A DNA stretch of 64,000 nt from Pandoraea oxalativorans. GTDB lineage: Bacteria > Pseudomonadota > Gammaproteobacteria > Burkholderiales > Burkholderiaceae. Position 1 is the stretch's first letter. Every line of letters begins with the position of its first letter. The position numbers were made by a program, and so were the translations under genes. The stretch lies in contig NZ_CP011253.3 in assembly GCF_000972785.3 (NCBI RefSeq), positions 1,860,001-1,924,000 on the forward strand. Direction: 5' to 3'. The notes below the pieces were generated by a model. It saw nothing but the letters and a program-made list of their open reading frames with translations, ran no database searches and was not told the origin of the DNA. Of this stretch, positions 1-64,000 are shown piece by piece.

Positions 1-44
1 GAGACGCTGGCGCGATATGCGGTCGTCAAGACGCCAGCGGTCTC
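1..44. repeat. Imperfect inverted repeat at the window edge
   Basis: The first bases form a long dyad: gagacgctggcg at 1-12 pairs with cgccagcggtctc at 32-44, with one unpaired base. Stems like this often follow a gene end, but no T-run follows and the gene to the left is outside the window. The rest of 45-160 shows no convincing coding region. Confidence 0.4.
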
Positions 45-160
45 TTCCCGGCCGGCGAATAGTGACGATGAGGATTAAGTCCCCGGTTTACCCCGATACG
101 TGTATACCCCGGTCAACTTTTTCCGTTATCGGCCGTTTATACGGTTATGGCACGCAAGAG

Positions 161-387
161 GCCTGGGCTTCGGTATCGGTTCGCAACGTCGGGGGGCGTT
201 AGTGGGCGTCAGGGAGGAAGCAGTAAAACAATAGCGATGTGCTCACAATGCTCTGAAACGAGCAAGGGCAGGCCAAAACCACACGGGGAAGCTTGGAGAA
301 AATCCTTCGCCGCACAGACGGTAGCTTCGAACCACGGGGTTCGCGTTGAGCGAGTGCCCGGAACGTCAGCGTTCCGGGTATTTTTTT
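161..387 (+). ncRNA. ssrS: Candidate 6S-like structured RNA with intrinsic terminator
   Basis: No good ORF lies here, yet the stretch ends in a strong + strand terminator although no + strand gene precedes it. It can fold as a rod. An apical hairpin sits in the middle (TGCTC/GAGCA, 249-264). The arm cgcaacg near 182-188 can pair with cgttgagcg near 344-352, and GGGC near 165 with GCCC near 356. On the 3' arm is a perfect hairpin, CGAACC-ACGG-GGTTCG (about 328-343). E. coli 6S RNA has a comparable 3'-side hairpin (GAACC/GGUUC type) and a GUUCGCAA block near its 5' end; GTTCGCAA occurs here at about 179. 6S RNA sequesters sigma-70 RNA polymerase. The fold was done by eye and the ends are approximate; the family call is an inference, and another small RNA is possible. 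Confidence 0.4.
357..387 (+). terminator. Rho-independent terminator of the upstream RNA
   Basis: A perfect 9-bp stem (CCCGGAACG, 357-365, with CGTTCCGGG, 370-378) has a TCAG loop and is followed by TATTTTTTT. The T-run is on the + side, so it ends a + strand transcript, not the urea transporter on the - strand that stops at 386. Confidence 0.8.
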
Positions 388-1333
388 ATGCGCCGCCTGC
401 GCGTCGACCCGGCCGATCCCTGGCCGTCACACCCAGAACGATCCACACGGCCAGATTGAACGGCAACGTGAAGTACGGCCATCCGCGTGGCGTGAGCCAA
501 CTGCCCAGAATCACGCAAATCACGGCCGCGAGCGCGGCACCGGTGAGTCGCATTGTGAGGCGGCGTCCGAAAACGCCAAGACCCAGCGCGGCGAGGAAAG
601 CGTTGATGCCGACACCGCTCGCCTGAGCTGCCATTGACGGCCAGCGCGAAGCCAGCGTGACCAAAAGCACCCAGACGGTCACCCCGGTAGCCAGCGCCCA
701 CACGGTCGCGCGGGCATTCCAGAGCGCCAGCACGTACCAGGTCAGCAAACCCAGCACCAGCGGCGCAACGAAGACGACCTGTCCCACGGAGCAGAACACG
801 AAGCTCGGCGAGCCCATGTCGCAAGCGAGCGAACGTGTCCGTGGCGAGAGTTCGAGCCACGGCAACATGGCCCAGGAAAGGGCCATGACGGCCACGAACG
901 GCCCCGTCAGTGCCGGAAGTTCGCGTCGGACGAGGGCGGCCGTTGCCACGACGGTCAGGGCGACGCAAAGGGCCAGCCACGCGGCAAATATCGCGTCCGG
1001 CTGCCACAGGGCGCCAAAGGCGACCCCTGTCAGCGCGCCGTTGTAGCCAAACAACCCCGTGTGACGTTGCGCGTGCGGCAAGCGCATCGCGACGGCGACG
1101 CCGGATGCCGTGACGCTCGCGGCCAGTCCGGTCACGGCGGCAGCCGGATCCGAGAGGGTCAGCAGGGCCAGCAGCAGAGCACCGATACCGGCCGACGGGA
1201 TGAAATAGATTTGGGCGAAGTTGGCCATCGTTCCACGCAGTTCGCCCATCAACCCATGCGGTTGAGCAGTCGGCGAGGGCGTAGTCATCGAAGAAGGCGA
1301 TGCCGGAACGGATGGTGGATGAGACAGGGACAT
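386..1333 (-). CDS. Urea transporter, UT family
   Basis: Predicted polytopic inner-membrane channel of the urea transporter (UT/Yut) family, which lets urea cross down its gradient. About ten hydrophobic segments are visible. Family-like stretches are GIGALLLALL after the N-terminus, GLFGYNGALTG in the first half and YFTLPFNLAVW near the C-terminus. Length (about 315 aa from this start) fits bacterial members. I chose the ATG at 1333; in-frame ATGs at 1399 and 1288 are also possible and none has a strong ribosome-binding site. The homologous part begins about 27 residues inside. No urease genes lie nearby, so the usual functional partner is not visible here. Confidence 0.8.
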   Translation of the reverse strand: MSLSHPPSVPASPSSMTTPSPTAQPHGLMGELRGTMANFAQIYFIPSAGIGALLLALLTLSDPAAAVTGLAASVTASGVAVAMRLPHAQRHTGLFGYNGALTGVAFGALWQPDAIFAAWLALCVALTVVATAALVRRELPALTGPFVAVMALSWAMLPWLELSPRTRSLACDMGSPSFVFCSVGQVVFVAPLVLGLLTWYVLALWNARATVWALATGVTVWVLLVTLASRWPSMAAQASGVGINAFLAALGLGVFGRRLTMRLTGAALAAVICVILGSWLTPRGWPYFTLPFNLAVWIVLGVTARDRPGRRAGGA

Positions 1334-1550
1334 GAGGGTGACGATGGATCGGGCGAGTCGGATGACGAGCGCGTAATCGACCACTGTGCGTCGCGTCATA
1401 GCGGACAAGCGGACATAGCGCAGCGCTGAGCCTAGGGCGCGAGGTTACGCCGAACCCCGATATTCAGGTGCGTCAACGCCTTATAGTCGGTATTGCAGAT
1501 TTCAAGGGGCTGGGGCCGAGGGGCGTTTTGACCGTTGCCCGCCGAAATGC

Positions 1551-1581
1551 AAAAAGCCCGCGCTTGGCGGCGCGGGCTTTT
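1551..1581 (-). terminator. Bidirectional terminator after glnS
   Basis: The stem GCCCGCG/CGCGGGC has an 8-base loop (1563-1570), with A5 on one side and T4 on the other. Read on the - strand it gives a GC stem followed by TTTTT, 24 bases after the glnS stop. Confidence 0.8.
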
Positions 1582-1604
1582 GCGGACGACGGGGCAGGGC
1601 TGAC

Positions 1605-3323
1605 TTACTTGCCGCCGCCCTTGGCTGGCTTGACGGCCCAGCTGTCCTTGAGCGAGACGATACGGTTGAAGACCGGCTTGCCCGGGGCCGAATCGTGACG
1701 GTCGGCCACGAAATAACCGTGACGCTCGAACTGCACGCGATCGTCCGGTGCAAAGTTCAGCATGCCGGGTTCGACGTAGGCTTGCGTCACGCGCTTGGCG
1801 TTCGGGTTGAGGGCGTCGAGGAAGTTCTTTTCCCCGGCATCCGGATTCGGATCGAGGAACAGACGGTCGTAGATGCGCACTTCCGCCGCCAGCGCGTGCG
1901 ACGCGCTGACCCAGTGGATGTTGCCCTTGACCTTGTAGGTGTCTGCGCCCGGCGTACCCGAACGGCTGTCTTCGAAGTAGTTGCAATGCACGGCCGTGAC
2001 GTTGCCGTCGGCATCCGTATCGAAGCCCGTGCATTCCACGACGTAACCGTAGCGCAGGCGCACCTTGTTGCCCGGGAACAGACGGAAGAAGCCCTTGACC
2101 GGCTCTGCCTGGAAGTCCTCACGCTCGATCCACAGCTCGCGCGAGATGGGGAACGTGCGCATGCCGCGCTCCGGAAAGTGCGGGTGCACCGGGGCGTGGC
2201 AGTCTTCCTGCTTGCCTTCCGGATAGTTGTCGATGACGAGCTTGAGCGGATCGAGCACGGCCGTGGCGCGCGGGGCCTTCGGATCGAGGTCGTCGCGCAG
2301 GGCTTGCTCGAGGATGCTCATATCGATCCACGACGCCGATTTGGCCACGCCGATGCGATCGCAGAACAATTGCAGGCTCTCGGGCGTGAAGCCGCGGCGG
2401 CGCAGGCCGACAAGCGTCGGCATACGCGGATCGTCCCAGCCGTCGACGTATTTTTCGTCGACCAGTTGACGCAGCTTGCGCTTGCTCGTGATGGCGTACG
2501 TCAGTTGCAGGCGGGCGAATTCGATCTGCTGCGGCGTCGGACGCGAGAACATGCCTGCATCGGCCAGCTCACCGAGCACCCAGTCATAGAACGGACGCTG
2601 ATCTTCGAACTCCAGCGTACAGAGACTGTGCGTGATGTTCTCGATGGCGTCTTCGAGCGGGTGGGCGAACGTGTACATCGGGTAGATGCACCACGCGTCG
2701 CCCGTGCGGTGGTGATGCGCGTGGCGGATCCGGTAGATGGCCGGATCGCGCAGGTTGATGTTCGGCGACGCCATGTCGATCTTCGCGCGCAGCACGTGCG
2801 TGCCGTCGGCGAATTCGCCCGCGCGCATGCGACGGAACAGGTCCAGGTTTTCCTCGACGGTGCGATTGCGGAACGGCGAATCCTTACCCGGCTCCACGAG
2901 CGTGCCGCGGTTGGCGCGCATGTCGTCGGCGCTTTGGCTGTCGACGTAAGCGCTGCCACGCTGGATCAGGATCTCGGCCGCCTGATAAAGCTGCTCGAAG
3001 TAGTCGCTGGCGAAATACAGATGTTCCTTCTGCGGCGTCTCGTAGTTGAAACCGAGCCACTTGACCATATCGATGATCGAGTCGACGTATTCGGTCTCTT
3101 CCTTCTCGGGATTGGTGTCGTCAAAGCGCAGATGGCACACGCCACCGTAATCACGCGCCATGCCGAAGTTCACGCAGATAGCCTTGGCGTGACCGATGTG
3201 CAGATAGCCGTTGGGCTCCGGCGGGAAGCGCGTTTCCACGCGCTGGCCCCATTTGCCCGAGCGATTGTCTTCGTCGATGATGTTGCGGATGAAATTGGAT
3301 GCCGCGTTCAGCTCTGTGCTCAT
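1605..3323 (-). CDS. glnS: Glutaminyl-tRNA synthetase
   Basis: Class I cytosolic synthetase that charges tRNA-Gln with glutamine. The signature region PEPNGYLHIGHAKA (HIGH box) is near residue 35. The KMSKS-equivalent SKRKLRQLV and the downstream GWDDPRMPTL are near residue 270. The C-terminal half is the anticodon-binding beta-barrel region. Length 572 aa is typical (E. coli about 554). The ATG at 3323 was chosen because the family starts there and GGACAGG precedes it; the longer open frame upstream has no homology-like sequence. Single gene, closed by the terminator at 1551-1581. Confidence 0.97.
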   Translation of the reverse strand: MSTELNAASNFIRNIIDEDNRSGKWGQRVETRFPPEPNGYLHIGHAKAICVNFGMARDYGGVCHLRFDDTNPEKEETEYVDSIIDMVKWLGFNYETPQKEHLYFASDYFEQLYQAAEILIQRGSAYVDSQSADDMRANRGTLVEPGKDSPFRNRTVEENLDLFRRMRAGEFADGTHVLRAKIDMASPNINLRDPAIYRIRHAHHHRTGDAWCIYPMYTFAHPLEDAIENITHSLCTLEFEDQRPFYDWVLGELADAGMFSRPTPQQIEFARLQLTYAITSKRKLRQLVDEKYVDGWDDPRMPTLVGLRRRGFTPESLQLFCDRIGVAKSASWIDMSILEQALRDDLDPKAPRATAVLDPLKLVIDNYPEGKQEDCHAPVHPHFPERGMRTFPISRELWIEREDFQAEPVKGFFRLFPGNKVRLRYGYVVECTGFDTDADGNVTAVHCNYFEDSRSGTPGADTYKVKGNIHWVSASHALAAEVRIYDRLFLDPNPDAGEKNFLDALNPNAKRVTQAYVEPGMLNFAPDDRVQFERHGYFVADRHDSAPGKPVFNRIVSLKDSWAVKPAKGGGK

Positions 3324-3473
3324 GCCTGTCCAGTGTTCGGAGTTTGGCGAATATTCTACCGTACCGCATTGCACCACGGGCGAGCGTCTGATCGGGCGTC
3401 GACGCAACATCACCCCGTGATGCCGGACGTCGTGGTTCACAGTCGATGGATCCGGGACCGCCCGGGGCCCCGA

Positions 3474-3674
3474 TCAGGTTGTCTGCACCGAGGTGCGCTG
3501 GATCGGCCAACTGGCGTAAGACAGAAGCCACAGAGAGACGACGTTGACGACCGGAATGAACGCCAGCACTGTGAACCAGGGGGAGAAGCCGAGCCGGGTG
3601 AGAATCCGCCATACGGGAAAGCCGATGAGCACGATGCTGGCGAGCAGAGCAAGCAAACCTGACGAGTTAGCCAT
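3474..3674 (-). CDS. Small two-segment membrane protein
   Basis: A 66-residue protein with two hydrophobic helices: LLALLASIVLIGFPVW (about residues 7-22) and WFTVLAFIPVVNVVSLW (about 32-48). FIPVVNVV followed by a polar tail resembles short inner-membrane proteins of unknown function. The ATG at 3674 is supported by GGGAG eight bases upstream. It lies upstream of glnS in the same orientation, about 150 bp away. Function not recognised. Confidence 0.6.
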   Translation of the reverse strand: MANSSGLLALLASIVLIGFPVWRILTRLGFSPWFTVLAFIPVVNVVSLWLLSYASWPIQRTSVQTT

Positions 3675-3849
3675 GAGATGTCTCCCGAAGCGCCCCACCC
3701 ATTGCAGGGCGTACCGGCAAGTATAGGCAGACGGGCGGAGGGCTTTGCCCGGCTTCCCAACGGTTCCCGGATTGTGTCCTATCCTGAAAACACTGCCGGT
3801 CGCACCGGTGGGGCCAGTCGTGCTTTGGTCCCCCTCAAGGGAGGAAGTC

Positions 3850-4365
3850 ATGGAACTGCATCTCAGCTCGCATCGCTATACGCACCGCTCGCCGGACTGG
3901 GCGGCCGCCGCCGTCGCCGGCTTCGTCGCCTGCGCTTTCTTTTCTGCCGTCGAAATGCTCATGGTGCTGCTCGTCTCGGGGCAGAGCCCGTGGGTGCCGC
4001 CCCGCATGGTGGCCGCCATCGTACTTGGCCCCGGCATCCTGTCGCAGCCCGCGACGTTCGATGTGTCGATCGTGGCGATGGCGCTGATGGTGCATGCGGC
4101 CATCGGTGTCGTGCTCGGCGTGGTTCTCGGGGCCATCATCGCGCCGTTCCGACTGGACTCGGATGTCGTTACGGTGTCGGTTGCCGGTGGCGTCTTCGGG
4201 CTGATCGTGTACGTCGTCAATTTCTACGTCATGACGCAGATGTTCCCGTGGTTCACCGAGTCGCGTGGCTGGACGATGCTGGCGGGACACATCATCTTCG
4301 GTGCTTTCGCGGGCTACATGTACTGGGTGCTGCGTCAGATGGAGGAGCGGGCGGAGACCGCCTGA
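3850..4365 (+). CDS. Conserved membrane protein, four predicted helices
   Basis: A 171-residue polytopic membrane protein of unknown function. Hydrophobic segments lie around residues 17-42, 57-75, 79-97 and 115-137, with a last one near 145-160 before the charged tail RQMEERAETA. The start is well supported: AAGGGAGGAAGTC directly precedes the ATG. A 9-bp perfect hairpin (4380-4401) follows the stop, lacks a T-run, and may be a weak terminator. Glycine-rich helices suggest a small integral membrane protein; I do not assign a transport function. Confidence 0.65.
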   Translation: MELHLSSHRYTHRSPDWAAAAVAGFVACAFFSAVEMLMVLLVSGQSPWVPPRMVAAIVLGPGILSQPATFDVSIVAMALMVHAAIGVVLGVVLGAIIAPFRLDSDVVTVSVAGGVFGLIVYVVNFYVMTQMFPWFTESRGWTMLAGHIIFGAFAGYMYWVLRQMEERAETA

Positions 4366-4985
4366 AAGCCTCATGAAATGTCCCGCAAACTCTTGCGGGA
4401 CGGGGCAGTGACCTGGCCGGTGGAAGCCCGCGCGTCGAGCCGTCGGCCGGTCGATATGTCGGGTGAACGCACTTTGGTGCAAATAACAGATTTTTCTGTT
4501 ATGATGCCTTAACTGCATCCATGCGTCCGTCATCTTCGGATGTGCTGAAGGCAGTCTTCCGTGGCATGAAGCGCCCGGCAGGTGTTTCACCCGCCCGGTA
4601 CCCTCAGCCCACGTGTGGCACGAAAATCACTACAGATGTGTCGCACGCTGTGCCGACACATGTCACCTTGAACGCTTAAACGTTCACGCCGCCGTTACGA
4701 CAAAACGGCTGGCCATCGATCCCCGAAACAGGAAGTCGTACGGAACACCCGAATTGCGCCTTGCGTGCGCATGACGGAACGCACCCGGTTTTTTGCCGTA
4801 TGCGACGTCCAGCAGCGTCATCTGTCGTATGTCAGTCATGCTTATGTCGCATTACCGTCATATTGGGCAGATAGGCTGCGTGCACTTCACGGAAACATTT
4901 GTGCGAAATTGCACTCTCATCACCGTAAGCCGATTCGAGAGGGATAGTTATTAGTCAAATTTTTTGCAGTAAAGAAGGATACAAA
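4366..4985. other. Gene-free, hairpin-rich stretch
   Basis: About 620 bases without a convincing gene. It holds four stem-loops: GTCCCGCAA/TTGCGGGAC (4380-4401); the perfect palindrome ATAACAGA-TTTT-TCTGTTAT (about 4486-4505) just before a TATGAT box; ATGTGTCG/CGACACAT (4636-4661), whose loop pairs further as CAC/GTG; and GAACG/CGTTC (near 4670-4685). The part after 4600 is less GC-rich than its neighbours and may be a long leader of the small gene at 4986 or an unrecognised RNA. Confidence 0.4.
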
Positions 4986-5219
4986 ATGAAAACATCGCAA
5001 TACCAAGAATTCCAGTACAGCGTCCATGCAGTCGAGCGAGACAACGCCCGTTGGGACGCGTTCTACGAGATTCACCGCCCGACACAGCGCGGCATGGAAA
5101 AAGTGGGTGCCTATCAGGTTCAGAGCGCCTACGGTTTTGCCACGCAAGGTAACGCCCTCGACGACGCCGAGCGCAACGCCCGTGCCGATATCGAACAGGG
5201 CATCGTCTACTACCAGTAA
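4986..5219 (+). CDS. Small conserved-looking hypothetical protein
   Basis: A 77-residue acidic, soluble protein with no signal peptide or membrane segment. GAAGGA seven to ten bases before the ATG is a good ribosome-binding site. The sequence is well ordered (YQEFQYSVHAVER near the start, a QVQSAYGFATQG block, and a C-terminal helix ending in DIEQGIVYYQ) with normal codon use, so it looks like a real gene. Function not recognised. It stands alone after a long gene-free stretch, which suggests its own promoter. Confidence 0.6.
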   Translation: MKTSQYQEFQYSVHAVERDNARWDAFYEIHRPTQRGMEKVGAYQVQSAYGFATQGNALDDAERNARADIEQGIVYYQ

Positions 5220-5371
5220 GGTCGACGGCCGCTTGCGCATTACCTCGTCCCGATTTTTCCCGGTTTTTCCCGCTTCTTTCCCCCATATCTGATGTGCGCG
5301 ATGCTGGCATCGTCGCTTTGCGACGGTGCTATAGTCCGGCCTTTCGCACTGCAATGGCTGGAGAGTCGGTA

Positions 5372-5851
5372 ATGGAATGGATGTGCAAGTCGTTCGATGA
5401 GCTGGGCAGCGCGCTGCTTTACCGAATCCTCGCCGCGCGCAACGCAGTATTCGTGGTCGAGCAGCAGTGCCCGTATCAGGACATCGACGGTCGCGATCCG
5501 TACAGCCTGCATCTGGTCGGGCAAGTGCGCGACAGCGCGAACCCGGCAAGCGACCCGCGAATCGCCGCGTATTTGCGACTTCTGCCGCCCGGGTTGGCCT
5601 ACGACGAAGCGTCGATCGGACGCGTGATCACCGCCGCTTCGCATCGCGGCACCGGTCTGGGCCGCGAATTGCTGGCGCGGGCGGTGGCCATTGCCGAAGC
5701 GCAATGGCCGAGCGCTGCCGTGCGCATCGGCGCGCAGGCGCATCTCGAGGTGTTTTATGGCGGGTTCGGCTTCGTCAAGGCGAGTGAGCCGTATGACGAA
5801 GACGGCATCATGCACATCGAAATGGTACGCCCCGCAGTGCAGCCGCAATAG
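5372..5851 (+). CDS. GNAT acetyltransferase, ElaA-like
   Basis: Predicted acyl-CoA N-acyltransferase of the ElaA branch of the GNAT fold. Near the N-terminus is RNAVFVVEQQCPYQDIDGRD, the usual ElaA signature. The acetyl-CoA-binding loop is RGTGLGREL (about residue 93), and the C-terminal strand has YGGFGFVKASEPYDEDGIMH. Length 159 aa matches the family (about 150). The ATG at 5372 follows GGAGAGTCGGTA; an ATG six codons earlier (5354) is an alternative. Acceptor substrate unknown. Confidence 0.85.
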   Translation: MEWMCKSFDELGSALLYRILAARNAVFVVEQQCPYQDIDGRDPYSLHLVGQVRDSANPASDPRIAAYLRLLPPGLAYDEASIGRVITAASHRGTGLGRELLARAVAIAEAQWPSAAVRIGAQAHLEVFYGGFGFVKASEPYDEDGIMHIEMVRPAVQPQ

Positions 5852-5985
5852 CGACCGACAGCGCGTTTGCGGATCGCGCAATCGCACGATCGCACGCTGA
5901 GCGAAGCAGCAAAATGCAATATCGGCCGGGCCATCGCGCTCGGCACTACAATATCTCCCATCGTAGTTCACGCGCTTCCCGACAC

Positions 5986-7917
5986 ATGGCCTTGTATTCC
6001 ATCACCGGCGCCCAATTGGCGTTCGGCCACCTGGCATTGCTCGACAATGCCGATTTTTCACTCGAAGCCGGTGAGCGCGTCGGGCTTATCGGGCGCAATG
6101 GCGCCGGCAAGTCCTCGCTGCTCAAGATCGTGGCGGGCATTACCGCGCCGGACGACGGCCTGGTCGCCCGTCAGGCCGGTTTGCACACCGTCTACGTGCA
6201 ACAGGAGCCCGAGTTCGATCCCGAGCAGTCCGTGTTCGATGCCGTGGCGCTCGGCCTCGGCGAGTCGCACGTGTTGCTCTCCGAGTACGACCGCACCGCA
6301 GAAGCGTTGTCGGTGGCGCCGGAAGGCGCGGAACACGACGCGCTGCTTGCCCGCCTGAACAGCTTGCAATCGTCGTTGGATGCAGCCGACGCATGGCAAC
6401 TGAAGACTCGCGTGGAGACGACGATCGCGCAGCTCGGACTCGACGGCCACGCACGTGTGGGGGCGCTGTCCGGCGGGATGCAAAAACGCGTCTCGCTCGC
6501 GCAGGCATGGGTTGCCAAACCCGACGTGCTGCTGCTCGACGAACCGACCAACCACCTCGATTTCGACGCCATCCGCTGGCTCGAAGAATTGCTCATCGGC
6601 TATCGCGGCGCGTTGCTGTTCATCACCCACGATCGGAGCTTCCTCGACCGCGTGGCCACCCGCATCGTCGAGCTCGATCGCGGACGTCTGCTGTCCTATC
6701 CCGGTAACTTCACGCAGTATCAGGAACGCAAGGCCGAACAGCTTGAAATCGAGCGCGTGGAGAATGCGAAGTTCGACAAGCTGCTCGCGCAGGAAGAGGT
6801 GTGGATCCGCAAGGGTGTCGAGGCTCGCCGCACACGCAGCGTGTCACGCATCGAGCGTCTGAAGACGATGCGCAACGAGCGGGCAGAACGTCGTGAGCAG
6901 CAGGGTAACGTGCGCATGGACGTGGCGCAGGCCGAGAAGTCCGGCAAGATCGTGGCCGAACTCACCAACGTGACGAAGGCGTACGGCGGACGCACTATCG
7001 TGCGTGACTTCTCGGCGACGCTCATGCGCGGCGACAAGGTTGGCCTGGTCGGCCCGAACGGCGTGGGCAAGACGACGATGCTCAAGTTGATCCTCGGCGA
7101 GATCACGCCGGACAGCGGTCAGATTCGCGTCGGCACAAACCTCCAGGTCGCGTACTTCGATCAGATGCGCGCGCAGCTCGATCCCGAACGCAGCCTGCTC
7201 GACACCATCAGCCCGGGCAGCGACTGGATCGAAATCAATGGCGCGCGCAAGCACGTGATGAGCTATCTCGGCGACTTCCTTTTCTCGCCCGAGCGCGCGC
7301 GCTCTCCGGTGAAATCGCTTTCGGGCGGTGAGCGTAATCGTCTGTTGCTGGCCCGTCTGTTTGCGCGTCCGGCCAATGTGCTGGTGCTTGACGAACCGAC
7401 CAACGACCTCGACATCCCGACACTCGAACTGCTCGAAGAACTGCTGGAGGAATATACCGGTACCGTGTTCCTCGTGAGCCACGACCGGACGTTCCTCGAC
7501 AACGTGGTGACGTCGGTGATTGCGGCCGAAGGCGACGGCTACTGGCGCGAGTACGTGGGCGGTTTCACCGACTGGCAAGTGCAGAGCGAACGCTCGGCGG
7601 CGCTCGCTGCGCAGCGTGCGCCAGTGGACGACTCACCGAAGGAATCGGCGGCAGCGCCCAAGCGCGGCACGAACCGCACCGTCAAGCTCAGCTACAAAGA
7701 GCAGCGTGAACTGGACGGATTGCCGGAGCGCATTGCCGCGCTCGAAAACGAGCAGAAGGACGCGGCAGCGAAGATCGAAGACGGGTCGATCTTTGTGAAA
7801 GATCCGGCTGCGGGTGCGGCGCTGTCCGAACGTTTCGAAGCGATTGAACTGGAATTGCTCGAAGCGCTCGAACGCTGGGAAGTGCTTGAAGCCAAGCAGC
7901 GCGGCGAGAACGCGTGA
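5986..7917 (+). CDS. uup: ABC-F family ATPase Uup
   Basis: Cytosolic protein with two ABC ATPase domains and no membrane domain. Walker A is GRNGAGKSS (about residue 36) and GPNGVGKTT (about 360). ABC signatures are LSGGMQKR and LSGGERNR, each followed by a Walker B LLLDEPTNHLD or LVLDEPTNDLD. A charged linker with ERRE-type repeats joins the domains. The C-terminus has the coiled-coil extension typical of Uup (KEQRELDGLPERIAALE onwards), which separates it from EttA, YheS and YbiT. Uup is linked to ribosome function and to precise transposon excision. 643 aa. No clear ribosome-binding site precedes the ATG. Confidence 0.93.
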   Translation: MALYSITGAQLAFGHLALLDNADFSLEAGERVGLIGRNGAGKSSLLKIVAGITAPDDGLVARQAGLHTVYVQQEPEFDPEQSVFDAVALGLGESHVLLSEYDRTAEALSVAPEGAEHDALLARLNSLQSSLDAADAWQLKTRVETTIAQLGLDGHARVGALSGGMQKRVSLAQAWVAKPDVLLLDEPTNHLDFDAIRWLEELLIGYRGALLFITHDRSFLDRVATRIVELDRGRLLSYPGNFTQYQERKAEQLEIERVENAKFDKLLAQEEVWIRKGVEARRTRSVSRIERLKTMRNERAERREQQGNVRMDVAQAEKSGKIVAELTNVTKAYGGRTIVRDFSATLMRGDKVGLVGPNGVGKTTMLKLILGEITPDSGQIRVGTNLQVAYFDQMRAQLDPERSLLDTISPGSDWIEINGARKHVMSYLGDFLFSPERARSPVKSLSGGERNRLLLARLFARPANVLVLDEPTNDLDIPTLELLEELLEEYTGTVFLVSHDRTFLDNVVTSVIAAEGDGYWREYVGGFTDWQVQSERSAALAAQRAPVDDSPKESAAAPKRGTNRTVKLSYKEQRELDGLPERIAALENEQKDAAAKIEDGSIFVKDPAAGAALSERFEAIELELLEALERWEVLEAKQRGENA

Positions 7918-7953
7918 GCACGTGAGCACGCTTGCGTCGTAACAACGTCGTTG

Positions 7954-7977
7954 GCGGCCGGTTTTCCGGCCGCGTTT
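7954..7977 (+). terminator. Terminator after uup
   Basis: Perfect 8-bp stem GCGGCCGG/CCGGCCGC with a TTTT loop, followed by GTTTCATT; 36 bases after the uup stop. Confidence 0.65.
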
Positions 7978-8183
7978 CATTGGGCCGATGGTCCATGTCA
8001 TTCGAGTGCAGTGCGAGTGACAGTACAATAGGCCGCGATTCATCGGGCGCCATGGCCCCGCCGTTGTCGGCAGGCATCGTGCGCACCCGAAGTGCCATTC
8101 GAAGTGCCCATTATGTGGGCGCCGCAACACAAGTCGTTGATCCGGCGTCACTTTTGTCATGTGTTAATGGGTTTTCCCCGTGG

Positions 8184-8206
8184 TTGTCCACAGGAAATGT
8201 GGATAA
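8184..8206. promoter_or_regulatory. Inverted pair of DnaA boxes upstream of parE
   Basis: TTGTCCACA (8184-8192, one change from the consensus) faces TGTGGATAA (8198-8206), the exact reverse complement of the DnaA box TTATCCACA. They are five bases apart and 31 bases before the parE start. The rest of 7978-8236 shows no gene. The match is seen directly; binding is an inference. Confidence 0.6.
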
Positions 8207-8236
8207 GCGCGCGTCGTGCCCTAATTTAGTCACGCT

Positions 8237-10216
8237 ATGTCGAAAAAAAATACGCCTGCCCAGTACAGCGAAGCGTCCATCAAGGTCCTGAAAGGTCTTG
8301 AGCCGGTCAAGCAGCGCCCGGGCATGTACACCCGCACCGAGAATCCGCTGCACATCATTCAGGAAGTCATCGACAACGCTTCGGACGAAGCGCTGGGCGG
8401 TTACGGCAAGCAGATTCTCGTCACCCTGAACAAAGACGGTTCGGTCAGCGTCGAGGACGATGGCCGTGGTATTCCTGTCGGCATTCACCCGGAAGAGGGT
8501 GTGCCGGTGGTCGAAATCGTGTTCACGCGCCTGCACGCAGGCGGCAAGTTCGATAAGGCGGCTGGCGGCGCTTATACGTTCTCCGGCGGCTTGCACGGCG
8601 TTGGCGTGTCGGTAACGAACGCCCTGGCGACCCGGCTGGCCGTGACCGTCTGGCGCGACGGTCAGGTCTCGGAACTCGAATTCGCAGATGGCGGCAACGT
8701 CAACGTGGCACTTCACTCGCGTGCGTCGCAACGTGGCGAGAAGAAGAGCGGCACGCGCGTGACCGTCTGGCCGGATGCGAAGTACTTCGACAGCCCTGCA
8801 TTGCCGCTGGGCGAACTGCAACGTCTGCTGCGCTCGAAGGCGGTGCTGCTGCCGGGCGTGCGCGTCACGCTGCGTCAGGAAAAGAACGGTGAAGAACAGA
8901 CGTGGTTCTACGAGCACGGCCTGCGGGGCTATCTCGTGGAATCGCTGGGCGGTGCAGAGCCGCTGATTCCGCTCTTCGAAGGCGAGCGCTTTGCCGAAGG
9001 CGACGAAGACAGCTTTGCCGAAGGCGAAGGCGCTGCGTGGGTCGTGGCCTGGACCGAGGATGGCGCGCAGGTCCGCGAGTCTTACGTCAACCTGATTCCT
9101 ACGCCTGCTGGCGGCACCCACGAATCGGGGTTGCGTGAAGGTCTGTTCCAGGCGGTGCGCGGCTTCATCGAATTGCACAATCTTCAGCCCAAGGGCGTGA
9201 AGTTGTTGCCCGAAGACGTGTTCTCACGCGTGTCGTTCGTGCTGTCCGCGAAGGTGCTCGATCCGCAGTTCCAGGGGCAGATCAAGGAACGTCTGAACAG
9301 TCGCGACGCCGTGCGGCTCGTGTCGTCGTTCACGCGCCCTGCGCTGGAGCTGTGGCTCAACCATCACGTCGAGCATGGCAAGAAGCTCGCCGAACTCGTG
9401 ATTCGTCAGGCGCAGGCGCGTACGCGTGCCGGCCAGAAGATCGAAAAGAAGAAGAGTTCGGGCGTGGCCGTTTTGCCGGGCAAGCTGACCGATTGCGAGA
9501 CCGAAGACATTACCCGCAACGAACTGTTTCTGGTCGAGGGCGATTCGGCCGGCGGCTCGGCGAAGATGGGCCGCGACAAGGAGTTTCAGGCGATTCTGCC
9601 GCTGCGCGGCAAGGTCCTCAATACCTGGGAGACCGAGCGCGATCGGCTGTTTGCCAACAATGAAGTCCACGACATCGCGGTGGCGATTGGCGTCGACCCG
9701 CACGGTGCGAACGACACGCCCGATCTGTCCAATCTGCGTTACGGCAAGATCTGTATCCTTTCCGACGCCGACGTCGACGGTTCGCATATTCAGGTGCTGC
9801 TGCTGACGTTGTTCTTCCGTCACTTCCCGCAACTCATCGCTACCGGGCACGTGTACGTGGCGCGCCCGCCGCTGTATCGCGTCGATGCGCCTGCGCGTGG
9901 CAAAAAACCGGCGCAGAAGCTCTACGCGCTGGACGAAGGCGAACTCGAAGCCATCCTCGACAAGCTGCGCAAGGACGGCGTGCGCGAAGCCGCGTGGTCC
10001 ATCAGCCGCTTCAAGGGCCTGGGCGAAATGAGCGCCGAACAGCTTTGGGAAACGACGATGAATCCCGACACGCGCCGTCTGAGTCCGGTGGCGCTCGGCC
10101 ATCTGGATTTCGACGCCACCGTGGCGCGCATGAACATGCTCATGGGCAAGGGCGAGGCGGCGCAACGCCGTAGCTGGCTTGAAGCCAAGGGCAATGAAGT
10201 GGAAGCCGACATCTAA
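8237..10216 (+). CDS. parE: DNA topoisomerase IV subunit B
   Basis: ATPase subunit of topoisomerase IV, which decatenates daughter chromosomes with ParC. The GHKL ATP-binding fold is N-terminal: EVIDNASDEA (about residue 45), DDGRGIPVG (about 75) and the lid GGLHGVGVSV (about 118). The TOPRIM domain has LVEGDSAGGSAK (about 431) and DADVDGSHI (about 510). The length of 659 aa is short compared with GyrB, as expected for ParE, and the protein starts with SKKNTPAQYSEASIKVLKGLE. ParC is encoded 1.75 kb downstream in the same direction, separated by two small genes. Confidence 0.97.
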   Translation: MSKKNTPAQYSEASIKVLKGLEPVKQRPGMYTRTENPLHIIQEVIDNASDEALGGYGKQILVTLNKDGSVSVEDDGRGIPVGIHPEEGVPVVEIVFTRLHAGGKFDKAAGGAYTFSGGLHGVGVSVTNALATRLAVTVWRDGQVSELEFADGGNVNVALHSRASQRGEKKSGTRVTVWPDAKYFDSPALPLGELQRLLRSKAVLLPGVRVTLRQEKNGEEQTWFYEHGLRGYLVESLGGAEPLIPLFEGERFAEGDEDSFAEGEGAAWVVAWTEDGAQVRESYVNLIPTPAGGTHESGLREGLFQAVRGFIELHNLQPKGVKLLPEDVFSRVSFVLSAKVLDPQFQGQIKERLNSRDAVRLVSSFTRPALELWLNHHVEHGKKLAELVIRQAQARTRAGQKIEKKKSSGVAVLPGKLTDCETEDITRNELFLVEGDSAGGSAKMGRDKEFQAILPLRGKVLNTWETERDRLFANNEVHDIAVAIGVDPHGANDTPDLSNLRYGKICILSDADVDGSHIQVLLLTLFFRHFPQLIATGHVYVARPPLYRVDAPARGKKPAQKLYALDEGELEAILDKLRKDGVREAAWSISRFKGLGEMSAEQLWETTMNPDTRRLSPVALGHLDFDATVARMNMLMGKGEAAQRRSWLEAKGNEVEADI

Positions 10217-10290
10217 GCCTGACAACACAGGAAGGGTCGCGGGCGCGGCGTCGGTACTTGCAGGTACAGTACGTGAAGCGTAGCGAAGTC

Positions 10291-10321
10291 GCACTCACGC
10301 AGGCCAAACCAGCGTGAGTGC
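10291..10321. repeat. Perfect 10-bp hairpin between parE and the DUF4399 gene
   Basis: GCACTCACGC (10291-10300) pairs with GCGTGAGTGC (10312-10321) around an 11-base loop. There is no T-run, so it is not a classical terminator. It could be an operator, an RNA stop aided by Rho, or a repeat element. Confidence 0.45.
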
Positions 10322-10367
10322 TCACATAGTGGGATAATCCTTCCTTCACCCTTCCGGGAGTCGCGTT

Positions 10368-10787
10368 ATGTTGCGTTCTATGCGTTGCATTTTCGTGCCG
10401 ATGTTGCTTGCCAGCGCAAGCGCCACCGTATTGGCACAGTCGGCCCAGCCGCGCGTCTTCTTCGTTGCCCCTGCGGACGGCGCAACGGTGTCCAATCCGG
10501 TAAAGGTCCAGTTCGGCGTCGAAGGCATGGCGATCAAACCGGCGGGCGAAGTGTTGCCTAATACCGGCCATCACCATCTCATCATCGACGGCGATTCGAT
10601 TCCGGCAGGTCAGGTCGTTCCTACCGACGACAGCCACCTGCATTTCGGCAAAGGTCAGACCGAAACGAGCGTCAATCTGACGCCGGGCGATCACACGTTG
10701 ACGATGCAATTCGCCGACGGTGCCCATCGCTCCTACGGTCCGGCCATGAGCCAGACGATCAAGGTGCATGTCAAAGGTCAGCAATAA
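10368..10787 (+). CDS. Exported DUF4399 protein
   Basis: A 139-residue protein with an N-terminal signal peptide (CIFVPMLLASASATVLAQ, probable cleavage after AQ). The body is DUF4399-like: RVFFVAPADGATVSNPVKVQFGV, the histidine-rich NTGHHHLIIDG near residue 65, and DSHLHFGKGQTE, ending in a beta-rich region. Clustered histidines suggest metal binding, which is an inference. GGGAG precedes the ATG. Its last 20 bases overlap the start of the lytic transglycosylase gene, so the two are probably co-transcribed. Confidence 0.8.
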   Translation: MLRSMRCIFVPMLLASASATVLAQSAQPRVFFVAPADGATVSNPVKVQFGVEGMAIKPAGEVLPNTGHHHLIIDGDSIPAGQVVPTDDSHLHFGKGQTETSVNLTPGDHTLTMQFADGAHRSYGPAMSQTIKVHVKGQQ

Positions 10788-11715
10788 TCACGTTTCGACG
10801 GCGCAGTGCCTCCAGGCCCTGCGCCGAAAGCTCTCTCTGCGGCAACTCGCAGGGCCCGCGCTGGCCGCTGCGCTGCTTGTCGCGACGCCGCTCGCGCACG
10901 CCGAACTCTACGGTTACGTCGACGAGAACGGTGTCGCGCATCTGGCGGCACGCAAACTCGATGCGCGCTATCGGCTCGTTGTTGGCAATGGCGGCAACGT
11001 CGACTTGCGCGCACAGCAGCAGGGCGGGGTCGTCACCGGTGCGGACCGCTCGCGTCTGTACGATGCGCTGGCGCGTCATCCCAATCTGAGAAAGCTCGCG
11101 CCCGTCATCGCGCAGGCAGCGCAGAAGTTTCACGTCGACGCGGCCTTGCTCAAAGCGGTCATCGCGGCCGAGTCGGGGTTCGATAGCGACGCCGTCTCGC
11201 CCAAAGGGGCGGTGGGTCTGATGCAGGTGCTGCCCACGACCGGGGAGCGTTACGGCGTGCGCGCCGATGCGCGTCGCACCGTCGCCGACAAACTTACCGA
11301 CCCGCGTACCAATGTGCTGACGGGCGCTCGTTACCTGCGTGATCTGCAAGCGCGCTATCCCGATCGCCTCGAACTGGTGCTCGCCTCGTACAACGCGGGC
11401 GAGGGGGCTGTGGCGCGTCACGCCGATCAGATCCCACCGTATGCGGAGACGCGCGATTACGTCGCCGCCGTGCTGGAACTCTATCGACGCTTTAACCCGG
11501 AGGGCGACGACGCCGCACCGGGCAATGGCGTGCTCCGCGCGAGCGGGGGCGGCGGCAAGATTGGCAACGCGCGCGTCAACGGATCGCGCGACGGCCGCAT
11601 TCACGTCATTCTGGGCGCGCCGCAAGGGCTGCCCGTCGTGCCTGCTACCATGCCGAACGCGTCGATACGCGACTCGACTGCGTCGACACTGTCAGCGCCG
11701 TCAGCCACCGACTGA
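10768..11715 (+). CDS. Lytic transglycosylase, SLT domain
   Basis: Predicted exported peptidoglycan lytic transglycosylase. A signal-like hydrophobic stretch ends in PLAHAELYGY (about residues 28-50). A short DUF4124-like strand follows (YGYVDENGVAHLA). The SLT catalytic domain has the acid E135 in AAESGFDSDAVSPKGAVGLMQ, then LTDPRTNVLTGARYL and LASYNAGEGAV. The C-terminal 80 residues are low-complexity Gly/Ala/Ser. Length 315 aa. The ATG overlaps the preceding gene by 20 bases, with AAGG upstream. A longer signal leader than usual leaves the exact start somewhat open. Confidence 0.88.
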   Translation: MSKVSNNHVSTAQCLQALRRKLSLRQLAGPALAAALLVATPLAHAELYGYVDENGVAHLAARKLDARYRLVVGNGGNVDLRAQQQGGVVTGADRSRLYDALARHPNLRKLAPVIAQAAQKFHVDAALLKAVIAAESGFDSDAVSPKGAVGLMQVLPTTGERYGVRADARRTVADKLTDPRTNVLTGARYLRDLQARYPDRLELVLASYNAGEGAVARHADQIPPYAETRDYVAAVLELYRRFNPEGDDAAPGNGVLRASGGGGKIGNARVNGSRDGRIHVILGAPQGLPVVPATMPNASIRDSTASTLSAPSATD

Positions 11716-11969
11716 GGCGTCGGTTGACGCCGCTTGGCGGCATCTTCGGATTCGCCTTCGAAGTCTCGCGTGTCTTCCGGTGGTCGGCTCGGAATTCTCC
11801 GAAATCCGCACGCAATCCCGGCAATTTGGACGGTCGTCACTCCGAAATCACGTCTTGCTTTGCCATTCGGACGCGTTTTTGCCGAAATGTGCCGGTGAGC
11901 TTGGTATGATCTCGCGGTCGACGTCCACTCGAACTCTCGTCAAACGTTCGCAGCAAACCCACAGGTTTT

Positions 11970-14306
11970 ATGGAACAAGTAGAAGATCTCTTTACGCAAC
12001 CGTCGGATGACGACACGCTAACGCTCGGCGCGTATGCCGAGCGTGCTTATTTGGACTACGCGATCAGCGTGGTCAAGGGCCGGGCACTGCCGGATGTCTG
12101 CGACGGCCAGAAGCCGGTACAGCGCCGCATTCTGTTCGCGATGAACGAAATGGGCCTCGCGTCCGATGCCAAGCCGGTTAAGTCGGCGCGCGTCGTCGGC
12201 GACGTGCTCGGCAAGTTCCACCCGCACGGCGACCAGTCCGCGTACGACGCGCTGGTACGTCTCGCGCAGGACTTCTCGATGCGCTATCCGCTCATCGATG
12301 GTCAGGGCAATTTCGGCTCACGCGACGGCGACGGCGCGGCGGCCATGCGTTACACGGAAGCCCGTCTGACGCCGATTGCCAAGCTGCTGCTCGACGAAAT
12401 CGATGCGGGCACCGTCGACTTCGTGCCGAACTACGATGGTTCGACCGAAGAGCCACGCCTGTTGCCTGCGCGCTTGCCGTTCGTATTGCTCAACGGCGCG
12501 TCGGGCATTGCTGTGGGTCTCGCGACGGAAATTCCGTCGCACAACTTGCGCGAAGTGGCCTCGGCGGCCGTGGCGTTGATCCGTAATCCCAGGTTGGATG
12601 ACGCTGAGTTGATGACTCACGTGCAGGGACCGGACTTCCCCGGCGGCGGGCAACTGATTTCGAGCGCAGCCGAGATTCGCGCCGCGTATGAGAGCGGACG
12701 CGGTAGCCTCAAGATGCGCGCGCGCTGGAAGATCGAAGAAATGGCGCGCGGCCAGTGGCAGGCGGTGGTGTACGAATTGCCGCCGAATACGTCGGGCCAG
12801 AAGGTACTCGAAGAGATCGAGGAACTGACCAACCCGAAGGTCAAACTCGGCAAGAAGTCGCTCACGCCGGAGCAACAGAACCTCAAGCAGTCGATGCTGG
12901 CCATGCTCGACGCCGTGCGCGATGAGTCCGGTAAAGACGCACCCGTGCGTCTGGTGTTCGAGCCGAAGTCGAGCCGCATCGATCAGCAGGAATTCATCAC
13001 GATGCTGCTCGCGCATACGAGCCTGGAGTCGAGCGCATCGGTGAACCTCGTGATGGTGGGGGCCGACGGCCGTCCGGGCCAGAAGTCGCTGCGCGACATC
13101 ATCACCGAGTGGATCGGGTTCCGCTTCGAAACGGTCACGCGTCGCACGCGTCACCGTCTGGGCAAGGTCGACGACCGTATCCATATTCTCGAAGGCCGCA
13201 TGATCGTCTTCCTGAATATCGACGAAGTCATTCGCATCATTCGCGAGTCGGACGAGCCGAAGGCCGCGCTGATGAGCGCGTTCAAGCTGAGCGAGCGTCA
13301 GGCGGAAGACATTCTGGAAATTCGTCTGCGTCAGTTGGCGCGTCTGGAAGCGATCAAGATCGAGCAGGAACTGGCGTCGTTGCGCGACGAGAAGGCCAAG
13401 CTCGAAGACTTGCTTGCCAACGAAAGCACGATGAAGCGTCTGATCATCAAGGAAATCGAAACCGACGCGAAGCAATTCGGCGACGATCGTCGCACGCTGA
13501 TTCAGGAAGAGAAGCGTGCGGTCGCGGAAGCCCGCGTGGTCGACGAACCGGTCACGGTCGTGGTGTCGGCCAAGGGCTGGGTGCGTGCGCTCAAGGGCCA
13601 CGGACTGGATGCACAAGGTTTCTCGTTCAAGCAGGGCGACGCACTGTATGGCGCGTTCGAATGCCGCACCGTCGATCCGCTGATTGCTTGGGGCAGCAAC
13701 GGACGCGTCTATTCGGTGGCCGTGGCCCAGTTGCCGGGCGGCCGTGGCGATGGTGTGCCGCTGACGTCGCTGATCGAACTGGAATCGGGGTCGCGTCTGC
13801 TGCATTACTACGCAGCGTCCGGCGATCAGCCGCTGCTGCTCGCGACGTCGTCCGGGTTCGGTTTCACGACCAAGCTCGGCGATATGGTGAGCCGGGTGAA
13901 GGCGGGCAAGTCGTTCATGACCATCGATGATGGGGCGGAGCCGCTTGCGCCGACGCCGATCTGGCAGGGCGCCAGTGCGGTCGCGTGTCTGTCGAGCGAC
14001 GGGCGCTTGCTCGTGTTCGGCATGGACGAAATGAAGGCACTGACGGGCGGTGGGCGCGGCGTGACGTTGATCGGTCTCGAAGCCAAGCAGACGCTGGTGT
14101 CGGTCGTGCCGATCAGCGAGGCAGGCGTGACGGTGTACGGCGAAGTGCGCGGCGGCAAGATTCAGTCCGAGACGCTGTCGGGCGCATCGCTTGCGCCGAA
14201 CATCGGCAAGCGTGCGCGCAAGGGCCGTTCGCCGAATGTGAAGTTTGCGACGTTCAAACCGCGTTCGCTCGAGCCGGTGTTGCCGGCCGCGCCGAAGGCA
14301 TCCTGA
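11970..14306 (+). CDS. parC: DNA topoisomerase IV subunit A
   Basis: Breakage-reunion subunit of topoisomerase IV. The winged-helix region has [12 protein letters not shown] (about 77-88), and the active-site tyrosine is Y128 in [11 protein letters not shown] coiled-coil tower region follows, and the C-terminus holds a degenerate beta-propeller. Length 778 aa fits ParC (GyrA is longer). At the classical quinolone region the residue aligned with E. coli S80 is Gln89, and the one aligned with E84 is Asp93. Paired with parE upstream; the gap before it (11716-11969) holds no gene and probably its promoter. Confidence 0.97.
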
Positions 14307-14317
14307 CGGAGTCCCGC

Positions 14318-14770
14318 ATGAGCGTTTACGCCTTCAGTCTGTTTCTGCATCTGGTCAGCGTGGCCGTATGGATCGGTGGGATGTTCTTTGCGCTGGCCTG
14401 TCTGCGGCCCGCGTCGTCGGAACTGTCGCCGCAGCAGCGTCTGCCGTTGTGGGAGGCGGCGCTCACACGGTTCTTCACGTGGGTGGGCGTTGCCATCGTG
14501 CTGATCCTGCTGTCCGGCGGGCACATGATGATGGGCATGGGCGGTCTGCATGCCCGCTGGCCTGTGCACGCCATGGCGGGGGGCGGCGTGCTGATGATGC
14601 TCGTCTTCGGTCACATTCGCTTCGCACTGTTCCCGCGCTTGCAACGGGCCGTGCAGGCGCAGTCGTGGCCGGAGGGCGCGGCGGCGGTCAACGGTATTCG
14701 TCGTCTCGTGATTCTGAATCTCGTGCTCGGCATCGTTACGATCGGACTGGCGGCGTCGCTTCGCGGCTGA
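14318..14770 (+). CDS. CopD-like small membrane protein
   Basis: A 150-residue inner-membrane protein with four predicted helices (about residues 5-28, 52-72, 82-102 and 128-146). HLVSVAVWIGGMFF at the start, the Met/His-rich GGHMMMGMGG loop and FGHIRFALFPRLQ resemble the CopD-domain membrane family. Copper handling is only suggested by the name and by the Met/His loop. GGAG precedes the ATG. It starts 11 bases after the parC stop, so it is probably in the parC transcript. Confidence 0.75.
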   Translation: MSVYAFSLFLHLVSVAVWIGGMFFALACLRPASSELSPQQRLPLWEAALTRFFTWVGVAIVLILLSGGHMMMGMGGLHARWPVHAMAGGGVLMMLVFGHIRFALFPRLQRAVQAQSWPEGAAAVNGIRRLVILNLVLGIVTIGLAASLRG

Positions 14771-14798
14771 TCGGTGCGATCGGTGCGATTGCTGAGAC

Positions 14799-15719
14799 TC
14801 ACGCTGGCCGGGCTTCGTCGTTGACGGTCCCGGCCACTTCATGGCACAGGGCGACGAACGCTTGCACGAGTGGGCTGTTATCGTCGCGGCGCTTGCCGAG
14901 TAGCAGCGCCGAGTGCGCGTCCGGTTCGCTGAAGTCCATGAAGTGCGCGCCTTCAATCTGAATGCAACGCACGGCGGCTGGCAGTACCGCAACCCCCAAT
15001 CCACTTGCCGCGAGGGCGACGATGGTCGTCGACTCGCGCGCCTCCTGAACGACACGCGGTGTAAAACCCGCGCGCTCGCACATCCTTCGAATCTGTCCGT
15101 CGACCGCCGTCCCGACGCCGTTGGGATGCATGATGAACGCTTCGTTGGCCAGATCGGCAATCGACACGCTGGCGTGCTTGGCCAACGCATGTCCCTGATG
15201 CAGGACGACGACCAGCGCTTCGTCGATCAACGTCTCGAAACTGAGTCCCGCGACTGGCGGCGCGTTCTCCGCCTGACGGAGCAATCCGATGTCCAGCGTC
15301 CGTTCGATGAGGGCTTCCCGTTGGCGCTCCGACGGCGCCTCACTGAGCGTTAGCGTCACGCGCGGGTAACGCTGACGGTAAGTCGTCAGTACGCGTTTCA
15401 TCAGGTTCGTCATGGGCGCCGACGTCGTGAACGCAATACGCAACTCCCCGGCATCGAGCCCGGCGATTTGCTGCACTTCGAGTCGGGCCGCTTCGGCATC
15501 GGCAAGAATCTGGCGTGCACGCACGAGGAACGCGCGACCCGCGGGCGTCAGGAAGACACGTCGTTGCGAGCGCTCGAAGAGCGGCACGCCCAATTCATCC
15601 TCAAGCGCCCGAATCTGCATCGATAGCGGCGGCTGCCCGATGTTCAGGCGCTGCGCGGCCCGGCTGAAATGCAGTTCCTCGGCGACGGTGACGAAGTAGC
15701 GAAGGTGTCGCAGTTCCAT
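14799..15719 (-). CDS. LysR-type regulator, YnfL-like
   Basis: A 306-residue LysR-type regulator. The N-terminal winged HTH is typical (LRYFVTVAEELHFSRAAQRLNIGQPPLSMQIRALEDELG, residues about 5-43), followed by the linker helix and a two-lobed effector domain. It is divergent from the MFS gene at 15851, the layout of ynfL/ynfM in E. coli, so it most likely controls that gene. The 131-bp gap is very AT-rich for this genome (runs of TATATA at 15744-15775), as expected for a LysR operator/promoter. The IS element sits 164 bp away and leaves this gene intact, though its target may be inactive. Confidence 0.85.
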   Translation of the reverse strand: MELRHLRYFVTVAEELHFSRAAQRLNIGQPPLSMQIRALEDELGVPLFERSQRRVFLTPAGRAFLVRARQILADAEAARLEVQQIAGLDAGELRIAFTTSAPMTNLMKRVLTTYRQRYPRVTLTLSEAPSERQREALIERTLDIGLLRQAENAPPVAGLSFETLIDEALVVVLHQGHALAKHASVSIADLANEAFIMHPNGVGTAVDGQIRRMCERAGFTPRVVQEARESTTIVALAASGLGVAVLPAAVRCIQIEGAHFMDFSEPDAHSALLLGKRRDDNSPLVQAFVALCHEVAGTVNDEARPA

Positions 15720-15873
15720 ACCTCAAGCCTCGATTGATCTGTTTTATATATAAAAATAAGCCTTAAATATATATTGGACGCGAGGTAACGGCAAACCTAT
15801 CATTCGTCGTATACATTTCACCCTTGGTTCGCGTGAGGCGGGCCAGCGTCATGGCATCAACCAACTCCCTACC

Positions 15874-15882
15874 TTTGTCTTC
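15874..15882. repeat. Target-site duplication, left copy
   Basis: TTTGTCTTC directly abuts the left IS end and is repeated at 17314-17322. Nine bases fits the IS256 family (8-9 bp). Confidence 0.88.
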
Positions 15883-17313
15883 GAGTTAAAGTCAAATCTG
15901 GTGTACGGGGCGTGAGCAAGATTAGGCGGCCAGGGGCTGCTGAGCCGGTGTGCTGTCGGTCACCGGCTCTCCATCCTTGAACGTCATCCCGTCAAGCATC
16001 GTCGCGATCTTTTCGGGGGCGCGGATGCGCCGCCACGAGTCTTCGGCCGACTCGATCAGCTTGAATGCCAGGCCGAGGAACGTCGCGCGCGAGACGCAGT
16101 TACGCGTGCGCTTGGTGCGGTGACGCACCGTCGCGAAGGTCGATTCAATCGGATTCGTCGTGCGCAGATGCTGCCAGTGTTCGGCCGGGAAATCGTAAAA
16201 TGCCAGCAGCTCGTCGCGATCTTGCGTCAGCTTTTCGACCACCTTCGGATACTTTGCCGAGTGGGTATCAACGAAGTGATTGAAGGCAACCAGCGCTTCG
16301 GCACGCGTGGCGGCCATCCAAATGTCCTGCATCGCCTTTTTGGCGCGGGCCTGCTGCGATTTCGGCAGCGCGTTGAGCACGTTGCCCATCTTGTGGAACC
16401 AGCAGCGCTGATGCTTGGTCTGCGGGAACACTTCTTCCATCGCTGCCCAGAATCCCATCGCACCATCTCCGCAAGCCAGCAGCGGCCCTGACTGCAGACC
16501 GCGCTTTTTCAGATCGAGCAGCAGTTCGGCCCACGACGCCTTCGATTCCCGATACCCGTCACTGATCGCCACACGCTCTTTCGTTCCGTCCGGTTTGACA
16601 CCAATGATCACCAACAGGCACTGGCCGTCGGAATCGTCGCTGCGCACGCCGGTGTGAATGCCGTCAGCCCACCAGTACACCCAGCGCGCCAACGACAACT
16701 CACGCTGATTCCACTGAGCATGCTCATCGGCCCATTGCGCCTTCAGACGACTCACCACATTTGGCGACAGGCCGCTGACCTGGCCGCCCAGCATGATGCC
16801 CATGGCTTCGCTCATGTCGCCCGTCGAGATGCCTCGCAGGTACAGCCACGGTAGTGCGGCCGACACGCGTGCGGATTTGCGAACGTACGGCGGCACGACC
16901 GCCGAATTGAAGCGGATGCCCGAACCCGAGCGATCACGCACCTTCGGTACCCGAACCGGCACCGGACCGATGGCCGTGACGACTTCGCGCTCTGGTAGGT
17001 AGCCGTTGCGCACCACGGCACGCCGACCGTCGATCGACCTCACGTTGCTGTACTGTTCAAGCATGCTCGCCAGTTCCGCTTCGACTGCCTGCTCGATGAT
17101 CTGCCGCGCGCCTTGCTGGATCAGTTCATCGAGCGCGCTCTTCGTTTGTGCTTTTCTGCCGTTCGTTTCTTTCATAATCTTCTTCATGGTGGTCGGGGCC
17201 GGCTCGCGCCGGCTTTGCTCGGTGTGCCTTCGACAAGCAACATTCTCAGCTAAACCGCCACCGCCTTCTCATATTTCCCAAAGCACCCCGTACACCAGAT
17301 TCGACAATAGCTC
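15883..17313 (-). mobile_element. Complete IS256-family insertion sequence, 1431 bp
   Basis: The terminal inverted repeats are about 28 bp: the left end begins GAGTTAAAGTC, the right end (reverse complement) begins GAGCTATTGTC, and both continue with AATCTGGTGTACGGGG. They match at about 24 of 28 positions. One transposase gene fills the element on the - strand. A perfect 9-bp target duplication flanks it, which indicates a simple insertion with no later rearrangement. It interrupts codons 8-11 of the MFS gene. Confidence 0.92.
15922..17187 (-). CDS. IS256-family (Mutator-type) transposase
   Basis: A 421-residue DDE transposase. The N-terminal part has the family pattern GARQIIEQAVEAELASML and RNGYLPEREV with PVRVPKVRDR. 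The catalytic residues appear to be D175 (WWADGIHTG), D241 (ACGDGAMGF) and E348 (TNPIESTFA), with HQRCWFHKMGNVL between the last two, the usual C/H motif of the family. The gene appears full length and intact, so the element may be active. The ATG at 17187 is used; a second ATG at 17175 preceded by GAAGAAG is possible. Confidence 0.95.
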   Translation of the reverse strand: MKKIMKETNGRKAQTKSALDELIQQGARQIIEQAVEAELASMLEQYSNVRSIDGRRAVVRNGYLPEREVVTAIGPVPVRVPKVRDRSGSGIRFNSAVVPPYVRKSARVSAALPWLYLRGISTGDMSEAMGIMLGGQVSGLSPNVVSRLKAQWADEHAQWNQRELSLARWVYWWADGIHTGVRSDDSDGQCLLVIIGVKPDGTKERVAISDGYRESKASWAELLLDLKKRGLQSGPLLACGDGAMGFWAAMEEVFPQTKHQRCWFHKMGNVLNALPKSQQARAKKAMQDIWMAATRAEALVAFNHFVDTHSAKYPKVVEKLTQDRDELLAFYDFPAEHWQHLRTTNPIESTFATVRHRTKRTRNCVSRATFLGLAFKLIESAEDSWRRIRAPEKIATMLDGMTFKDGEPVTDSTPAQQPLAA

Positions 17314-17322
17314 TTTGTCTTC
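17314..17322. repeat. Target-site duplication, right copy
   Basis: Second copy of TTTGTCTTC, directly after the right IS end. It carries the MFS frame onward as TTG TCT TCC. Confidence 0.88.
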
Positions 17323-18601
17323 CGGCGGCGCGCCCGCCGGTAGTGCGTCTGCTCCCAAACTACCGGCGGGCGTTGCGCGCGGCACGCGCGAATACGCCGT
17401 CATCAGCCGAGCCCTGTTCTTCGGTGGTTTTTCGACGTTCGCGCAGCTTTACTGCATGCAGTCGCTGCTGCCGTTGCTCACCACCACGTTCGGCATTAGC
17501 CCGGCGCAGGCCAGCTGGTCCGTATCTGCAGCCACGATGATGATGGCGCTCGGTTTGCTCGTGACGTGTGTCGCGGCCGACCGCGTGAGCCGCAAGCGGA
17601 TGATGACGATTGCACTGCTCAGTTCTTCCGTCCTCACGCTGGCCAGCGCCTTCTCGACGAACTTCGAGACCATCGTGATTCTGGCGGCGCTCAAGGGGCT
17701 GGCCTTGTCCGGACTACCGGCAATCGCCATGGCGTATCTGAGCGAGGAAATCGATCAGCGCTCGCTCGGTATGTCGATGGGGCTCTATATCGGCGGCAAC
17801 ATCCTCGGCGGGATGGCGGGGCGGGTGATGGCGGCGTTTGTCGCCGACATGTTCTCGTGGCGCGTGTCGGTAGGGCTGATCGGCCTCGTGTGTCTTGCAA
17901 TGCGCCTTGAGTTTGCCCGCAGCCTGCCGCATTCGCGCCGCTTCACCCCGCGTCATATGACGGTACGTGAAGCGCTGGGGCATGCACGCCGACATCTGGG
18001 TGACCCGGCGTTGCTCGGCTTGTACCTGTTCGCCGGCCTGATGATGGGCAGCTTCGTCAGCGTCTACAACTATCTCGGGTTCTATCTGTCGGCGCCGCCG
18101 TTTCATCTGCCGCATGCAGCCATCGGTGCGATTTTCACGATGTACCTGATCGGCGTCGTGGGTTCGTTCATTGCAGGGCCGCTGTCGGATCGCGTGGGCC
18201 GCCCCCGTCTTTTGTGGGCGCTCGTTGCGCTGGCGATGGTGGGGCTTTTCACGATGCTCGCGTCGCAGGTGTCCGGGGTGGTGATCGGTCTGGCGATCTT
18301 CACGTTCGGCTTCTTCGGTGCGCACACCGTGGCGAGCAGTTGGGTCGGCCGACGTGCCACGGAAGGGCGAGCGATTGCTTCCGCACTGTATCTGTTCTTC
18401 TACTATCTGGGGTCCAGCCTGCTTGGCAGCTTCTCGGGCGTCATGCTCAAGTCGCACGGCTGGCACGGCGTGGTTGCGTTGTTGTCGGTGGCCGTGGTGC
18501 TGTCGCTGGGTGTGGCGATTGCCATGCGTCGTGCGTACGGCACCGGCAAGCCAGCCGCCCTCGTTTAGCCGATTTCACTTCACCGGCATTCCCATAAAAC
18601 A

Positions 18602-18630
18602 ACAGCCACCCTCGGGTGGCTGTCGTCGTT
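18602..18630. terminator. Bidirectional terminator
   Basis: ACAGCCACC/GGTGGCTGT, a 9-bp stem with a CTCG loop, is followed by CGTCGTTTT on + and by TGTTTTATG on -. It sits between the MFS gene and the convergent RidA gene. Confidence 0.65.
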
Positions 18631-18723
18631 TTCGACGCAAGTGACTGCGAACGAGGTCAGGTCGCAACTTGCACCACGCAGATTCGCGTGGCGCAAACGA
18701 TCACCGACTTACGCAGCGTGCCG

Positions 18724-19179
18724 TCAGGCAAGTTCGGCGATCAGTTCGATTTCGACACATGCGCCAAGCGGAATCTGCGCCACGCCGAAGGCCGAGCGCG
18801 CGTGCTTGCCTGCGTCGCCGAACACTTCGCCGAACAGTTCCGATGCGCCGTTCGTCACCAGGTGCTGCTCGGTAAATTCCTGCGTCGAGTTCACGAGGCT
18901 CATCAGCTTCACAATGCGCTTGACCTTGTTCAGGTCGCCCGTGTGGGCGTGCAACGTGGCGATCAGTTCGATGGCGGTGGCGCGCGCCGCCGCCTTGCCG
19001 TCTTCGACGCTGACGTCCTGACCCAGCTTGCCGGTCCAGATCTTGCCATCCTTCTTGGGCAGGTGGCCGGAGAGGAACACGGTGTTGCCGGTCTGCGCGG
19101 CCATCACGTAAGCGGCGGCGGGCGCGGCGGACGACGGCAGTTCGATACCCAGTTGCTTCAGTTTGTCGTAGACGGACAT
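18724..19179 (-). CDS. RidA/YjgF family protein
   Basis: A 151-residue protein of the RidA family, whose best-known members hydrolyse reactive enamine/imine intermediates made by PLP enzymes. Visible features are VFLSGHLPKKDGKIWTGKLG near residue 35, a long alpha helix with ARATAIELIATLHAHTGDLNKVKRIVKL, and the C-terminal ARSAFGVAQIPLGACVEIE, which keeps the arginine before the last strand. It lies 63 bp downstream of a PLP aminotransferase in the same direction, which fits a role in cleaning up its products (inference). Confidence 0.88.
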   Translation of the reverse strand: MSVYDKLKQLGIELPSSAAPAAAYVMAAQTGNTVFLSGHLPKKDGKIWTGKLGQDVSVEDGKAAARATAIELIATLHAHTGDLNKVKRIVKLMSLVNSTQEFTEQHLVTNGASELFGEVFGDAGKHARSAFGVAQIPLGACVEIELIAELA

Positions 19180-19242
19180 GTACGGCTTCCTTGCAAATTC
19201 GTTAATGGAACAAAATCGCGGATCATCGAATCCGGTGGCGGA

Positions 19243-20433
19243 TCAGGCGGCGCGGCGCGTGAGCGCGTCGGCGATCAGCGCGCCAAGACGCGCGACACCG
19301 ATTTCGATTTTCTCGGGCGGCACCGTGACGAACGACAGTCGAAGCGTATTCGATTGCGGCGTCCCGACATAGAAGGGCGCGCCGGGCACGAACGCGACAT
19401 TCTGCGCGATCGCTTTCTCCAGCAACTGCATGGTGTCGATGCCTGCAGGCAATGTCAACCAGATGAACATGCCGCCTGCAGGCGTGGTCCACGTGGCGTC
19501 GGCTGGCATGTGCTCCTTCAGCGAAGCGAGCATGGCCTGCGCCTGTGCGGCGTAGAGCGTGCGAATCGACGGGATGTGCGTGTCGAGAAAGCCATCCTTG
19601 ACCACTTCGTATGCGATGCGTTGCGTCAGGCTCGGCGTATGCAGATCGGCGGCCTGCTTGGCCTGCACCAGCTTGGCGATCACCGCCTTCGGGCCGATGA
19701 TGAAGCCGAGTCGCAATCCCGGTGCGAGCACCTTGGAGAACGATCCCATGTACAGCACGCGCTCCGGCGCGAGCGACATGAGGCTCGGCAATCGCTGGCC
19801 TTCATAGTCGAGTTCGCCATAGGGGTCGTCTTCGATGATGGCCAGGCCGTCGCGTTTGGCGATGGCGGCCAGCGCCTCGCGTCGTGCCATCGGCAGACGT
19901 CGCCCCGTCGGATTCTGGAAGTTCGGCATGGCGTACAGGAAGCGTGCGCCTGCCACCAGTTCCGGCGTCAGTGCCTCGGGCAGGAGGCCGTGATCGTCGG
20001 TCGGCACCGGCACGTACTTCGGGGCGAACAACGAAAACGATTGCAGTGCGCCCAGATAGCTCGGTGCCTCGACAAGCACGCGGCTGCCTTCGTCGATGAA
20101 GGTCTTGCCGATCAGATCGAGGCCCTGCTGCGAGCCGGTGGTGATCAGTACGTTCTCCGGCGCAATCGTCAGGCCGTCGCGTGAGTAACGCTTGGCGACC
20201 CATTCGCGCAGGGGCGCGAAGCCTTCCGTCGCGCTGTATTGCAGCGCCGCTTGCGGCGATTCGGTCAGGACGCGATCGGCGGCCTCCCGCATTTGTGCGA
20301 CGGGAAACGTGGCGGGCGAGGGCAGGCCGCCAGCAAATGAAATGACGTCCGGGCGCTCGGTTACCTTGAGAATTTCGCGAATGGCCGAGCTGGTCAGATT
20401 GCGGGCGCGTTCGGAATATTGCCAATCGTGCAT
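19243..20433 (-). CDS. PLP-dependent aminotransferase, class I/II (LysN/ARO8-like)
   Basis: A 396-residue fold-type I aminotransferase. Features are ISFAGGLPSPATFP (about 31-44), ALQYSATEGFAPLR (about 64-77), NFQNPTGRRLP (about 171-181), EDDPYGELDY (about 201-210), and the PLP lysine K234 in YMGSFSKVLAPGLRLGF. This pattern matches 2-aminoadipate/aromatic aminotransferases of the LysN/KAT type; the true substrate is unknown. The ATG at 20433 was chosen by homology, and upstream codons are not family-like. Downstream RidA is in the same orientation. Confidence 0.88.
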   Translation of the reverse strand: MHDWQYSERARNLTSSAIREILKVTERPDVISFAGGLPSPATFPVAQMREAADRVLTESPQAALQYSATEGFAPLREWVAKRYSRDGLTIAPENVLITTGSQQGLDLIGKTFIDEGSRVLVEAPSYLGALQSFSLFAPKYVPVPTDDHGLLPEALTPELVAGARFLYAMPNFQNPTGRRLPMARREALAAIAKRDGLAIIEDDPYGELDYEGQRLPSLMSLAPERVLYMGSFSKVLAPGLRLGFIIGPKAVIAKLVQAKQAADLHTPSLTQRIAYEVVKDGFLDTHIPSIRTLYAAQAQAMLASLKEHMPADATWTTPAGGMFIWLTLPAGIDTMQLLEKAIAQNVAFVPGAPFYVGTPQSNTLRLSFVTVPPEKIEIGVARLGALIADALTRRAA

Positions 20434-20575
20434 GATGGTCTCGCTTTGAGAATGCGGCCTTTTCTGAGCGGCCGCGAGTATCGAGCGTTGCGGTTGCCGG
20501 GCGCGTGAAGGCGCGCGCAACGTCAGGGGGGCTGACCCATCGCGGCGCAGGGATCGCATGCGCCGCGACGTGTCG

Positions 20576-21472
20576 TCAGACCGGTTTGCCCGTGAGTCGC
20601 GAGGCGCCGATCTTCATGTTTTTGCCGAGTGCAATGGTCAGTACGACACCGGCGGCGAACAGCCAGGTGAGCGCATCGACCTGTTCGCCGAAAAAGAGCG
20701 CGGACAACGCAATCGTGAAGAAAATCTGAAGCAATTGTACTTGGCCCACGCGCGCGATGCCGCCCATGGCGAGACCGGCATACCAGGCGAAGAAGCCGAT
20801 GAACTGCGAGAAGAGGGTGACGTAGGCGAACGCGCCCCAGGCCTTGCCGCTCACGGGCCATGGTTGCTGCCACGCAAGCCAGCCGACCGGCACCAGCAAC
20901 ACCGGTGCGCAGACGACGAGCGCCCAGCAGATCACTTGCCAGCCGCCCATGTCGCGCGCGAGCTTGCCGCCCTCTGCATAACCCAGTGCGCCAATGACGA
21001 CGGCAAGCAGCATCAGTCCGTCCGCCACATGCAGGCTACCGCCACCGGCACGAAGCGCGAAGGCAACCACGAGGGCGCTGCCGAGCAGGGCAAACACCCA
21101 GAAGCCACGCGAAGGACGTTCGCCACCCAGCCAATAAGCGTAGATCGCGACGAAGAAGGGTTGCAGGCCGTTGACCACGGCCCCGTGGGACGCGGGGATG
21201 GTTTTCATGGCCCACGCCGAGAAAACGGGGAAGGCGATAATCACGCCGAGCGAGGTGATGGCCAGACTCTTGACTTGTGGCCACGTCGGCCACGGTTCCT
21301 TGCGCCACCAGAGCAGTGCGCCCGCGAAGACGGCCGCAACCAGCGCGCGTCCCAGTCCGTTAAGCAGCGGATTGACTTCCGCCACGACGATGCGCGTCAT
21401 GGGCAACGTCAGACTGAAGATGAGCACGCCGATCAATCCGATCAGCATGCCCCGGGATTCGCGCGAATTCAT
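20576..21472 (-). CDS. EamA/DMT family transporter
   Basis: A 298-residue inner-membrane protein with about ten helices in two EamA repeats. Features are SRGMLIGLIGVLIFSLTLPMTRI at the start, GLQPFFVAIYAYWLGGERPS at the end of the first repeat, and QIFFTIALSALFFGEQ in the second. Members export amino acids or metabolites; the substrate is unknown. GAGG precedes the ATG at 21472. A 10-bp GC-rich stem (20540-20549 with 20559-20568) lies just after its stop and may terminate it, although it lacks a T-run. Confidence 0.88.
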   Translation of the reverse strand: MNSRESRGMLIGLIGVLIFSLTLPMTRIVVAEVNPLLNGLGRALVAAVFAGALLWWRKEPWPTWPQVKSLAITSLGVIIAFPVFSAWAMKTIPASHGAVVNGLQPFFVAIYAYWLGGERPSRGFWVFALLGSALVVAFALRAGGGSLHVADGLMLLAVVIGALGYAEGGKLARDMGGWQVICWALVVCAPVLLVPVGWLAWQQPWPVSGKAWGAFAYVTLFSQFIGFFAWYAGLAMGGIARVGQVQLLQIFFTIALSALFFGEQVDALTWLFAAGVVLTIALGKNMKIGASRLTGKPV

Positions 21473-21549
21473 GGTGTCGCCTCGTGGTTCTCTGTTTCTA
21501 TGTTGTCCGCCCGCCATGCACTGTGCCGGGCGTTTGGATCGGGTGCGGC

Positions 21550-22236
21550 CTAACGCAAGGTGCGCGGGCCGTCGGGGGTTTCGATTTCTGCCGCGAGCGA
21601 CGGCTCGACCAGCGTTGCTTCGACGTTGATGAGGGCATCGGCGCCCAGCCACTGCAATTGTTCTGCGATCACCGTCGCCTGCGGATGGAACCCACGCAGC
21701 TTGGTGACGGCGCAATCCGCAGACGGCAACGCATCTGCGGGATGTTGCGGTGAATCCCACTGGATCAGCGTCGGCAGCAGGCCCTGCCCCGCACCTTGCC
21801 ATGACGGCAAGCTGCCGTCGTCGGGCACGCCGATCTGCCACGTCAGCGCGCCGCGCTGCATCGCCACGACCGGCGCCAGGCGTTGCGGATACTGCGCCTG
21901 CCAGCGCGGCAGCGACCGCGGACGATCGACGCGCGCCACCCAGTGCGCAAGGTAGGGACCGCGAGCAAGGCGCGTCCGAACGGTTTCATCGTCGAGACCG
22001 AACCAGCGCGCACGGCCCGGTGCGGGGGCTTCCGGATCGATGGCGATGATCTCCAGATAGGCGCCGCCCCACAGACCCAGCAAACTGTTGTGTGTCCCCA
22101 TGCGGGCGTGCTTGCCGCCGCGTTGCGGCACGACGTCCGTGAGGCCGAGTTGCTCGATGACGTGCGCTTCGCCCGCTTCCAGCGTTTCTGCGGCGACGAC
22201 GAGATGGTCCAGTTTCAGGGCGTGAGGTGCGGTCAT
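21550..22236 (-). CDS. VOC family (Glyoxalase_3-like) protein
   Basis: A 228-residue protein starting with KLDHLVVAAETLEAGEAHV, the first strand-helix of the vicinal-oxygen-chelate fold. GGKHARMGTHNSLLGLW and AYLEIIAIDP follow, as in Glyoxalase_3-like proteins. Metal-ligand residues H and E are visible, but the reaction is unknown. The ATG at 22236 is used; the in-frame TTG at 22254 has no better ribosome-binding site. It lies 77 bp upstream of the EamA gene on the same strand and may be co-transcribed with it. Confidence 0.8.
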   Translation of the reverse strand: MTAPHALKLDHLVVAAETLEAGEAHVIEQLGLTDVVPQRGGKHARMGTHNSLLGLWGGAYLEIIAIDPEAPAPGRARWFGLDDETVRTRLARGPYLAHWVARVDRPRSLPRWQAQYPQRLAPVVAMQRGALTWQIGVPDDGSLPSWQGAGQGLLPTLIQWDSPQHPADALPSADCAVTKLRGFHPQATVIAEQLQWLGADALINVEATLVEPSLAAEIETPDGPRTLR

Positions 22237-22379
22237 GTTCGGTTCGGGCAGCAAAGACGGGCGACAAAAAACGATAGCTTACTCTGCCTGCGCGCCGATG
22301 CCGCGTCTTCCGAGGCCAGCGTCGGCAAGTCCGGCAGGAACGGTCGACAGCATGACCTGCGCGTCTCGTGTTGCCTGAG

Positions 22380-22751
22380 TTAACCGCGCGAGAGTCGCGC
22401 TACCGTCCCGTCGGCTCGCTTCGTGCGATTCGCCAGACGCACCGCAAGGTTGCGCCACACCACCCGCAATCCGGTACCGAGTACGCGTCCGCGGCCCAAC
22501 GCAGAAAGCGTTTTTGCGGGCTGACTCACACGCATGCGCGCGCCTTCCTGCCAGGTGCCCAGCCACACGCGCTGCCCGCCGCGAATCTCGAAGCTCTCGC
22601 CTGCACGCAGCCAATGGTCGTGCGGTTCGCCTTCCACGGTCAGCCAGAGCAGGCCCTGCAACACTTGCAGCGACTGCGGCGGTTCGGCAGCCGGGCTCTG
22701 CCAGACGACGGTCTGTTCCCGGTCCAGTTCGAAAAATCGGATTTCACGCAT
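22380..22751 (-). CDS. DUF2917 protein
   Basis: A 123-residue protein of the DUF2917 type: a short beta-rich, cupin-like domain with LQGLLWLTVEGEPHDHWLRAGESFEI near the middle, and a basic C-terminal tail. Such genes in Burkholderiales often sit beside MocR/GntR regulators, as here. GGAG six bases before the ATG at 22751 decides the start over the upstream GTG at 22775. Divergent from the MocR gene; the shared 272-bp gap carries repeated motifs. Function unknown. Confidence 0.8.
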   Translation of the reverse strand: MREIRFFELDREQTVVWQSPAAEPPQSLQVLQGLLWLTVEGEPHDHWLRAGESFEIRGGQRVWLGTWQEGARMRVSQPAKTLSALGRGRVLGTGLRVVWRNLAVRLANRTKRADGTVARLSRG

Positions 22752-22790
22752 GGCGGTCTCCAGTTGAGAGGACACTTTATCGGTTAACTC

Positions 22791-22868
22791 CGGTACAGTA
22801 CCGATACAGATGGTGAGGTAGTTCTCGGTACAGTTATGAGTTGACAGGGATACTGGCTGGCGTAGAGT
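22791..22868. promoter_or_regulatory. Shared DUF2917/mocR control region
   Basis: CGGTACAG occurs at 22791-22798 and 22826-22833, with a near copy CGATACAG at 22802-22809. The first lies in the palindrome GGTACAGTACC. Directly after is a strong sigma-70 promoter for the + strand: TTGACA at 22841-22846, a 16-bp spacer and TAGAGT at 22863-22868. MocR proteins usually bind such direct repeats beside their own promoter; here that role is inferred. Confidence 0.6.
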
Positions 22869-23024
22869 GGCAATCCATGAGCGGCAGGGGCAGACACTTC
22901 GATACGAATGGGGCTGTCAACCGGGTGGGGGCACCGATCGCTGCTCCCCGAAGCACTGCACGCGCGGGCACGACCTGCGCGTGATGCGTATCTCGCGTGT
23001 CCTGCCGGGGCACGACACAGGTGA

Positions 23025-24476
23025 ATGAGGATGACGACAACGAACCGCATTTCTCCGCTGATTCTTGCGGACAACGCCGCGCTGGACACCGCGCGAATGA
23101 CGCTTGTCGATCAGTTGGTGCACTGGGCAAGGCTGCGTATCGAGGAGCGGGTTTTTCTGCCGGGCATGCGCATGCCGTCGATCCGCTCGCTGGCGGAAGA
23201 CAAACGCGTTTCGCGTTTCTCCGTTGTCGAAGCGTACGAGCGACTGGTGGCACAGGGGTATCTCGAAGCCCGGCGCGGGTCCGGTTTCTACGTGCGCGAG
23301 CGACCGGTTATGCCGCCGCAAAATGCGGCCGCACCGATGGTCACGCAGGGGCCGCTGGATGTCGCATGGCTCGTACGTAGCATGCTGCATCAGGTGGCCC
23401 CCGAGCGCGGCCCGGGCATGGGGTATCTGCCTGCGACGTGGCTCGACGCGGACATGATGACGTCTGCGATGCGCTCGATGAGCCGACAGTCGAGCGCGCA
23501 TTTGCTCCAGGCGGGCAATCCGCTGGGCTTTCTGCCGCTGCGTGTCCAACTACAGACGCAACTCGCGGAGCTGGAAATCGGCGCGAGGCCCGACCAGATC
23601 GTGTTGACGTCCGGGATTACGCAGGCTGTGGACTTCTTGTTGCGGCTGTACGTGCGTGCGGGCGATACGGTACTCGTCGGCGATCCGGCGTGGTTCGTCG
23701 TGTTCGGCCGAATCGCGTCGCAGGGGGCCAATACCGTCGGCGTGCCCTACACGCCGGACGGCCTCGACATGCAGGCATTGGAGCGGCTCGTGCAGCAGCA
23801 CCGTCCCAAGCTGCTCATTCTGAATTCGATTCTGCAGAACCCGACGGGCACGTCGCTGACGCCCGCCCGCGCATTCCAGATTCTCCGTCTCGCGGAGCAG
23901 TACGACTTCATGGTGCTGGAAGACGATATCTACTGCGATCTGTGTCCGCCGCATCAGCAGGTGGCGCGTCTGGCGAGTCTCGATCAGCTCAAGCGCGTGA
24001 TCTACATGGGGAGCTTTTCGAAGACCCTCGCGGCGAACCTGCGTGTGGCGTTCGTCGCCTGTTCGCCGGAGTTGGCGAAGACGTTCGTCGACCACAAAAT
24101 GCTGTCGGGATCGACCACGCCGGAGATCAACGAACGCATCGTCTACAAGGCGCTGACCGAAGGGCATTACCGACGTCACGTGGAGCGGTTGCGTACCCGT
24201 CTGGACGAGGTCCGCGACGGCGCGCGACGCAATTTGGAGCGTATGGGGTTGCGCATGTTCGGCGAACCGACCTCCGGCATGTTCTTCTGGGTCGATACCG
24301 GCATCGACACGAACGCCATTGCGGCCGCCGGGCACGAGGCCGGTTTCCTGTTTGCGCCGGGGGCGTTGTTCTCGCCGCGTCAGGCCCCCAGCACGTGGAT
24401 GCGCATGAACATCGCGTGCTGCAGCGATCCGTCCATGTTGTCGTTCCTGTCGCGACAATTGGAGTTGGCGGCATGA
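23025..24476 (+). CDS. MocR-type regulator (GntR HTH + aminotransferase domain)
   Basis: A 483-residue two-domain regulator. The N-terminal GntR winged helix spans about residues 25-95 (MPSIRSLAEDKRVSRFSVVEAYERLVAQGYLEARRGSGFYV). A linker is followed by a full fold-type I aminotransferase domain with NPLGFLPLR, NSILQNPTGTS, LEDDIYCDL and the PLP lysine K333 in YMGSFSKTLAANLR. MocR proteins sense PLP or an amino-acid adduct and control neighbours. The adjacent divergent DUF2917 gene and the repeats at 22791-22833 make autoregulation and control of that gene likely. A second in-frame ATG at 23031 may be the true start. Confidence 0.9.
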   Translation: MRMTTTNRISPLILADNAALDTARMTLVDQLVHWARLRIEERVFLPGMRMPSIRSLAEDKRVSRFSVVEAYERLVAQGYLEARRGSGFYVRERPVMPPQNAAAPMVTQGPLDVAWLVRSMLHQVAPERGPGMGYLPATWLDADMMTSAMRSMSRQSSAHLLQAGNPLGFLPLRVQLQTQLAELEIGARPDQIVLTSGITQAVDFLLRLYVRAGDTVLVGDPAWFVVFGRIASQGANTVGVPYTPDGLDMQALERLVQQHRPKLLILNSILQNPTGTSLTPARAFQILRLAEQYDFMVLEDDIYCDLCPPHQQVARLASLDQLKRVIYMGSFSKTLAANLRVAFVACSPELAKTFVDHKMLSGSTTPEINERIVYKALTEGHYRRHVERLRTRLDEVRDGARRNLERMGLRMFGEPTSGMFFWVDTGIDTNAIAAAGHEAGFLFAPGALFSPRQAPSTWMRMNIACCSDPSMLSFLSRQLELAA

Positions 24477-24617
24477 GACGGAATGAGCCGGTGGCGACGG
24501 CGGCCAGTACGCCCTTATGCGAGCCCTGGCTTTGGGCTTTTGCCGGGTCTTGCGGCTTTTCCCGCTAATTTGGCTCATTCGTCAGCAAAATAGCGTTGAA
24601 ATAACCTTGCTGGTGGC

Positions 24618-24646
24618 CTTGAAATGCACGCCGCCCGTCCCTATGT
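24618..24646 (+). promoter_or_regulatory. Heat-shock (sigma-32) promoter of htpG
   Basis: CTTGAAA (24618-24624), a 14-bp spacer, then CCCTATGT (24639-24646). The consensus is CTTGAAA, 13-15 bp, CCCCATNT, so the -35 is perfect and the -10 differs at one base. It lies 114 bp before the htpG start. Confidence 0.85.
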
Positions 24647-24759
24647 TCCGACCTGTACCGCCGTTGCGGCAGCGCGCGCGCACAAGTGCGCCCGGCGGCG
24701 ATACGGGCTGACACGCCGGACATTCCATTCATCTCACCGATTCATGAGGGTTCCCGACC

Positions 24760-26646
24760 ATGGCGCAAGAAACCATGAGCTTTCAGGCAGAAGTCAAACA
24801 GCTTCTGCAACTGATGATTCATTCGCTGTACAGCAACAAGGAAATCTTCCTGCGCGAGCTGATCTCCAACGCCTCGGATGCCGCCGACAAGCTGCGATTC
24901 GAAGCGATCAACAACGCAGCGCTGTACGAGCAGGATCCGGAACTCAAGATTCGCGTGTCGTTCGACAAGGACGCCCGCACCATCACTATCGAGGACAACG
25001 GCATCGGCATGAGCCGCGATGAAGCCGTTGCGCACCTCGGCACCATCGCGAAGTCCGGCACCAAGGAATTCTTCTCGAACCTGTCCGGCGATCAGCAAAA
25101 GGACGCCGCCCTCATCGGTCAGTTCGGCGTGGGTTTCTACTCGGGCTTCATCGTCGCCGACCGCATGACGGTCGAATCGCGTCGTGCCGGGCTGCCCGCC
25201 GCAGAGGGCGTGCGCTGGTCGTCGGCAGGCGAGGGCGACTTCTCGGTCGAGACTATCGAACGCGCGTCGCGTGGCACCGCCATCACGCTGCACCTGCGTG
25301 AGGGCGAGGACGAGTTGCTGTCGTCGTGGCGACTGCAATCGATCATCCGCAAGTATTCGGACCATATTTCCCTGCCGATCGTGATGCGCGGCGAGTCGTG
25401 GAACGAAGAAAAGCAGGCGATGGTCCCCGCCGAGACGGACGAGACCGTCAATCAGGCGAGCGCGTTGTGGACCCGCAGCAAGAGCGAGATCACCGACGAG
25501 CAGTACACGCAGTTCTACCAGCACATCGCGCACGACATGCAGGCGCCGCTGGCATGGACGCATAACCGCGTAGAAGGGCGCAGCGAATATACGCAACTGC
25601 TGTACGTGCCGGGTCACGCGCCGTACGACCTTTGGGATCGCAATTCGCAAGGTGGCCTGAAGCTGTACGTGAAGCGCGTCTTCATCATGGACGATGCGGA
25701 GCAACTCCTCCCGAACTACCTCCGCTTCGTGCGTGGTGTCGTCGATTCGGCAGACCTGCCGTTGAATGTCTCGCGCGAAATTCTTCAGGAAAGCCGCGAT
25801 GTGAAGGCCATCCGCGAAGGGTGCGCGAAACGCGTGCTCGGTCTGCTGGAGGATCTGGCAGAGAACCAGCAGGATAAGTACACCCAGTTCTGGGGCGCAT
25901 TCGGTCAGGTGCTCAAGGAAGGCACCGGCGAAGATCAGGCCAACCGTGAACGCATCGCCAAGCTGCTGCGTTTCGCGAGCACGCATAACGATTCGGCCGA
26001 GCAGACGGTATCGTTGGCCGATTACGTCAGCCGCATGAAGGAAGGTCAGGACAAGATCTACTACGTGACGGCGGAGAACTGGGTGGCCGCAAGTCACAGC
26101 CCGCATCTCGAGGTGTTCCGCAAGAAGGGTGTGGAAGTGCTGTTGCTGACCGACCGTGTGGACGAATGGATGCTCTCATACGTCCATGAGTTCGACGGCA
26201 AGGCGCTCGTGAGCGTGGCGCGCGGCGATCTGGATCTGGGCGCGCTGGAAGACGCCGCTGAGAAGGAAGCGCAGGAGAAGACCAGCGACGACCTCAAACC
26301 GCTCGTCGAAAAGATGAAGGAAGTGCTCGCCGACAAGGCCAAGGACGTGCGGGTGACGTTCCGTCTGACCGATTCGCCGTCGTGTCTGGTGTCCGACGAG
26401 AACGACATGAGCGGCACGCTTCAACGCCTGATGAAGGCGGCCGGTCAGAAGATGCCGGCGTTCCGTCCGATTCTCGAGATCAACCCGGAGCATGCGCTGA
26501 TCAAGCGTCTCACGGCCGAGAGCGCCGACCTCTCCGACTGGACACAGCTCCTGTTCGAACAGGCGTTGCTGGCCGAAGGCGGCAATCTGGAAGATCCGGC
26601 GGCGTTCGTAAAGCGTACCAACGCCTTGCTGCTGTCCGCACGCTGA
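24760..26646 (+). CDS. htpG: Chaperone HtpG (bacterial Hsp90)
   Basis: Cytosolic Hsp90-family ATP-dependent chaperone, 628 aa. The N-terminal GHKL ATPase domain shows [21 protein letters not shown] (about 26-46), [10 protein letters not shown] (about 83-92) and the lid [10 protein letters not shown] (about 125-134). The middle domain has [14 protein letters not shown] and [14 protein letters not shown], and the C-terminal dimerisation domain ends at LLLSAR. Lacks the long charged linker and MEEVD tail of eukaryotic Hsp90. Preceded by a near-consensus sigma-32 promoter and followed by a strong terminator, so it is a single heat-inducible gene. Confidence 0.98.
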
Positions 26647-26718
26647 TCACATAGCACAGACGACGGGACTGTTTTGGCGTAACGCCGTCTGCGTAGTGTT
26701 GTCCTCGTAGCGACGAAG

Positions 26719-26750
26719 GCCCCCGTGACGAAATGTCGCGGGGGCTTTTT
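26719..26750 (+). terminator. Terminator after htpG
   Basis: GCCCCCG/CGGGGGC with an inner GAC/GTC pair and a GAAAT loop, followed by TTTTT; about 75 bases after the htpG stop. Confidence 0.85.
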
Positions 26751-26869
26751 CTTGTCCGACGGAATCCGGCAACGGCCGGTGACGCCTTTGTTTGCGGGGG
26801 GCATAGCCGCAGCCGACTGACGCCGCGTGAGCGGCGCGCCGACATGTTGCGCCCTTATAATGCCGAGCC

Positions 26870-27466
26870 ATGACTTTCCGATTCGATGTAAGCGGGCGGC
26901 GCTGGCAGGCTGTCCCGGCACCGGCGCTGTCGCGTCGTCACAAGGACTGGCTGACCCGGGGCGGCGCACTCACGCGTCATTTGTCCACGCTCGGCCGGGT
27001 GAGCGTGCGCGTGGTGGCCGAACGGGTGATGCCCGCCGACGCAGATCAATGCCGTGCGATTGGCGTGCCGTTGCGTACGCCGATGTGGGCGCGCGACGTC
27101 ATCCTGCTGGTCGACGACGAGCCGGTCGTTGTGGCGCACAGCGTCACGCCGCTCACGCATAGCCGTTCAATCTGGCAGACGATGCGTCGCCTGCGTACCC
27201 GTCCGCTCGCCGATCTGCTCTATCACGATCCTACGGTCACCCGTTCCGAGCTGGTGTCCAGTCCGCTTGGACCACGCCATCTGTTGCACGGTCGTGCGCG
27301 ACACGATGCACGGGACCCGCTCGTCAATGCCCACCCGCGCGCGCGATTGTGGGCCCGTCGTTCGGTGTTTTTGCGTCATGGTGCCCCGCTGCTCGTCACC
27401 GAGGCGTTTCTGCCGCGCTTCTGGCGTCGTTTGCAAGCGATGCATGGCGAGACGGTGAACGATTGA
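26870..27466 (+). CDS. ubiC: Chorismate lyase
   Basis: Predicted chorismate pyruvate-lyase, the first committed step of ubiquinone synthesis (chorismate to 4-hydroxybenzoate and pyruvate). UbiC features are present: the N-terminal tryptophan region, WARDVILLVDDEPVVVAHS (about 73-91), the R in RRSVFLRHGAPLLVTEAFLP (about 160-180), and a length of 198 aa, slightly over E. coli (165). The next gene starts five bases after its stop, so the two are probably co-transcribed. Confidence 0.88.
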   Translation: MTFRFDVSGRRWQAVPAPALSRRHKDWLTRGGALTRHLSTLGRVSVRVVAERVMPADADQCRAIGVPLRTPMWARDVILLVDDEPVVVAHSVTPLTHSRSIWQTMRRLRTRPLADLLYHDPTVTRSELVSSPLGPRHLLHGRARHDARDPLVNAHPRARLWARRSVFLRHGAPLLVTEAFLPRFWRRLQAMHGETVND

Positions 27467-27471
27467 GCGCC

Positions 27472-28008
27472 ATGCCAACGCCATCCGTGCCCGAACTCAA
27501 ACGCAACTTCCCGCCAGTGGTGGACGCCAACACACGTGTCCTGATCCTCGGCAGCTTGCCCGGCGAGGTCTCGCTCGCGCACCAGCAGTACTACGCGCAT
27601 CCTCAGAATCGTTTCTGGCATCTGGTGGGCGAGGTCGTGGGCGAAGCGCTGCCGACGCTCCCCTACGAAGCACGTCTCGACGTGCTGCGCGCCCACGGCG
27701 TGGGGCTTTGGGATGTGGTGGCGGAGGCGCGTCGCGAGGGCAGTCTCGACAGCAACATCCGATTGCATGCGGGCAGCGACCTCGCGGGCCTGATCGGCAC
27801 CTTGCCGTCGCTGCGCGCGATCGCCTTCAATGGCGGCACGGCAGCGCGCATTGGCCAGCGCGCACTCGCCCAGGCCAACGTACCGTTGCCGGTCGTGCTG
27901 CTACCGTCGAGCAGCCCCGCCTATACGATCCCGTTCGCGACCAAACGCGACGCCTGGCTGGTACTGCGTGACTGGCTGGGAACGCCGGACGTCTCATCTG
28001 CTCGCTGA
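27472..28008 (+). CDS. Hypoxanthine/uracil-DNA glycosylase superfamily protein (family 6-like)
   Basis: A 178-residue member of the uracil-DNA glycosylase fold, most like the HDG/DNA-deoxyinosine glycosylase family, which removes hypoxanthine from deaminated adenine. The diagnostic motif is ILGSLPGEVSLAHQQYYAHPQNRFW (residues about 24-48). LWDVVAEARREGSLDSNI, FNGGTAA and the C-terminal LPSSSPAYT motif follow, where the family has its SSPA loop. The ATG at 27472 lies five bases after ubiC; the longer upstream frame belongs to ubiC DNA. Confidence 0.85.
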   Translation: MPTPSVPELKRNFPPVVDANTRVLILGSLPGEVSLAHQQYYAHPQNRFWHLVGEVVGEALPTLPYEARLDVLRAHGVGLWDVVAEARREGSLDSNIRLHAGSDLAGLIGTLPSLRAIAFNGGTAARIGQRALAQANVPLPVVLLPSSSPAYTIPFATKRDAWLVLRDWLGTPDVSSAR

Positions 28009-28124
28009 GGGCGACGTGAAACGTTGCGCTTACGGCGGGGAGAACCCCGTCACCGACAGGCGAAGCGCGTGAACCCGGTACAATGCGAACCCATCGGAAT
28101 ATCCCGAGCAATACTGAAGGACAC

Positions 28125-28967
28125 ATGACCCTCATCAAACGCAAATCCATCGAAGCCGAAGCGTTCGTCGCCGACGACCGTGCCGCCCGTTCACCGCGCC
28201 CCACGTACAAGCCGCGTTTCGCGCCGGTGACGTTCTCTGAAATCGGTGGCGTGCGTTACCTGCATTTCGGCACGGAATGGGTGCAAGGGGCGATGCGTCT
28301 GTCGAAGCCGGATCGTATCGAACTGGAATATGCGCAGCAGATGATGGCGTGGTTGCTGTTCATGCGCGCACCGAAGCACGTGGTGCAACTGGGCCTCGGC
28401 ACCGGCTCGATTACGAAGTTTTCGGCCAAGCAGTTCCCGCGCACGCAAGTGACAGCCGTTGAGTTGAACCCGGCCGTGGTCGTCGCTGCCCGCACGATGT
28501 TCGATCTGCCGAGCGATTCGCGTCGACTGAAGGTGCTGGAAGTGGATGCGTGGGACTACGTCACCGACACCGCAAATCACGGTGCTGTCGACGTCCTGCA
28601 AATCGATCTGTACGACGCCACCGCCCGCGGCCCGGTCCATGACACCCCGGCGTTCTACAAGGCATGCCGCGCCACGTTGCGCGAGCCGGGCATGCTGACC
28701 ATGAACCTCTTCGGCGATCACGACAGCTATCCGAAGAATATCCGTCGTCTGCGTCAGGCGTTCGACAACCGTGTGATCGAATTCCCGGAAGTGCATGACG
28801 GCAACGTCATTGTGCTGGCGTTCAACGGTCCGCTGCTGTCGGTGGAATGGAAGGACGTGGAAGCGCGCGCCAAGGTGGTGGAAGCCGCGACCGGCTTGCC
28901 TGCGAAGCGTTGGGTCAAGCAGCTTCGCGAGAAGAATGGCGACGGCGGTCCGGTACTGACGGTCTGA
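28125..28967 (+). CDS. Spermidine synthase-like methyltransferase-fold protein
   Basis: A 280-residue protein with the polyamine synthase Rossmann fold: MRLSKPDRIELEYAQQMMAWLLF before the nucleotide loop, QLGLGTGSITKF (about residue 89), VELNPAVVVAAR (about 110), and DVLQIDLYDA where spermidine synthases have the catalytic Asp region. The HD/aminopropyl-donor residues are only partly preserved, so the substrate may differ. AAGGA precedes the ATG at 28125. A terminator follows at 29026-29054. Confidence 0.78.
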   Translation: MTLIKRKSIEAEAFVADDRAARSPRPTYKPRFAPVTFSEIGGVRYLHFGTEWVQGAMRLSKPDRIELEYAQQMMAWLLFMRAPKHVVQLGLGTGSITKFSAKQFPRTQVTAVELNPAVVVAARTMFDLPSDSRRLKVLEVDAWDYVTDTANHGAVDVLQIDLYDATARGPVHDTPAFYKACRATLREPGMLTMNLFGDHDSYPKNIRRLRQAFDNRVIEFPEVHDGNVIVLAFNGPLLSVEWKDVEARAKVVEAATGLPAKRWVKQLREKNGDGGPVLTV

Positions 28968-29025
28968 CGTTGTTCGCGTAGCTACGCGTCGCTGTATTGC
29001 AGAAGCCGCCGTTTGCGGCAGACGC

Positions 29026-29055
29026 AAAAAAGCCAGCCGAGAGGCTGGCTTTTTC
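29026..29055. terminator. Bidirectional terminator
   Basis: AGCCAGCC/GGCTGGCT, an 8-bp stem with a GAGA loop, flanked by A6 and T5. It serves the + gene ending at 28967 and the - gene ending at 29106. Confidence 0.85.
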
Positions 29056-29105
29056 TTTTGCGCGGCGTGCAGTCCCTAAACGCAGGGACCGTACACCGAC
29101 CCGCG

Positions 29106-29450
29106 TCAGGCGGCGACTTCGTCGATCGTCAGCGCTTCGCCACCGGCGACGATCGCCAGCAGGCGGTCGACGTTCGGGTGCGCGCCCGGACGGTTGCGTG
29201 CATCCGCGGTGTGCTCGCCGAAGACCGCCAGTGCATGCTCGGCGGCCTTGGCGTCGAGCGTACCGAAGGCTTGCTTGAGGTAGTGGTAGACGGCGAGCGA
29301 GCCTTGCTTGCCCGGTGCATTTTCGATGGTGCCCACGACGGCGCCGCCAGCATTGCGCAAGTCGATGCGCGCGATGCCTTCGATGCCGCCGATAGAGGCC
29401 ATCTGGGCGAGGTTTTCCTTGAACACCGGGGTCGGTTCGATGACTGCCAT
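29106..29450 (-). CDS. DUF2322 protein
   Basis: A 114-residue soluble protein of the DUF2322 type: KENLAQMASIGGIEGIARIDL at the N-terminus and QGSLAVYHYLKQAFG in the middle, followed by helical AAEHALAVFGEHTADAR and HPNVDRLLAIV. No signal peptide or membrane segment. Function unknown. It sits between a spermidine synthase-like gene (convergent) and benE, with its own terminator. Confidence 0.75.
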   Translation of the reverse strand: MAVIEPTPVFKENLAQMASIGGIEGIARIDLRNAGGAVVGTIENAPGKQGSLAVYHYLKQAFGTLDAKAAEHALAVFGEHTADARNRPGAHPNVDRLLAIVAGGEALTIDEVAA

Positions 29451-29529
29451 GGTTGTACTGCTCCTGCGGTTACGTCAGATGAATTGAAATCGCTGCGGGC
29501 CGAATGTTATCACTCCGGCCCGGGCGGAA

Positions 29530-30726
29530 TCAGGTGCGTCGCCATTGCAGAATCGCCAGCGTCACCACCCCGGCGATCAGTCCCCAGAAGGCGGACCCGA
29601 TGGAGAGCAACGTCAGGCCCGAGGCGGTCACCATGAACGTGATGAGCGCGGCTTCGCGTTGCTTCGTGTCGTGCATGGCGTTCGCCAGCCCGTTCATGAT
29701 CGAGCCGAACAGGGCCAGTGCTGCAATGGAGACGACCAACGCCTTCGGAAATGCCGCGAATAGCGCAGCGATGGTCGCGCCGAATGTCCCGGCGATCAGG
29801 TAAAAGACGCCTGACCACACCGCTGCGGTGTAACGCTTCGCGGGGTCTTCATGCGCTTCGCGTCCCGTGCAGATGGCTGCCGTGATGGCCGCCAGGTGGA
29901 TGCCGTGGGAGCCGAACGGCGCGAGCAGCACCGACGCGATACCCATCGTCGAGATCAGCGGCGATGCGGGGACCTTGTAACCATCCGCACGCAGGACGGC
30001 GAGTCCGGGTACGTTCTGCGACGCCATGGCCACCACGAACAGCGGGATCGCGATGCTGATCGTCGCCGACAACGAGAACGACGGCGTGGTCCATACCGGC
30101 TTCGCCAGCGATACGTTGAAATGACTGAAATCGAGCAGCCCCAGTCCGCCGGCAACGGCTGTGCCCACGATCAGCGCCGACAGAATGGCGTAGCGCGAGG
30201 CGAGTCGTTTGACGATGAGGTACGTGAAGAACATGGAGAGCACGAGTGCCGTCTGGTGCTGCGCGGCGACGAAAATCTCCAGTCCGATGCGAAACAGAAT
30301 GCCCGCCAGCAGCGCGGACGCCAACGCGGGCGGCACGCGCCGCATGATCGTCTCGAAGCCCCCCGTCAGTCCGCAGACTGCGATGAGCGCATTGCAGACG
30401 ATGAACGCACCGATGGCTTCACCGTACGGCACACCCGGCAGCGATGTGATCAGCAAGGCCGCGCCCGGCGTCGACCACGCGACAACGACGGGGGTGCGGT
30501 AGCGAAGCGATAGCCCGATGGTCGTCAATCCCATGCCGATGGACAGCGCCCAGATCCACGACGAAATCTGTTCAGGCGTGAGATGGGCGGCCTGTCCGGC
30601 CTGGAACATGAGGATGAGCGAGCTGGTATAGCCGGTCATCATCGCCACGAAGCCGGCCACGATGGCCGACGGCGAAGTGTCAGCCAGCGGGCGCAGCGGG
30701 GGCAGGGGAGCGGTGCTCGACGTCAT
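29530..30726 (-). CDS. benE: BenE family benzoate:H+ symporter-like transporter
   Basis: A 398-residue inner-membrane protein with about twelve helices. BenE features are IVAGFVAMMTGYTSSLILMFQA at the start, STPGAALLITS (about 80-90), FETIMRRVPPALASALLAGILF, SQNVPGLAVLRADGYK (about 235-250), and APFGSHGIHLAAITAAICTG. The ATG at 30726 begins the conserved part; about 80 codons of open frame upstream are not family-like. No benzoate-degradation genes are nearby, so the substrate may not be benzoate. Confidence 0.88.
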   Translation of the reverse strand: MTSSTAPLPPLRPLADTSPSAIVAGFVAMMTGYTSSLILMFQAGQAAHLTPEQISSWIWALSIGMGLTTIGLSLRYRTPVVVAWSTPGAALLITSLPGVPYGEAIGAFIVCNALIAVCGLTGGFETIMRRVPPALASALLAGILFRIGLEIFVAAQHQTALVLSMFFTYLIVKRLASRYAILSALIVGTAVAGGLGLLDFSHFNVSLAKPVWTTPSFSLSATISIAIPLFVVAMASQNVPGLAVLRADGYKVPASPLISTMGIASVLLAPFGSHGIHLAAITAAICTGREAHEDPAKRYTAAVWSGVFYLIAGTFGATIAALFAAFPKALVVSIAALALFGSIMNGLANAMHDTKQREAALITFMVTASGLTLLSIGSAFWGLIAGVVTLAILQWRRT

Positions 30727-30866
30727 GATGGCGTGCTGTCTCTTTGGTTGCGTTGTGGTTGTAATGTGCGGCGGTTCTGCCGCATGGTACGGCGTGCCGT
30801 TGTGTGCGGACGGCGCGCTATGCCGTGCATCTGCGGTGTATCTGCTGTGATGCGGGGATTTCGACG

Positions 30867-32042
30867 TTACTTGCTTAGCACCCGCATGGCCGATTCCAAC
30901 CCCGCGAGCGTAATCGGATACATACGATTCGCAAAGAGCTGGCGGATCACCGAAATCGACTGACGATATTGCCAAATGGCTTCCGGCTCAGGGTTGAGCC
31001 ATGCGTGATGCGGGTACCGGTCGATGAAGCGGCGCAGCCAGACCGCACCGGCTTCCTTGTTGTTGTACTCGACGGAGCCCCCCGGTTGCAGCACTTCGTA
31101 CGGACTCATCGTCGCGTCGCCCACGAAGATCAGCTTGTAGTCGGCCGGATATTTGCGCAGCACGTCCCATGTCTCGAATCGCTCGTTGTGACGGCGACGG
31201 TTCTGCCGCCAGAGATAGTCGTAGACGCAGTTGTGGAAATAGTAGAACTCGAGATGCTTGAATTCCGACTTCGCGGCCGAAAAGAGTTCTTCCGTGCGCG
31301 CAATGTGATCGTCCATCGATCCGCCCACATCGAGCAGCATCAGCACCTTCACATTGTTGTGACGCTCGGGCACCAGCTTCAGATCGAGCCAGCCAGCGTT
31401 GGCCGCCGTGGCGCGAATCGTGTTGTCGAGATCGAGCTCCTCGGCCGCGCCTTCACGCGCGAACTTGCGCAGACGGCGTAGTGCGACCTTGATGTTGCGT
31501 GTGCCCAGCTCTACGGTGTCGTCGTAGTCGCGGTACGTACGTTGGTCCCATACTTTGACTGCGGTGCGATTGCCGTTGCTCTCGCCGCCGATGCGGATGC
31601 CTTCGGGGTTGAAGCCGCCGTTGCCGAACGGCGATGTGCCGCCCGTGCCGATCCACTTGCTGCCGCCTTCATGCCGCCCCTTCTGCTCGTCGAACAGTTG
31701 CTTCAGACGTTCCATGAGCTTGTCGAGTCCGCCCAGCGCCTGAATACGTGCCTTGTCTTCGGGGGACAACTCGCGCTGCATCCGTTTCTTGAGCCAGTCG
31801 AGCGGCACTTCGCCGGAGGCGTCGACGATGTGTTGCACGCCCTTGAAATACGCACCGAACGCCTGATCGAACTTGTCGTAGTGCTTCTCGTCCTTGACGA
31901 GCGAGAGGCGCGCCAGATAGTAGAACTCGTCGAGCGAGGGCGCGATCACCTGACGCTGCAGCGCTTCGAGCAGCGTCAGGTATTCCTTGACCGAGACCGG
32001 CAATTTTGCCGCGCGCAAGGTGTAGAAGAAGTCGATCAGCAT
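30867..32042 (-). CDS. VWA domain (CoxE-like) protein
   Basis: A 391-residue cytosolic protein with a C-terminal von Willebrand factor A domain. The MIDAS-type motif is LLDVGGSMDDH (about residue 240), followed by EFYYFHNCVYDYLW and KLIFVGDATM. The N-terminal half is helical and charged, with a Gly-rich linker. It starts 13 bases after the MoxR ATPase gene stop; MoxR-VWA pairs act as chaperone/assembly systems for metalloenzymes or envelope complexes. The client here is not evident. Confidence 0.88.
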   Translation of the reverse strand: MLIDFFYTLRAAKLPVSVKEYLTLLEALQRQVIAPSLDEFYYLARLSLVKDEKHYDKFDQAFGAYFKGVQHIVDASGEVPLDWLKKRMQRELSPEDKARIQALGGLDKLMERLKQLFDEQKGRHEGGSKWIGTGGTSPFGNGGFNPEGIRIGGESNGNRTAVKVWDQRTYRDYDDTVELGTRNIKVALRRLRKFAREGAAEELDLDNTIRATAANAGWLDLKLVPERHNNVKVLMLLDVGGSMDDHIARTEELFSAAKSEFKHLEFYYFHNCVYDYLWRQNRRRHNERFETWDVLRKYPADYKLIFVGDATMSPYEVLQPGGSVEYNNKEAGAVWLRRFIDRYPHHAWLNPEPEAIWQYRQSISVIRQLFANRMYPITLAGLESAMRVLSK

Positions 32043-32055
32043 GACGTGAGCGCGC

Positions 32056-32898
32056 TTATCGGTTGGCGCGATTCATGAAGACGAGCCGCTCGAACAGGTG
32101 CATGTCCTGCTCGTTCTTGAGCAAAGCGCCCGCAAGCGGCGGAATGGCGAGTTTGTTGTCGGCGCTACGAAGCGCTTCCGGGCCGATTTCCTCGGCCATC
32201 AGCAGCTTGAGCCAGTCGATCAGTTCCGACGTCGACGGTTTCTTCTTCAGGCCGGGGATCTCGCGCACTTCGAAGAACGTCGCCATGGCGGCGTTCACCA
32301 GTTCGCGACGGATGTTCGGGAAGTGGACGTCGATGATCGACTGCATCGTCGCCGGTTCCGGGAACTTGATGTAGTGGAAGAAGCAACGGCGCAGGAAGGC
32401 GTCGGGCAGTTCCTTCTCGTTATTCGACGTGATGATGACGAGCGGACGGTGGCGGGCTTTCACCAGTTCCCGCGTCTCGTAGACATAGAACTCCATGCGA
32501 TCCAGTTCGCGCAGCAGGTCGTTGGGGAATTCGATGTCGGCCTTGTCGATCTCGTCGATCAGCAGCACGACCGGCTGGTCGGCCTCGAACGCCTGCCAGA
32601 GCACGCCCTTGACGATGTAGTTGGCGATGTCGCGTACGCGCTCGTCACCCAGTTGCGAATCGCGCAGCCGCGACACGGCGTCGTATTCGTAGAGTCCCTG
32701 CTGTGCCTTGGTGGTGGACTTCACGTGCCATTGCAGCAGCGGCATATCGAGGGCTGCGGCCACTTCCTCGGCGAGCATGGTCTTGCCGGTGCCGGGTTCG
32801 CCCTTGATGAGCAGCGGTCGTTGCAGCGTGGCCGCCGCGTTCACGGCGAGCTTGAGGTCGTCGGTGGCGACGTATTGGGAAGAGCCTTCGAAGCGCAT
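32056..32898 (-). CDS. MoxR-type AAA+ ATPase
   Basis: A 280-residue AAA+ ATPase: Walker A is GEPGTGKTMLAEE (about residue 33), Walker B is VVLLIDEIDKAD (about 112), with sensor IITSNNEKELPDAFLRRC (about 153). The remaining lid domain ends in HLFERLVFMNRANR. MoxR proteins remodel protein complexes together with the adjacent VWA protein. The ATG at 32898 is used; ten upstream codons in frame look non-homologous. Confidence 0.92.
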   Translation of the reverse strand: MRFEGSSQYVATDDLKLAVNAAATLQRPLLIKGEPGTGKTMLAEEVAAALDMPLLQWHVKSTTKAQQGLYEYDAVSRLRDSQLGDERVRDIANYIVKGVLWQAFEADQPVVLLIDEIDKADIEFPNDLLRELDRMEFYVYETRELVKARHRPLVIITSNNEKELPDAFLRRCFFHYIKFPEPATMQSIIDVHFPNIRRELVNAAMATFFEVREIPGLKKKPSTSELIDWLKLLMAEEIGPEALRSADNKLAIPPLAGALLKNEQDMHLFERLVFMNRANR

Positions 32899-33054
32899 TG
32901 TCAGAGCCGTCCGCAAACAGCCGGCCAACCGGCCGGGCAGGGAAAAAGTTCAGTATAAGACATTGCGCATATGGCTCGCTCGCGCGTTGAAAATGTGCAT
33001 TCACATCAATGGCTTGCGGAAAAACTTCGGAGAACTGTGCGGGTCAGCACCGAG

Positions 33055-33083
33055 TTTGCGCCTCGGAGGGTGTGGGTTATAAT
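33055..33083 (+). promoter_or_regulatory. Probable sigma-70 promoter of the cytochrome c pair
   Basis: A perfect TATAAT (33078-33083) follows a weak TTTGCG (33055-33060) with a 17-bp spacer, 97 bp before the first cytochrome start. Confidence 0.5.
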
Positions 33084-33179
33084 CGATTGCTTTTTTCACA
33101 GGTCGACCGCCTTGGAGCCGGGACGTCGATCTGCGTGTTGCGGGCCGGTATTCCAACCAAAAACGTTCCCAAGAAGACC

Positions 33180-33545
33180 ATGAAAAAGTTCCTCACGATG
33201 ATGGCGCTGGCGCTTGGCAGCACGTCGTTCATGTCGGTCAGCGCTCTTCATGCGGCCGAACTCAAGCCCGATATGGAGGCGGCGAAGAGCAAGGTGGCCA
33301 TGTGTATCGGCTGCCACGGCATTGCCGACTATCGCACCGCGTTCCCCGAGGTGTATCACGTCCCCAAGATCGGCGGACAGAACGCGAAGTACATCGAAAA
33401 CGCCCTGAAGGAATACTCGAAGGGCGATCGCAAGTTCCAGACGATGCATGGCATCGCAGCCACGTTGACCGAACAGGACATCGTCGACATCGCCGCGTAC
33501 TACGCGGCGCAGACGGCGTCGACGCCGGTCAATCCCCAGAAGTAA
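33180..33545 (+). CDS. Exported single-haem cytochrome c
   Basis: A 121-residue periplasmic cytochrome c. The signal peptide is KKFLTMMALALGSTSFMSVSALHAA. The haem motif CIGCH lies near residue 42 and the sixth ligand is likely the Met in FQTMHGIAATLTEQD. Small class I fold ending in IAAYYAAQ. The pair probably serves as electron carriers to a terminal oxidase. It is followed 26 bases later by a second cytochrome with the same design. Confidence 0.9.
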   Translation: MKKFLTMMALALGSTSFMSVSALHAAELKPDMEAAKSKVAMCIGCHGIADYRTAFPEVYHVPKIGGQNAKYIENALKEYSKGDRKFQTMHGIAATLTEQDIVDIAAYYAAQTASTPVNPQK

Positions 33546-33570
33546 AACGTGCGTGGCTGAGGAGAACACG

Positions 33571-33993
33571 ATGAAGCATTCGATGCATTCGATGGCAAAG
33601 GCCGCTGCGGCGGTGTCCCTGACGCTGGGCGCGATGCTCGCCGCAACGAGCGGCAATGCAGTCGCCGCGGGCAATATCGCCAACGGCAAGGCGCTCGTCG
33701 ACAAAGGTATGTGCGCCAGTTGCCACGGCGCTAACCTGAACGCGCCGATCACCCCGGAATACCCGAAGCTGGCTGGTCAGTACGCGGATTACGTCTATAA
33801 CGCATTGCGTGCGTATCAGAACGAACACAGTCTGGTGTATGGCCGCAGCAACGCCATTATGAAGACGCAGGTCATGTCGAATCCGGCGACGCTCGACAAG
33901 GACGGCAAGCCGCGTCCGTTCACGTCACAGGAGCTCAAGGACATCTCCGCTTACATCGAGTCGCTGCCCGGCGATCTCGTGACGAAAAAGTAA
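33571..33993 (+). CDS. Exported single-haem cytochrome c
   Basis: A 140-residue periplasmic cytochrome c with a signal peptide ending in SGNAVAAG and haem motif CASCH (near residue 49). GLY-poor mid region is followed by SNAIMKTQVMSNP, where a Met ligand is expected, and ends in ISAYIESLPG. GAGGAG precedes the ATG at 33571. Co-directional with, and 26 bases after, the previous cytochrome; the two likely form one operon and may be a tandem duplicate. Confidence 0.9.
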   Translation: MKHSMHSMAKAAAAVSLTLGAMLAATSGNAVAAGNIANGKALVDKGMCASCHGANLNAPITPEYPKLAGQYADYVYNALRAYQNEHSLVYGRSNAIMKTQVMSNPATLDKDGKPRPFTSQELKDISAYIESLPGDLVTKK

Positions 33994-34011
33994 GCGTTTC
34001 GACGTCTGCAT

Positions 34012-34046
34012 GAAAAAACGACGGTTGCTGTGAGGGCAACGGTCGT
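34012..34046 (-). terminator. Terminator of the DUF1841 gene
   Basis: ACGACgGTTGC/GCAACgGTCGT forms an 11-bp stem with one mismatch. The - strand side ends in TTTTTT, so it ends the DUF1841 transcript; on + it may also close the cytochrome operon. Confidence 0.7.
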
Positions 34047-34132
34047 TTGCGTTCGTGCGCTCGTTGATGCGTGTGCAGTGCGCGCCGACGGTGCCACGTC
34101 ATATGCGTGCTGCCGCTATCACCGGAGGGCGC

Positions 34133-34564
34133 TTAGCGCGATGCCTGCTGCTCGATGCGCTGGAGGTAGGCGTCCGAATCGGGCGGCTGACCGCTGCGCT
34201 GGGCTTCCCACAGCGTCTGCCCCAGACACTCCATGATGCGGTGCTGCGCTTCGTGCGGTGAGTCGAGACGATTCGTCAGCTTTTCGTACGCGGCGCGGAT
34301 ACCGGGCGGCTGATCGATGGAGACCTGCTCGCTGATCGCCAGGTGCATGGACAAATGCAGGAACGGGTTGGTCTGGCCCGCCTCCGGCGAGTAATCGCGT
34401 GCGCTGGCGTCTTCGGTATCGGCGAGCGCGTCGTGGTACTCGGGATGTTCGTTGATCCAGTCGGCGGCAATCGTTTCAAGTGGCGTCAGGATATTGCCGT
34501 CACGCTGTTTTTGCCACGTGGTGCAGAAGAATTGCCGGACTTCGTCGCGGCTCGGATTGAACAT
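34133..34564 (-). CDS. DUF1841 protein
   Basis: A 143-residue protein of the DUF1841 type: MFNPSRDEVRQFFCTTWQKQR at the N-terminus, EHPEYHDALAD, and the well-conserved NPFLHLSMHLAISEQVSID. It is soluble with no signal peptide. The ATG at 34564 was selected because the family starts MFNPSR; 25 upstream codons in frame are not homologous. Function unknown. Confidence 0.85.
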   Translation of the reverse strand: MFNPSRDEVRQFFCTTWQKQRDGNILTPLETIAADWINEHPEYHDALADTEDASARDYSPEAGQTNPFLHLSMHLAISEQVSIDQPPGIRAAYEKLTNRLDSPHEAQHRIMECLGQTLWEAQRSGQPPDSDAYLQRIEQQASR

Positions 34565-34731
34565 GGGGACTCCGTGGGGTTCTTTTGAGGCGTCTTGCGG
34601 CGCGCCTTGCGGTGGCCACAATGGCGAATCCGTTCGCACGAGACCGCAAGACGCCGGGCGTGCCGGTGATGGACGGGACGCGCCAGTAACGCATGTAAAT
34701 CACGCTGTATTGTCCCTCAAATCGCGTAATC

Positions 34732-35682
34732 ATGTCGCAAAGCCCCCGTATCCCCGCCGCAGGCACCGCACCGAACGGCGTTCCCGCCTCGCCTCACACC
34801 CCGCCGTCCGCGTGGGGCGGCATTGCATTGATCGCCATCTCGGCATCGGCGTTCGGGGCGATGGCGATTTTCGCGCGCGCAGCTACGGCTTCCGGGGCGG
34901 ACATGTTTGCCATGCTGCTGTTCCGTTTCTTCGTCGCGGCCATGCTGCTGCTTCTCTGGTGCCGCATACGGCGGGTCCGCTTTCCGTCGCGCCGCCAGTC
35001 GTTGCATATCGCGCTGATGGGCGGCATCGGCTACGTCGGCCAATCGCTGTGTTTCTTTGGCGCGTTGCAGTATGCACAGGCGTCGCTCGTCGCATTGCTG
35101 CTTTACCTCTACCCGGTGTTTGTCACACTTCTTGCGGCCGTTTTTTTGCATGAACGCCTGACGCCGGTAAAGCTCGGTGCGCTGGTACTTTGCTCGCTGG
35201 GGACAGCCCTGACCGTCGGCGGCGGTGAGGGGCAGCCGTTGGGCATGGCGCTGGCCGTTGCCGCCGCGTTGATCTATTCGGGATACATCGTCGTGGGTGC
35301 CCGGCTGACGTGGGGCATCGACGCACGGGCGACGGCAACGCTCGTTTGTCTCGCGGCGACGGTATCTTTCGGGGGAATGGCGGCGATACGTCACTTGCAG
35401 GGACTGCCGTTGCGTTGGCCTCCAGAGATCGGCGGATGGGCGGCGCTCGCCGCGATCGCCGTCTGTTCTACCGTCATCGCGATTCTGACGTTCTTCGCCG
35501 GTTTGCAGCGTCTTGGCGCGGGACGCGCCTCCATGCTCTCGACGCTGGAGCCTGTGGTGACGGTGCTGCTCGCGGCCATGCTGCTCGGCGAAACGCTCAC
35601 GGCGGGACAGTGGGCGGGCGGGGCACTCATTCTGGCGGGCGTGCTCTGGCTGTCCGCGCGTGGGACATCGGCAAACGCCTGA
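34732..35682 (+). CDS. EamA/DMT family transporter
   Basis: A 316-residue inner-membrane protein with ten predicted helices: a Pro/Ala-rich N-terminal tail of about 28 residues, then [21 protein letters not shown]. The first EamA repeat ends in [21 protein letters not shown]; the second has [21 protein letters not shown], typical of drug/metabolite exporters. Unrelated in detail to the EamA gene at 20576. Substrate unknown. Confidence 0.88.
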
Positions 35683-35773
35683 TTCCACGTGCATTTTTGG
35701 CGCGCCAGCGCCCGTCGGGCGGCAACGGTACAATCGCCCTTCGTTCGCTATTCAACACCCGAGGTCACTCGTC

Positions 35774-36367
35774 ATGAGCATCATTGCCAAAGAAGCCATC
35801 GCCCAATTGTTCACCGATGCCCGCACGCACAACGTGTGGCTCGATAAGCCTGTCAGCGACGAGACGCTGCGCGAACTCTACGATCTGGTGAAATGGGGCC
35901 CGACGTCGGCCAACACGACGCCTGCCCGGATTGTCTTCGTGAAGAGTGCGCAGGCCAAGGCGAAGCTGATCGACTGCATGGCGCCCGGGAACGTGGACAA
36001 GACGCGTACGGCCCCCGTGACGGCCATCATTGCGTATGACCTGAAGTTCTACGAGCACCTGCCCAAACTGTTCCCGAACGGTGCGGAGAAGATGGTGCCG
36101 ATGTTCTCGGGGGATGCCGCCAAGGCAGCAGGCGCCGCCCACATGAACAGCTCGCTGCAAGGCGGCTACTTCATTCTGGCTGCCCGCGCACTGGGTCTGG
36201 ATTGCGGTCCGATGGCCGGTTTCGACGCTCAGAAGGTCAACGATACGTTTTTTGCTGGCACCGAATGGCGTGTGAACTTCATCTGCAATCTGGGCTACGG
36301 CGATCAGGACAAGCTGTTCCCTCGCAACCCGCGTTTGTCGTTCGACGAAGCGGCGCGCATTATCTGA
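35774..36367 (+). CDS. rutE: Malonic semialdehyde reductase-like nitroreductase (RutE/HadB)
   Basis: A 197-residue FMN-type nitroreductase-fold oxidoreductase of the RutE/HadB group, which reduces 3-oxopropanoate in uracil breakdown. Features are [38 protein letters not shown] (FMN phosphate-binding region, about 39-56), [27 protein letters not shown] (about 117-143), and ICNLGYGD near the end. No rut operon genes are nearby, so the physiological substrate here is uncertain. The ATG at 35774 starts the family sequence. Confidence 0.88.
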
Positions 36368-36422
36368 CGTAAGTTTGGCGACGCTACACGACAGCATGTG
36401 ATGCCTGAGGCGTAGAAACAAA

Positions 36423-36451
36423 ACGGGCGGTCCCGATATGGGGCCGCCCGT
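36423..36451. terminator. Terminator between rutE-like gene and nth
   Basis: ACGGGCGG/CCGCCCGT with inner GC pairs around GATAT. On the - strand it is followed by TTTTGTTTC, so it mainly ends the nth transcript. Confidence 0.7.
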
Positions 36452-36505
36452 TGTCGTTTGTGCTCGCACCCACCGTGGCCGATGTCGACGAGCGTTAATG
36501 ATGTG

Positions 36506-37150
36506 TCACGCTTTCGGCGCCGGTGTTTTCGGCCGGAAGTCGCAGAGCGGTTCGATGGCGCAATGCCAGCACTCCGGCTTGCGTGCCTTGCATACGTAGC
36601 GGCCGTGCAAAATGAGCCAGTGATGCGCGTCATGTCTGAACTCGCGAGGTATCACGCGTTCCAGGGCCAGTTCGACGGCCAGCGGATCTTTGCCGGGCGC
36701 CAGTCCCGTGCGGTTGGCAACTCGGAAAATGTGCGTATCGACGGCAATCGTGTCTTCGCCGAACGCCGTATTCAGTACGACGTTCGCGGTTTTGCGGCCA
36801 ACCCCCGGCAATGCTTCGAGCGCCTCACGCGATCGCGGAACTTCCCCGCCATGCTTGTCTAACAGCAGTTGACAGGTGGCGATGACGTTTTTCGCCTTCG
36901 TGCGATACAGCCCGATCGTCTTGATGAAATCGGACACGCCAGCCTCGCCGAGCGCAATCATTTTTGCGGGTGTGTTCGCCACGGCGTAAAGCTTGCGGGT
37001 GGCCTTGTTCACCGAGACGTCGGTCGCCTGTGCGGAGAGCAGCACCGCGATCAACAACTCGAAGGGCGACGTGTATTCCAACTCCGTCGTCGGTGTGGGG
37101 TTGAGCTGTTGCAGTGTCTCGAACAGGGCACGGCGTTTGGCGTCGTTCAT
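36506..37150 (-). CDS. nth: Endonuclease III
   Basis: DNA glycosylase/AP lyase that removes oxidised pyrimidines. The helix-hairpin-helix is LPGVGRKTANVVL with catalytic K120; the catalytic aspartate is D138 in VDTHIFRVANR. The 4Fe-4S cluster ligands are C187, C194, C197 and C203. Numbering equals E. coli Nth. 214 aa. It lies downstream of rsxB on the same strand (124 bp gap), a rnf-nth-like linkage also seen in enterobacteria. Confidence 0.97.
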   Translation of the reverse strand: MNDAKRRALFETLQQLNPTPTTELEYTSPFELLIAVLLSAQATDVSVNKATRKLYAVANTPAKMIALGEAGVSDFIKTIGLYRTKAKNVIATCQLLLDKHGGEVPRSREALEALPGVGRKTANVVLNTAFGEDTIAVDTHIFRVANRTGLAPGKDPLAVELALERVIPREFRHDAHHWLILHGRYVCKARKPECWHCAIEPLCDFRPKTPAPKA

Positions 37151-37274
37151 GGCGGGGGCGCGTGTGGCGTGGCGTTTGTCTTGTTATCGGGGACGTTGAG
37201 AAGCCCGTCGGGTGGCTAGTTTGTCGTCCGTCCTAAGCGTCCGAGCTTCGCACTTCTGGCGAACAGGCCCTACA

Positions 37275-38183
37275 TCAATCGTTGTCTTTAGCGTTTTCGG
37301 CACCCGGAGCGTCGCTGCCTGCTTCAAGTCCCAGCCGCTTACGCCGAGCCTCCGCTTCGTCGATCTGCGCCTGCACCGCCGCTGACACATTTTCGGTGTT
37401 CTTGGGACCCAGGCCTTCGGCGGCCAACGCGGCCTTCTTCTGGCGAGCGCGTTCGAGCGCAGCCTGAATGATCGCGTGTTTGCGTGCCGCTGCCGCTGCC
37501 GTTGCCGCTTCGTCGTCGGCGGCCGCTGCGCCTGCGGTTCCATCTTTCGAAACCGACGGTGCTTCCGCGTGAGGTGCCGTGATCTGCGGCTGGACGTTTT
37601 CTGCGGTGGGCGTGCCTTGCGGTTCGGGTGCAACGCGCGCAGCGCGTGCCGCGAGACGGGCTTCACGCTGCGCCTTGTCCTTTTCCAGACGCGCCTGATG
37701 GGCCTCAAAGTGGACGCGAGCCTCGTCGGCTTGCGTTTGCGACCAGGCGTCCCAGCCGGTACGTTCTCCGGTCACCGGCACCATGTCGATGCAGTCGACG
37801 GGGCAGGGCGGTACGCAGAGATCGCAGCCCGTGCAGCGGTCTTCTATGACCGTATGCATCAATTTGGCCGCGCCGACAATGGCGTCGACCGGGCAGGCCT
37901 GAATGCACAGGGTGCAGCCGATGCAGAGCGATTCGTCGATCACAGCCCGTGGGCGCGGGCGTTCGACGCCGTTCTCCGGATTGAGCGCAATGACGGGGCG
38001 GCCGAGCAGCTTCGCAAGGCGCTCGACACCTTCGGCCCCGCCCGGCGGGCATTGGTTATAGCTGGCTTGCCCGCTCGCGATAGCGTCGGCGTACGGACGG
38101 CAACCTGCGTAACCGCATTTGGTGCATTGCGTCTGGGGCAATAGGGCATCGATGCGCTGGGCGAGCGCGCTGACTTCGGACAC
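37275..38183 (-). CDS. rsxB: RsxB/RnfB-like iron-sulfur protein
   Basis: A 302-residue ferredoxin-type protein. The N-terminal Fe-S domain is [14 protein letters not shown] (about residue 19), followed by two 4Fe-4S motifs, [12 protein letters not shown] (about 87) and [12 protein letters not shown] (about 117). The last 140 residues are an Ala/Glu/Lys-rich, probably helical tail. Unlike E. coli RsxB it has no N-terminal membrane anchor, and no other rsx/rnf genes are present in the window. The start codon is GTG at 38183. It may pass electrons to SoxR or to another partner; that is not shown here. Confidence 0.88.
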
Positions 38184-38214
38184 GTCTTTTGTAGGGGATT
38201 CGGCGGAAACTAGA

Positions 38215-38233
38215 ATTATCCTGCATTTTGCAG
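38215..38233. promoter_or_regulatory. Palindromic operator candidate over the rsxB promoter
   Basis: CTGCA-TTT-TGCAG (38221-38233) is a perfect 13-bp palindrome in the 104-bp gap between the divergent rsxB and TetR genes. On the - strand it directly precedes GATAAT (38220-38215), a good -10 for rsxB. This is the usual position of a TetR-family operator. The assignment is an inference. Confidence 0.4.
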
Positions 38234-38287
38234 AAACACTGAAACCGTTGTGCCATAATTCCGCCCGATGAGAACGACCGGCCGATC

Positions 38288-38926
38288 ATGACAACATCAG
38301 AAACGAAGATCAAACGTGACCCGGAACGCACCCGCCAGCGCATTCTTGCCGCTGCGATCGAGGAATTTGCGGAACGTGGTTCCAGTGGTGCTCGCGTGGA
38401 CAGCATCGCACGCCGAGCCGACATCAATGAGCGAATGCTCTATTACTACTTCGGCAACAAGGATCAGTTGTATCTGGCCGTGCTCGAAGAGGTCTATGGC
38501 GAATTCAATCGCGCCGAACATGCGCTCAAACTCGATCTGCTTGCGCCGCTCGAGGCCGTGGCCGAACTCGCCCATTTCGTGTGGGACTACTACGCCGATC
38601 ACCCCGAACTGATCCAACTCATCAATAACGAAAATCTGCACGAAGCGAAGTCGATGCGTCAGTCGACGGAAATTCGTCAGCAGGTCTCACCGATCGTGGA
38701 ACTGCTCGCGCAGACCCTGAAGCGCGGTCAGGCCAGTGGCGAAATTCGTCAGGGCGTCGATCCGGTCGACCTGTACGTGACGATCTCGGCGATGGGGTAT
38801 TACGTAATGTCGAATCGACATACGCTTTCCATCGTGATGGGGCGCGATGTCATGAGCGACGAGTCGCGAAAAACGTACTCGTCCTTCAATACGCAGATGC
38901 TGCTGGATTCACTGCGCACGCGATAA
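38288..38926 (+). CDS. TetR family regulator
   Basis: A 212-residue regulator. The N-terminal TetR HTH is RTRQRILAAAIEEFAERGSSGARVDSIARRADINERMLYYYFGNKDQLYLAVLEE (about 14-68). The C-terminal part resembles the NicS/RutR ligand domain (HPELIQLINNENL, GQASGEIRQGVDPVDLYVTISAMGYY). It is divergent from rsxB and a 13-bp palindrome lies between, so rsxB-nth is the likely target. Ligand unknown. Followed by a strong terminator. Confidence 0.88.
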   Translation: MTTSETKIKRDPERTRQRILAAAIEEFAERGSSGARVDSIARRADINERMLYYYFGNKDQLYLAVLEEVYGEFNRAEHALKLDLLAPLEAVAELAHFVWDYYADHPELIQLINNENLHEAKSMRQSTEIRQQVSPIVELLAQTLKRGQASGEIRQGVDPVDLYVTISAMGYYVMSNRHTLSIVMGRDVMSDESRKTYSSFNTQMLLDSLRTR

Positions 38927-38998
38927 GTGGATGGCCGCGATCTGCGGAGTTCGATGAGACCTCCGACGAGGCATCCGATCCGAAGGCCGCAAAACGAA

Positions 38999-39034
38999 AC
39001 CGCCGCGAGAGCCCATGCTCTCGCGGCGGTTTTC
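38999..39034. terminator. Strong bidirectional terminator
   Basis: A perfect 14-bp stem ACCGCCGCGAGAGC/GCTCTCGCGGCGGT has a CCAT loop, followed by TTTTC on +. It lies between the TetR gene and the convergent phaZ. Confidence 0.88.
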
Positions 39035-39063
39035 GTATGTCCGTCGGGATTACCGAACGACGG

Positions 39064-40305
39064 TCAGGCGTTCTTCGCGATGAAGTCGCGAATCTGCGGA
39101 TAGATCACGTTACGCCAGCGGCTGCCGGAGAAAATCCCGTAGTGCCCGCACTTCGGCGCGGTGAAATGCGCGCGACGTTTGGCCGGGATGCCGGTGCAAA
39201 GGTCGTGCGCAGCTTGCGTTTGCCCGCTGCCGGAGATGTCGTCCAACTCGCCTTCAATGGTGAAGAGCGCCGTGGTCTTGATGTCCTGCGGACGCACGCG
39301 CTGGCCCGCCACATCCCACGTGCCGCTCGCGAGGCTGAAGTCCTGGAACACCGTCTTGATGGTGTCGAGATAGTACTCGGCCGCCATATCCAGCACCGCG
39401 TTGTACTCGTCGTAAAAACGGCGGTGCGAGTCGGCGTCATCACTGTCGCCGCGCATCAGATCGAGATAGAAGTCCCAGTGCGACTTCAGGTGGCGGTCCG
39501 GATTCATGGCGACGAAGCCGGCGTGCTGCAGGAAGCCCGGATACACGAGGCGTCCGGCGCCAGGGTAGTTCGAGGGCACCGCATGAATCACGTGGTTCTC
39601 GAACCATTCGTACGACTTGTTCGTGGCGAGCGAGTTGACCGACGTCGGGCTCTTGCGAGCGTCGATCGGGCCTCCCATCATCGTCATGGTCCTGGGCGTC
39701 TTCTCGCCGTTCGACGCCATCAGCGAGATCGCGCCGAGCACAGGCACCGTCGGCTGGCAGACCGAGATGACGTGCAGGTTCTCAGCGCCGATGTGGCGGA
39801 TGAATTCCTGGATGTACGCAACGTAGTCATCCAGATGGAATGACCCCGCATCGAGCGGCACCATACGCGCATCGACCCAGTCGGTGATGTACACCTTGTG
39901 GTCCTTAAGCAACGTAGAAACGGTGTCGCGCAGCAACGTGGCATGGTGACCCGAGAGCGGGGCCACGACCAGCACGACCGGGTCGTCCTTGAGTTGCCCC
40001 ACGGCGCTCGCGTCGTCGGCGTATCGCTTGAAACGCAGCAGACGGCAGAACGGCTTCTCCATCGCGGACATTTCCACGACCGGGATGTTGTAACCGTCCA
40101 CTTCGACTGCCTTGATGTTGAATTCGGGCTTTTCGTAGTCCTTGCCAAGCCGGTAGAGCAATTCATATCCGGCGGCGATGCGGGGCGCGCCCGGCATCAT
40201 GGCAAGCAGGCTGCCCGGGTTGACGAAAGTCGTCGCCGCCGCCTTTGCCCACGTGGTGAGAGGATTCAGCCACGCACGGTTGTACTCATGAATCTGATAC
40301 AGCAT
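39064..40305 (-). CDS. phaZ: Intracellular polyhydroxybutyrate depolymerase
   Basis: A 413-residue intracellular PHB depolymerase, which mobilises stored PHB granules. The catalytic nucleophile is C183 in VISVCQPTVPVL, at the same position as in Ralstonia eutropha PhaZ1. VVAPLSGHHATLLRDT precedes it; the charge-relay Asp is probably in EGELDD and His in CGHYGIF near the end. No signal peptide, so it acts on granules inside the cell. The ATG at 40305 matches the family start. No phaC is in the window. Confidence 0.93.
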   Translation of the reverse strand: MLYQIHEYNRAWLNPLTTWAKAAATTFVNPGSLLAMMPGAPRIAAGYELLYRLGKDYEKPEFNIKAVEVDGYNIPVVEMSAMEKPFCRLLRFKRYADDASAVGQLKDDPVVLVVAPLSGHHATLLRDTVSTLLKDHKVYITDWVDARMVPLDAGSFHLDDYVAYIQEFIRHIGAENLHVISVCQPTVPVLGAISLMASNGEKTPRTMTMMGGPIDARKSPTSVNSLATNKSYEWFENHVIHAVPSNYPGAGRLVYPGFLQHAGFVAMNPDRHLKSHWDFYLDLMRGDSDDADSHRRFYDEYNAVLDMAAEYYLDTIKTVFQDFSLASGTWDVAGQRVRPQDIKTTALFTIEGELDDISGSGQTQAAHDLCTGIPAKRRAHFTAPKCGHYGIFSGSRWRNVIYPQIRDFIAKNA

Positions 40306-40472
40306 GTTATGTGCCCTGAGGCGGATGATGGGGGAATTATGCAACCGTTTATCGCGGGTGTGCAACGCAGCATAACCCTGATATATGGCATTTGTGCATC
40401 AGGTCGATAGTTTTAGATTATTCGACCCATTGTTATTAACTATCGTTGCTGCAATGCAACAATTCGGGGCGC

Positions 40473-40500
40473 AAAAAAGCCCGCCGGTGGGCGGGCTTTT
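40473..40500 (-). terminator. Terminator of the aminotransferase gene
   Basis: GCCCGCC/GGCGGGC with a GGTG loop, flanked by A6 and T4. Read on - it ends in TTTTTT, about 50 bases after the stop at 40550. Confidence 0.85.
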
Positions 40501-40549
40501 CTGTCGCAACGGTAGCCCCGATCGATGACCGCGGCAAACCGTCGATCGA

Positions 40550-41749
40550 TCAGCGCAGCACTTGTGCAATGGCGGACGCCACGGTGTCGATGTTCTTGTC
40601 GTTGAGCGCGGCCACGCAGATACGGCCGGTGCTCACGGCATAGATACCGAACTCTTCGCGCAGACGCTCGACCTGATCGGCCGTCAGGCCGGAGTACGAG
40701 AACATGCCGCGTTGCTTGATCACGAACGAGAAGTCGCGTTCCACGCCGTGAGCGCGCAGCTTTTCGACCAGTGCAAGGCGCATCGCGCGGATACGCTCAC
40801 GCATTTCGGCCAGTTCCTCTTCCCACAGGGCGCGCAGTTCGGCGTTGCCCAGCACTGCGGCGACGACCGAGCCGCCGTGCGTCGGCGGGTTCGAGTAGTT
40901 GGTGCGGATCACGCGCTTGAGCTGCGAGAGCACGCGGGTCGATTCGTCCTTGCTGCCCGTCACGATCGACAGGGCGCCAACGCGTTCGCCGTACAGCGAG
41001 AACGACTTGGAGAACGAGCTCGAGACGAAGAAGTTCAGGCCGGTCGAGGCGAACAGGCGCACCACGGCAGCGTCGGCGTCGATGCCGTCGCCGAAGCCCT
41101 GATAGGCGATATCGAGGAATGGCACCAGCTTGCGGGCCTTCACGACTTCCACCACTTGCGCCCACTGATCCATCGTCAGATCGACGCCGGTCGGGTTGTG
41201 GCAGCAAGCATGCAGCACGACGATCGTGCCTTCCGGTTCCTTGCCGAGCATGTCCAGCATGCCGGCGATGTTCACGCCGTGCGATTCGGCGTCGTAGTAC
41301 GGGTACGAGACGACGTTAAAGCCAGCCGTCGTGAACAGGGCACGGTGGTTCTCCCAGCTCGGATCGCTGATGGCGACGGTGGCGTTCGGGTTCAGTTGCT
41401 TTAGGAAATCGGCACCGATCTTCAGTGCGCCCGTGCCGCCCAGCGCCTGGGCGGTGATCACGCGGCCTTCGGCCAGCACAGGCGATTCCTTGCCGAACAG
41501 CATTTCCTGCACGGCCTTGTCATACGCAGCAATGCCTTCGATCGGCAGATAGCCACGCGGCAGGCCCGCTGCCACACGTTGTTCTTCCGCTGCCTTCACG
41601 GCCTTGAGCAGGGGCAGTTTGCCTTCTGCATTGAAATACACGCCAACACCCAGATTCACCTTATCGGTGCGGTGATCGGCGTTGTAGGCTTCGTTCAGAC
41701 CAAGAATGGGGTCGCGCGGGGCGAGTTCGACAGCGGAAAAGAGAGTCAT
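40550..41749 (-). CDS. tyrB: Aromatic/aspartate aminotransferase, class I
   Basis: A 399-residue PLP enzyme of the aspartate/aromatic aminotransferase group, which interconverts oxaloacetate or 2-oxo acids and aspartate, tyrosine or phenylalanine. Features are NLGVGVYFNAEGKLPLL, ALGGTGALKIGADF, ACCHNPTGVDLT (about 181-192), D213 in FLDIAYQG, and the PLP lysine K248 in SSSFSKSFSLYGERVG. The substrate choice (AspC or TyrB) cannot be settled by eye. Divergent from uvrB, a common Burkholderiales arrangement. Confidence 0.92.
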   Translation of the reverse strand: MTLFSAVELAPRDPILGLNEAYNADHRTDKVNLGVGVYFNAEGKLPLLKAVKAAEEQRVAAGLPRGYLPIEGIAAYDKAVQEMLFGKESPVLAEGRVITAQALGGTGALKIGADFLKQLNPNATVAISDPSWENHRALFTTAGFNVVSYPYYDAESHGVNIAGMLDMLGKEPEGTIVVLHACCHNPTGVDLTMDQWAQVVEVVKARKLVPFLDIAYQGFGDGIDADAAVVRLFASTGLNFFVSSSFSKSFSLYGERVGALSIVTGSKDESTRVLSQLKRVIRTNYSNPPTHGGSVVAAVLGNAELRALWEEELAEMRERIRAMRLALVEKLRAHGVERDFSFVIKQRGMFSYSGLTADQVERLREEFGIYAVSTGRICVAALNDKNIDTVASAIAQVLR

Positions 41750-42081
41750 TTCGACGGCTCGAGGCAGGTAGTAGGAAAATGCTGCGGGTCGGCCGCAACT
41801 TACGCAGGTTCGGCCCAGCTGGCTATTTTAGCGAAGATTACCCGCGCTTGTGGTAAACACCGGCCCGCTGCGCACGAAATCGTGCCTTTTCGGCACGAAA
41901 ACTGCCACGCAATGCCAGAATTTGACGAAATCGAGGGGGGGCGTGACGCGCGGGCGCCTCCCGCGAACTGCGTCAGCGTTGTTTGCGGTGGCCCGATGGG
42001 ATGGCCGTCACCCATCGGACTCAGGGAATCGTCCGACGCGCTAAAATGCCGGATTACGTCCCTCATGCTCGCGCCCCCGCC
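41750..42081. other. Gene-free divergent promoter region with alternative hairpins
   Basis: A 332-bp gap between the aminotransferase and uvrB. It holds two mutually exclusive stems that share TCGTGC: GCACGA-AA-TCGTGC (about 41872-41885) and TCGTGCC-TTTTC-GGCACGA (41880-41898). A TAAAAT box lies at 42042-42047, 35 bases before the uvrB start. No LexA-type box with CTG-N-CAG spacing was seen. Confidence 0.4.
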
Positions 42082-44169
42082 ATGACCCCTGCGGCTGACA
42101 CCGATCTCGACGAAAGCAAGTTCCTGACGTTCCCCGACTCGCCTTATCAGCTCTATTGCCCGTTTCCTGCGGCAGGCGATCAGCCCACGGCCATCACCCA
42201 GTTGACCGAGGGGATCGATGACGGGCTCGCGTTTCAGACCCTGCTGGGCGTGACCGGTTCGGGCAAGACGTTCACGATGGCGAATGTGATTGCCCGTATG
42301 GGACGTCCGGCCATCGTGTTTGCACCGAACAAAACCCTGGCGGCACAGTTGTATTCCGAGTTTCGCGAATTCCTCCCGCGAAATGCGGTGGAGTACTTCG
42401 TCTCATACTACGACTATTACCAGCCGGAAGCGTACGTGCCGCAGCGCGATCTGTTCATTGAGAAGGACTCGTCGGTCAACGAGCACATTGAGCAGATGCG
42501 GTTGTCGGCGACGAAGAGCCTGCTGGAACGCCGCGATGTCGTAATCGTCGCGACGGTGTCCGCCATCTACGGTATCGGGAATCCGAGCGAGTACCACCAG
42601 ATGATCCTGACCGTGCGTCAGGGCGACAAGCTGGGGCAGCGCGAGATCATCGCAAGACTGATCGCGATGCAGTACACGCGTAACGAGACGGATTTCGGGC
42701 GCGGCACGTTCCGTGTGCGTGGTGACACCATCGATATCTTCCCGGCGGAACACGCCGAGCTGGCGCTGCGCGTGGAGTTGTTCGACGACGAGGTCGACTC
42801 GTTGCAACTCTTCGATCCGCTCACGGGGCGTGTGCGCCAGAAGGTGCCGCGATTCACGGTGTATCCGTCCTCACATTACGTGACTCCGCGAGAGACGGTG
42901 CTGCGAGCGATCGAAACGATCAAGGACGAACTTCGCGAGCGGCTCGACTTCTTCTATAAGGAAGGCAAGCTGGTCGAAGCGCAACGTCTCGAACAGCGGA
43001 CTCGCTTCGATCTGGAGATGTTGCAGGAGCTGGGGTTCTGCAAGGGCATTGAAAACTACTCCCGACATCTGTCGGGGGCAGCGCCCGGCGAGCCGCCGCC
43101 GACACTCGTCGACTATTTGCCGCCGGACGCCTTGATGTTCCTCGACGAGTCCCACGTGCTCATCGGCCAGTTCAACGGCATGTACAACGGCGACCGTGCG
43201 CGCAAGGAAAATCTGGTCAATTACGGCTTCCGTCTGCCGTCGGCGCTGGATAACCGTCCGCTGAAGTTTGCCGAGTACGAGCGCAAGATGCGTCAGGCGA
43301 TCTTCGTCTCTGCGACGCCCGCAGATTACGAGGCCAAGCGTACCGGGCAGATTGTGGAGCAGGTGGTGCGTCCGACCGGGCTGATCGATCCGACGATCGA
43401 AGTGCGTCCGGCCCGTACGCAGGTGGACGACGTGCTCTCGGAAATCAACAAACGCGTGGCGGTAGGTGAGCGCGTCCTCGTGACGACGCTCACGAAGCGA
43501 ATGGCAGAGCAATTGACCGAGTACCTATCGGATAACGGCGTGAAGGTCCGTTATCTGCACAGCGATATCGACACCGTTGAACGCGTAGAAATCATCCGTG
43601 ACCTGCGTTTGGGCGCATTCGACGTACTCGTCGGTATCAACTTGCTGCGTGAGGGGCTGGATATTCCGGAGGTGTCGCTGGTCGCGATTCTGGATGCGGA
43701 CAAGGAAGGCTTCCTTCGCGCCGAGCGTTCACTGATTCAAACGATCGGGCGGGCCGCACGTAACGTGAACGGTACCGCCATCTTGTACGCAGACAAGATG
43801 ACCGAATCGATGAAGCGGGCGATTAGCGAGACGGAGCGTCGTCGCGCCAAGCAGATGGCGCACAACGAAGCGCACGGGATCGTGCCGCAAGGCGTGAAGA
43901 AGCGCATCAAGGACATCATCGACGGTGTCTACGATCCGGAAGACGCCAAGGCGGAAATGGCGGAGGCGAAAGAGCAAGCGCACTATCAGGACATGTCCGA
44001 GAAGCAACTGGCGCGCGAGATCAAGAAGCTCGAAAAGCAGATGCAAGAACATGCGCGTAATCTCGAGTTCGAGAAGGCGGCCAAGGTGCGAGACCAGTTG
44101 CTGCACGTCAAGGCGCTGGTGTTCGGTACCGATGGCGCCAGCGAGGCGGAATTGGGCCCGAAGGCCTGA
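42082..44169 (+). CDS. uvrB: UvrABC system protein B
   Basis: Damage-verifying helicase-like subunit of nucleotide excision repair. Features are [14 protein letters not shown] (Walker A, about residue 54), [12 protein letters not shown] (the beta-hairpin, about 115), [11 protein letters not shown] (Walker B region), RAGR-like motif VI at QTIGRAARN, and the C-terminal UvrC-binding UVR domain. About 695 aa, typical. The ATG at 42082 was chosen; an ATG at 42046 overlaps a TAAAAT box and is less likely. The LMW phosphatase gene follows after 55 bp, across a GC-rich hairpin (44181-44202). Confidence 0.96.
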
Positions 44170-44224
44170 AGATGACGGTAGCGAGGCACGTCGATGCCTC
44201 GCGCCTTCGATAAACTGAATCTAA

Positions 44225-44701
44225 ATGAAGAAAACCTCCGTCTTGTTCGTCTGCATGGGCAACATCTGCCGCTCCCCGAGTGCCGACGGCATTTTTCGCG
44301 ACCGACTCGCCAAAGCGGGCTGGTCCGATCTCGTCGCAGTGGATTCGGCGGGGACGCACAGTTATCACATCGGTCACGCCCCGGATGAGCGTACGCAGGC
44401 GGCGGCCGAGCGGCGGGGCTACGATCTGAGCGCACTGCGGGCGCGTCGCGTCGAAGCGAGCGATTTCGAGCGCTTCGAGTGGATCGTGGCCATGGACAAC
44501 GCGAACGTCGCGGAGCTCACAGCACGCAGCCCCGCAGCGTTTCGTCACAAGATCGTCCGGTTGATGGATTTTGCGACGCGTCATGACGCGACTGAAGTGC
44601 CCGATCCTTATTACGGCGGCGCGCAAGGATTCGAGACGGTGCTCGACTATATTGAAGACGGTCTTGATGGCCTGCTCGTCCGTTTGGGACAGGCCGACTG
44701 A
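44225..44701 (+). CDS. Low-molecular-weight protein-tyrosine phosphatase
   Basis: A 158-residue cytosolic phosphatase. The P-loop is VCMGNICRSP with nucleophile C10 and R16, and the general acid is D127 in VPDPYYGG. DSAGTHSYHIGHAPDERTQ (about 40-58) is also typical. Members dephosphorylate tyrosine kinases or aryl substrates; the target here is unknown. It precedes the recombinase-family gene by 218 bp, where I see no gene. Confidence 0.93.
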   Translation: MKKTSVLFVCMGNICRSPSADGIFRDRLAKAGWSDLVAVDSAGTHSYHIGHAPDERTQAAAERRGYDLSALRARRVEASDFERFEWIVAMDNANVAELTARSPAAFRHKIVRLMDFATRHDATEVPDPYYGGAQGFETVLDYIEDGLDGLLVRLGQAD

Positions 44702-44879
44702 TCGCTTCGCGGCGCGTGCATCCTTGTGGGGAACAGTGTGTGCGTCGTGATCGGTGACGAGATCGCTTCGCGAGTTGCCCCAACAAGGCTATCATTCGAC
44801 CCTCTTTGACGGGATGAGGCCGGGCAGTGCGATTTGTCGTACACCAGACGTGCCTGTGACTCCCGTGTCCCTCCTGTTT

Positions 44880-44902
44880 CTGTCGCTGACGCTGTCGCTG
44901 AC
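44880..44902. repeat. Short tandem repeat before the 702-aa membrane protein gene
   Basis: CTGTCGCTGACG is directly repeated (12 + 11 bp), ending 17 bases before the next start codon. It replaces a recognisable ribosome-binding site there. Confidence 0.4.
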
Positions 44903-44919
44903 TACGCACTTTCCGATCC

Positions 44920-47028
44920 ATGTTCAATTCGCTCACTTTGTACTGGCGCAAGTGGCGCGCCTCGCGCCATGCCGGCCATCAACTCGACGAACTGCTCGCG
45001 CACGCGGATCCCGCAGCGCCGCTGGCCGTACGCAATCAATGGTTGATCGAGTTGGCCCATTGGGTACAAAAGCGCGGCGCGATTGCCAACGAAGTGCGCG
45101 CAGAGGGGGAGGCCGCTCGATACCGGCCGCACACGCGCCTACGCTATTTACTGCAAATGCTGGAGCGCAATCCACAGTGGCGACTGCCGGTCGCGCGCAC
45201 GCTGCGTAGCGTTATCAACGAAAGCGATGCCATTTCGCTGCTCTGCGACACCGGTATGCCGGTACGGCCTGGCTTTTGGGGGGCGTTGGCCGAGCGCATC
45301 GAAAAAGCGCTGATTCCGCCGCCGCCAACGCGACGGGACCTCTCTGCCTTGTGTTCTCTGATGTTTCCCGACGGGGATGCCGCCGACTGGATCGCTGCCT
45401 TGCCCGCCGAGTTGCTGGGCGATCTGATTGCGCTGCTTCATCACGGCGAGGCGGACGACGACGACATGGACTGGAATCCGTTCGCCGAGGATCTCCTTGC
45501 CGCGATGCATCACCTCGTCGACCAGATCGCGTCGACGGGGCTTTCACAGGCCGTCCGCTCGCGTCTTACGTATTCCCGCGTCACCGATTCGCCGTTTTAT
45601 CGGCTCGGGCGCGCGATGCAGGCGCTTGAGGATGCCGGTCAGGAGTTCGCGCACGGCGCGCCGCCGTCGCAATTGTTCGTGCAGCAGATCAATGTCTTTC
45701 GCGCATTGCTGGACGACTGTGGCCGCGCGGTCCGTGACGTGTATGCACACCTCGACGAGAACGGTGTCAGCGTCGATATCGTGTTTCAGGTCGAGCGTGC
45801 GAAGGCGCGGATTCGTCGTCTCGAACGTTTGCTGGAGGCGTGGCTGACCTACGGGGATCGCGGCGATAGGGCCACAGCGCGCGTACGGTTGCTCGCGGAC
45901 CTGGTGAGGGCTAACCGGGCGAGTCAAAGCGTGGGCGAACTGGCGCGAACGTCGTTTGGCTTGCTCGCGCGCAAGGTCGTCGAGCGCAGTGCCGAGACCG
46001 GCGAGCATTACATCGCACGCAATCGCAGCGAGTATTTCTCGATGTTGAAGATGGCCTGCGGCGGCGGATTGGTGACGGTCGTGACCGTCTATATCAAGTT
46101 CATGATTGCCGGGGCCCACTTCCCGACCGTGGTGGAGGGTTTCTTTGCCGGGGCCAACTACGCATTGTGTTTCCTGTTCATGCACTTTTGCCATTTCACG
46201 CTGGCCACCAAGCAACCGGCCATGACGGCGCCAGCCATCGCCAGCAAGCTCGACGATGTCAATACGCCAGCGGGGATGGATGCTTTCGTCGGTGAGGTGA
46301 TTGCGCTGGTGCGTACCCAGGCAGCAGCCATCTTCGGCAATCTGGCGATGGTCTTCCCGTTCTGCCTGCTGGTGCAGTGGGCGGTGTCGGCGGCGCTGGG
46401 TGCAAACACCATCTCACCGGAAAAAGCGCACGCAACGCTGAACTCGTTTTCGATTCTCGGTGTGACGCCGTTCTTTGCGGCGCTGACCGGTGTGCTGTTG
46501 TGGTGCTCCAGCCTGATTTCAGGCTGGGCGGACAACTGGTTCGCCCTCCATGGCATTGGCGACGTTCTTGCGTACAACCGCCGTCTACGTTTCGTTTTTG
46601 GACGCCAAGGGGCGGCGCGGCTTGCCGACTGGTGTCGACGCCATATCGCGCCGGTGCTGGGCAATCTCATGCTCGGCTTCATGCTGGGACTCGTGCCGGC
46701 CGTGCTGACGGCATTTGCTTTGCCGTTCGAGGTCCGTCACGTGACCCTGTCGACCGGAGCGATCGCGACTTCGATTGGCGTGTTGGGTGGTTCCGTGCTT
46801 CACGACCCTGCGCTGTGGCTGGCGTTCGCCGGTGTGGCGGCCATGGGGCTGCTCAACGTCGGTGTCAGTTTTGCGTTAGCATTCCATATGGCGCTTCGAT
46901 CGCGTCCACTGCGGTTGGGAGACCGTCGGCAAATTCACCGCGCCATCTGGCGCGCTGTGTTACGCAATCCCCTGGTGCTGCTGTTTCCCCTAGGCTCGCC
47001 CCGGTCGGAAGCCCGTCCCGAAAAATAA
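44920..47028 (+). CDS. Polytopic membrane protein of the 'site-specific recombinase' (Gcr) family
   Basis: A 702-residue protein recognisable as the family annotated as site-specific recombinase (SpecificRecomb, Neisseria Gcr-like). The N-terminal 350 residues are soluble and helical. The C-terminal half carries about seven hydrophobic helices (for example GGGLVTVVTVYIKFMIAG, NLAMVFPFCLLVQWAVSAAL, LGNLMLGFMLGLVPAVLTAF and AFAGVAAMGLLNVGVSFALAF). No recombinase catalytic motif (Ser or Tyr type) is visible, so the recombinase name looks unlikely and it is better called a membrane protein of unknown function. The gene lies between a phosphatase gene and iscR. Confidence 0.8.
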   Translation: MFNSLTLYWRKWRASRHAGHQLDELLAHADPAAPLAVRNQWLIELAHWVQKRGAIANEVRAEGEAARYRPHTRLRYLLQMLERNPQWRLPVARTLRSVINESDAISLLCDTGMPVRPGFWGALAERIEKALIPPPPTRRDLSALCSLMFPDGDAADWIAALPAELLGDLIALLHHGEADDDDMDWNPFAEDLLAAMHHLVDQIASTGLSQAVRSRLTYSRVTDSPFYRLGRAMQALEDAGQEFAHGAPPSQLFVQQINVFRALLDDCGRAVRDVYAHLDENGVSVDIVFQVERAKARIRRLERLLEAWLTYGDRGDRATARVRLLADLVRANRASQSVGELARTSFGLLARKVVERSAETGEHYIARNRSEYFSMLKMACGGGLVTVVTVYIKFMIAGAHFPTVVEGFFAGANYALCFLFMHFCHFTLATKQPAMTAPAIASKLDDVNTPAGMDAFVGEVIALVRTQAAAIFGNLAMVFPFCLLVQWAVSAALGANTISPEKAHATLNSFSILGVTPFFAALTGVLLWCSSLISGWADNWFALHGIGDVLAYNRRLRFVFGRQGAARLADWCRRHIAPVLGNLMLGFMLGLVPAVLTAFALPFEVRHVTLSTGAIATSIGVLGGSVLHDPALWLAFAGVAAMGLLNVGVSFALAFHMALRSRPLRLGDRRQIHRAIWRAVLRNPLVLLFPLGSPRSEARPEK

Positions 47029-47076
47029 GAACTTTCACAGGCGGACGAGGGAACTTCTGCAAAAAATGAGCCAGAA

Positions 47077-47128
47077 GTACTTGACTAAATTCGTAGGGAA
47101 TTTATACTTGACGAAAATAGTCGAGATT
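47077..47128 (+). promoter_or_regulatory. isc operon promoter with two IscR-type sites
   Basis: Two sites resemble the IscR type 1 motif (ATASYYGACT...AGTC). Site 2 is ATACTTGACGAAAATAGTC (47104-47122) followed by GAGATT, a close match; site 1 (47077-47100) begins GTACTTGACTAAATTCGTAG and is partial. A sigma-70 promoter overlaps: TTGACT (47081-47086), 16 bp, TATACT (47103-47108). This fits repression of the operon by [2Fe-2S] IscR. Confidence 0.8.
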
Positions 47129-47144
47129 AATCCCCTGCATCATC

Positions 47145-47672
47145 ATGAGACTTACCACGAAAGGCCGTTTCGCCGTCACGGCGATGATCGACCTGGCCAT
47201 GCGCCAGGACGCGGGTCCCGTGACGCTTGCGGGCATTAGTCAGCGTCAGCGAATTTCGCTCTCTTATCTGGAGCAACTGTTCGGAAAGCTTCGCCGCCAC
47301 GAAATCGTGGAGAGCGTGCGTGGTCCGGGCGGTGGTTACAGTCTTGCGCGCCGCGCAGAAGAGGTGACGGTCGCCGACATCATCATTGCGGTCGACGAAC
47401 CGCTCGACGCCACACAGTGCGGCAGCAAGGGCAATTGCGAGAAGGGCCAGGACGGCCATCGCGGCCACTGCATGACGCATGAACTGTGGGCGACGCTCAA
47501 CCAGAAGATGGTTGAGTATCTCGATTCCGTTTCCCTGCGTGACCTCGTCGAGCAGCAGCGCAGCAAGCAAGCCCAACAGGCTGTGCTGCGCGACACGCGC
47601 GAGTCTGGCAACAATAACCAGACGATGACGACGCGTATCCCCAATTCGGTCTTTGATATGGCCCGTTCATAA
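47145..47672 (+). CDS. iscR: Iron-sulfur cluster regulator IscR
   Basis: Rrf2-family [2Fe-2S] regulator, 175 aa, that senses cluster status and represses the isc operon. The N-terminal winged HTH is typical ([48 protein letters not shown]). Candidate cluster ligands are C92, C98 and C109, with H112 in CMTH. The spacing from C98 to the third Cys is five residues longer than in E. coli. First gene of the isc operon; two operator-like sites overlap its promoter. Confidence 0.95.
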
Positions 47673-47703
47673 CAGGCGCCACGGCACGATCCTGGAGCAC
47701 CCC

Positions 47704-48927
47704 ATGAAAAACGACACCCTCAACCTCCCCATCTACATGGATTACAGCGCCACGACGCCGATTGACCCGCGCGTCGTGGACAAGATGTTGCCTTTCCTGC
47801 GCGAGCAGTTCGGCAACCCGGCGTCGCGCAGCCACTCGTTCGGGTGGGCTGCGGAGAAGGCCGTGGAAGAGGCTCGCGAGGAAGTCGCCAAGCTGGTGAA
47901 TGCCGATCCGCGCGAAATCGTGTGGACGTCGGGCGCGACCGAGTCGAATAACCTCGCCATCAAGGGCGCGGCACACTTCTATCAAGGCAAGGGCAAGCAC
48001 CTCATCACCGTGAAGACCGAGCACAAGGCTGTGCTCGACACGATGCGTGAGCTGGAGCGCGAAGGCTTCGAAGTGACCTATCTGGACGTCAAGGACGACG
48101 GCCTGCTGGATCTGGAAGTCTTCAAGGCGGCGCTGCGTCCGGACACGATTCTCGTGTCGATCATGGCCGTGAACAACGAAATCGGCGTGATTCAGGACAT
48201 CGCCACGCTTGGCGAGATCTGCCGCGAGAAGGGCATCATTTTCCACGTTGACGCTGCGCAAGCGACCGGCAAGATGCCGATCGATCTGGCCGCACTGAAG
48301 GTCGACCTGATGTCGTTCTCGGCGCACAAGACGTACGGCCCGAAGGGTATCGGCGCGTTGTACGTGCGTCGCAAGCCGCGCGTGCGTATCGAAGCACAGA
48401 TTCACGGTGGCGGTCATGAGCGCGGTATGCGTTCGGGCACGCTCGCTACGCACCAGATCGTCGGCATGGGCGAGGCGTTCCGTCTGGCTCGTGAAGAGAT
48501 GGCCGTCGAGAACGAGCGCGTGCGTATGCTGCGCGATCGTCTGCTCAAGGGCCTGACGGAGATGGAAGAGGTGTATGTGAACGGCGACATGGAACAACGT
48601 GTCCCGCACAACCTGAACATCAGCTTCAATTTTGTCGAAGGCGAGTCGCTGATCATGGCGATCAAGGATGTGGCGGTGTCGTCGGGTTCGGCGTGCACGT
48701 CGGCCTCGCTCGAGCCTTCGTACGTGCTTCGCGCGCTGGGTCGCAACGACGAACTGGCGCACAGCTCGATTCGCTTCACGGTGGGTCGTTTCACGACCGA
48801 GCAGGAAGTCGACTATGTGGTCGAACTGCTCAAGAGCAAGATCGGCAAGCTGCGCGATCTGTCGCCGCTGTGGGAAATGTACAAGGACGGGGTCGATCTG
48901 AATTCGATCCAATGGGCCGCACACTGA
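47704..48927 (+). CDS. iscS: Cysteine desulfurase IscS
   Basis: PLP enzyme that takes sulfur from cysteine and passes it to IscU, tRNA thiolation enzymes and others. 407 aa. PLP lysine K209 is in [11 protein letters not shown]; the persulfide cysteine C331 is in [22 protein letters not shown] and [10 protein letters not shown] also match. GGAG precedes the ATG at 47704. It starts 31 bases after iscR, second gene of the isc operon. Confidence 0.98.
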
Positions 48928-48945
48928 GTATTCAAGGAGTTAGCC

Positions 48946-49353
48946 ATGTCGTACAGCAAGGAAGTTCTGGATCACTACGAAAACCCGCGTAACGTCGGTT
49001 CGTTCGAGAAGGGCGACGACGCCGTTGGTACGGGCATGGTCGGCGCACCGGCCTGCGGCGACGTGATGAAGCTGCAGATCCGCGTGAACGAAGCCGGCGT
49101 GATCGAAGACGCCAAGTTCAAGACCTACGGTTGCGGCTCGGCAATTGCGTCGTCGTCGCTGGTGACCGAGTGGGTCAAGGGCAAGACGCTGGATCAGGCG
49201 CTCGAAATCAAGAACACCGAAATCGCGCAGGAACTGGCTTTGCCGCCGGTGAAGATTCACTGCTCGATTCTGGCCGAAGACGCCATCAAGGCGGCGGTTG
49301 CCGACTACAAGCAGAAGCACGGCCAGTCGGCCGATGCCGCTCAGGCTGCCTAA
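48946..49353 (+). CDS. iscU: Iron-sulfur scaffold IscU
   Basis: Scaffold on which new [2Fe-2S] clusters are built. Ligand residues C37 (APACGD, with D39), C63 (TYGCGS), H105 and C106 (KIHCS) are present, and the HscA-binding motif LPPVK is at 99-103. 135 aa. AAGGAG precedes the ATG. Third gene of the isc operon, 18 bases after iscS. Confidence 0.98.
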
Positions 49354-49382
49354 GCAGCGCGACGAATAAGGAATCAGGCAAG

Positions 49383-49706
49383 ATGGCCGTTACATTGACC
49401 GAGAAGGCCGCGCAGCACGTTACGCGTTATCTGACGCGGCGCGGCAAGGGCGTGGGCCTGCGGCTGGGCGTGAAGACGACCGGCTGCTCGGGCCTGGCCT
49501 ACAAGCTGGAGTACGCCGACGACGTGGCGGGTGAAGACACAGTCTTCGAAAGCCACGGCGTGAAGGTGATCGTCGATCCGAAGAGCCTGCCGTACATCGA
49601 TGGCACCGAGCTGGACTTCGCGCGCGAAGGCCTGAACGAAGGATTTCGCTTCAACAATCCGAACGTCAAGGACGAGTGCGGCTGCGGTGAGTCGTTCCGC
49701 GTCTGA
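49383..49706 (+). CDS. iscA: A-type iron-sulfur carrier IscA
   Basis: A-type carrier that binds iron or [2Fe-2S] and delivers clusters. Ligands C35, C99 and C101 are in TTGCSGLAY and ECGCGESF. 107 aa, matching the family. It starts 29 bases after iscU; its last 20 bases overlap the DUF3565 gene. Confidence 0.97.
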
Positions 49707-49917
49707 GGCTGCACCGCTGCGCGAGATCATCGGGTTTCGGCACGACGACGAAGGCCAGTGGGTCGCGCGACTCGCGTGCGGGCATGGGCAACATGTCCGG
49801 CATCTGCCTCCGTGGCAGATCCGGACGTGGACGCAAAGCCCGGAAGGCCGCGAAGCGATGCTGGGCAGCGAGTTGCCGTGCCGCAAGTGCGAGCGCGGCG
49901 AGCCAGTCGACGAATGA
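49687..49917 (+). CDS. DUF3565 protein inside the isc operon
   Basis: A 76-residue protein of the DUF3565 type: [36 protein letters not shown]. It contains four Cys/His-rich positions (CGHGQH and a C-terminal CRKC), which suggest a small metal site. GTG start at 49687, overlapping iscA by 20 bases in another frame. Embedded between iscA and hscB, so co-expressed with the cluster machinery; function unknown. Confidence 0.8.
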
Positions 49918-50011
49918 AGCTGGGTCGGTCTGGCAAGCGGGGCGTAGTAGCGTAGGCAACAAGGCGGCGCGAGCCGCTTTTTTTACGGGCCGAATGCGAG
50001 CCCGGAGCGCG

Positions 50012-50542
50012 ATGAGTGCATTGACTGACAACTATTTCACGCTGTTCGATCTGCCGCAGGGCTTCGCGCTCGATGCCGAAGCGCTGGAGGCAGCCTATCG
50101 TGCGGTGCAATCGCGCGTGCATCCGGACCGGTTCGCAAGTGCGAGCGACGCAGAGCGTCGCGTGGCCATGCAATGGGCCGCACAGGCGAATGCGGCGTAC
50201 CGTACGCTGCGTGATCCGTTGCAGCGCGCGACTTATTTGCTGACGTTGCAGGGTATCGATGTGGGCGCGGAGAACAATACCGCGATGGCCCCCGACTTCC
50301 TGATGCAGCAGATGGAGTGGCGCGAAGCGATCGACGACGCTGTCGCGGCTCGCAATATTGGCGCGCTCGACGCGCTTGCCAGGTCCTTGCGCGACGACCG
50401 TCGCGTGCGGCTGTCGAAGCTGGGCGACTGGCTCGACAGCGCGGCCTGGCAGCCTGCGGCGGAAGCCGTGCGGCAACTGATGTTCATTGCGCGCGCCGAG
50501 GAAGATATCGCGCAGCGCATCGAAATGCTGGAAAACGCGTGA
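50012..50542 (+). CDS. hscB: Co-chaperone HscB
   Basis: J-type co-chaperone that brings IscU to HscA. 176 aa. The J domain has [15 protein letters not shown] and the HPD signature VHPDRF (about residue 33). [11 protein letters not shown] and a C-terminal helical IscU-binding domain follow. GGAG precedes the ATG at 50012. The gap of about 94 bp to DUF3565 is the largest in the operon before hscA. Confidence 0.95.
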
Positions 50543-50627
50543 TGGCCCGGTGCGGCGCCGTCACATGTCATTGAGAACTGCTTGAGAACAGGGTGACGCG
50601 CTCACGCGTCGCCCGCATTGCAAAGTC

Positions 50628-52505
50628 ATGGCCCTTCTGCAAATTTCCGAACCCGGCATGTCCCCCGCGCCGCACCAGCGGCGACTCGCCGTGGGCATCG
50701 ATCTGGGCACGACGCATTCGCTCGTGGCCTCCGTGCGCAGCGGTGTGGCCGAAGTCCTCCCCGACGATCAGGGGCGCGTATTGCTGCCGTCCGTCGTCCG
50801 TTATCTGGGCGGTCACCGCACGCAGATCGGGTACGACGCCAAGACGGCTGCCGCCACCGATCCGCGCAACACCATTATCTCCGTCAAGCGATTCATGGGC
50901 CGGGGTCTCGCTGACGTCGCCCACGCAGACAACGCCCCCTACGATTTCGTCGACGCGCCGGGCATGGTGCAGATGAACACGGCAGGTGGCGTGAAGAGCC
51001 CGGTGGAAGTGTCCGCCGAGATTCTCGCGACGCTGCGTCAGCGCGCCGAAGACACCCTGGGCGACGATCTCGTCGGTGCCGTGATTACGGTGCCCGCGTA
51101 CTTTGACGATGCGCAGCGGCAAGCGACCAAAGACGCCGCGCGTCTGGCCGGTCTCAATGTCCTGCGCCTGCTCAACGAGCCGACGGCAGCTGCGATTGCG
51201 TACGGTTTGGACAACGCAGCCGAAGGACTCTACGCGGTCTATGACCTCGGCGGTGGTACGTTCGACATCTCGATCCTTCGTCTGACGAAGGGCGTGTTCG
51301 AAGTCCTCGCCGCGGGCGGCGATTCGGCGCTGGGTGGCGACGACTTCGACCTGGCCATCTACCGCTGGGCGGTGCAGAGCGCCGGTATCGAAACGGCGTC
51401 GCTGACGCCCGAAGACGTACGCAGTTTGCTGGACCACGCACGTACCGTGAAGGAGGCGCTCACGGATGCCGAGCAAGCGCCCCTTAGCGTGACGTTGTCC
51501 GGGGATCGCAACCTTTCGTTGGAACTCACGCGTGAGCAGTTCACCGCGCTGGGCGCACCGCTCGTGCAACGCACGATCGGCCCGATGCGCAAGGCGCTGC
51601 GAGACGCCGGGATGGGACCGGAAGACGTCAAGGGCGTAGTACTGGTGGGCGGCGCGACGCGCATGCCGCAGGTGCGGGCGGCTGTCGCGAGCTTCTTCGA
51701 TCGCGAACCGCTGGTCGACCTTGACCCGGATCAGGTCGTTGCCTTGGGGGCCGCCGTGCAGGCGAATCTGCTGGCCGGCAATCAGGCCGAAGGCGACGAC
51801 TGGCTGCTGCTCGACGTGATTCCGCTCTCGCTCGGTGTCGAGACGATGGGCGGTCTGGTCGAGAAGATCATTCCGCGTAACGCCACGATTCCGGTGGCGC
51901 GCGCGCAAGAATTCACGACGTTCAAGGACGGTCAGACGGCCATGGCCATTCACGTGCTGCAAGGCGAGCGTGAGCTGGTGTCCGACTGCCGTTCGCTGGC
52001 GCGTTTCGAGTTGCGCGGCATTCCGCCGATGACGGCGGGTGCGGCACGCATTCGTGTCACGTATCAGGTCGATGCCGACGGGTTGTTGTCCGTGTTCGCG
52101 CAGGAAATGCACTCCGGCGTGGCGGCGTCCATCGAGGTCAAGCCGTCTTACGGACTGGCCGACGAGGACATCTCGCGCATGTTGCAGGACAGCTTCGGCT
52201 CGGCCGAACAAGACATGCGCGCCCGCGCGCTACGTGAACAACAGGTGGAAGCCGAACGTCTGCTGGTCGCCATCGATAGCGCGCTGCAGGCCGATCCGGA
52301 ACTGCTCAATGCCGAAGAGCGCACGCAAATCGACGGACTACTCGCCGATCTGCGTCAGAAGGCTGGCGGCGACGATCAGGTCGCCATCAAGACGGCCACC
52401 GAAACGCTTTCGCACGCCACCGACGAGTTCGCCGCACGCCGCATGGACAAGAGTATCCGTGCCGCGCTGGCCGGGCGACGCGTTGCGGATATCGACAAAC
52501 TGTAA
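50628..52505 (+). CDS. hscA: Iron-sulfur chaperone HscA
   Basis: Hsp70-family ATPase specialised for IscU, which releases clusters to acceptors. 625 aa. The ATPase domain starts with [13 protein letters not shown] (about 24-36) and has [12 protein letters not shown] (about 207) and [10 protein letters not shown] (about 344). The substrate-binding domain has [18 protein letters not shown]; the C-terminal lid is Ala/Glu/Arg-rich. HscB is immediately upstream, fdx downstream. Confidence 0.97.
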
Positions 52506-52527
52506 GACACACACGGAATTCAAAGCC

Positions 52528-52869
52528 ATGCCGCAAATCGTTGTATTGCCTCACGTCGAGTTGTGCCCGGAGGGCGCTGTGCTGGAGGTTGCGCCGGGCA
52601 CGTCGGTGTGCCGTGCGCTGCTCGATAACCACATCGAGATCGAGCATGCCTGCGAGCTGTCGTGCGCCTGTACGACGTGTCACGTGATCGTGCGCGAAGG
52701 TTTCGAATCGCTGGAAGCCGCAGAAGACGAAGAGGAAGATCTGCTCGACAAGGCCTGGGGTCTGGAGCCGACGTCGCGCCTGTCGTGCCAGACGCTGATG
52801 CCCGACGACACCGATCTGGTGGTCGAGATTCCAAAGTACACGATCAACCACGCCAAGGAAAATCACTGA
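52528..52869 (+). CDS. fdx: [2Fe-2S] ferredoxin Fdx
   Basis: Adrenodoxin-type ferredoxin that supplies electrons for cluster assembly. Cluster cysteines are C42, C48, C51 and C87, in the spacing C-x5-C-x2-C and at E. coli numbering. 113 aa. The acidic helix [17 protein letters not shown] is also typical. Starts 22 bases after hscA. Confidence 0.96.
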
Positions 52870-52919
52870 TCGACGCCGTTTGGCCTCGTGCAGTGACGAG
52901 ACAACAAAGGAGCTTCCCC

Positions 52920-53114
52920 ATGAAATGGACCGACAGCCTGGAAATCGCGATTGCGTTGACTGAGGCGCATCCCGACGTCGACCCGCAATATGTGCGGTTC
53001 ACCGACCTGCACAAGTGGGTGATCGCGCTCGATGGTTTCGACGATGCCCCGGATCGTTCCGGCGAGAAGATCCTGGAAGCCATTCAACTGGCATGGATCG
53101 ACGAAGCCGACTAA
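52920..53114 (+). CDS. iscX: IscX
   Basis: A 64-residue acidic protein at the end of the isc operon, the usual place of IscX, which binds IscS and tunes its activity. [22 protein letters not shown] and [15 protein letters not shown] are family-typical. AAAGGAG precedes the ATG. A strong terminator follows after 55 bases. Confidence 0.95.
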
Positions 53115-53168
53115 GTCGGGATGTCGTGAGAGACGAAAGGATGCGCTGTAAGTCATCGCATCTCAAAA

Positions 53169-53198
53169 CAAAAGCCGCTCGGGAGAGCGGCTTTTGTG
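53169..53198. terminator. Terminator of the isc operon
   Basis: A perfect 12-bp stem CAAAAGCCGCTC/GAGCGGCTTTTG with a GGGA loop, then TGTTTC. It also faces the convergent glycine-zipper gene on the - strand. Confidence 0.85.
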
Positions 53199-53246
53199 TT
53201 TCTGGGAGACGAATGCTCGTGCTGGCGGTGACAGGCCGCCGACGCC

Positions 53247-53933
53247 TCAGCTTGCGCGAACGAGTCCGTTGTTTTCCAGGCGCACGCGGTCACCCGGTTG
53301 AACACCCGGTTCGGACTGATAGGTCCAGTAGCGCGTCTTGCCAGTATCCATGCGGACGTAGACGCGATACACGGTGTCGGAGCGCACGCGCTTTTCGACT
53401 TCGTTACCGGCCAGACCCCCGCCGAGCGCGCCGACCACCGTCATTGCCGTACGGCCGTTACCTGCGCCGAACTGATTGCCGAGCAGACCGCCAGCAACGG
53501 CGCCCCCCACGGCACCCAAGCCCGAGGCATGACCTTCCGTACGGATCGGCTGCACCGATTGCACCGTACCGCACGTAGAGCAAGCTGCGGCTTGCTGTTG
53601 CGTCGGTTGTGCCGGTGCTGCCGTTTGTTGCGCATACGAGGGCTGCGGAGCCGGGGCGCGCCCTGCCGCTTGTTGCTGCGTCGCATATTGCGCTTGCTGC
53701 GGGGCGGTCGTCGCGGAGGGTTGCGATTGCGATTGTGCCGAGAGCGACGGCGGTTGCGGCGACGTCAGCGCATATTGCGAACTGTTGCCCGACGGCGCGG
53801 GGCCATCCGTACTCTTGGCCACGGGCAGCACGCCGGTAATGGCGGCGACGCCCAGCAGACTGACTACGACGACGCTGCCAGCAGCGGCAGCGACCAGGGG
53901 ATGCATGCGGCGCGGTTGCACATCGTTATCCAT
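53247..53933 (-). CDS. Glycine-zipper 2TM (17-kDa antigen type) protein
   Basis: A 228-residue protein with one N-terminal hydrophobic anchor (PLVAAAAGSVVVVSLLGVAAITGVLP, about 12-37). A Gln/Ala/Pro/Ser-rich low-complexity linker (about 40-115) follows. Then comes a glycine-zipper module (GLGAVGGAVAGGLLGNQFGAGNGRTAMTVVGALGGGLAGNEVEKR). The C-terminal domain is beta-rich (YRVYVRMDTGKTRYWTY). The anchor lacks a lipobox, so it is more likely inner-membrane anchored. Envelope role, not defined. Confidence 0.82.
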   Translation of the reverse strand: MDNDVQPRRMHPLVAAAAGSVVVVSLLGVAAITGVLPVAKSTDGPAPSGNSSQYALTSPQPPSLSAQSQSQPSATTAPQQAQYATQQQAAGRAPAPQPSYAQQTAAPAQPTQQQAAACSTCGTVQSVQPIRTEGHASGLGAVGGAVAGGLLGNQFGAGNGRTAMTVVGALGGGLAGNEVEKRVRSDTVYRVYVRMDTGKTRYWTYQSEPGVQPGDRVRLENNGLVRAS

Positions 53934-54211
53934 GTTCTTTTCTCCATCGTGCGGTAAGTGCGAATCCCCTTCTGCGTGCTGGCGTGCACGGGCGATTTCG
54001 CATGAGAAAAGTTTCCGTCACGGCAAGCGCGGCATCCGTTTCATTTTGTAACGCGATGTAAGATGTGCATCGCTGCGACCTGTGCCGATCGATCCTGATG
54101 TTTTTCTAAGTTATTGAAAAATATAAACATTGTTCATCGGTGACAGCGAGCGTTCCCCAAGTCGGACGGGGCGCAATTAACAAAAGAAACAAGCCGTGGG
54201 GGAGGCAAGAC

Positions 54212-55495
54212 GTGAATCGACAGACGGTGACGTCAAGTGGGCCACTTCGGCAGCCAGGCAAGGCTTCGGGGGCCATCACATTCTCACGCGGGGTCGTCGT
54301 CGCAGCCGTCGTCGTCATGCTCGTTCAGTGGCTTGCACTGGGTGCGTGGGCCGCGAGTTGGTTGACGAGCGACGGCAGCGGCGAGAACGGCATGCCACCG
54401 CTCGGCCACGATCTGCGTATCTACTGGACGGTGTCCTGGATGACGACGCATCTCGGTCCGATGTCGGCATTTCACCCGGACACGCTCGACGCCGCACAGC
54501 TCCAGTTCTTTCCTGCCTACACCGAACTCGGGCATTGGCTCTATCCACCGACATTCCAATGGCTGATCCAGCCGCTCTCGTGGTTGCCTTATTCGTGGAC
54601 GTACGCGATATACGTCGCCGTGAGCGTCGCGTTGTTTGCGTTGGCGGTGATGCAATGGCGACGATGGGCCGGTTGGCCGTGGCGCGTGGTGATGGCCTTT
54701 CCCGGCCTTTGGGTGGCCGTGCTTGTCGGTCAGAACTCCATCGTGACGTTGTTGCTGATGACCGTCGCACTGACTCAGGCGAGTGTGCGCCCGCTGCTGG
54801 CGGGGGTGTGCGCGGGTTTGCTCGTCATCAAGCCGCAGTTCGCGCTGCTGTTGCCCCTGTGGTGGCTATGCGGCAGACAATGGCAAGCGCTAGGGGCGAT
54901 GGTGCTTGCAGGGGGCGCTTGTTGCGCCCTCACGCTGCTGTGGGGCGGATGGCCATTGTGGCAGGCGTTTTTTGCGGCGGTGGCAACGTTCAACGCAGAC
55001 ATCGTCCAGCAGGGCGCGGGAGATATCTGGCACGCGATGCCTACGGTGTTTGCGATGGCGCGGTTGCAGGGCGCGACGCTGCCTGCGGCGTACGTGGTGT
55101 ACGGGCTCGTAGCGATACCGTCGGTGCTCTTTACGGCGTGGTTGTGGGTGAGACAGGCGCCGTTGCCGCTGCGCGTGGCTGCCGCCATGGTCGCTACGCT
55201 TCTCGTCCAACCGTACTTGCTCTACTACGAGCTGGCGTGGTTGATCGTGCCTTTGCTATGCCTTGCCGTGCCGATAGATCAGGCACGGCTGGGTTCGCAT
55301 CAAACCGATGTGTCGCGCGGACCATGGAAACGGCTGGATGACTTGCTGCTGGCGGTTGCCTGGGTGTTGCCGCTGCAAGCGTATCTCGCTGTGCTGTGGA
55401 CGCCGATGGGGCAGTGGGGGGTGTGGGTACTGCCGACGCTAATGATACTGATCGTGATGCGCGCGCGCCGATGGACGCATCCGCGCCCGACGTGA
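54212..55495 (+). CDS. GT87-type polytopic glycosyltransferase (DUF2029)
   Basis: A 427-residue membrane protein with about ten helices, like the GT87/DUF2029 family of polyprenyl-sugar-dependent mannosyl- or arabinosyltransferases. GHDLRIYWTVSW just after the first helix holds the acidic residue typical of such enzymes. WLYPPTFQWL, FPGLWVAVLVGQNSIVTLLLM and GLLVIKPQFALLLPLWWL follow, typical of this family. The start was set at GTG 54212 because GGGGGAGGCAAGAC precedes it; the GTG 24 codons earlier (54140) has none. Acceptor unknown. Confidence 0.82.
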   Translation: MNRQTVTSSGPLRQPGKASGAITFSRGVVVAAVVVMLVQWLALGAWAASWLTSDGSGENGMPPLGHDLRIYWTVSWMTTHLGPMSAFHPDTLDAAQLQFFPAYTELGHWLYPPTFQWLIQPLSWLPYSWTYAIYVAVSVALFALAVMQWRRWAGWPWRVVMAFPGLWVAVLVGQNSIVTLLLMTVALTQASVRPLLAGVCAGLLVIKPQFALLLPLWWLCGRQWQALGAMVLAGGACCALTLLWGGWPLWQAFFAAVATFNADIVQQGAGDIWHAMPTVFAMARLQGATLPAAYVVYGLVAIPSVLFTAWLWVRQAPLPLRVAAAMVATLLVQPYLLYYELAWLIVPLLCLAVPIDQARLGSHQTDVSRGPWKRLDDLLLAVAWVLPLQAYLAVLWTPMGQWGVWVLPTLMILIVMRARRWTHPRPT

Positions 55496-55555
55496 CGCGC
55501 GCATAATGGCGCGCATTGTCTGTGAACGTCATTCCCATCGACCTGTCCCACCGTC

Positions 55556-56158
55556 ATGATCGATACGCTACCCGCTCTTGATACGCCGCTCGATGCGGCT
55601 AGCCATCCGCATATCTATCCGTACGTCGTGCAACGTGCGTGGGTTGACGCGCACGATCCCGAGGGGGAGGTGACCGAGCCATTTTCCGACGACGTGTTCG
55701 TCACGCTTGTCCTCGATAGCCCCACGGGACTTCGACGCCTGCACGGCAACGATCTGCAGACGGCCGACCTGACCTTTGAAGCGGTATTCGCGCAGGCCGC
55801 CGCGAATCTCTCGCGGGCCTGGACGGCGCGTCACTTCGAGTTCGGTATTGCGCGTCTGGACGACGGCACGATGATCGGCGGCTCGCGAGGCAACTGGATG
55901 GCCCCCGCCGGTGCACTCGTGCTGGGCAATCTTTACCAGTCGATGGTCGAGCATTTTGCGACGACGGAATTTGCGGCCATCGCCGTGAACCGAACCTTCG
56001 TCGTGGCGTTTCCCACCGACGCGAAGACGCTTTCGTCGCTGGCGCTGCGTCAATTGGTCGAGGGTGCATCGAACGGTGCGGTGCTCCCCATCTCGCGTAG
56101 CTGGTTGCGTCTCGATGGCGACTGGCCGTCCGCTTATCGAGGAAGTCCGGCTTTCTAA
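55556..56158 (+). CDS. Orphan hypothetical protein
   Basis: A 200-residue soluble protein, not recognised. It is acidic, has no signal peptide or membrane segment, and is beta/alpha mixed (TEPFSDDVFVTLVLDSP, FGIARLDDGTMIGGSRGNWMAPAG, AIAVNRTFVVAFPTDAK). Codon use matches its neighbours. CATAAT at about 55502 could be its -10. A hairpin terminator is folded over its stop codon. It is co-oriented with the GT87 gene (60-bp gap), but a shared role is not shown. Confidence 0.65.
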   Translation: MIDTLPALDTPLDAASHPHIYPYVVQRAWVDAHDPEGEVTEPFSDDVFVTLVLDSPTGLRRLHGNDLQTADLTFEAVFAQAAANLSRAWTARHFEFGIARLDDGTMIGGSRGNWMAPAGALVLGNLYQSMVEHFATTEFAAIAVNRTFVVAFPTDAKTLSSLALRQLVEGASNGAVLPISRSWLRLDGDWPSAYRGSPAF

Positions 56159-56172
56159 AACCGGACTTTTGT
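56143..56172 (+). terminator. Terminator overlapping a stop codon
   Basis: AAGTCCGG (56143-56150) pairs with CCGGACTT (56161-56168) and is followed by TTGT. The loop holds the TAA stop of the preceding gene. Confidence 0.65.
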
Positions 56173-56277
56173 ATTGACTCGTTTCACATAGCTGCTGCTC
56201 GCGACCCGAAAACGTGACATCGATGCCTACCTAGACTCATTGACGGCACATTTCGCTGCCGTCATTGGAGACTACGT

Positions 56278-57417
56278 ATGCCAGCTTTGCCATCGATACC
56301 GGGCCACGCTGCAAGCGCCTATGCCGCTCCCTCTCTCAATTCAATCGGCGGCGGACTTCCTGCACTGTCGCCGATAGCTTCCGACCGCCCACCGAACATG
56401 ACCATGGCGTCCGATCTCGACAGCGCTCGGATTCTGCGTGCCGTCGCCGAACCGGTGTCGCGCGCGTCGTGTCGGGCGCTGCTGCCGCGTGATGCGCCTG
56501 TAGAGGTGCACATCGACGGGCGCACCATCATGCGTTTGAATACCGAACCGGACCGCGTGGCGTTTCTGAAAGGGCACCGGGCTGGCGTGCTCTGGATGGA
56601 GATGCTCGACGCGACGCGTGCCGCAGACGGATGTCCTGCCAACGTTCGCGCGGGCGACGTGCCCTCGGAGATTAGTCAGCGTATGGCATGCCTCGGTGTA
56701 GGCGCGTCAGAGCCGGGGCGCGAAATTCATCCACCTTTGGAGGCGAACGCCGCAGCGGTCTCGGACACCCCTGTGGCGGCAGCGCCAAACGTGGACGTCA
56801 GTGAATTCGCTACCGTCGAGGCGTTATCGCTACCGTCGGTGTATATCCGTGAACCGGGCTTCGAGCCGGGAACGATGGCGGCGCTCGAGTACGACCTCGG
56901 CTGGCGTGCATTGGCCCCGTCGTGGCGCGCGGTGATACCGGTGATCGACGAAGCCATGTGGGCAGCCGATCCGAATACGGCGCTATTTTGTGCAGTTGGC
57001 CGCGCCATTCTTCCGCATCTTGCCACCCGCAAAGAGGGGGACATTGCGGATACTATCTGCGCGCGCATCGTAGCGTTTCACATGCATGCGGGCGGGCTTG
57101 TCGATTGTCTTGGGAACGTAACTCGATCGGTGGAGCGAATGGGGGAGGCGGGCGAAGCGGCAACCGTTTCGGTGATCGAGATCAACGACGTTCTCGTCGC
57201 ATGTGCAGGGACCGACTGGCGGAAGTCGGTGGTGGGCCGGGAAGGGGAGGATGCGCTCACACGTCGTCGTGAAGCTTGCACAGAAGCGGTGACGAACACA
57301 TCGACGATAGCGGTGCCTGCGCAAGTGGAGGGGACCACACCTGAATTGCAGGCGGCGGCGGGCGAAGACAGGGGACAGTCGTGGATCTCGCAACGCTTAA
57401 ATTACCTGTGGCGATGA
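56278..57417 (+). CDS. Orphan hypothetical protein, 379 aa
   Basis: A 379-residue protein, not recognised. The first 45 residues are Pro/Ser/Ala-rich and disordered-looking; residues about 55-145 form a mixed domain (VEVHIDGRTIMRLN, GHRAGVLWMEML); another disordered stretch follows, then a helical domain from about 190 (TMAALEYDLGWRALAPSWRAVIPVIDEAMW, TICARIVAFHMHAGGL). No signal peptide or membrane helix. GGAG precedes the ATG. Codon use and GC are normal. Flanked by terminators on both sides, so it is a single transcription unit. Confidence 0.7.
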   Translation: MPALPSIPGHAASAYAAPSLNSIGGGLPALSPIASDRPPNMTMASDLDSARILRAVAEPVSRASCRALLPRDAPVEVHIDGRTIMRLNTEPDRVAFLKGHRAGVLWMEMLDATRAADGCPANVRAGDVPSEISQRMACLGVGASEPGREIHPPLEANAAAVSDTPVAAAPNVDVSEFATVEALSLPSVYIREPGFEPGTMAALEYDLGWRALAPSWRAVIPVIDEAMWAADPNTALFCAVGRAILPHLATRKEGDIADTICARIVAFHMHAGGLVDCLGNVTRSVERMGEAGEAATVSVIEINDVLVACAGTDWRKSVVGREGEDALTRRREACTEAVTNTSTIAVPAQVEGTTPELQAAAGEDRGQSWISQRLNYLWR

Positions 57418-57419
57418 AA

Positions 57420-57452
57420 AAAAGCCGCAACCCGAAAGGGCTGCGGCTTTTG
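57420..57452. terminator. Bidirectional terminator
   Basis: GCCGCA-a-CCC/GGG-c-TGCGGC with a GAAA loop, flanked by A7 (overlapping the stop codon) and TTTTGCG. It closes the orphan gene on + and lysS on -. Confidence 0.75.
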
Positions 57453-57517
57453 CGTTGCCGGGCGGTATGAGATGAGCGTTGACACGTCATGCCGCGTCAA
57501 CGCGATCCATCCTCCGA

Positions 57518-59062
57518 TCAGTCTTCGCGGCGCAGGTGCGGGAACAGCAGCACGTCGCGAATGTTCGGGCTGTCGGTGAGCAACATGATCAGACGATCGA
57601 TGCCGATGCCGCAGCCGCCCGTCGGGGGCATGCCGTACTCGAGTGCACGAATGTAGTCGGCGTCGTAGTACATGGCTTCCTCGTCGCCGGCGTCCTTCTG
57701 CTCGACCTGCGCACGGAAGCGCGCAGCCTGATCTTCCGGGTCGTTCAACTCCGAGAAACCGTTGGCGATTTCGCGGCCCGTGATGAACAGTTCGAAGCGC
57801 TCGGTAATGCCCGGCAGCGTGTCCGAGGCGCGCGCCAGCGGCGAGACTTCCACCGGGTAATCGACGATGAACGTCGGTTCCCACAACTGGCTCTCGGCGG
57901 TCTCTTCCAACAGCGCGAGTTGCAGCGCGCCGAGGCCTGCGTTCTTGAACTGCGGCGCGTCGACCTTCACGCCGTACTTGCCCAGCGCGCCGCGCACGAA
58001 ATCGATATCGGCGAGTTGTGCATCGGTGTACTCCGGTGCGTACTTGCGGATCGCTTCGACGATCGTCAGGCGATGGAACGGCTTCGACAGGTCGAGTTCG
58101 CGGCCCTGATATTCGATGGTCGCGGTGCCGCGTGCGTCGATCGCAGCCCGACGGATCAGCGCTTCGGTGAAGTCCATCAGCCAACGGTAATCCGTATAGG
58201 CTGCGTAGAACTCCATCATCGTGAATTCCGGATTGTGGCGCGGCGACACGCCTTCATTACGGAAGTTACGGTTGATTTCGAACACACGCTCGAAGCCGCC
58301 GACGATCAGGCGCTTCAGATACAGCTCAGGCGCGATACGCAGATACATTTGCATGTCGAGCGCGTTGTGATGCGTGATGAAGGGCTTGGCCGCCGCACCA
58401 CCCGGGATCGGGTGCAGCATCGGCGTTTCGACTTCCATGAAATCGGCGCTCGTCATGTACTGACGAATCGATGCGATAGCCTTCGCGCGGGCGCGGAAGG
58501 TGTTGCGCGTCTCCGGCGACGTGATCAGATCGACGTAGCGTTGACGGTACTTCGTTTCCTGATCGGCCAGACCGTGGAACTTGTCCGGCAGGGGACGCAG
58601 TGCCTTGGCGAGCAGTCGCAGTTCCTTGACCTTGACCGACAGTTCGCCGGTGCGGGTGCGGAACAACGTACCGGTTGCCGCGATGATGTCGCCGATGTCC
58701 CAGCCCTTGAAGGCGGTCATCGAATCGGCACCGACGTCGTCGCGCCCGATGAAGAACTGGATCTGACCGCTGCCGTCCTGCACGGTAGCGAAAGCGGCTT
58801 TGCCCATCACGCGCTTGAGCATCATGCGACCGGCCACCGACACCGCGATGGGCTCGGCTTCGAGCGCTTCGTTCTCCACGCCCTGATAGCGGGTTTGGAG
58901 ATCGCCGGCGTGCTGTTCGGGACGGAAGTCGTTCGGAAACGCAACGCCGCCCGCGCGGATCGCCGTCAGCTTCTCGCGACGCTCGGCGATGAGCTTGTTG
59001 TCGTCCTGCGGCAGGTCGTTGGCCTGATTGGCCGAGTCGGCCGGAGTGTTTTGATCGGTCAT
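57518..59062 (-). CDS. lysS: Lysyl-tRNA synthetase, class II
   Basis: Class II synthetase that charges tRNA-Lys. 514 aa. The N-terminal OB anticodon-binding domain shows [26 protein letters not shown]. Motif 2 is [20 protein letters not shown] (about 267-286) and motif 3 [26 protein letters not shown] at the C-terminus. The ATG at 59062 is chosen by family start. It follows ivy by 16 bases and prfB further upstream; prfB-lysS is a conserved pair. Confidence 0.97.
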
Positions 59063-59078
59063 GATGCGAGCGATGAAG

Positions 59079-59558
59079 TTATTCGGTAAAACGCAGCGTG
59101 TGGAGCAGCGCATTCTTGAGCGAGCCATCGGGCGCGCCCAGCCAGATCAATTCGGTGCGATCCTGATGCGGGCTGGCATTGGCCGCAGCGCTCGGGTCCC
59201 GCACAAACAGCGCCGCGATCGACTGCGAGCGCGGCTCGTACAAAATGTGGACGTACTCGCTAGGGCAGTCGTGCGGCTTGCAGCTCTGCACCAGCAACCA
59301 GGGCTTGCCGGCGACGCTCACCCGTTGCGACGGCGTCGAGGTTCCCCCCTGACGCACCCACGCGGGCACATTGCGCGGTGCAACGATGCGTGCATAAGCG
59401 CCCGAGAAATCCGGGCGCTTGAGCAGTTCATGCAGATACGGTCCCGTCTCGGGATTCGCACCCGGTGCACCCGGCGTACTCGCCGGGGCAGCCACGGCGG
59501 CGCGCTGAAGACACAGCGCACTCACCACCCACACGGCTAGCGTGCGGACAAACGCCAT
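59079..59558 (-). CDS. ivy: Ivy-type lysozyme inhibitor
   Basis: A 159-residue exported protein. The signal peptide is [20 protein letters not shown]. The family signature is CKPHDC (about residue 92), the loop that enters the active site of C-type lysozyme in E. coli Ivy. It is preceded by [24 protein letters not shown], a good match to E. coli LPAWVMKGGTYTPAQ. Periplasmic inhibitor that protects peptidoglycan from lysozyme (or controls own lytic enzymes). It lies between prfB (3 bases away) and lysS (16 bases away), on the same strand. Confidence 0.9.
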
Positions 59559-59561
59559 TCC

Positions 59562-60666
59562 TTACACTCCCTGCTTGAGGCTCGCCGAGATGAAGTCGTC
59601 CAGGTCGCCGTCGAGCACCTTGCCGGTGTTGCCGGTTTCCACACTGGTACGCAAATCCTTCACACGCGACTGGTCGAGCACGTACGAGCGAATCTGGTGA
59701 CCCCAACCCACGTCGGTCTTGCTCGATTCGAGCTTGTCCTGCTCGGCACGGCGCTTGCGCATCTCGTGTTCGAACAGACGCGAGCGGAGCATGTCCCACG
59801 CTTCGGCGCGGTTTCGGTGCTGCGAACGGTCGTTCTGGCAGGCGACGACGATACCCGTCGGAAGGTGCGTCAGACGCACGGCGGAGTCGGTCTTGTTGAT
59901 GTGCTGGCCACCCGCGCCCGACGCGCGATAGGTGTCGGTACGCACGTCGGCCGGATTGATGTCGATTTCGATCGAGTCATCCACTTCCGGATAGACGAAC
60001 AGGCTGGCAAACGAGGTGTGACGGCCGCCCGACGAGTCGAACGGCGATTTGCGCACCAGACGGTGAACGCCGGTCTCGGTACGCAGATAGCCGTAGGCGT
60101 AGTCGCCCGTGACCTTGAGCGAGGCGCTCTTGATGCCGGCGACGTCACCGTCCGACACTTCGAGCACTTCGGCCTTGAAGCCCTTGCGTTCGCAGTAGCG
60201 GAGGTATTGGCGCAGCAGCATGCCGGCCCAGTCGTTGGCTTCGGTGCCGCCGGCGCCGGCCTGGATGTCGATGAAGCAGTTGTTCGGATCGGCCGGGTTG
60301 TTGAACATCCGGCGGAACTCCATGTCACCCACGCGCGCGGCGAGACCCTGCGTGTCGCTTTCGAGCGCCAGGAGCGAGTCTTCATCGCCCTCGTCGCGGG
60401 CCATGTCGAACAATTCCTGCGTGTCGGAAAGGCCGGTGTCGAGCTCGGTCAGGTTGGTGACCACGCTGTCGAGCGCCTTCTTTTCCTTGCCCAGTGCCTG
60501 GGCGCGTTTGGAATCGTTCCAGATGTTGGGATCTTCGAGTTCCTTGTTGACTTCCGTCAGGCGAGCTTGCTTGACATCGAAGTCAAAGATACCCCCTGAG
60601 CTCGCCAACGCGGGTGCGCAGGTCGGCGAGCAGGGATTCGAGGGCGTTGAGGCGTTCGGCTTCCAT
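59562..60666 (-). CDS. prfB: Peptide chain release factor 2, with programmed +1 frameshift
   Basis: RF2 ends translation at UAA and UGA. The gene is read in two frames: ATG 60666 to CTT 60586, then after skipping base 60585 the main frame runs from 60584 to 59562. Together it makes 367 aa. The peptide anticodon is SPF in [10 protein letters not shown]; the catalytic motif is GGQ in GAGGQHINK. The in-frame TGA is the 28th codon, and the shift site matches the E. coli one exactly. Only three bases separate it from ivy downstream. Confidence 0.97.
60582..60597 (-). other. RF2 autoregulatory frameshift site
   Basis: On the - strand the site reads AGGGGGTATCTTTGAC: an internal Shine-Dalgarno (AGGGGG), TAT, then CTT TGA C. 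When RF2 is scarce the ribosome slips +1 and makes full-length RF2. Confidence 0.95.
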
Positions 60667-60768
60667 GAGCTAGGGCGTTTGCAAATTCGGGAAAACCGGA
60701 ATTATAACGCAGCGAAGCCCTCGTTTCCCCCATTTTTCGGGGGCTTTCAACGACTTTCGGACAGTGGC

Positions 60769-61002
60769 TTAGCGCGATGTGTGGCGCAGACCGAACGCAT
60801 CGCGCGCGTAGCCGGCATCCGCGAGCGACGTATCGTCGAACGTGGCGAGCACTTCGACCTGGCGTTGTTGCTCGTAGTGCAGACGCCATTGATCGACGGC
60901 GCGGAAGAACAGGCCGAGCGGTGTGACCGGCGCAGCAACGACCGGCGCGGTGGCGTTCACGGTGGCGTTCAGATCGGCAGCGGCGGACAGAGGGCGATAC
61001 AT
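60769..61002 (-). CDS. DUF1127-like small protein
   Basis: A 77-residue protein with an Ala/Val/Thr-rich start and a C-terminal DUF1127/YjiS-like module: FFRAVDQWRLHYEQQRQVEVLATFDDTSLADAGYARDAFGL. The pattern W...R...R then L-x-D-G-x-x-R is typical. GAAGGAAATCAC is a strong ribosome-binding site before the ATG. Divergent from the LysR gene at 61339. Function unknown; many relatives are stress-linked. Confidence 0.75.
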   Translation of the reverse strand: MYRPLSAAADLNATVNATAPVVAAPVTPLGLFFRAVDQWRLHYEQQRQVEVLATFDDTSLADAGYARDAFGLRHTSR

Positions 61003-61284
61003 GATGTGATTTCCTTCACAGGGCGCGGCGTGCAGGCCGGAGACGGGATGTCATGGCTGACGTCGCATTAGGGATAACCCGAAGCTTATTCCTTTCCCAT
61101 GCGCTGAAAAAGTGAATTGTTTAGCTGATTTTGTTCACTATTATTGAAGTGACGTCATTCGTCGCTTAACATTCGAATCGCCCGACATTCTCCCGGTATT
61201 GTCCCGGACAGACAGGTGCAGCCGCCGCTCCCCAATGGATTCCGGCGATTTGCCTTCGTTGTTTCGCGGCGCCTCGATTCGTCG

Positions 61285-61314
61285 ATTCCTCAATTCCTCA
61301 ATTCCTCAATTCCT
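61285..61314. repeat. Octanucleotide tandem repeat upstream of a LysR gene
   Basis: ATTCCTCA is repeated three times (61285-61308) with a fourth, partial copy ATTCCT, ending 25 bases before the LysR start. The rest of 61003-61338 holds no gene and presumably the divergent promoters. Confidence 0.7.
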
Positions 61315-61338
61315 GCTGGCCGCCCCCGGAGCATCGTC

Positions 61339-62265
61339 ATGGACTTTCTGCAACTTCAGACCTTCAAGGCCATCGTCGACGAAGGCAGCGTGCTGGGGGC
61401 CGCCGAGGCGTTGCATTGCGTTCAGTCGAACGTGACGGCGCGCATCCGCTCGCTCGAACACACGGTGGGCGTGAAGCTCTTCCATCGTCAGGGACGCCGT
61501 CTGCAACTCACGCCCAGCGGCCGCACGCTGCTCGGTTATGCCGACCGCATTCTGGCGTTGTCGCGCGAGGCAAGCGCTGCGCTCAATCCGGCAAACGAGC
61601 CGTCCGGCGACTTCTCGCTGGGCGCGATCGAATCGTCCGCGACCTCGCGACTGCCGGCTGTGCTCGCAAGGTTCCACGCGGCCTATCCGAAAGTGCGTCT
61701 GAATCTGGTGACGGATACGTCGCTGAATCTGCTCGACGAAATTCAGCACGGCCGGGTCGACGCCGCGCTGATCGCGGGCACCGCGTGTCTGGAGGCACAG
61801 GCGCAGACGTCGGTCGTGGCCGACGAGATCTACCGGGAGCCGATCGTGCTGGTGGCGCCAGCGCGCGCCGGGCGGGTCCATGAAGCGGCCGATCTCTCGG
61901 GGGCGACATTGCTCATGTGGCCGCCGGGCTGTCCGTATCGAGGCACGATGGAGCAGTGGCTCGCCGCAAATGCGGTCACGCCGGGGCGCATTCTCAGCTA
62001 TGGCAGCTACGCAACCATCGTGGCGTGTGTCGGTGCGGGGGTCGGCTATTCGCTGGTGCCGCGGGGGATTTACCTGCGTTACCGTCAGGAAGCGAACATT
62101 GTCGGGCACGCGATGGAAGACCTCGCCTCGGTGCCGAACTTCTTCGTTCGTCATCGGGGCGTCGAGGTCCATCCGGCACGCGAAGCGTTCCTGCGCGTGA
62201 TGCGTGAATACGTTGCAGAGGCGCAGCCCGAAACACGTCTCGGTGAAGCACGTGTTCAGCCCTGA
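61339..62265 (+). CDS. LysR-type regulator
   Basis: A 308-residue LysR-type regulator. The HTH spans about residues 3-60 (LQTFKAIVDEGSVLGAAEALHCVQSNVTARIRSLEHTVGVKLFHR), followed by a normal effector domain (SGDFSLGAIESSATSRLPAVLARFHAAYP, WLAANAVTPGRILSYGSYATIVACVGAGVGYSLVP). GGAG precedes the ATG at 61339; a longer in-frame start at 61216 would add about 41 residues and would include the octanucleotide repeat. Divergent from the DUF1127-like gene, which may be its target. Its 3' end overlaps the convergent recJ by ten bases. Confidence 0.9.
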   Translation: MDFLQLQTFKAIVDEGSVLGAAEALHCVQSNVTARIRSLEHTVGVKLFHRQGRRLQLTPSGRTLLGYADRILALSREASAALNPANEPSGDFSLGAIESSATSRLPAVLARFHAAYPKVRLNLVTDTSLNLLDEIQHGRVDAALIAGTACLEAQAQTSVVADEIYREPIVLVAPARAGRVHEAADLSGATLLMWPPGCPYRGTMEQWLAANAVTPGRILSYGSYATIVACVGAGVGYSLVPRGIYLRYRQEANIVGHAMEDLASVPNFFVRHRGVEVHPAREAFLRVMREYVAEAQPETRLGEARVQP

Positions 62266-63953
62266 GCGTGCTCGATGATCATTTGCACACGCGATACGCC
62301 ATTAAACGTGTCCGCAGCTAAGCGATACGCGAATTGCGCGCGGCTTGGCAACGTGTCGGCGTGATTGAACCAGATCGCGTTGAAGCGCATGCGGCCCCGT
62401 CCGAGTTGCAGCTTCAGGTGCTTGTCTTTCAGGATGGCTTGCGAGAGCACGTCGAACTCGCCGGAGAACACGGGGGGCGGAAAGCCCTGTCCCCAGACTT
62501 GGGCGTCGAGCATGGCGACGAAGGGTGGGACGAAGCAATCGTCACCGATGTCGCCGTCGGTTTCGATCACGCGGGAGAGCGTCTTCTCGTCGAGCCATTC
62601 CTGTCCGACGGCTTCGAACGCGGCCTGAAAACGCGGCAGCGCGTCGGCAGCGATCGTGAGACCGGCCGCCATCGCGTGGCCACCGAACTTGCCGATCAGG
62701 CCGGGTTCGCGTTTGGTGACGAGGTCGAGCGCGTCGCGCAAATGGAAGCCGGGGATCGAGCGTCCGGATCCTTTGATCTGACCGTCGTCCCCCGGTGCGA
62801 ACACGATGGTCGGGCGGTAGAACCTCTCTTTGAGGCGGGCCGCCACGATACCGATCACGCCTTGATGCCACGTTTCGTTAAACGCGCAAAGCGTGGTCGC
62901 GGCACGTGGATCGAAACGCGCCAGGTCGGCCAGCGCTTCCTGCTGCATGCCCGCTTCGATTTCGCGACGCTCGCGATTCATCGCGTCGAGTTCCTGCGCG
63001 AGCGTCCAGGCGCGGGCGTCGTCGTCCGTCAGCAGGCATTCGATGCCGAGCGACATATCCGCGAGGCGTCCGGCGGCGTTCAGGCGCGGGCCCAGACCGA
63101 AGCCGAGATCGAAACTCCCGGCCTGCCGTGCGTTGCGGGCGGCGGCGCGAAAGAGGGCGTTGATGCCGGGGTGCATCCGTCCTGCGCGCATACGCGACAG
63201 GCCCTGTGCCACCAGAATGCGATTGTTGGCGTCGAGCTTGACCACGTCGGCCACGGTGCCCAGCGCGACGAGGTCCAGTAACGTATCGAGCCGCGGTTGT
63301 TCGCGTGCGTCGAAAGCGCCACGTCCACGCAATTCGGCGCGCAACGCCAGCAGCACGTAAAACATCACGCCGACCCCTGCCAAATTCTTGCTGGGGAACT
63401 CACAGCCCGGCTGATTCGGATTGACGATGCAACGCGCGTTGGGCAGTTCGCTACCCGGCAAGTGGTGGTCGGTGACCACGACTTCAATGCCAAGCAATTG
63501 CGCAGCAGCCACGCCATCGAGGCTGGCGATGCCGTTGTCGACGGTAATCAGGACATCCGGCGGACCTTGTTTGCCGCGTGCGGCGAGCGTCACGATTTCC
63601 GGTGTGAGTCCGTAACCATATTCGAAGCGGTTCGGCACCAGATACTCGACGTTCGCGCCAAACATGCGCAGCCCGCGTACGGCCACGGCGCAAGCCGTCG
63701 CCCCATCGCAGTCATAGTCGGCCACGACGAGCATGCGTTTGCCCGCGGCGATGGCGTCTGCGAGGAATACGGCGGCCTCTTGCGCTCCCTTGAGCTGCGT
63801 CGGCGGAATCAGGCGAGCGAGGGCGGTTTCGGTCTCGGTGCTCTCGAGGACGCCGCGCGCGGCGAACAGACGGGCCAGCACGGGGTGGACGCCGTCACGC
63901 GAGAGGGTGTCGGCGGTCGTCTCGTCGACGCGTCGGGTGACGATATCGGTCAT
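62256..63953 (-). CDS. recJ: Single-stranded-DNA exonuclease RecJ
   Basis: 5'-3' ssDNA exonuclease in recombination and mismatch repair. DHH-family motifs: VVADYDCDGATAC (motif I, about residue 76), VDNGIASLDG, and VTDHHLPGSELP (DHH, about 158-169). GLGPRLNAAGR and GGHAMAAGLTI (the DHHA1 region) follow, with the OB domain at the C-terminus. 565 aa. Its ATG overlaps the stop of the preceding gene on the same strand (ATGA). Convergent with LysR by ten bases. Confidence 0.96.
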   Translation of the reverse strand: MTDIVTRRVDETTADTLSRDGVHPVLARLFAARGVLESTETETALARLIPPTQLKGAQEAAVFLADAIAAGKRMLVVADYDCDGATACAVAVRGLRMFGANVEYLVPNRFEYGYGLTPEIVTLAARGKQGPPDVLITVDNGIASLDGVAAAQLLGIEVVVTDHHLPGSELPNARCIVNPNQPGCEFPSKNLAGVGVMFYVLLALRAELRGRGAFDAREQPRLDTLLDLVALGTVADVVKLDANNRILVAQGLSRMRAGRMHPGINALFRAAARNARQAGSFDLGFGLGPRLNAAGRLADMSLGIECLLTDDDARAWTLAQELDAMNRERREIEAGMQQEALADLARFDPRAATTLCAFNETWHQGVIGIVAARLKERFYRPTIVFAPGDDGQIKGSGRSIPGFHLRDALDLVTKREPGLIGKFGGHAMAAGLTIAADALPRFQAAFEAVGQEWLDEKTLSRVIETDGDIGDDCFVPPFVAMLDAQVWGQGFPPPVFSGEFDVLSQAILKDKHLKLQLGRGRMRFNAIWFNHADTLPSRAQFAYRLAADTFNGVSRVQMIIEHAQG

Positions 63954-64000
63954 GCCACTTCCTCGCCTAGCCGGGCCAGCGGCACCATGCGTGCCGTGAG
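63950..64000 (-). CDS. C-terminal end of a gene overlapping recJ
   Basis: The last 16 codons and a TGA are visible; the tail reads MVPLARLGEEVA. The stop overlaps the recJ start as ATGA, so translation is probably coupled. The start lies outside the window and the family cannot be told from this fragment. Confidence 0.6.
   Translation of the reverse strand, partial: LTARMVPLARLGEEVA

Follow-up and report, generated by a model that had tools for sequence, protein, structure and literature searches.

An IS256-family insertion element of 1431 bp (15883-17313) interrupts codon 11 of a YnfM-type MFS gene of Pandoraea oxalativorans, within the stretch of 64,000 nucleotides that was analysed here as a whole (the window). 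The event is real, recent and ordinary, and represents a fresh case of a known kind. We consider it quite probable that the element arrived in codon 11 by transposition, that the native promoter region was left whole and that production of the exporter is most likely strongly reduced or abolished. The features of the locus are as follows, with positions counted in the window.

14799-15719, minus strand: LysR-type regulator, 306 aa, YnfL/HusR counterpart, uninterrupted
15766-15803, both strands: intergenic divergent sigma-70-like sites, TGGACG-17-TATCAT on the plus strand (15775-15803) and TTGCCG-17-TATATT on the minus strand (15794-15766)
15851-15882, plus strand: 5′ stub of the ynfM-like gene, from ATG 15851 through codons 1-8 and the first duplication copy; stop TAA 15887-15889 after 12 codons
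15874-15882, no strand: left copy of the target duplication TTTGTCTTC, from the repeat match and empty sites
15883-17313, minus strand: IS256-family insertion element, 1431 bp, from its ends, copies and family profiles
15883-15910, no strand: IRR, the inverted repeat downstream of the transposase, with an outward -35-like TTGACT (minus strand 15895-15890) that faces lysR
15922-17187, minus strand: transposase gene, 421 aa, uninterrupted, with presumed DDE residues D175, D241 and E348
17286-17313, no strand: IRL, the inverted repeat upstream of the transposase, at the exporter-facing end, with a -10-like TATTGT read inward
17314-17322, no strand: right copy of the target duplication TTTGTCTTC, with in-frame TTG 17315-17317 as codon 9
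17323-18568, plus strand: rest of the ynfM-like MFS exporter gene (3′ part), with its membrane domain complete and a frame that extends back into the element as far as the stop at 17000-17002

That the insertion arose by transposition follows from the copies of the element, its ends, the target duplication and the empty sites in relatives. The direct repeat on both sides of the element is perfect over 9 bp; comparison of the two copies displays ten equal bases, the tenth by chance, since C17313, the last base of the element, equals C15873. The terminal inverted repeats are 28 nt long and complementary at 24 of 28 positions (86%). The original prediction had proposed an insertion in codons 8-11 with a perfect 9-bp duplication and 28-bp inverted repeats: the repeats and the empty sites agree with the former, and the latter were recovered at that length, as imperfect repeats. 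The span given there, 15851-17322, does contain the element but also takes in the 5′ stub and both duplications. A chance direct repeat was considered and rejected, because exact duplications lie flush with the element ends in 19 of the 26 full copies found in the host genome (17 of 9 bp and two of 8 bp, with none flush in seven), whereas 0 of 650 pairings of the left and right flanks of different copies shared 8 flush bases.

In the 29 orthologous loci of the genus, where the two flanks were compared separately and not joined, the left flank, with the start of lysR, aligns in 26 and the right flank in all 29. The empty site is present in close genomes, as had been proposed for checking: it is flush with a single 9-bp copy in four intact relatives (L032-L035), in which the flank alignments share exactly 9 bases, and five more (L036, L044, L051, L052 and L055) give this 9-bp copy as well once their alignments are extended by no more than 2 bases. 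In 17 other loci the flank alignments stop further away, within the variable tail, and overlap by 9 bases in five, by 12-15 in eleven and by -11 in one; such odd overlaps are to be expected from small insertions and deletions in this tail. Only one flank was matched in the remaining three. The exporter gene is uninterrupted in 29/29 orthologues. Among the 31 other Pandoraea genomes, 29 carry it in one piece and one 500-contig assembly in two, and a reduced 1.2-Mb genome yielded no orthologue, with one match at E 1e-3. A protein of 425 residues starting with MASTNSLPLSSGG had been anticipated, and the uninterrupted relatives bear this out without any joining of flanks (in L033, 11 + 414 codons give 425 residues). 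Relatives with another start or frame, or without the gene, had been named as counting against the proposal: 26 of the 29 orthologues (L032-L057) have the predicted kind of start, MAST or MASP, but the three most distant begin with MASS (L058) or MSSL (L059-L060), and the 1.2-Mb genome has no orthologue.

The assignment to the IS256 family was upheld by the family profiles, the transposase scoring 320.6 bits against NF033543 (cut-off 150) and 224.3 bits against PF00872 (cut-off 21). Residues D175, D241 and E348, which we take to be the catalytic acidic positions from the known motif, are kept in 65/66, 67/68 and 59/60 aligned relatives, respectively. Members of the family generate target duplications of 8-9 bp, and the duplication at this site, at 9 bp, lies within that range, just as the repeats of 28 nt and 86% complementarity agree with the imperfect repeats of about 25-40 bp typical of the family. 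The overall organization, with an IS256-type DDE transposase as the sole gene, imperfect terminal inverted repeats and short target duplications, is that described for ISCth4 and IS256. Inverted repeats of 31 bp are reported for ISCth4 (PMC7780238) and of 39/27 for ISPaes3, and the literature on both elements gives a target duplication of 8 bp; that of ISCth4 is A/T-rich (PMC7780238), unlike the duplications seen here, which are mostly of 9 bp. A further difference concerns the subterminal TGTAAA reported as a conserved IS256-family feature, which is replaced inside both repeats by TGTACG, a 4/6 match.

We searched the host genome (6,500,731 bases in 5 contigs) for copies, scoring 40 of 111 first-look candidates, and obtained at least 36 matches: 26 full-length copies, two copies ending at position 1415, two split copies (four pieces in all), three short pieces and one 86% piece. 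Full-length copies occur on all five contigs. Seven are identical over 1431 bp, namely the window copy and six others, one of which lies on a 75-kb contig. All but one of the 26 full copies seem to have an undamaged transposase frame; in the exception, the 1432-bp copy L026, the longest frame is shortened to 333 codons. Given the identical copies and the uninterrupted transposase, the element is probably still mobile, as the original prediction had supposed from the intact transposase.

Several of the copies show peculiarities of their own. Duplications are offset from the element end by 4, 1 and 13 bases in L003, L007 and L012, respectively, which could reflect donor bases brought along from a circle junction. 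A longest shared word of 9 bases within 40/40 bases was seen in 5 of 650 cross-copy pairings, and the offset duplications of L003 and L012 are therefore suggestive only; the offset 10-mer of L007 was equalled in none of the 650. The copies L016 (C1:1045194-1046624) and L015 (C1:1052255-1053685) are oppositely oriented, and GTATGCTCG occurs both in the left flank of one and in the right flank of the other; recombination between these two copies may have inverted the intervening segment. L027 and L028, on different contigs, both break off at position 1415, and beyond it they share a flank that is identical for 1421 bases, which implies that another repeated sequence joins at this position. Two copies are split by about 1.3 kb of other DNA (C1:428283-431065 and C1:3644577-3647359), with 8 and 10 element bases repeated on either side of the gap, as a second insertion element landing inside would leave them. 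Flanks of other copies adjoin open frames of various families, an MFS/sugar transporter at L017 (C1:40154-41584), ISL3 at L009, IS110 at L026 and a Mu-type transposase at L008; this check covered six flank pieces from 6 of 28 copies, and two of the pieces gave no family.

When the best 12 candidates per genome were considered, some match to the element was found in 9 of the 31 other Pandoraea genomes and a full copy was detected in none; the best matches were an 88% piece (query 422-1255) and a 75% match (query 9-1251). A remnant on a P. faecigallinarum plasmid (NZ_CP011808.2, 197745-198579) is 88% identical over 836 bp. A wider scan, using one genome per species and thus liable to omit records near the host genome, gave 75 loci, mostly in Burkholderiales. 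The best long DNA match there was in Burkholderia catarinensis (L117, 82% over 1415 bp); two closer pieces, at 89% over 297 bp in Paraburkholderia atlantica (L138) and at 88% over 462 bp in P. humisilvae (L130), are both cut by contig ends, so that only part of their length is visible. None of these four relatives represents the same element. Since six other copies among the 26 are identical and no full copy was found in the 31 other genomes of the genus, the element must be recent, in line with the recent event originally proposed, and most likely it entered from outside and multiplied recently.

By sequence and gene layout, the interrupted locus is the counterpart of E. coli ynfL (husR)-ynfM, with divergent LysR and MFS genes. 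The exporter is 40.5% identical to E. coli YnfM over 405 aa (E 6.8e-98), covering the whole membrane domain, and the LysR protein is 41.5% identical to YnfL over 289 aa, so that the YnfM-type exporter and the intact LysR partner described in the original prediction are both borne out. The 414-residue exporter piece scores 159.7 bits against PF07690, and the MFS_1 match begins at residue 31 of this piece, untouched by the insertion. The next best exporter match within the host genome is 28% identical. As to the exporter subfamily, none of the best 25 of 27 NCBIfam matches rose above its cut-off, and among solved structures the matches were weak only, to synaptic vesicle glycoprotein 2A (E about 4e-4 to 5e-4, 7 sequences). 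In E. coli, YnfL (HusR) is reported to bind between ynfL and ynfM and to activate ynfM (PMC12844172). YnfM is described as a glutarate exporter of E. coli strain BL21(DE3) (PMC12622518), and a Corynebacterium paper likewise names ynfM a glutarate exporter gene (PMC8112011). By analogy, the exporter would probably carry a small dicarboxylate, glutarate for instance. The Pandoraea locus differs from ynfL-ynfM in that its exporter gene holds an insertion, and its substrate is assigned by that analogy only.

What the insertion would do to expression can be set out from the sequence. An IS256-family element with 26 full copies in the genome transposed into codon 11, duplicating the 9-bp target, presumably by the copy-out/paste-in route of the family, with which its half-promoter anatomy fits. 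A consensus scan for sigma-70-type sites found promoter-like sites only in the native intergenic region, one per strand (2 against 0.4 expected), in a stretch that is largely conserved among 27 aligned sequences and untouched by the insertion, and from this control region the exporter frame is displaced by 1440 bp. With the native promoter intact, a transcript read from ATG 15851 would be translated for 12 codons, up to the stop at 15887-15889, and would then run untranslated and antisense to the transposase for about 1.4 kb before reaching the exporter frame, and the junction showed no promoter-like site and no stretch resembling a ribosome-binding site. The outcome would most likely be strongly reduced or abolished exporter production, and loss of exporter function is likely. 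The inactivation previously claimed is likely in this sense, but it needs qualification: the insertion removes only the first 8-10 residues, in the N-terminal tail, the membrane domain and an open frame are kept, and the TTG of codon 9 is re-supplied by the duplication. An open frame of 520 codons (17006-18568, plus strand) spans the junction, and automatic annotation may call it one gene. We rejected it as a gene of its own, as it is the exporter frame run on into antisense transposase sequence.

It could also be that the exporter is still made, either as a protein of 417 residues lacking the first 8, from TTG 17315, or as a fusion from an ATG inside the element, in which case its control would be changed and the gene not destroyed. 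The exporter frame extends without a break over 17003-18568 and offers several in-frame starts (TTG 17315 and ATG 17186, 17096 and 17063), so that a nearly complete transporter is conceivable; the MFS_1 domain is intact, and the tail beyond about residue 9 varies among orthologues. The missing first residues are conserved in 26 of the 29 orthologues, however, the junction has no promoter-like site in the sigma-70-type scan, and the openness of the frame is no evidence of its use, because inside the element two of the three outward frames run on without a stop, for 45 and 103 codons. Shine-Dalgarno matches before the in-frame starts in 17003-17560 do not exceed 4 bases, and TTG 17315 has no match at all; this result covers the starts around the junction alone and argues little. 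Weighing these points, we regard continued production as unlikely. Even less probable is that the insertion acts as a reversible control switch and not as a knock-out, with translation starting at the TTG of codon 9, the membrane domain whole, the native promoter upstream and precise excision restoring the gene. Reduced or abolished production remains our preferred reading.

An outward promoter of the element had also been suggested to act on the 3′ part of the exporter, and here the analysis points elsewhere. In ISCth4, the right end holds a -35 half and the left end a -10 half, which a circle junction of 5-6 bp would bring together as a promoter (PMC7780238), and the present element shares this arrangement: TTGACT lies in its right end, which is downstream of the transposase and faces lysR, TATTGT, read inward, lies in its left end on the exporter side, and a 6-bp circle junction would give TTGACT-17-TATTGT. 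Among the 42 relatives that passed the coverage filter, six were dropped, one end not having been found; the other 36 have both ends located and represent 16 distinct end pairs, with several copies per genome. An outward TTGAC is present in the right end of 36/36 and in the left end of 0/36; we relied on this count alone, that of the -10 half being partly imposed by the search pattern (TA required). A cruder end search gave TTGAC in 35/40, the repeat pair being apparently wrong in the five misses. Because of this one-sided distribution, the outward promoter of the element most likely points away from the exporter, toward lysR. Hybrid promoters formed by IS256-family elements have been reported (PMC9330008, PMC3281130, PMC7780238), and TCGACA at 17301-17306 is a 5/6 match to TTGACA, so that an outward -35 of the element might be combined with a chromosomal -10 to drive the 3′ part of the exporter. 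Yet the hexamers 16-18 bases downstream are CGGCGG, GGCGGC and GCGGCG, without a -10-like sequence in the flank, the sigma-70 consensus scan found no site pointing from the element into the exporter, and TTGAC lies in the other end; an outward promoter at the exporter-facing end was rejected on these grounds, and we regard such a hybrid as highly improbable. That the TTGACT at the opposite end raises lysR expression instead, being on the minus strand in the sense direction toward lysR, is just as hard to credit: the hexamers 16-18 bases on (GGTAGG, GTAGGG and TAGGGA, minus strand) are poor -10 sites, and there too the scan found none.

Taken as such, the locus offers good evidence of an element multiplying within one Pandoraea genome and breaking a gene that remains whole in the 29 relatives having it in one piece. 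It corrects the view of the element as a source of exporter transcription, its promoter half facing away from that gene. For annotation, the strain is a natural candidate ynfM-type mutant, and the long chimeric open frame should not be called a gene.
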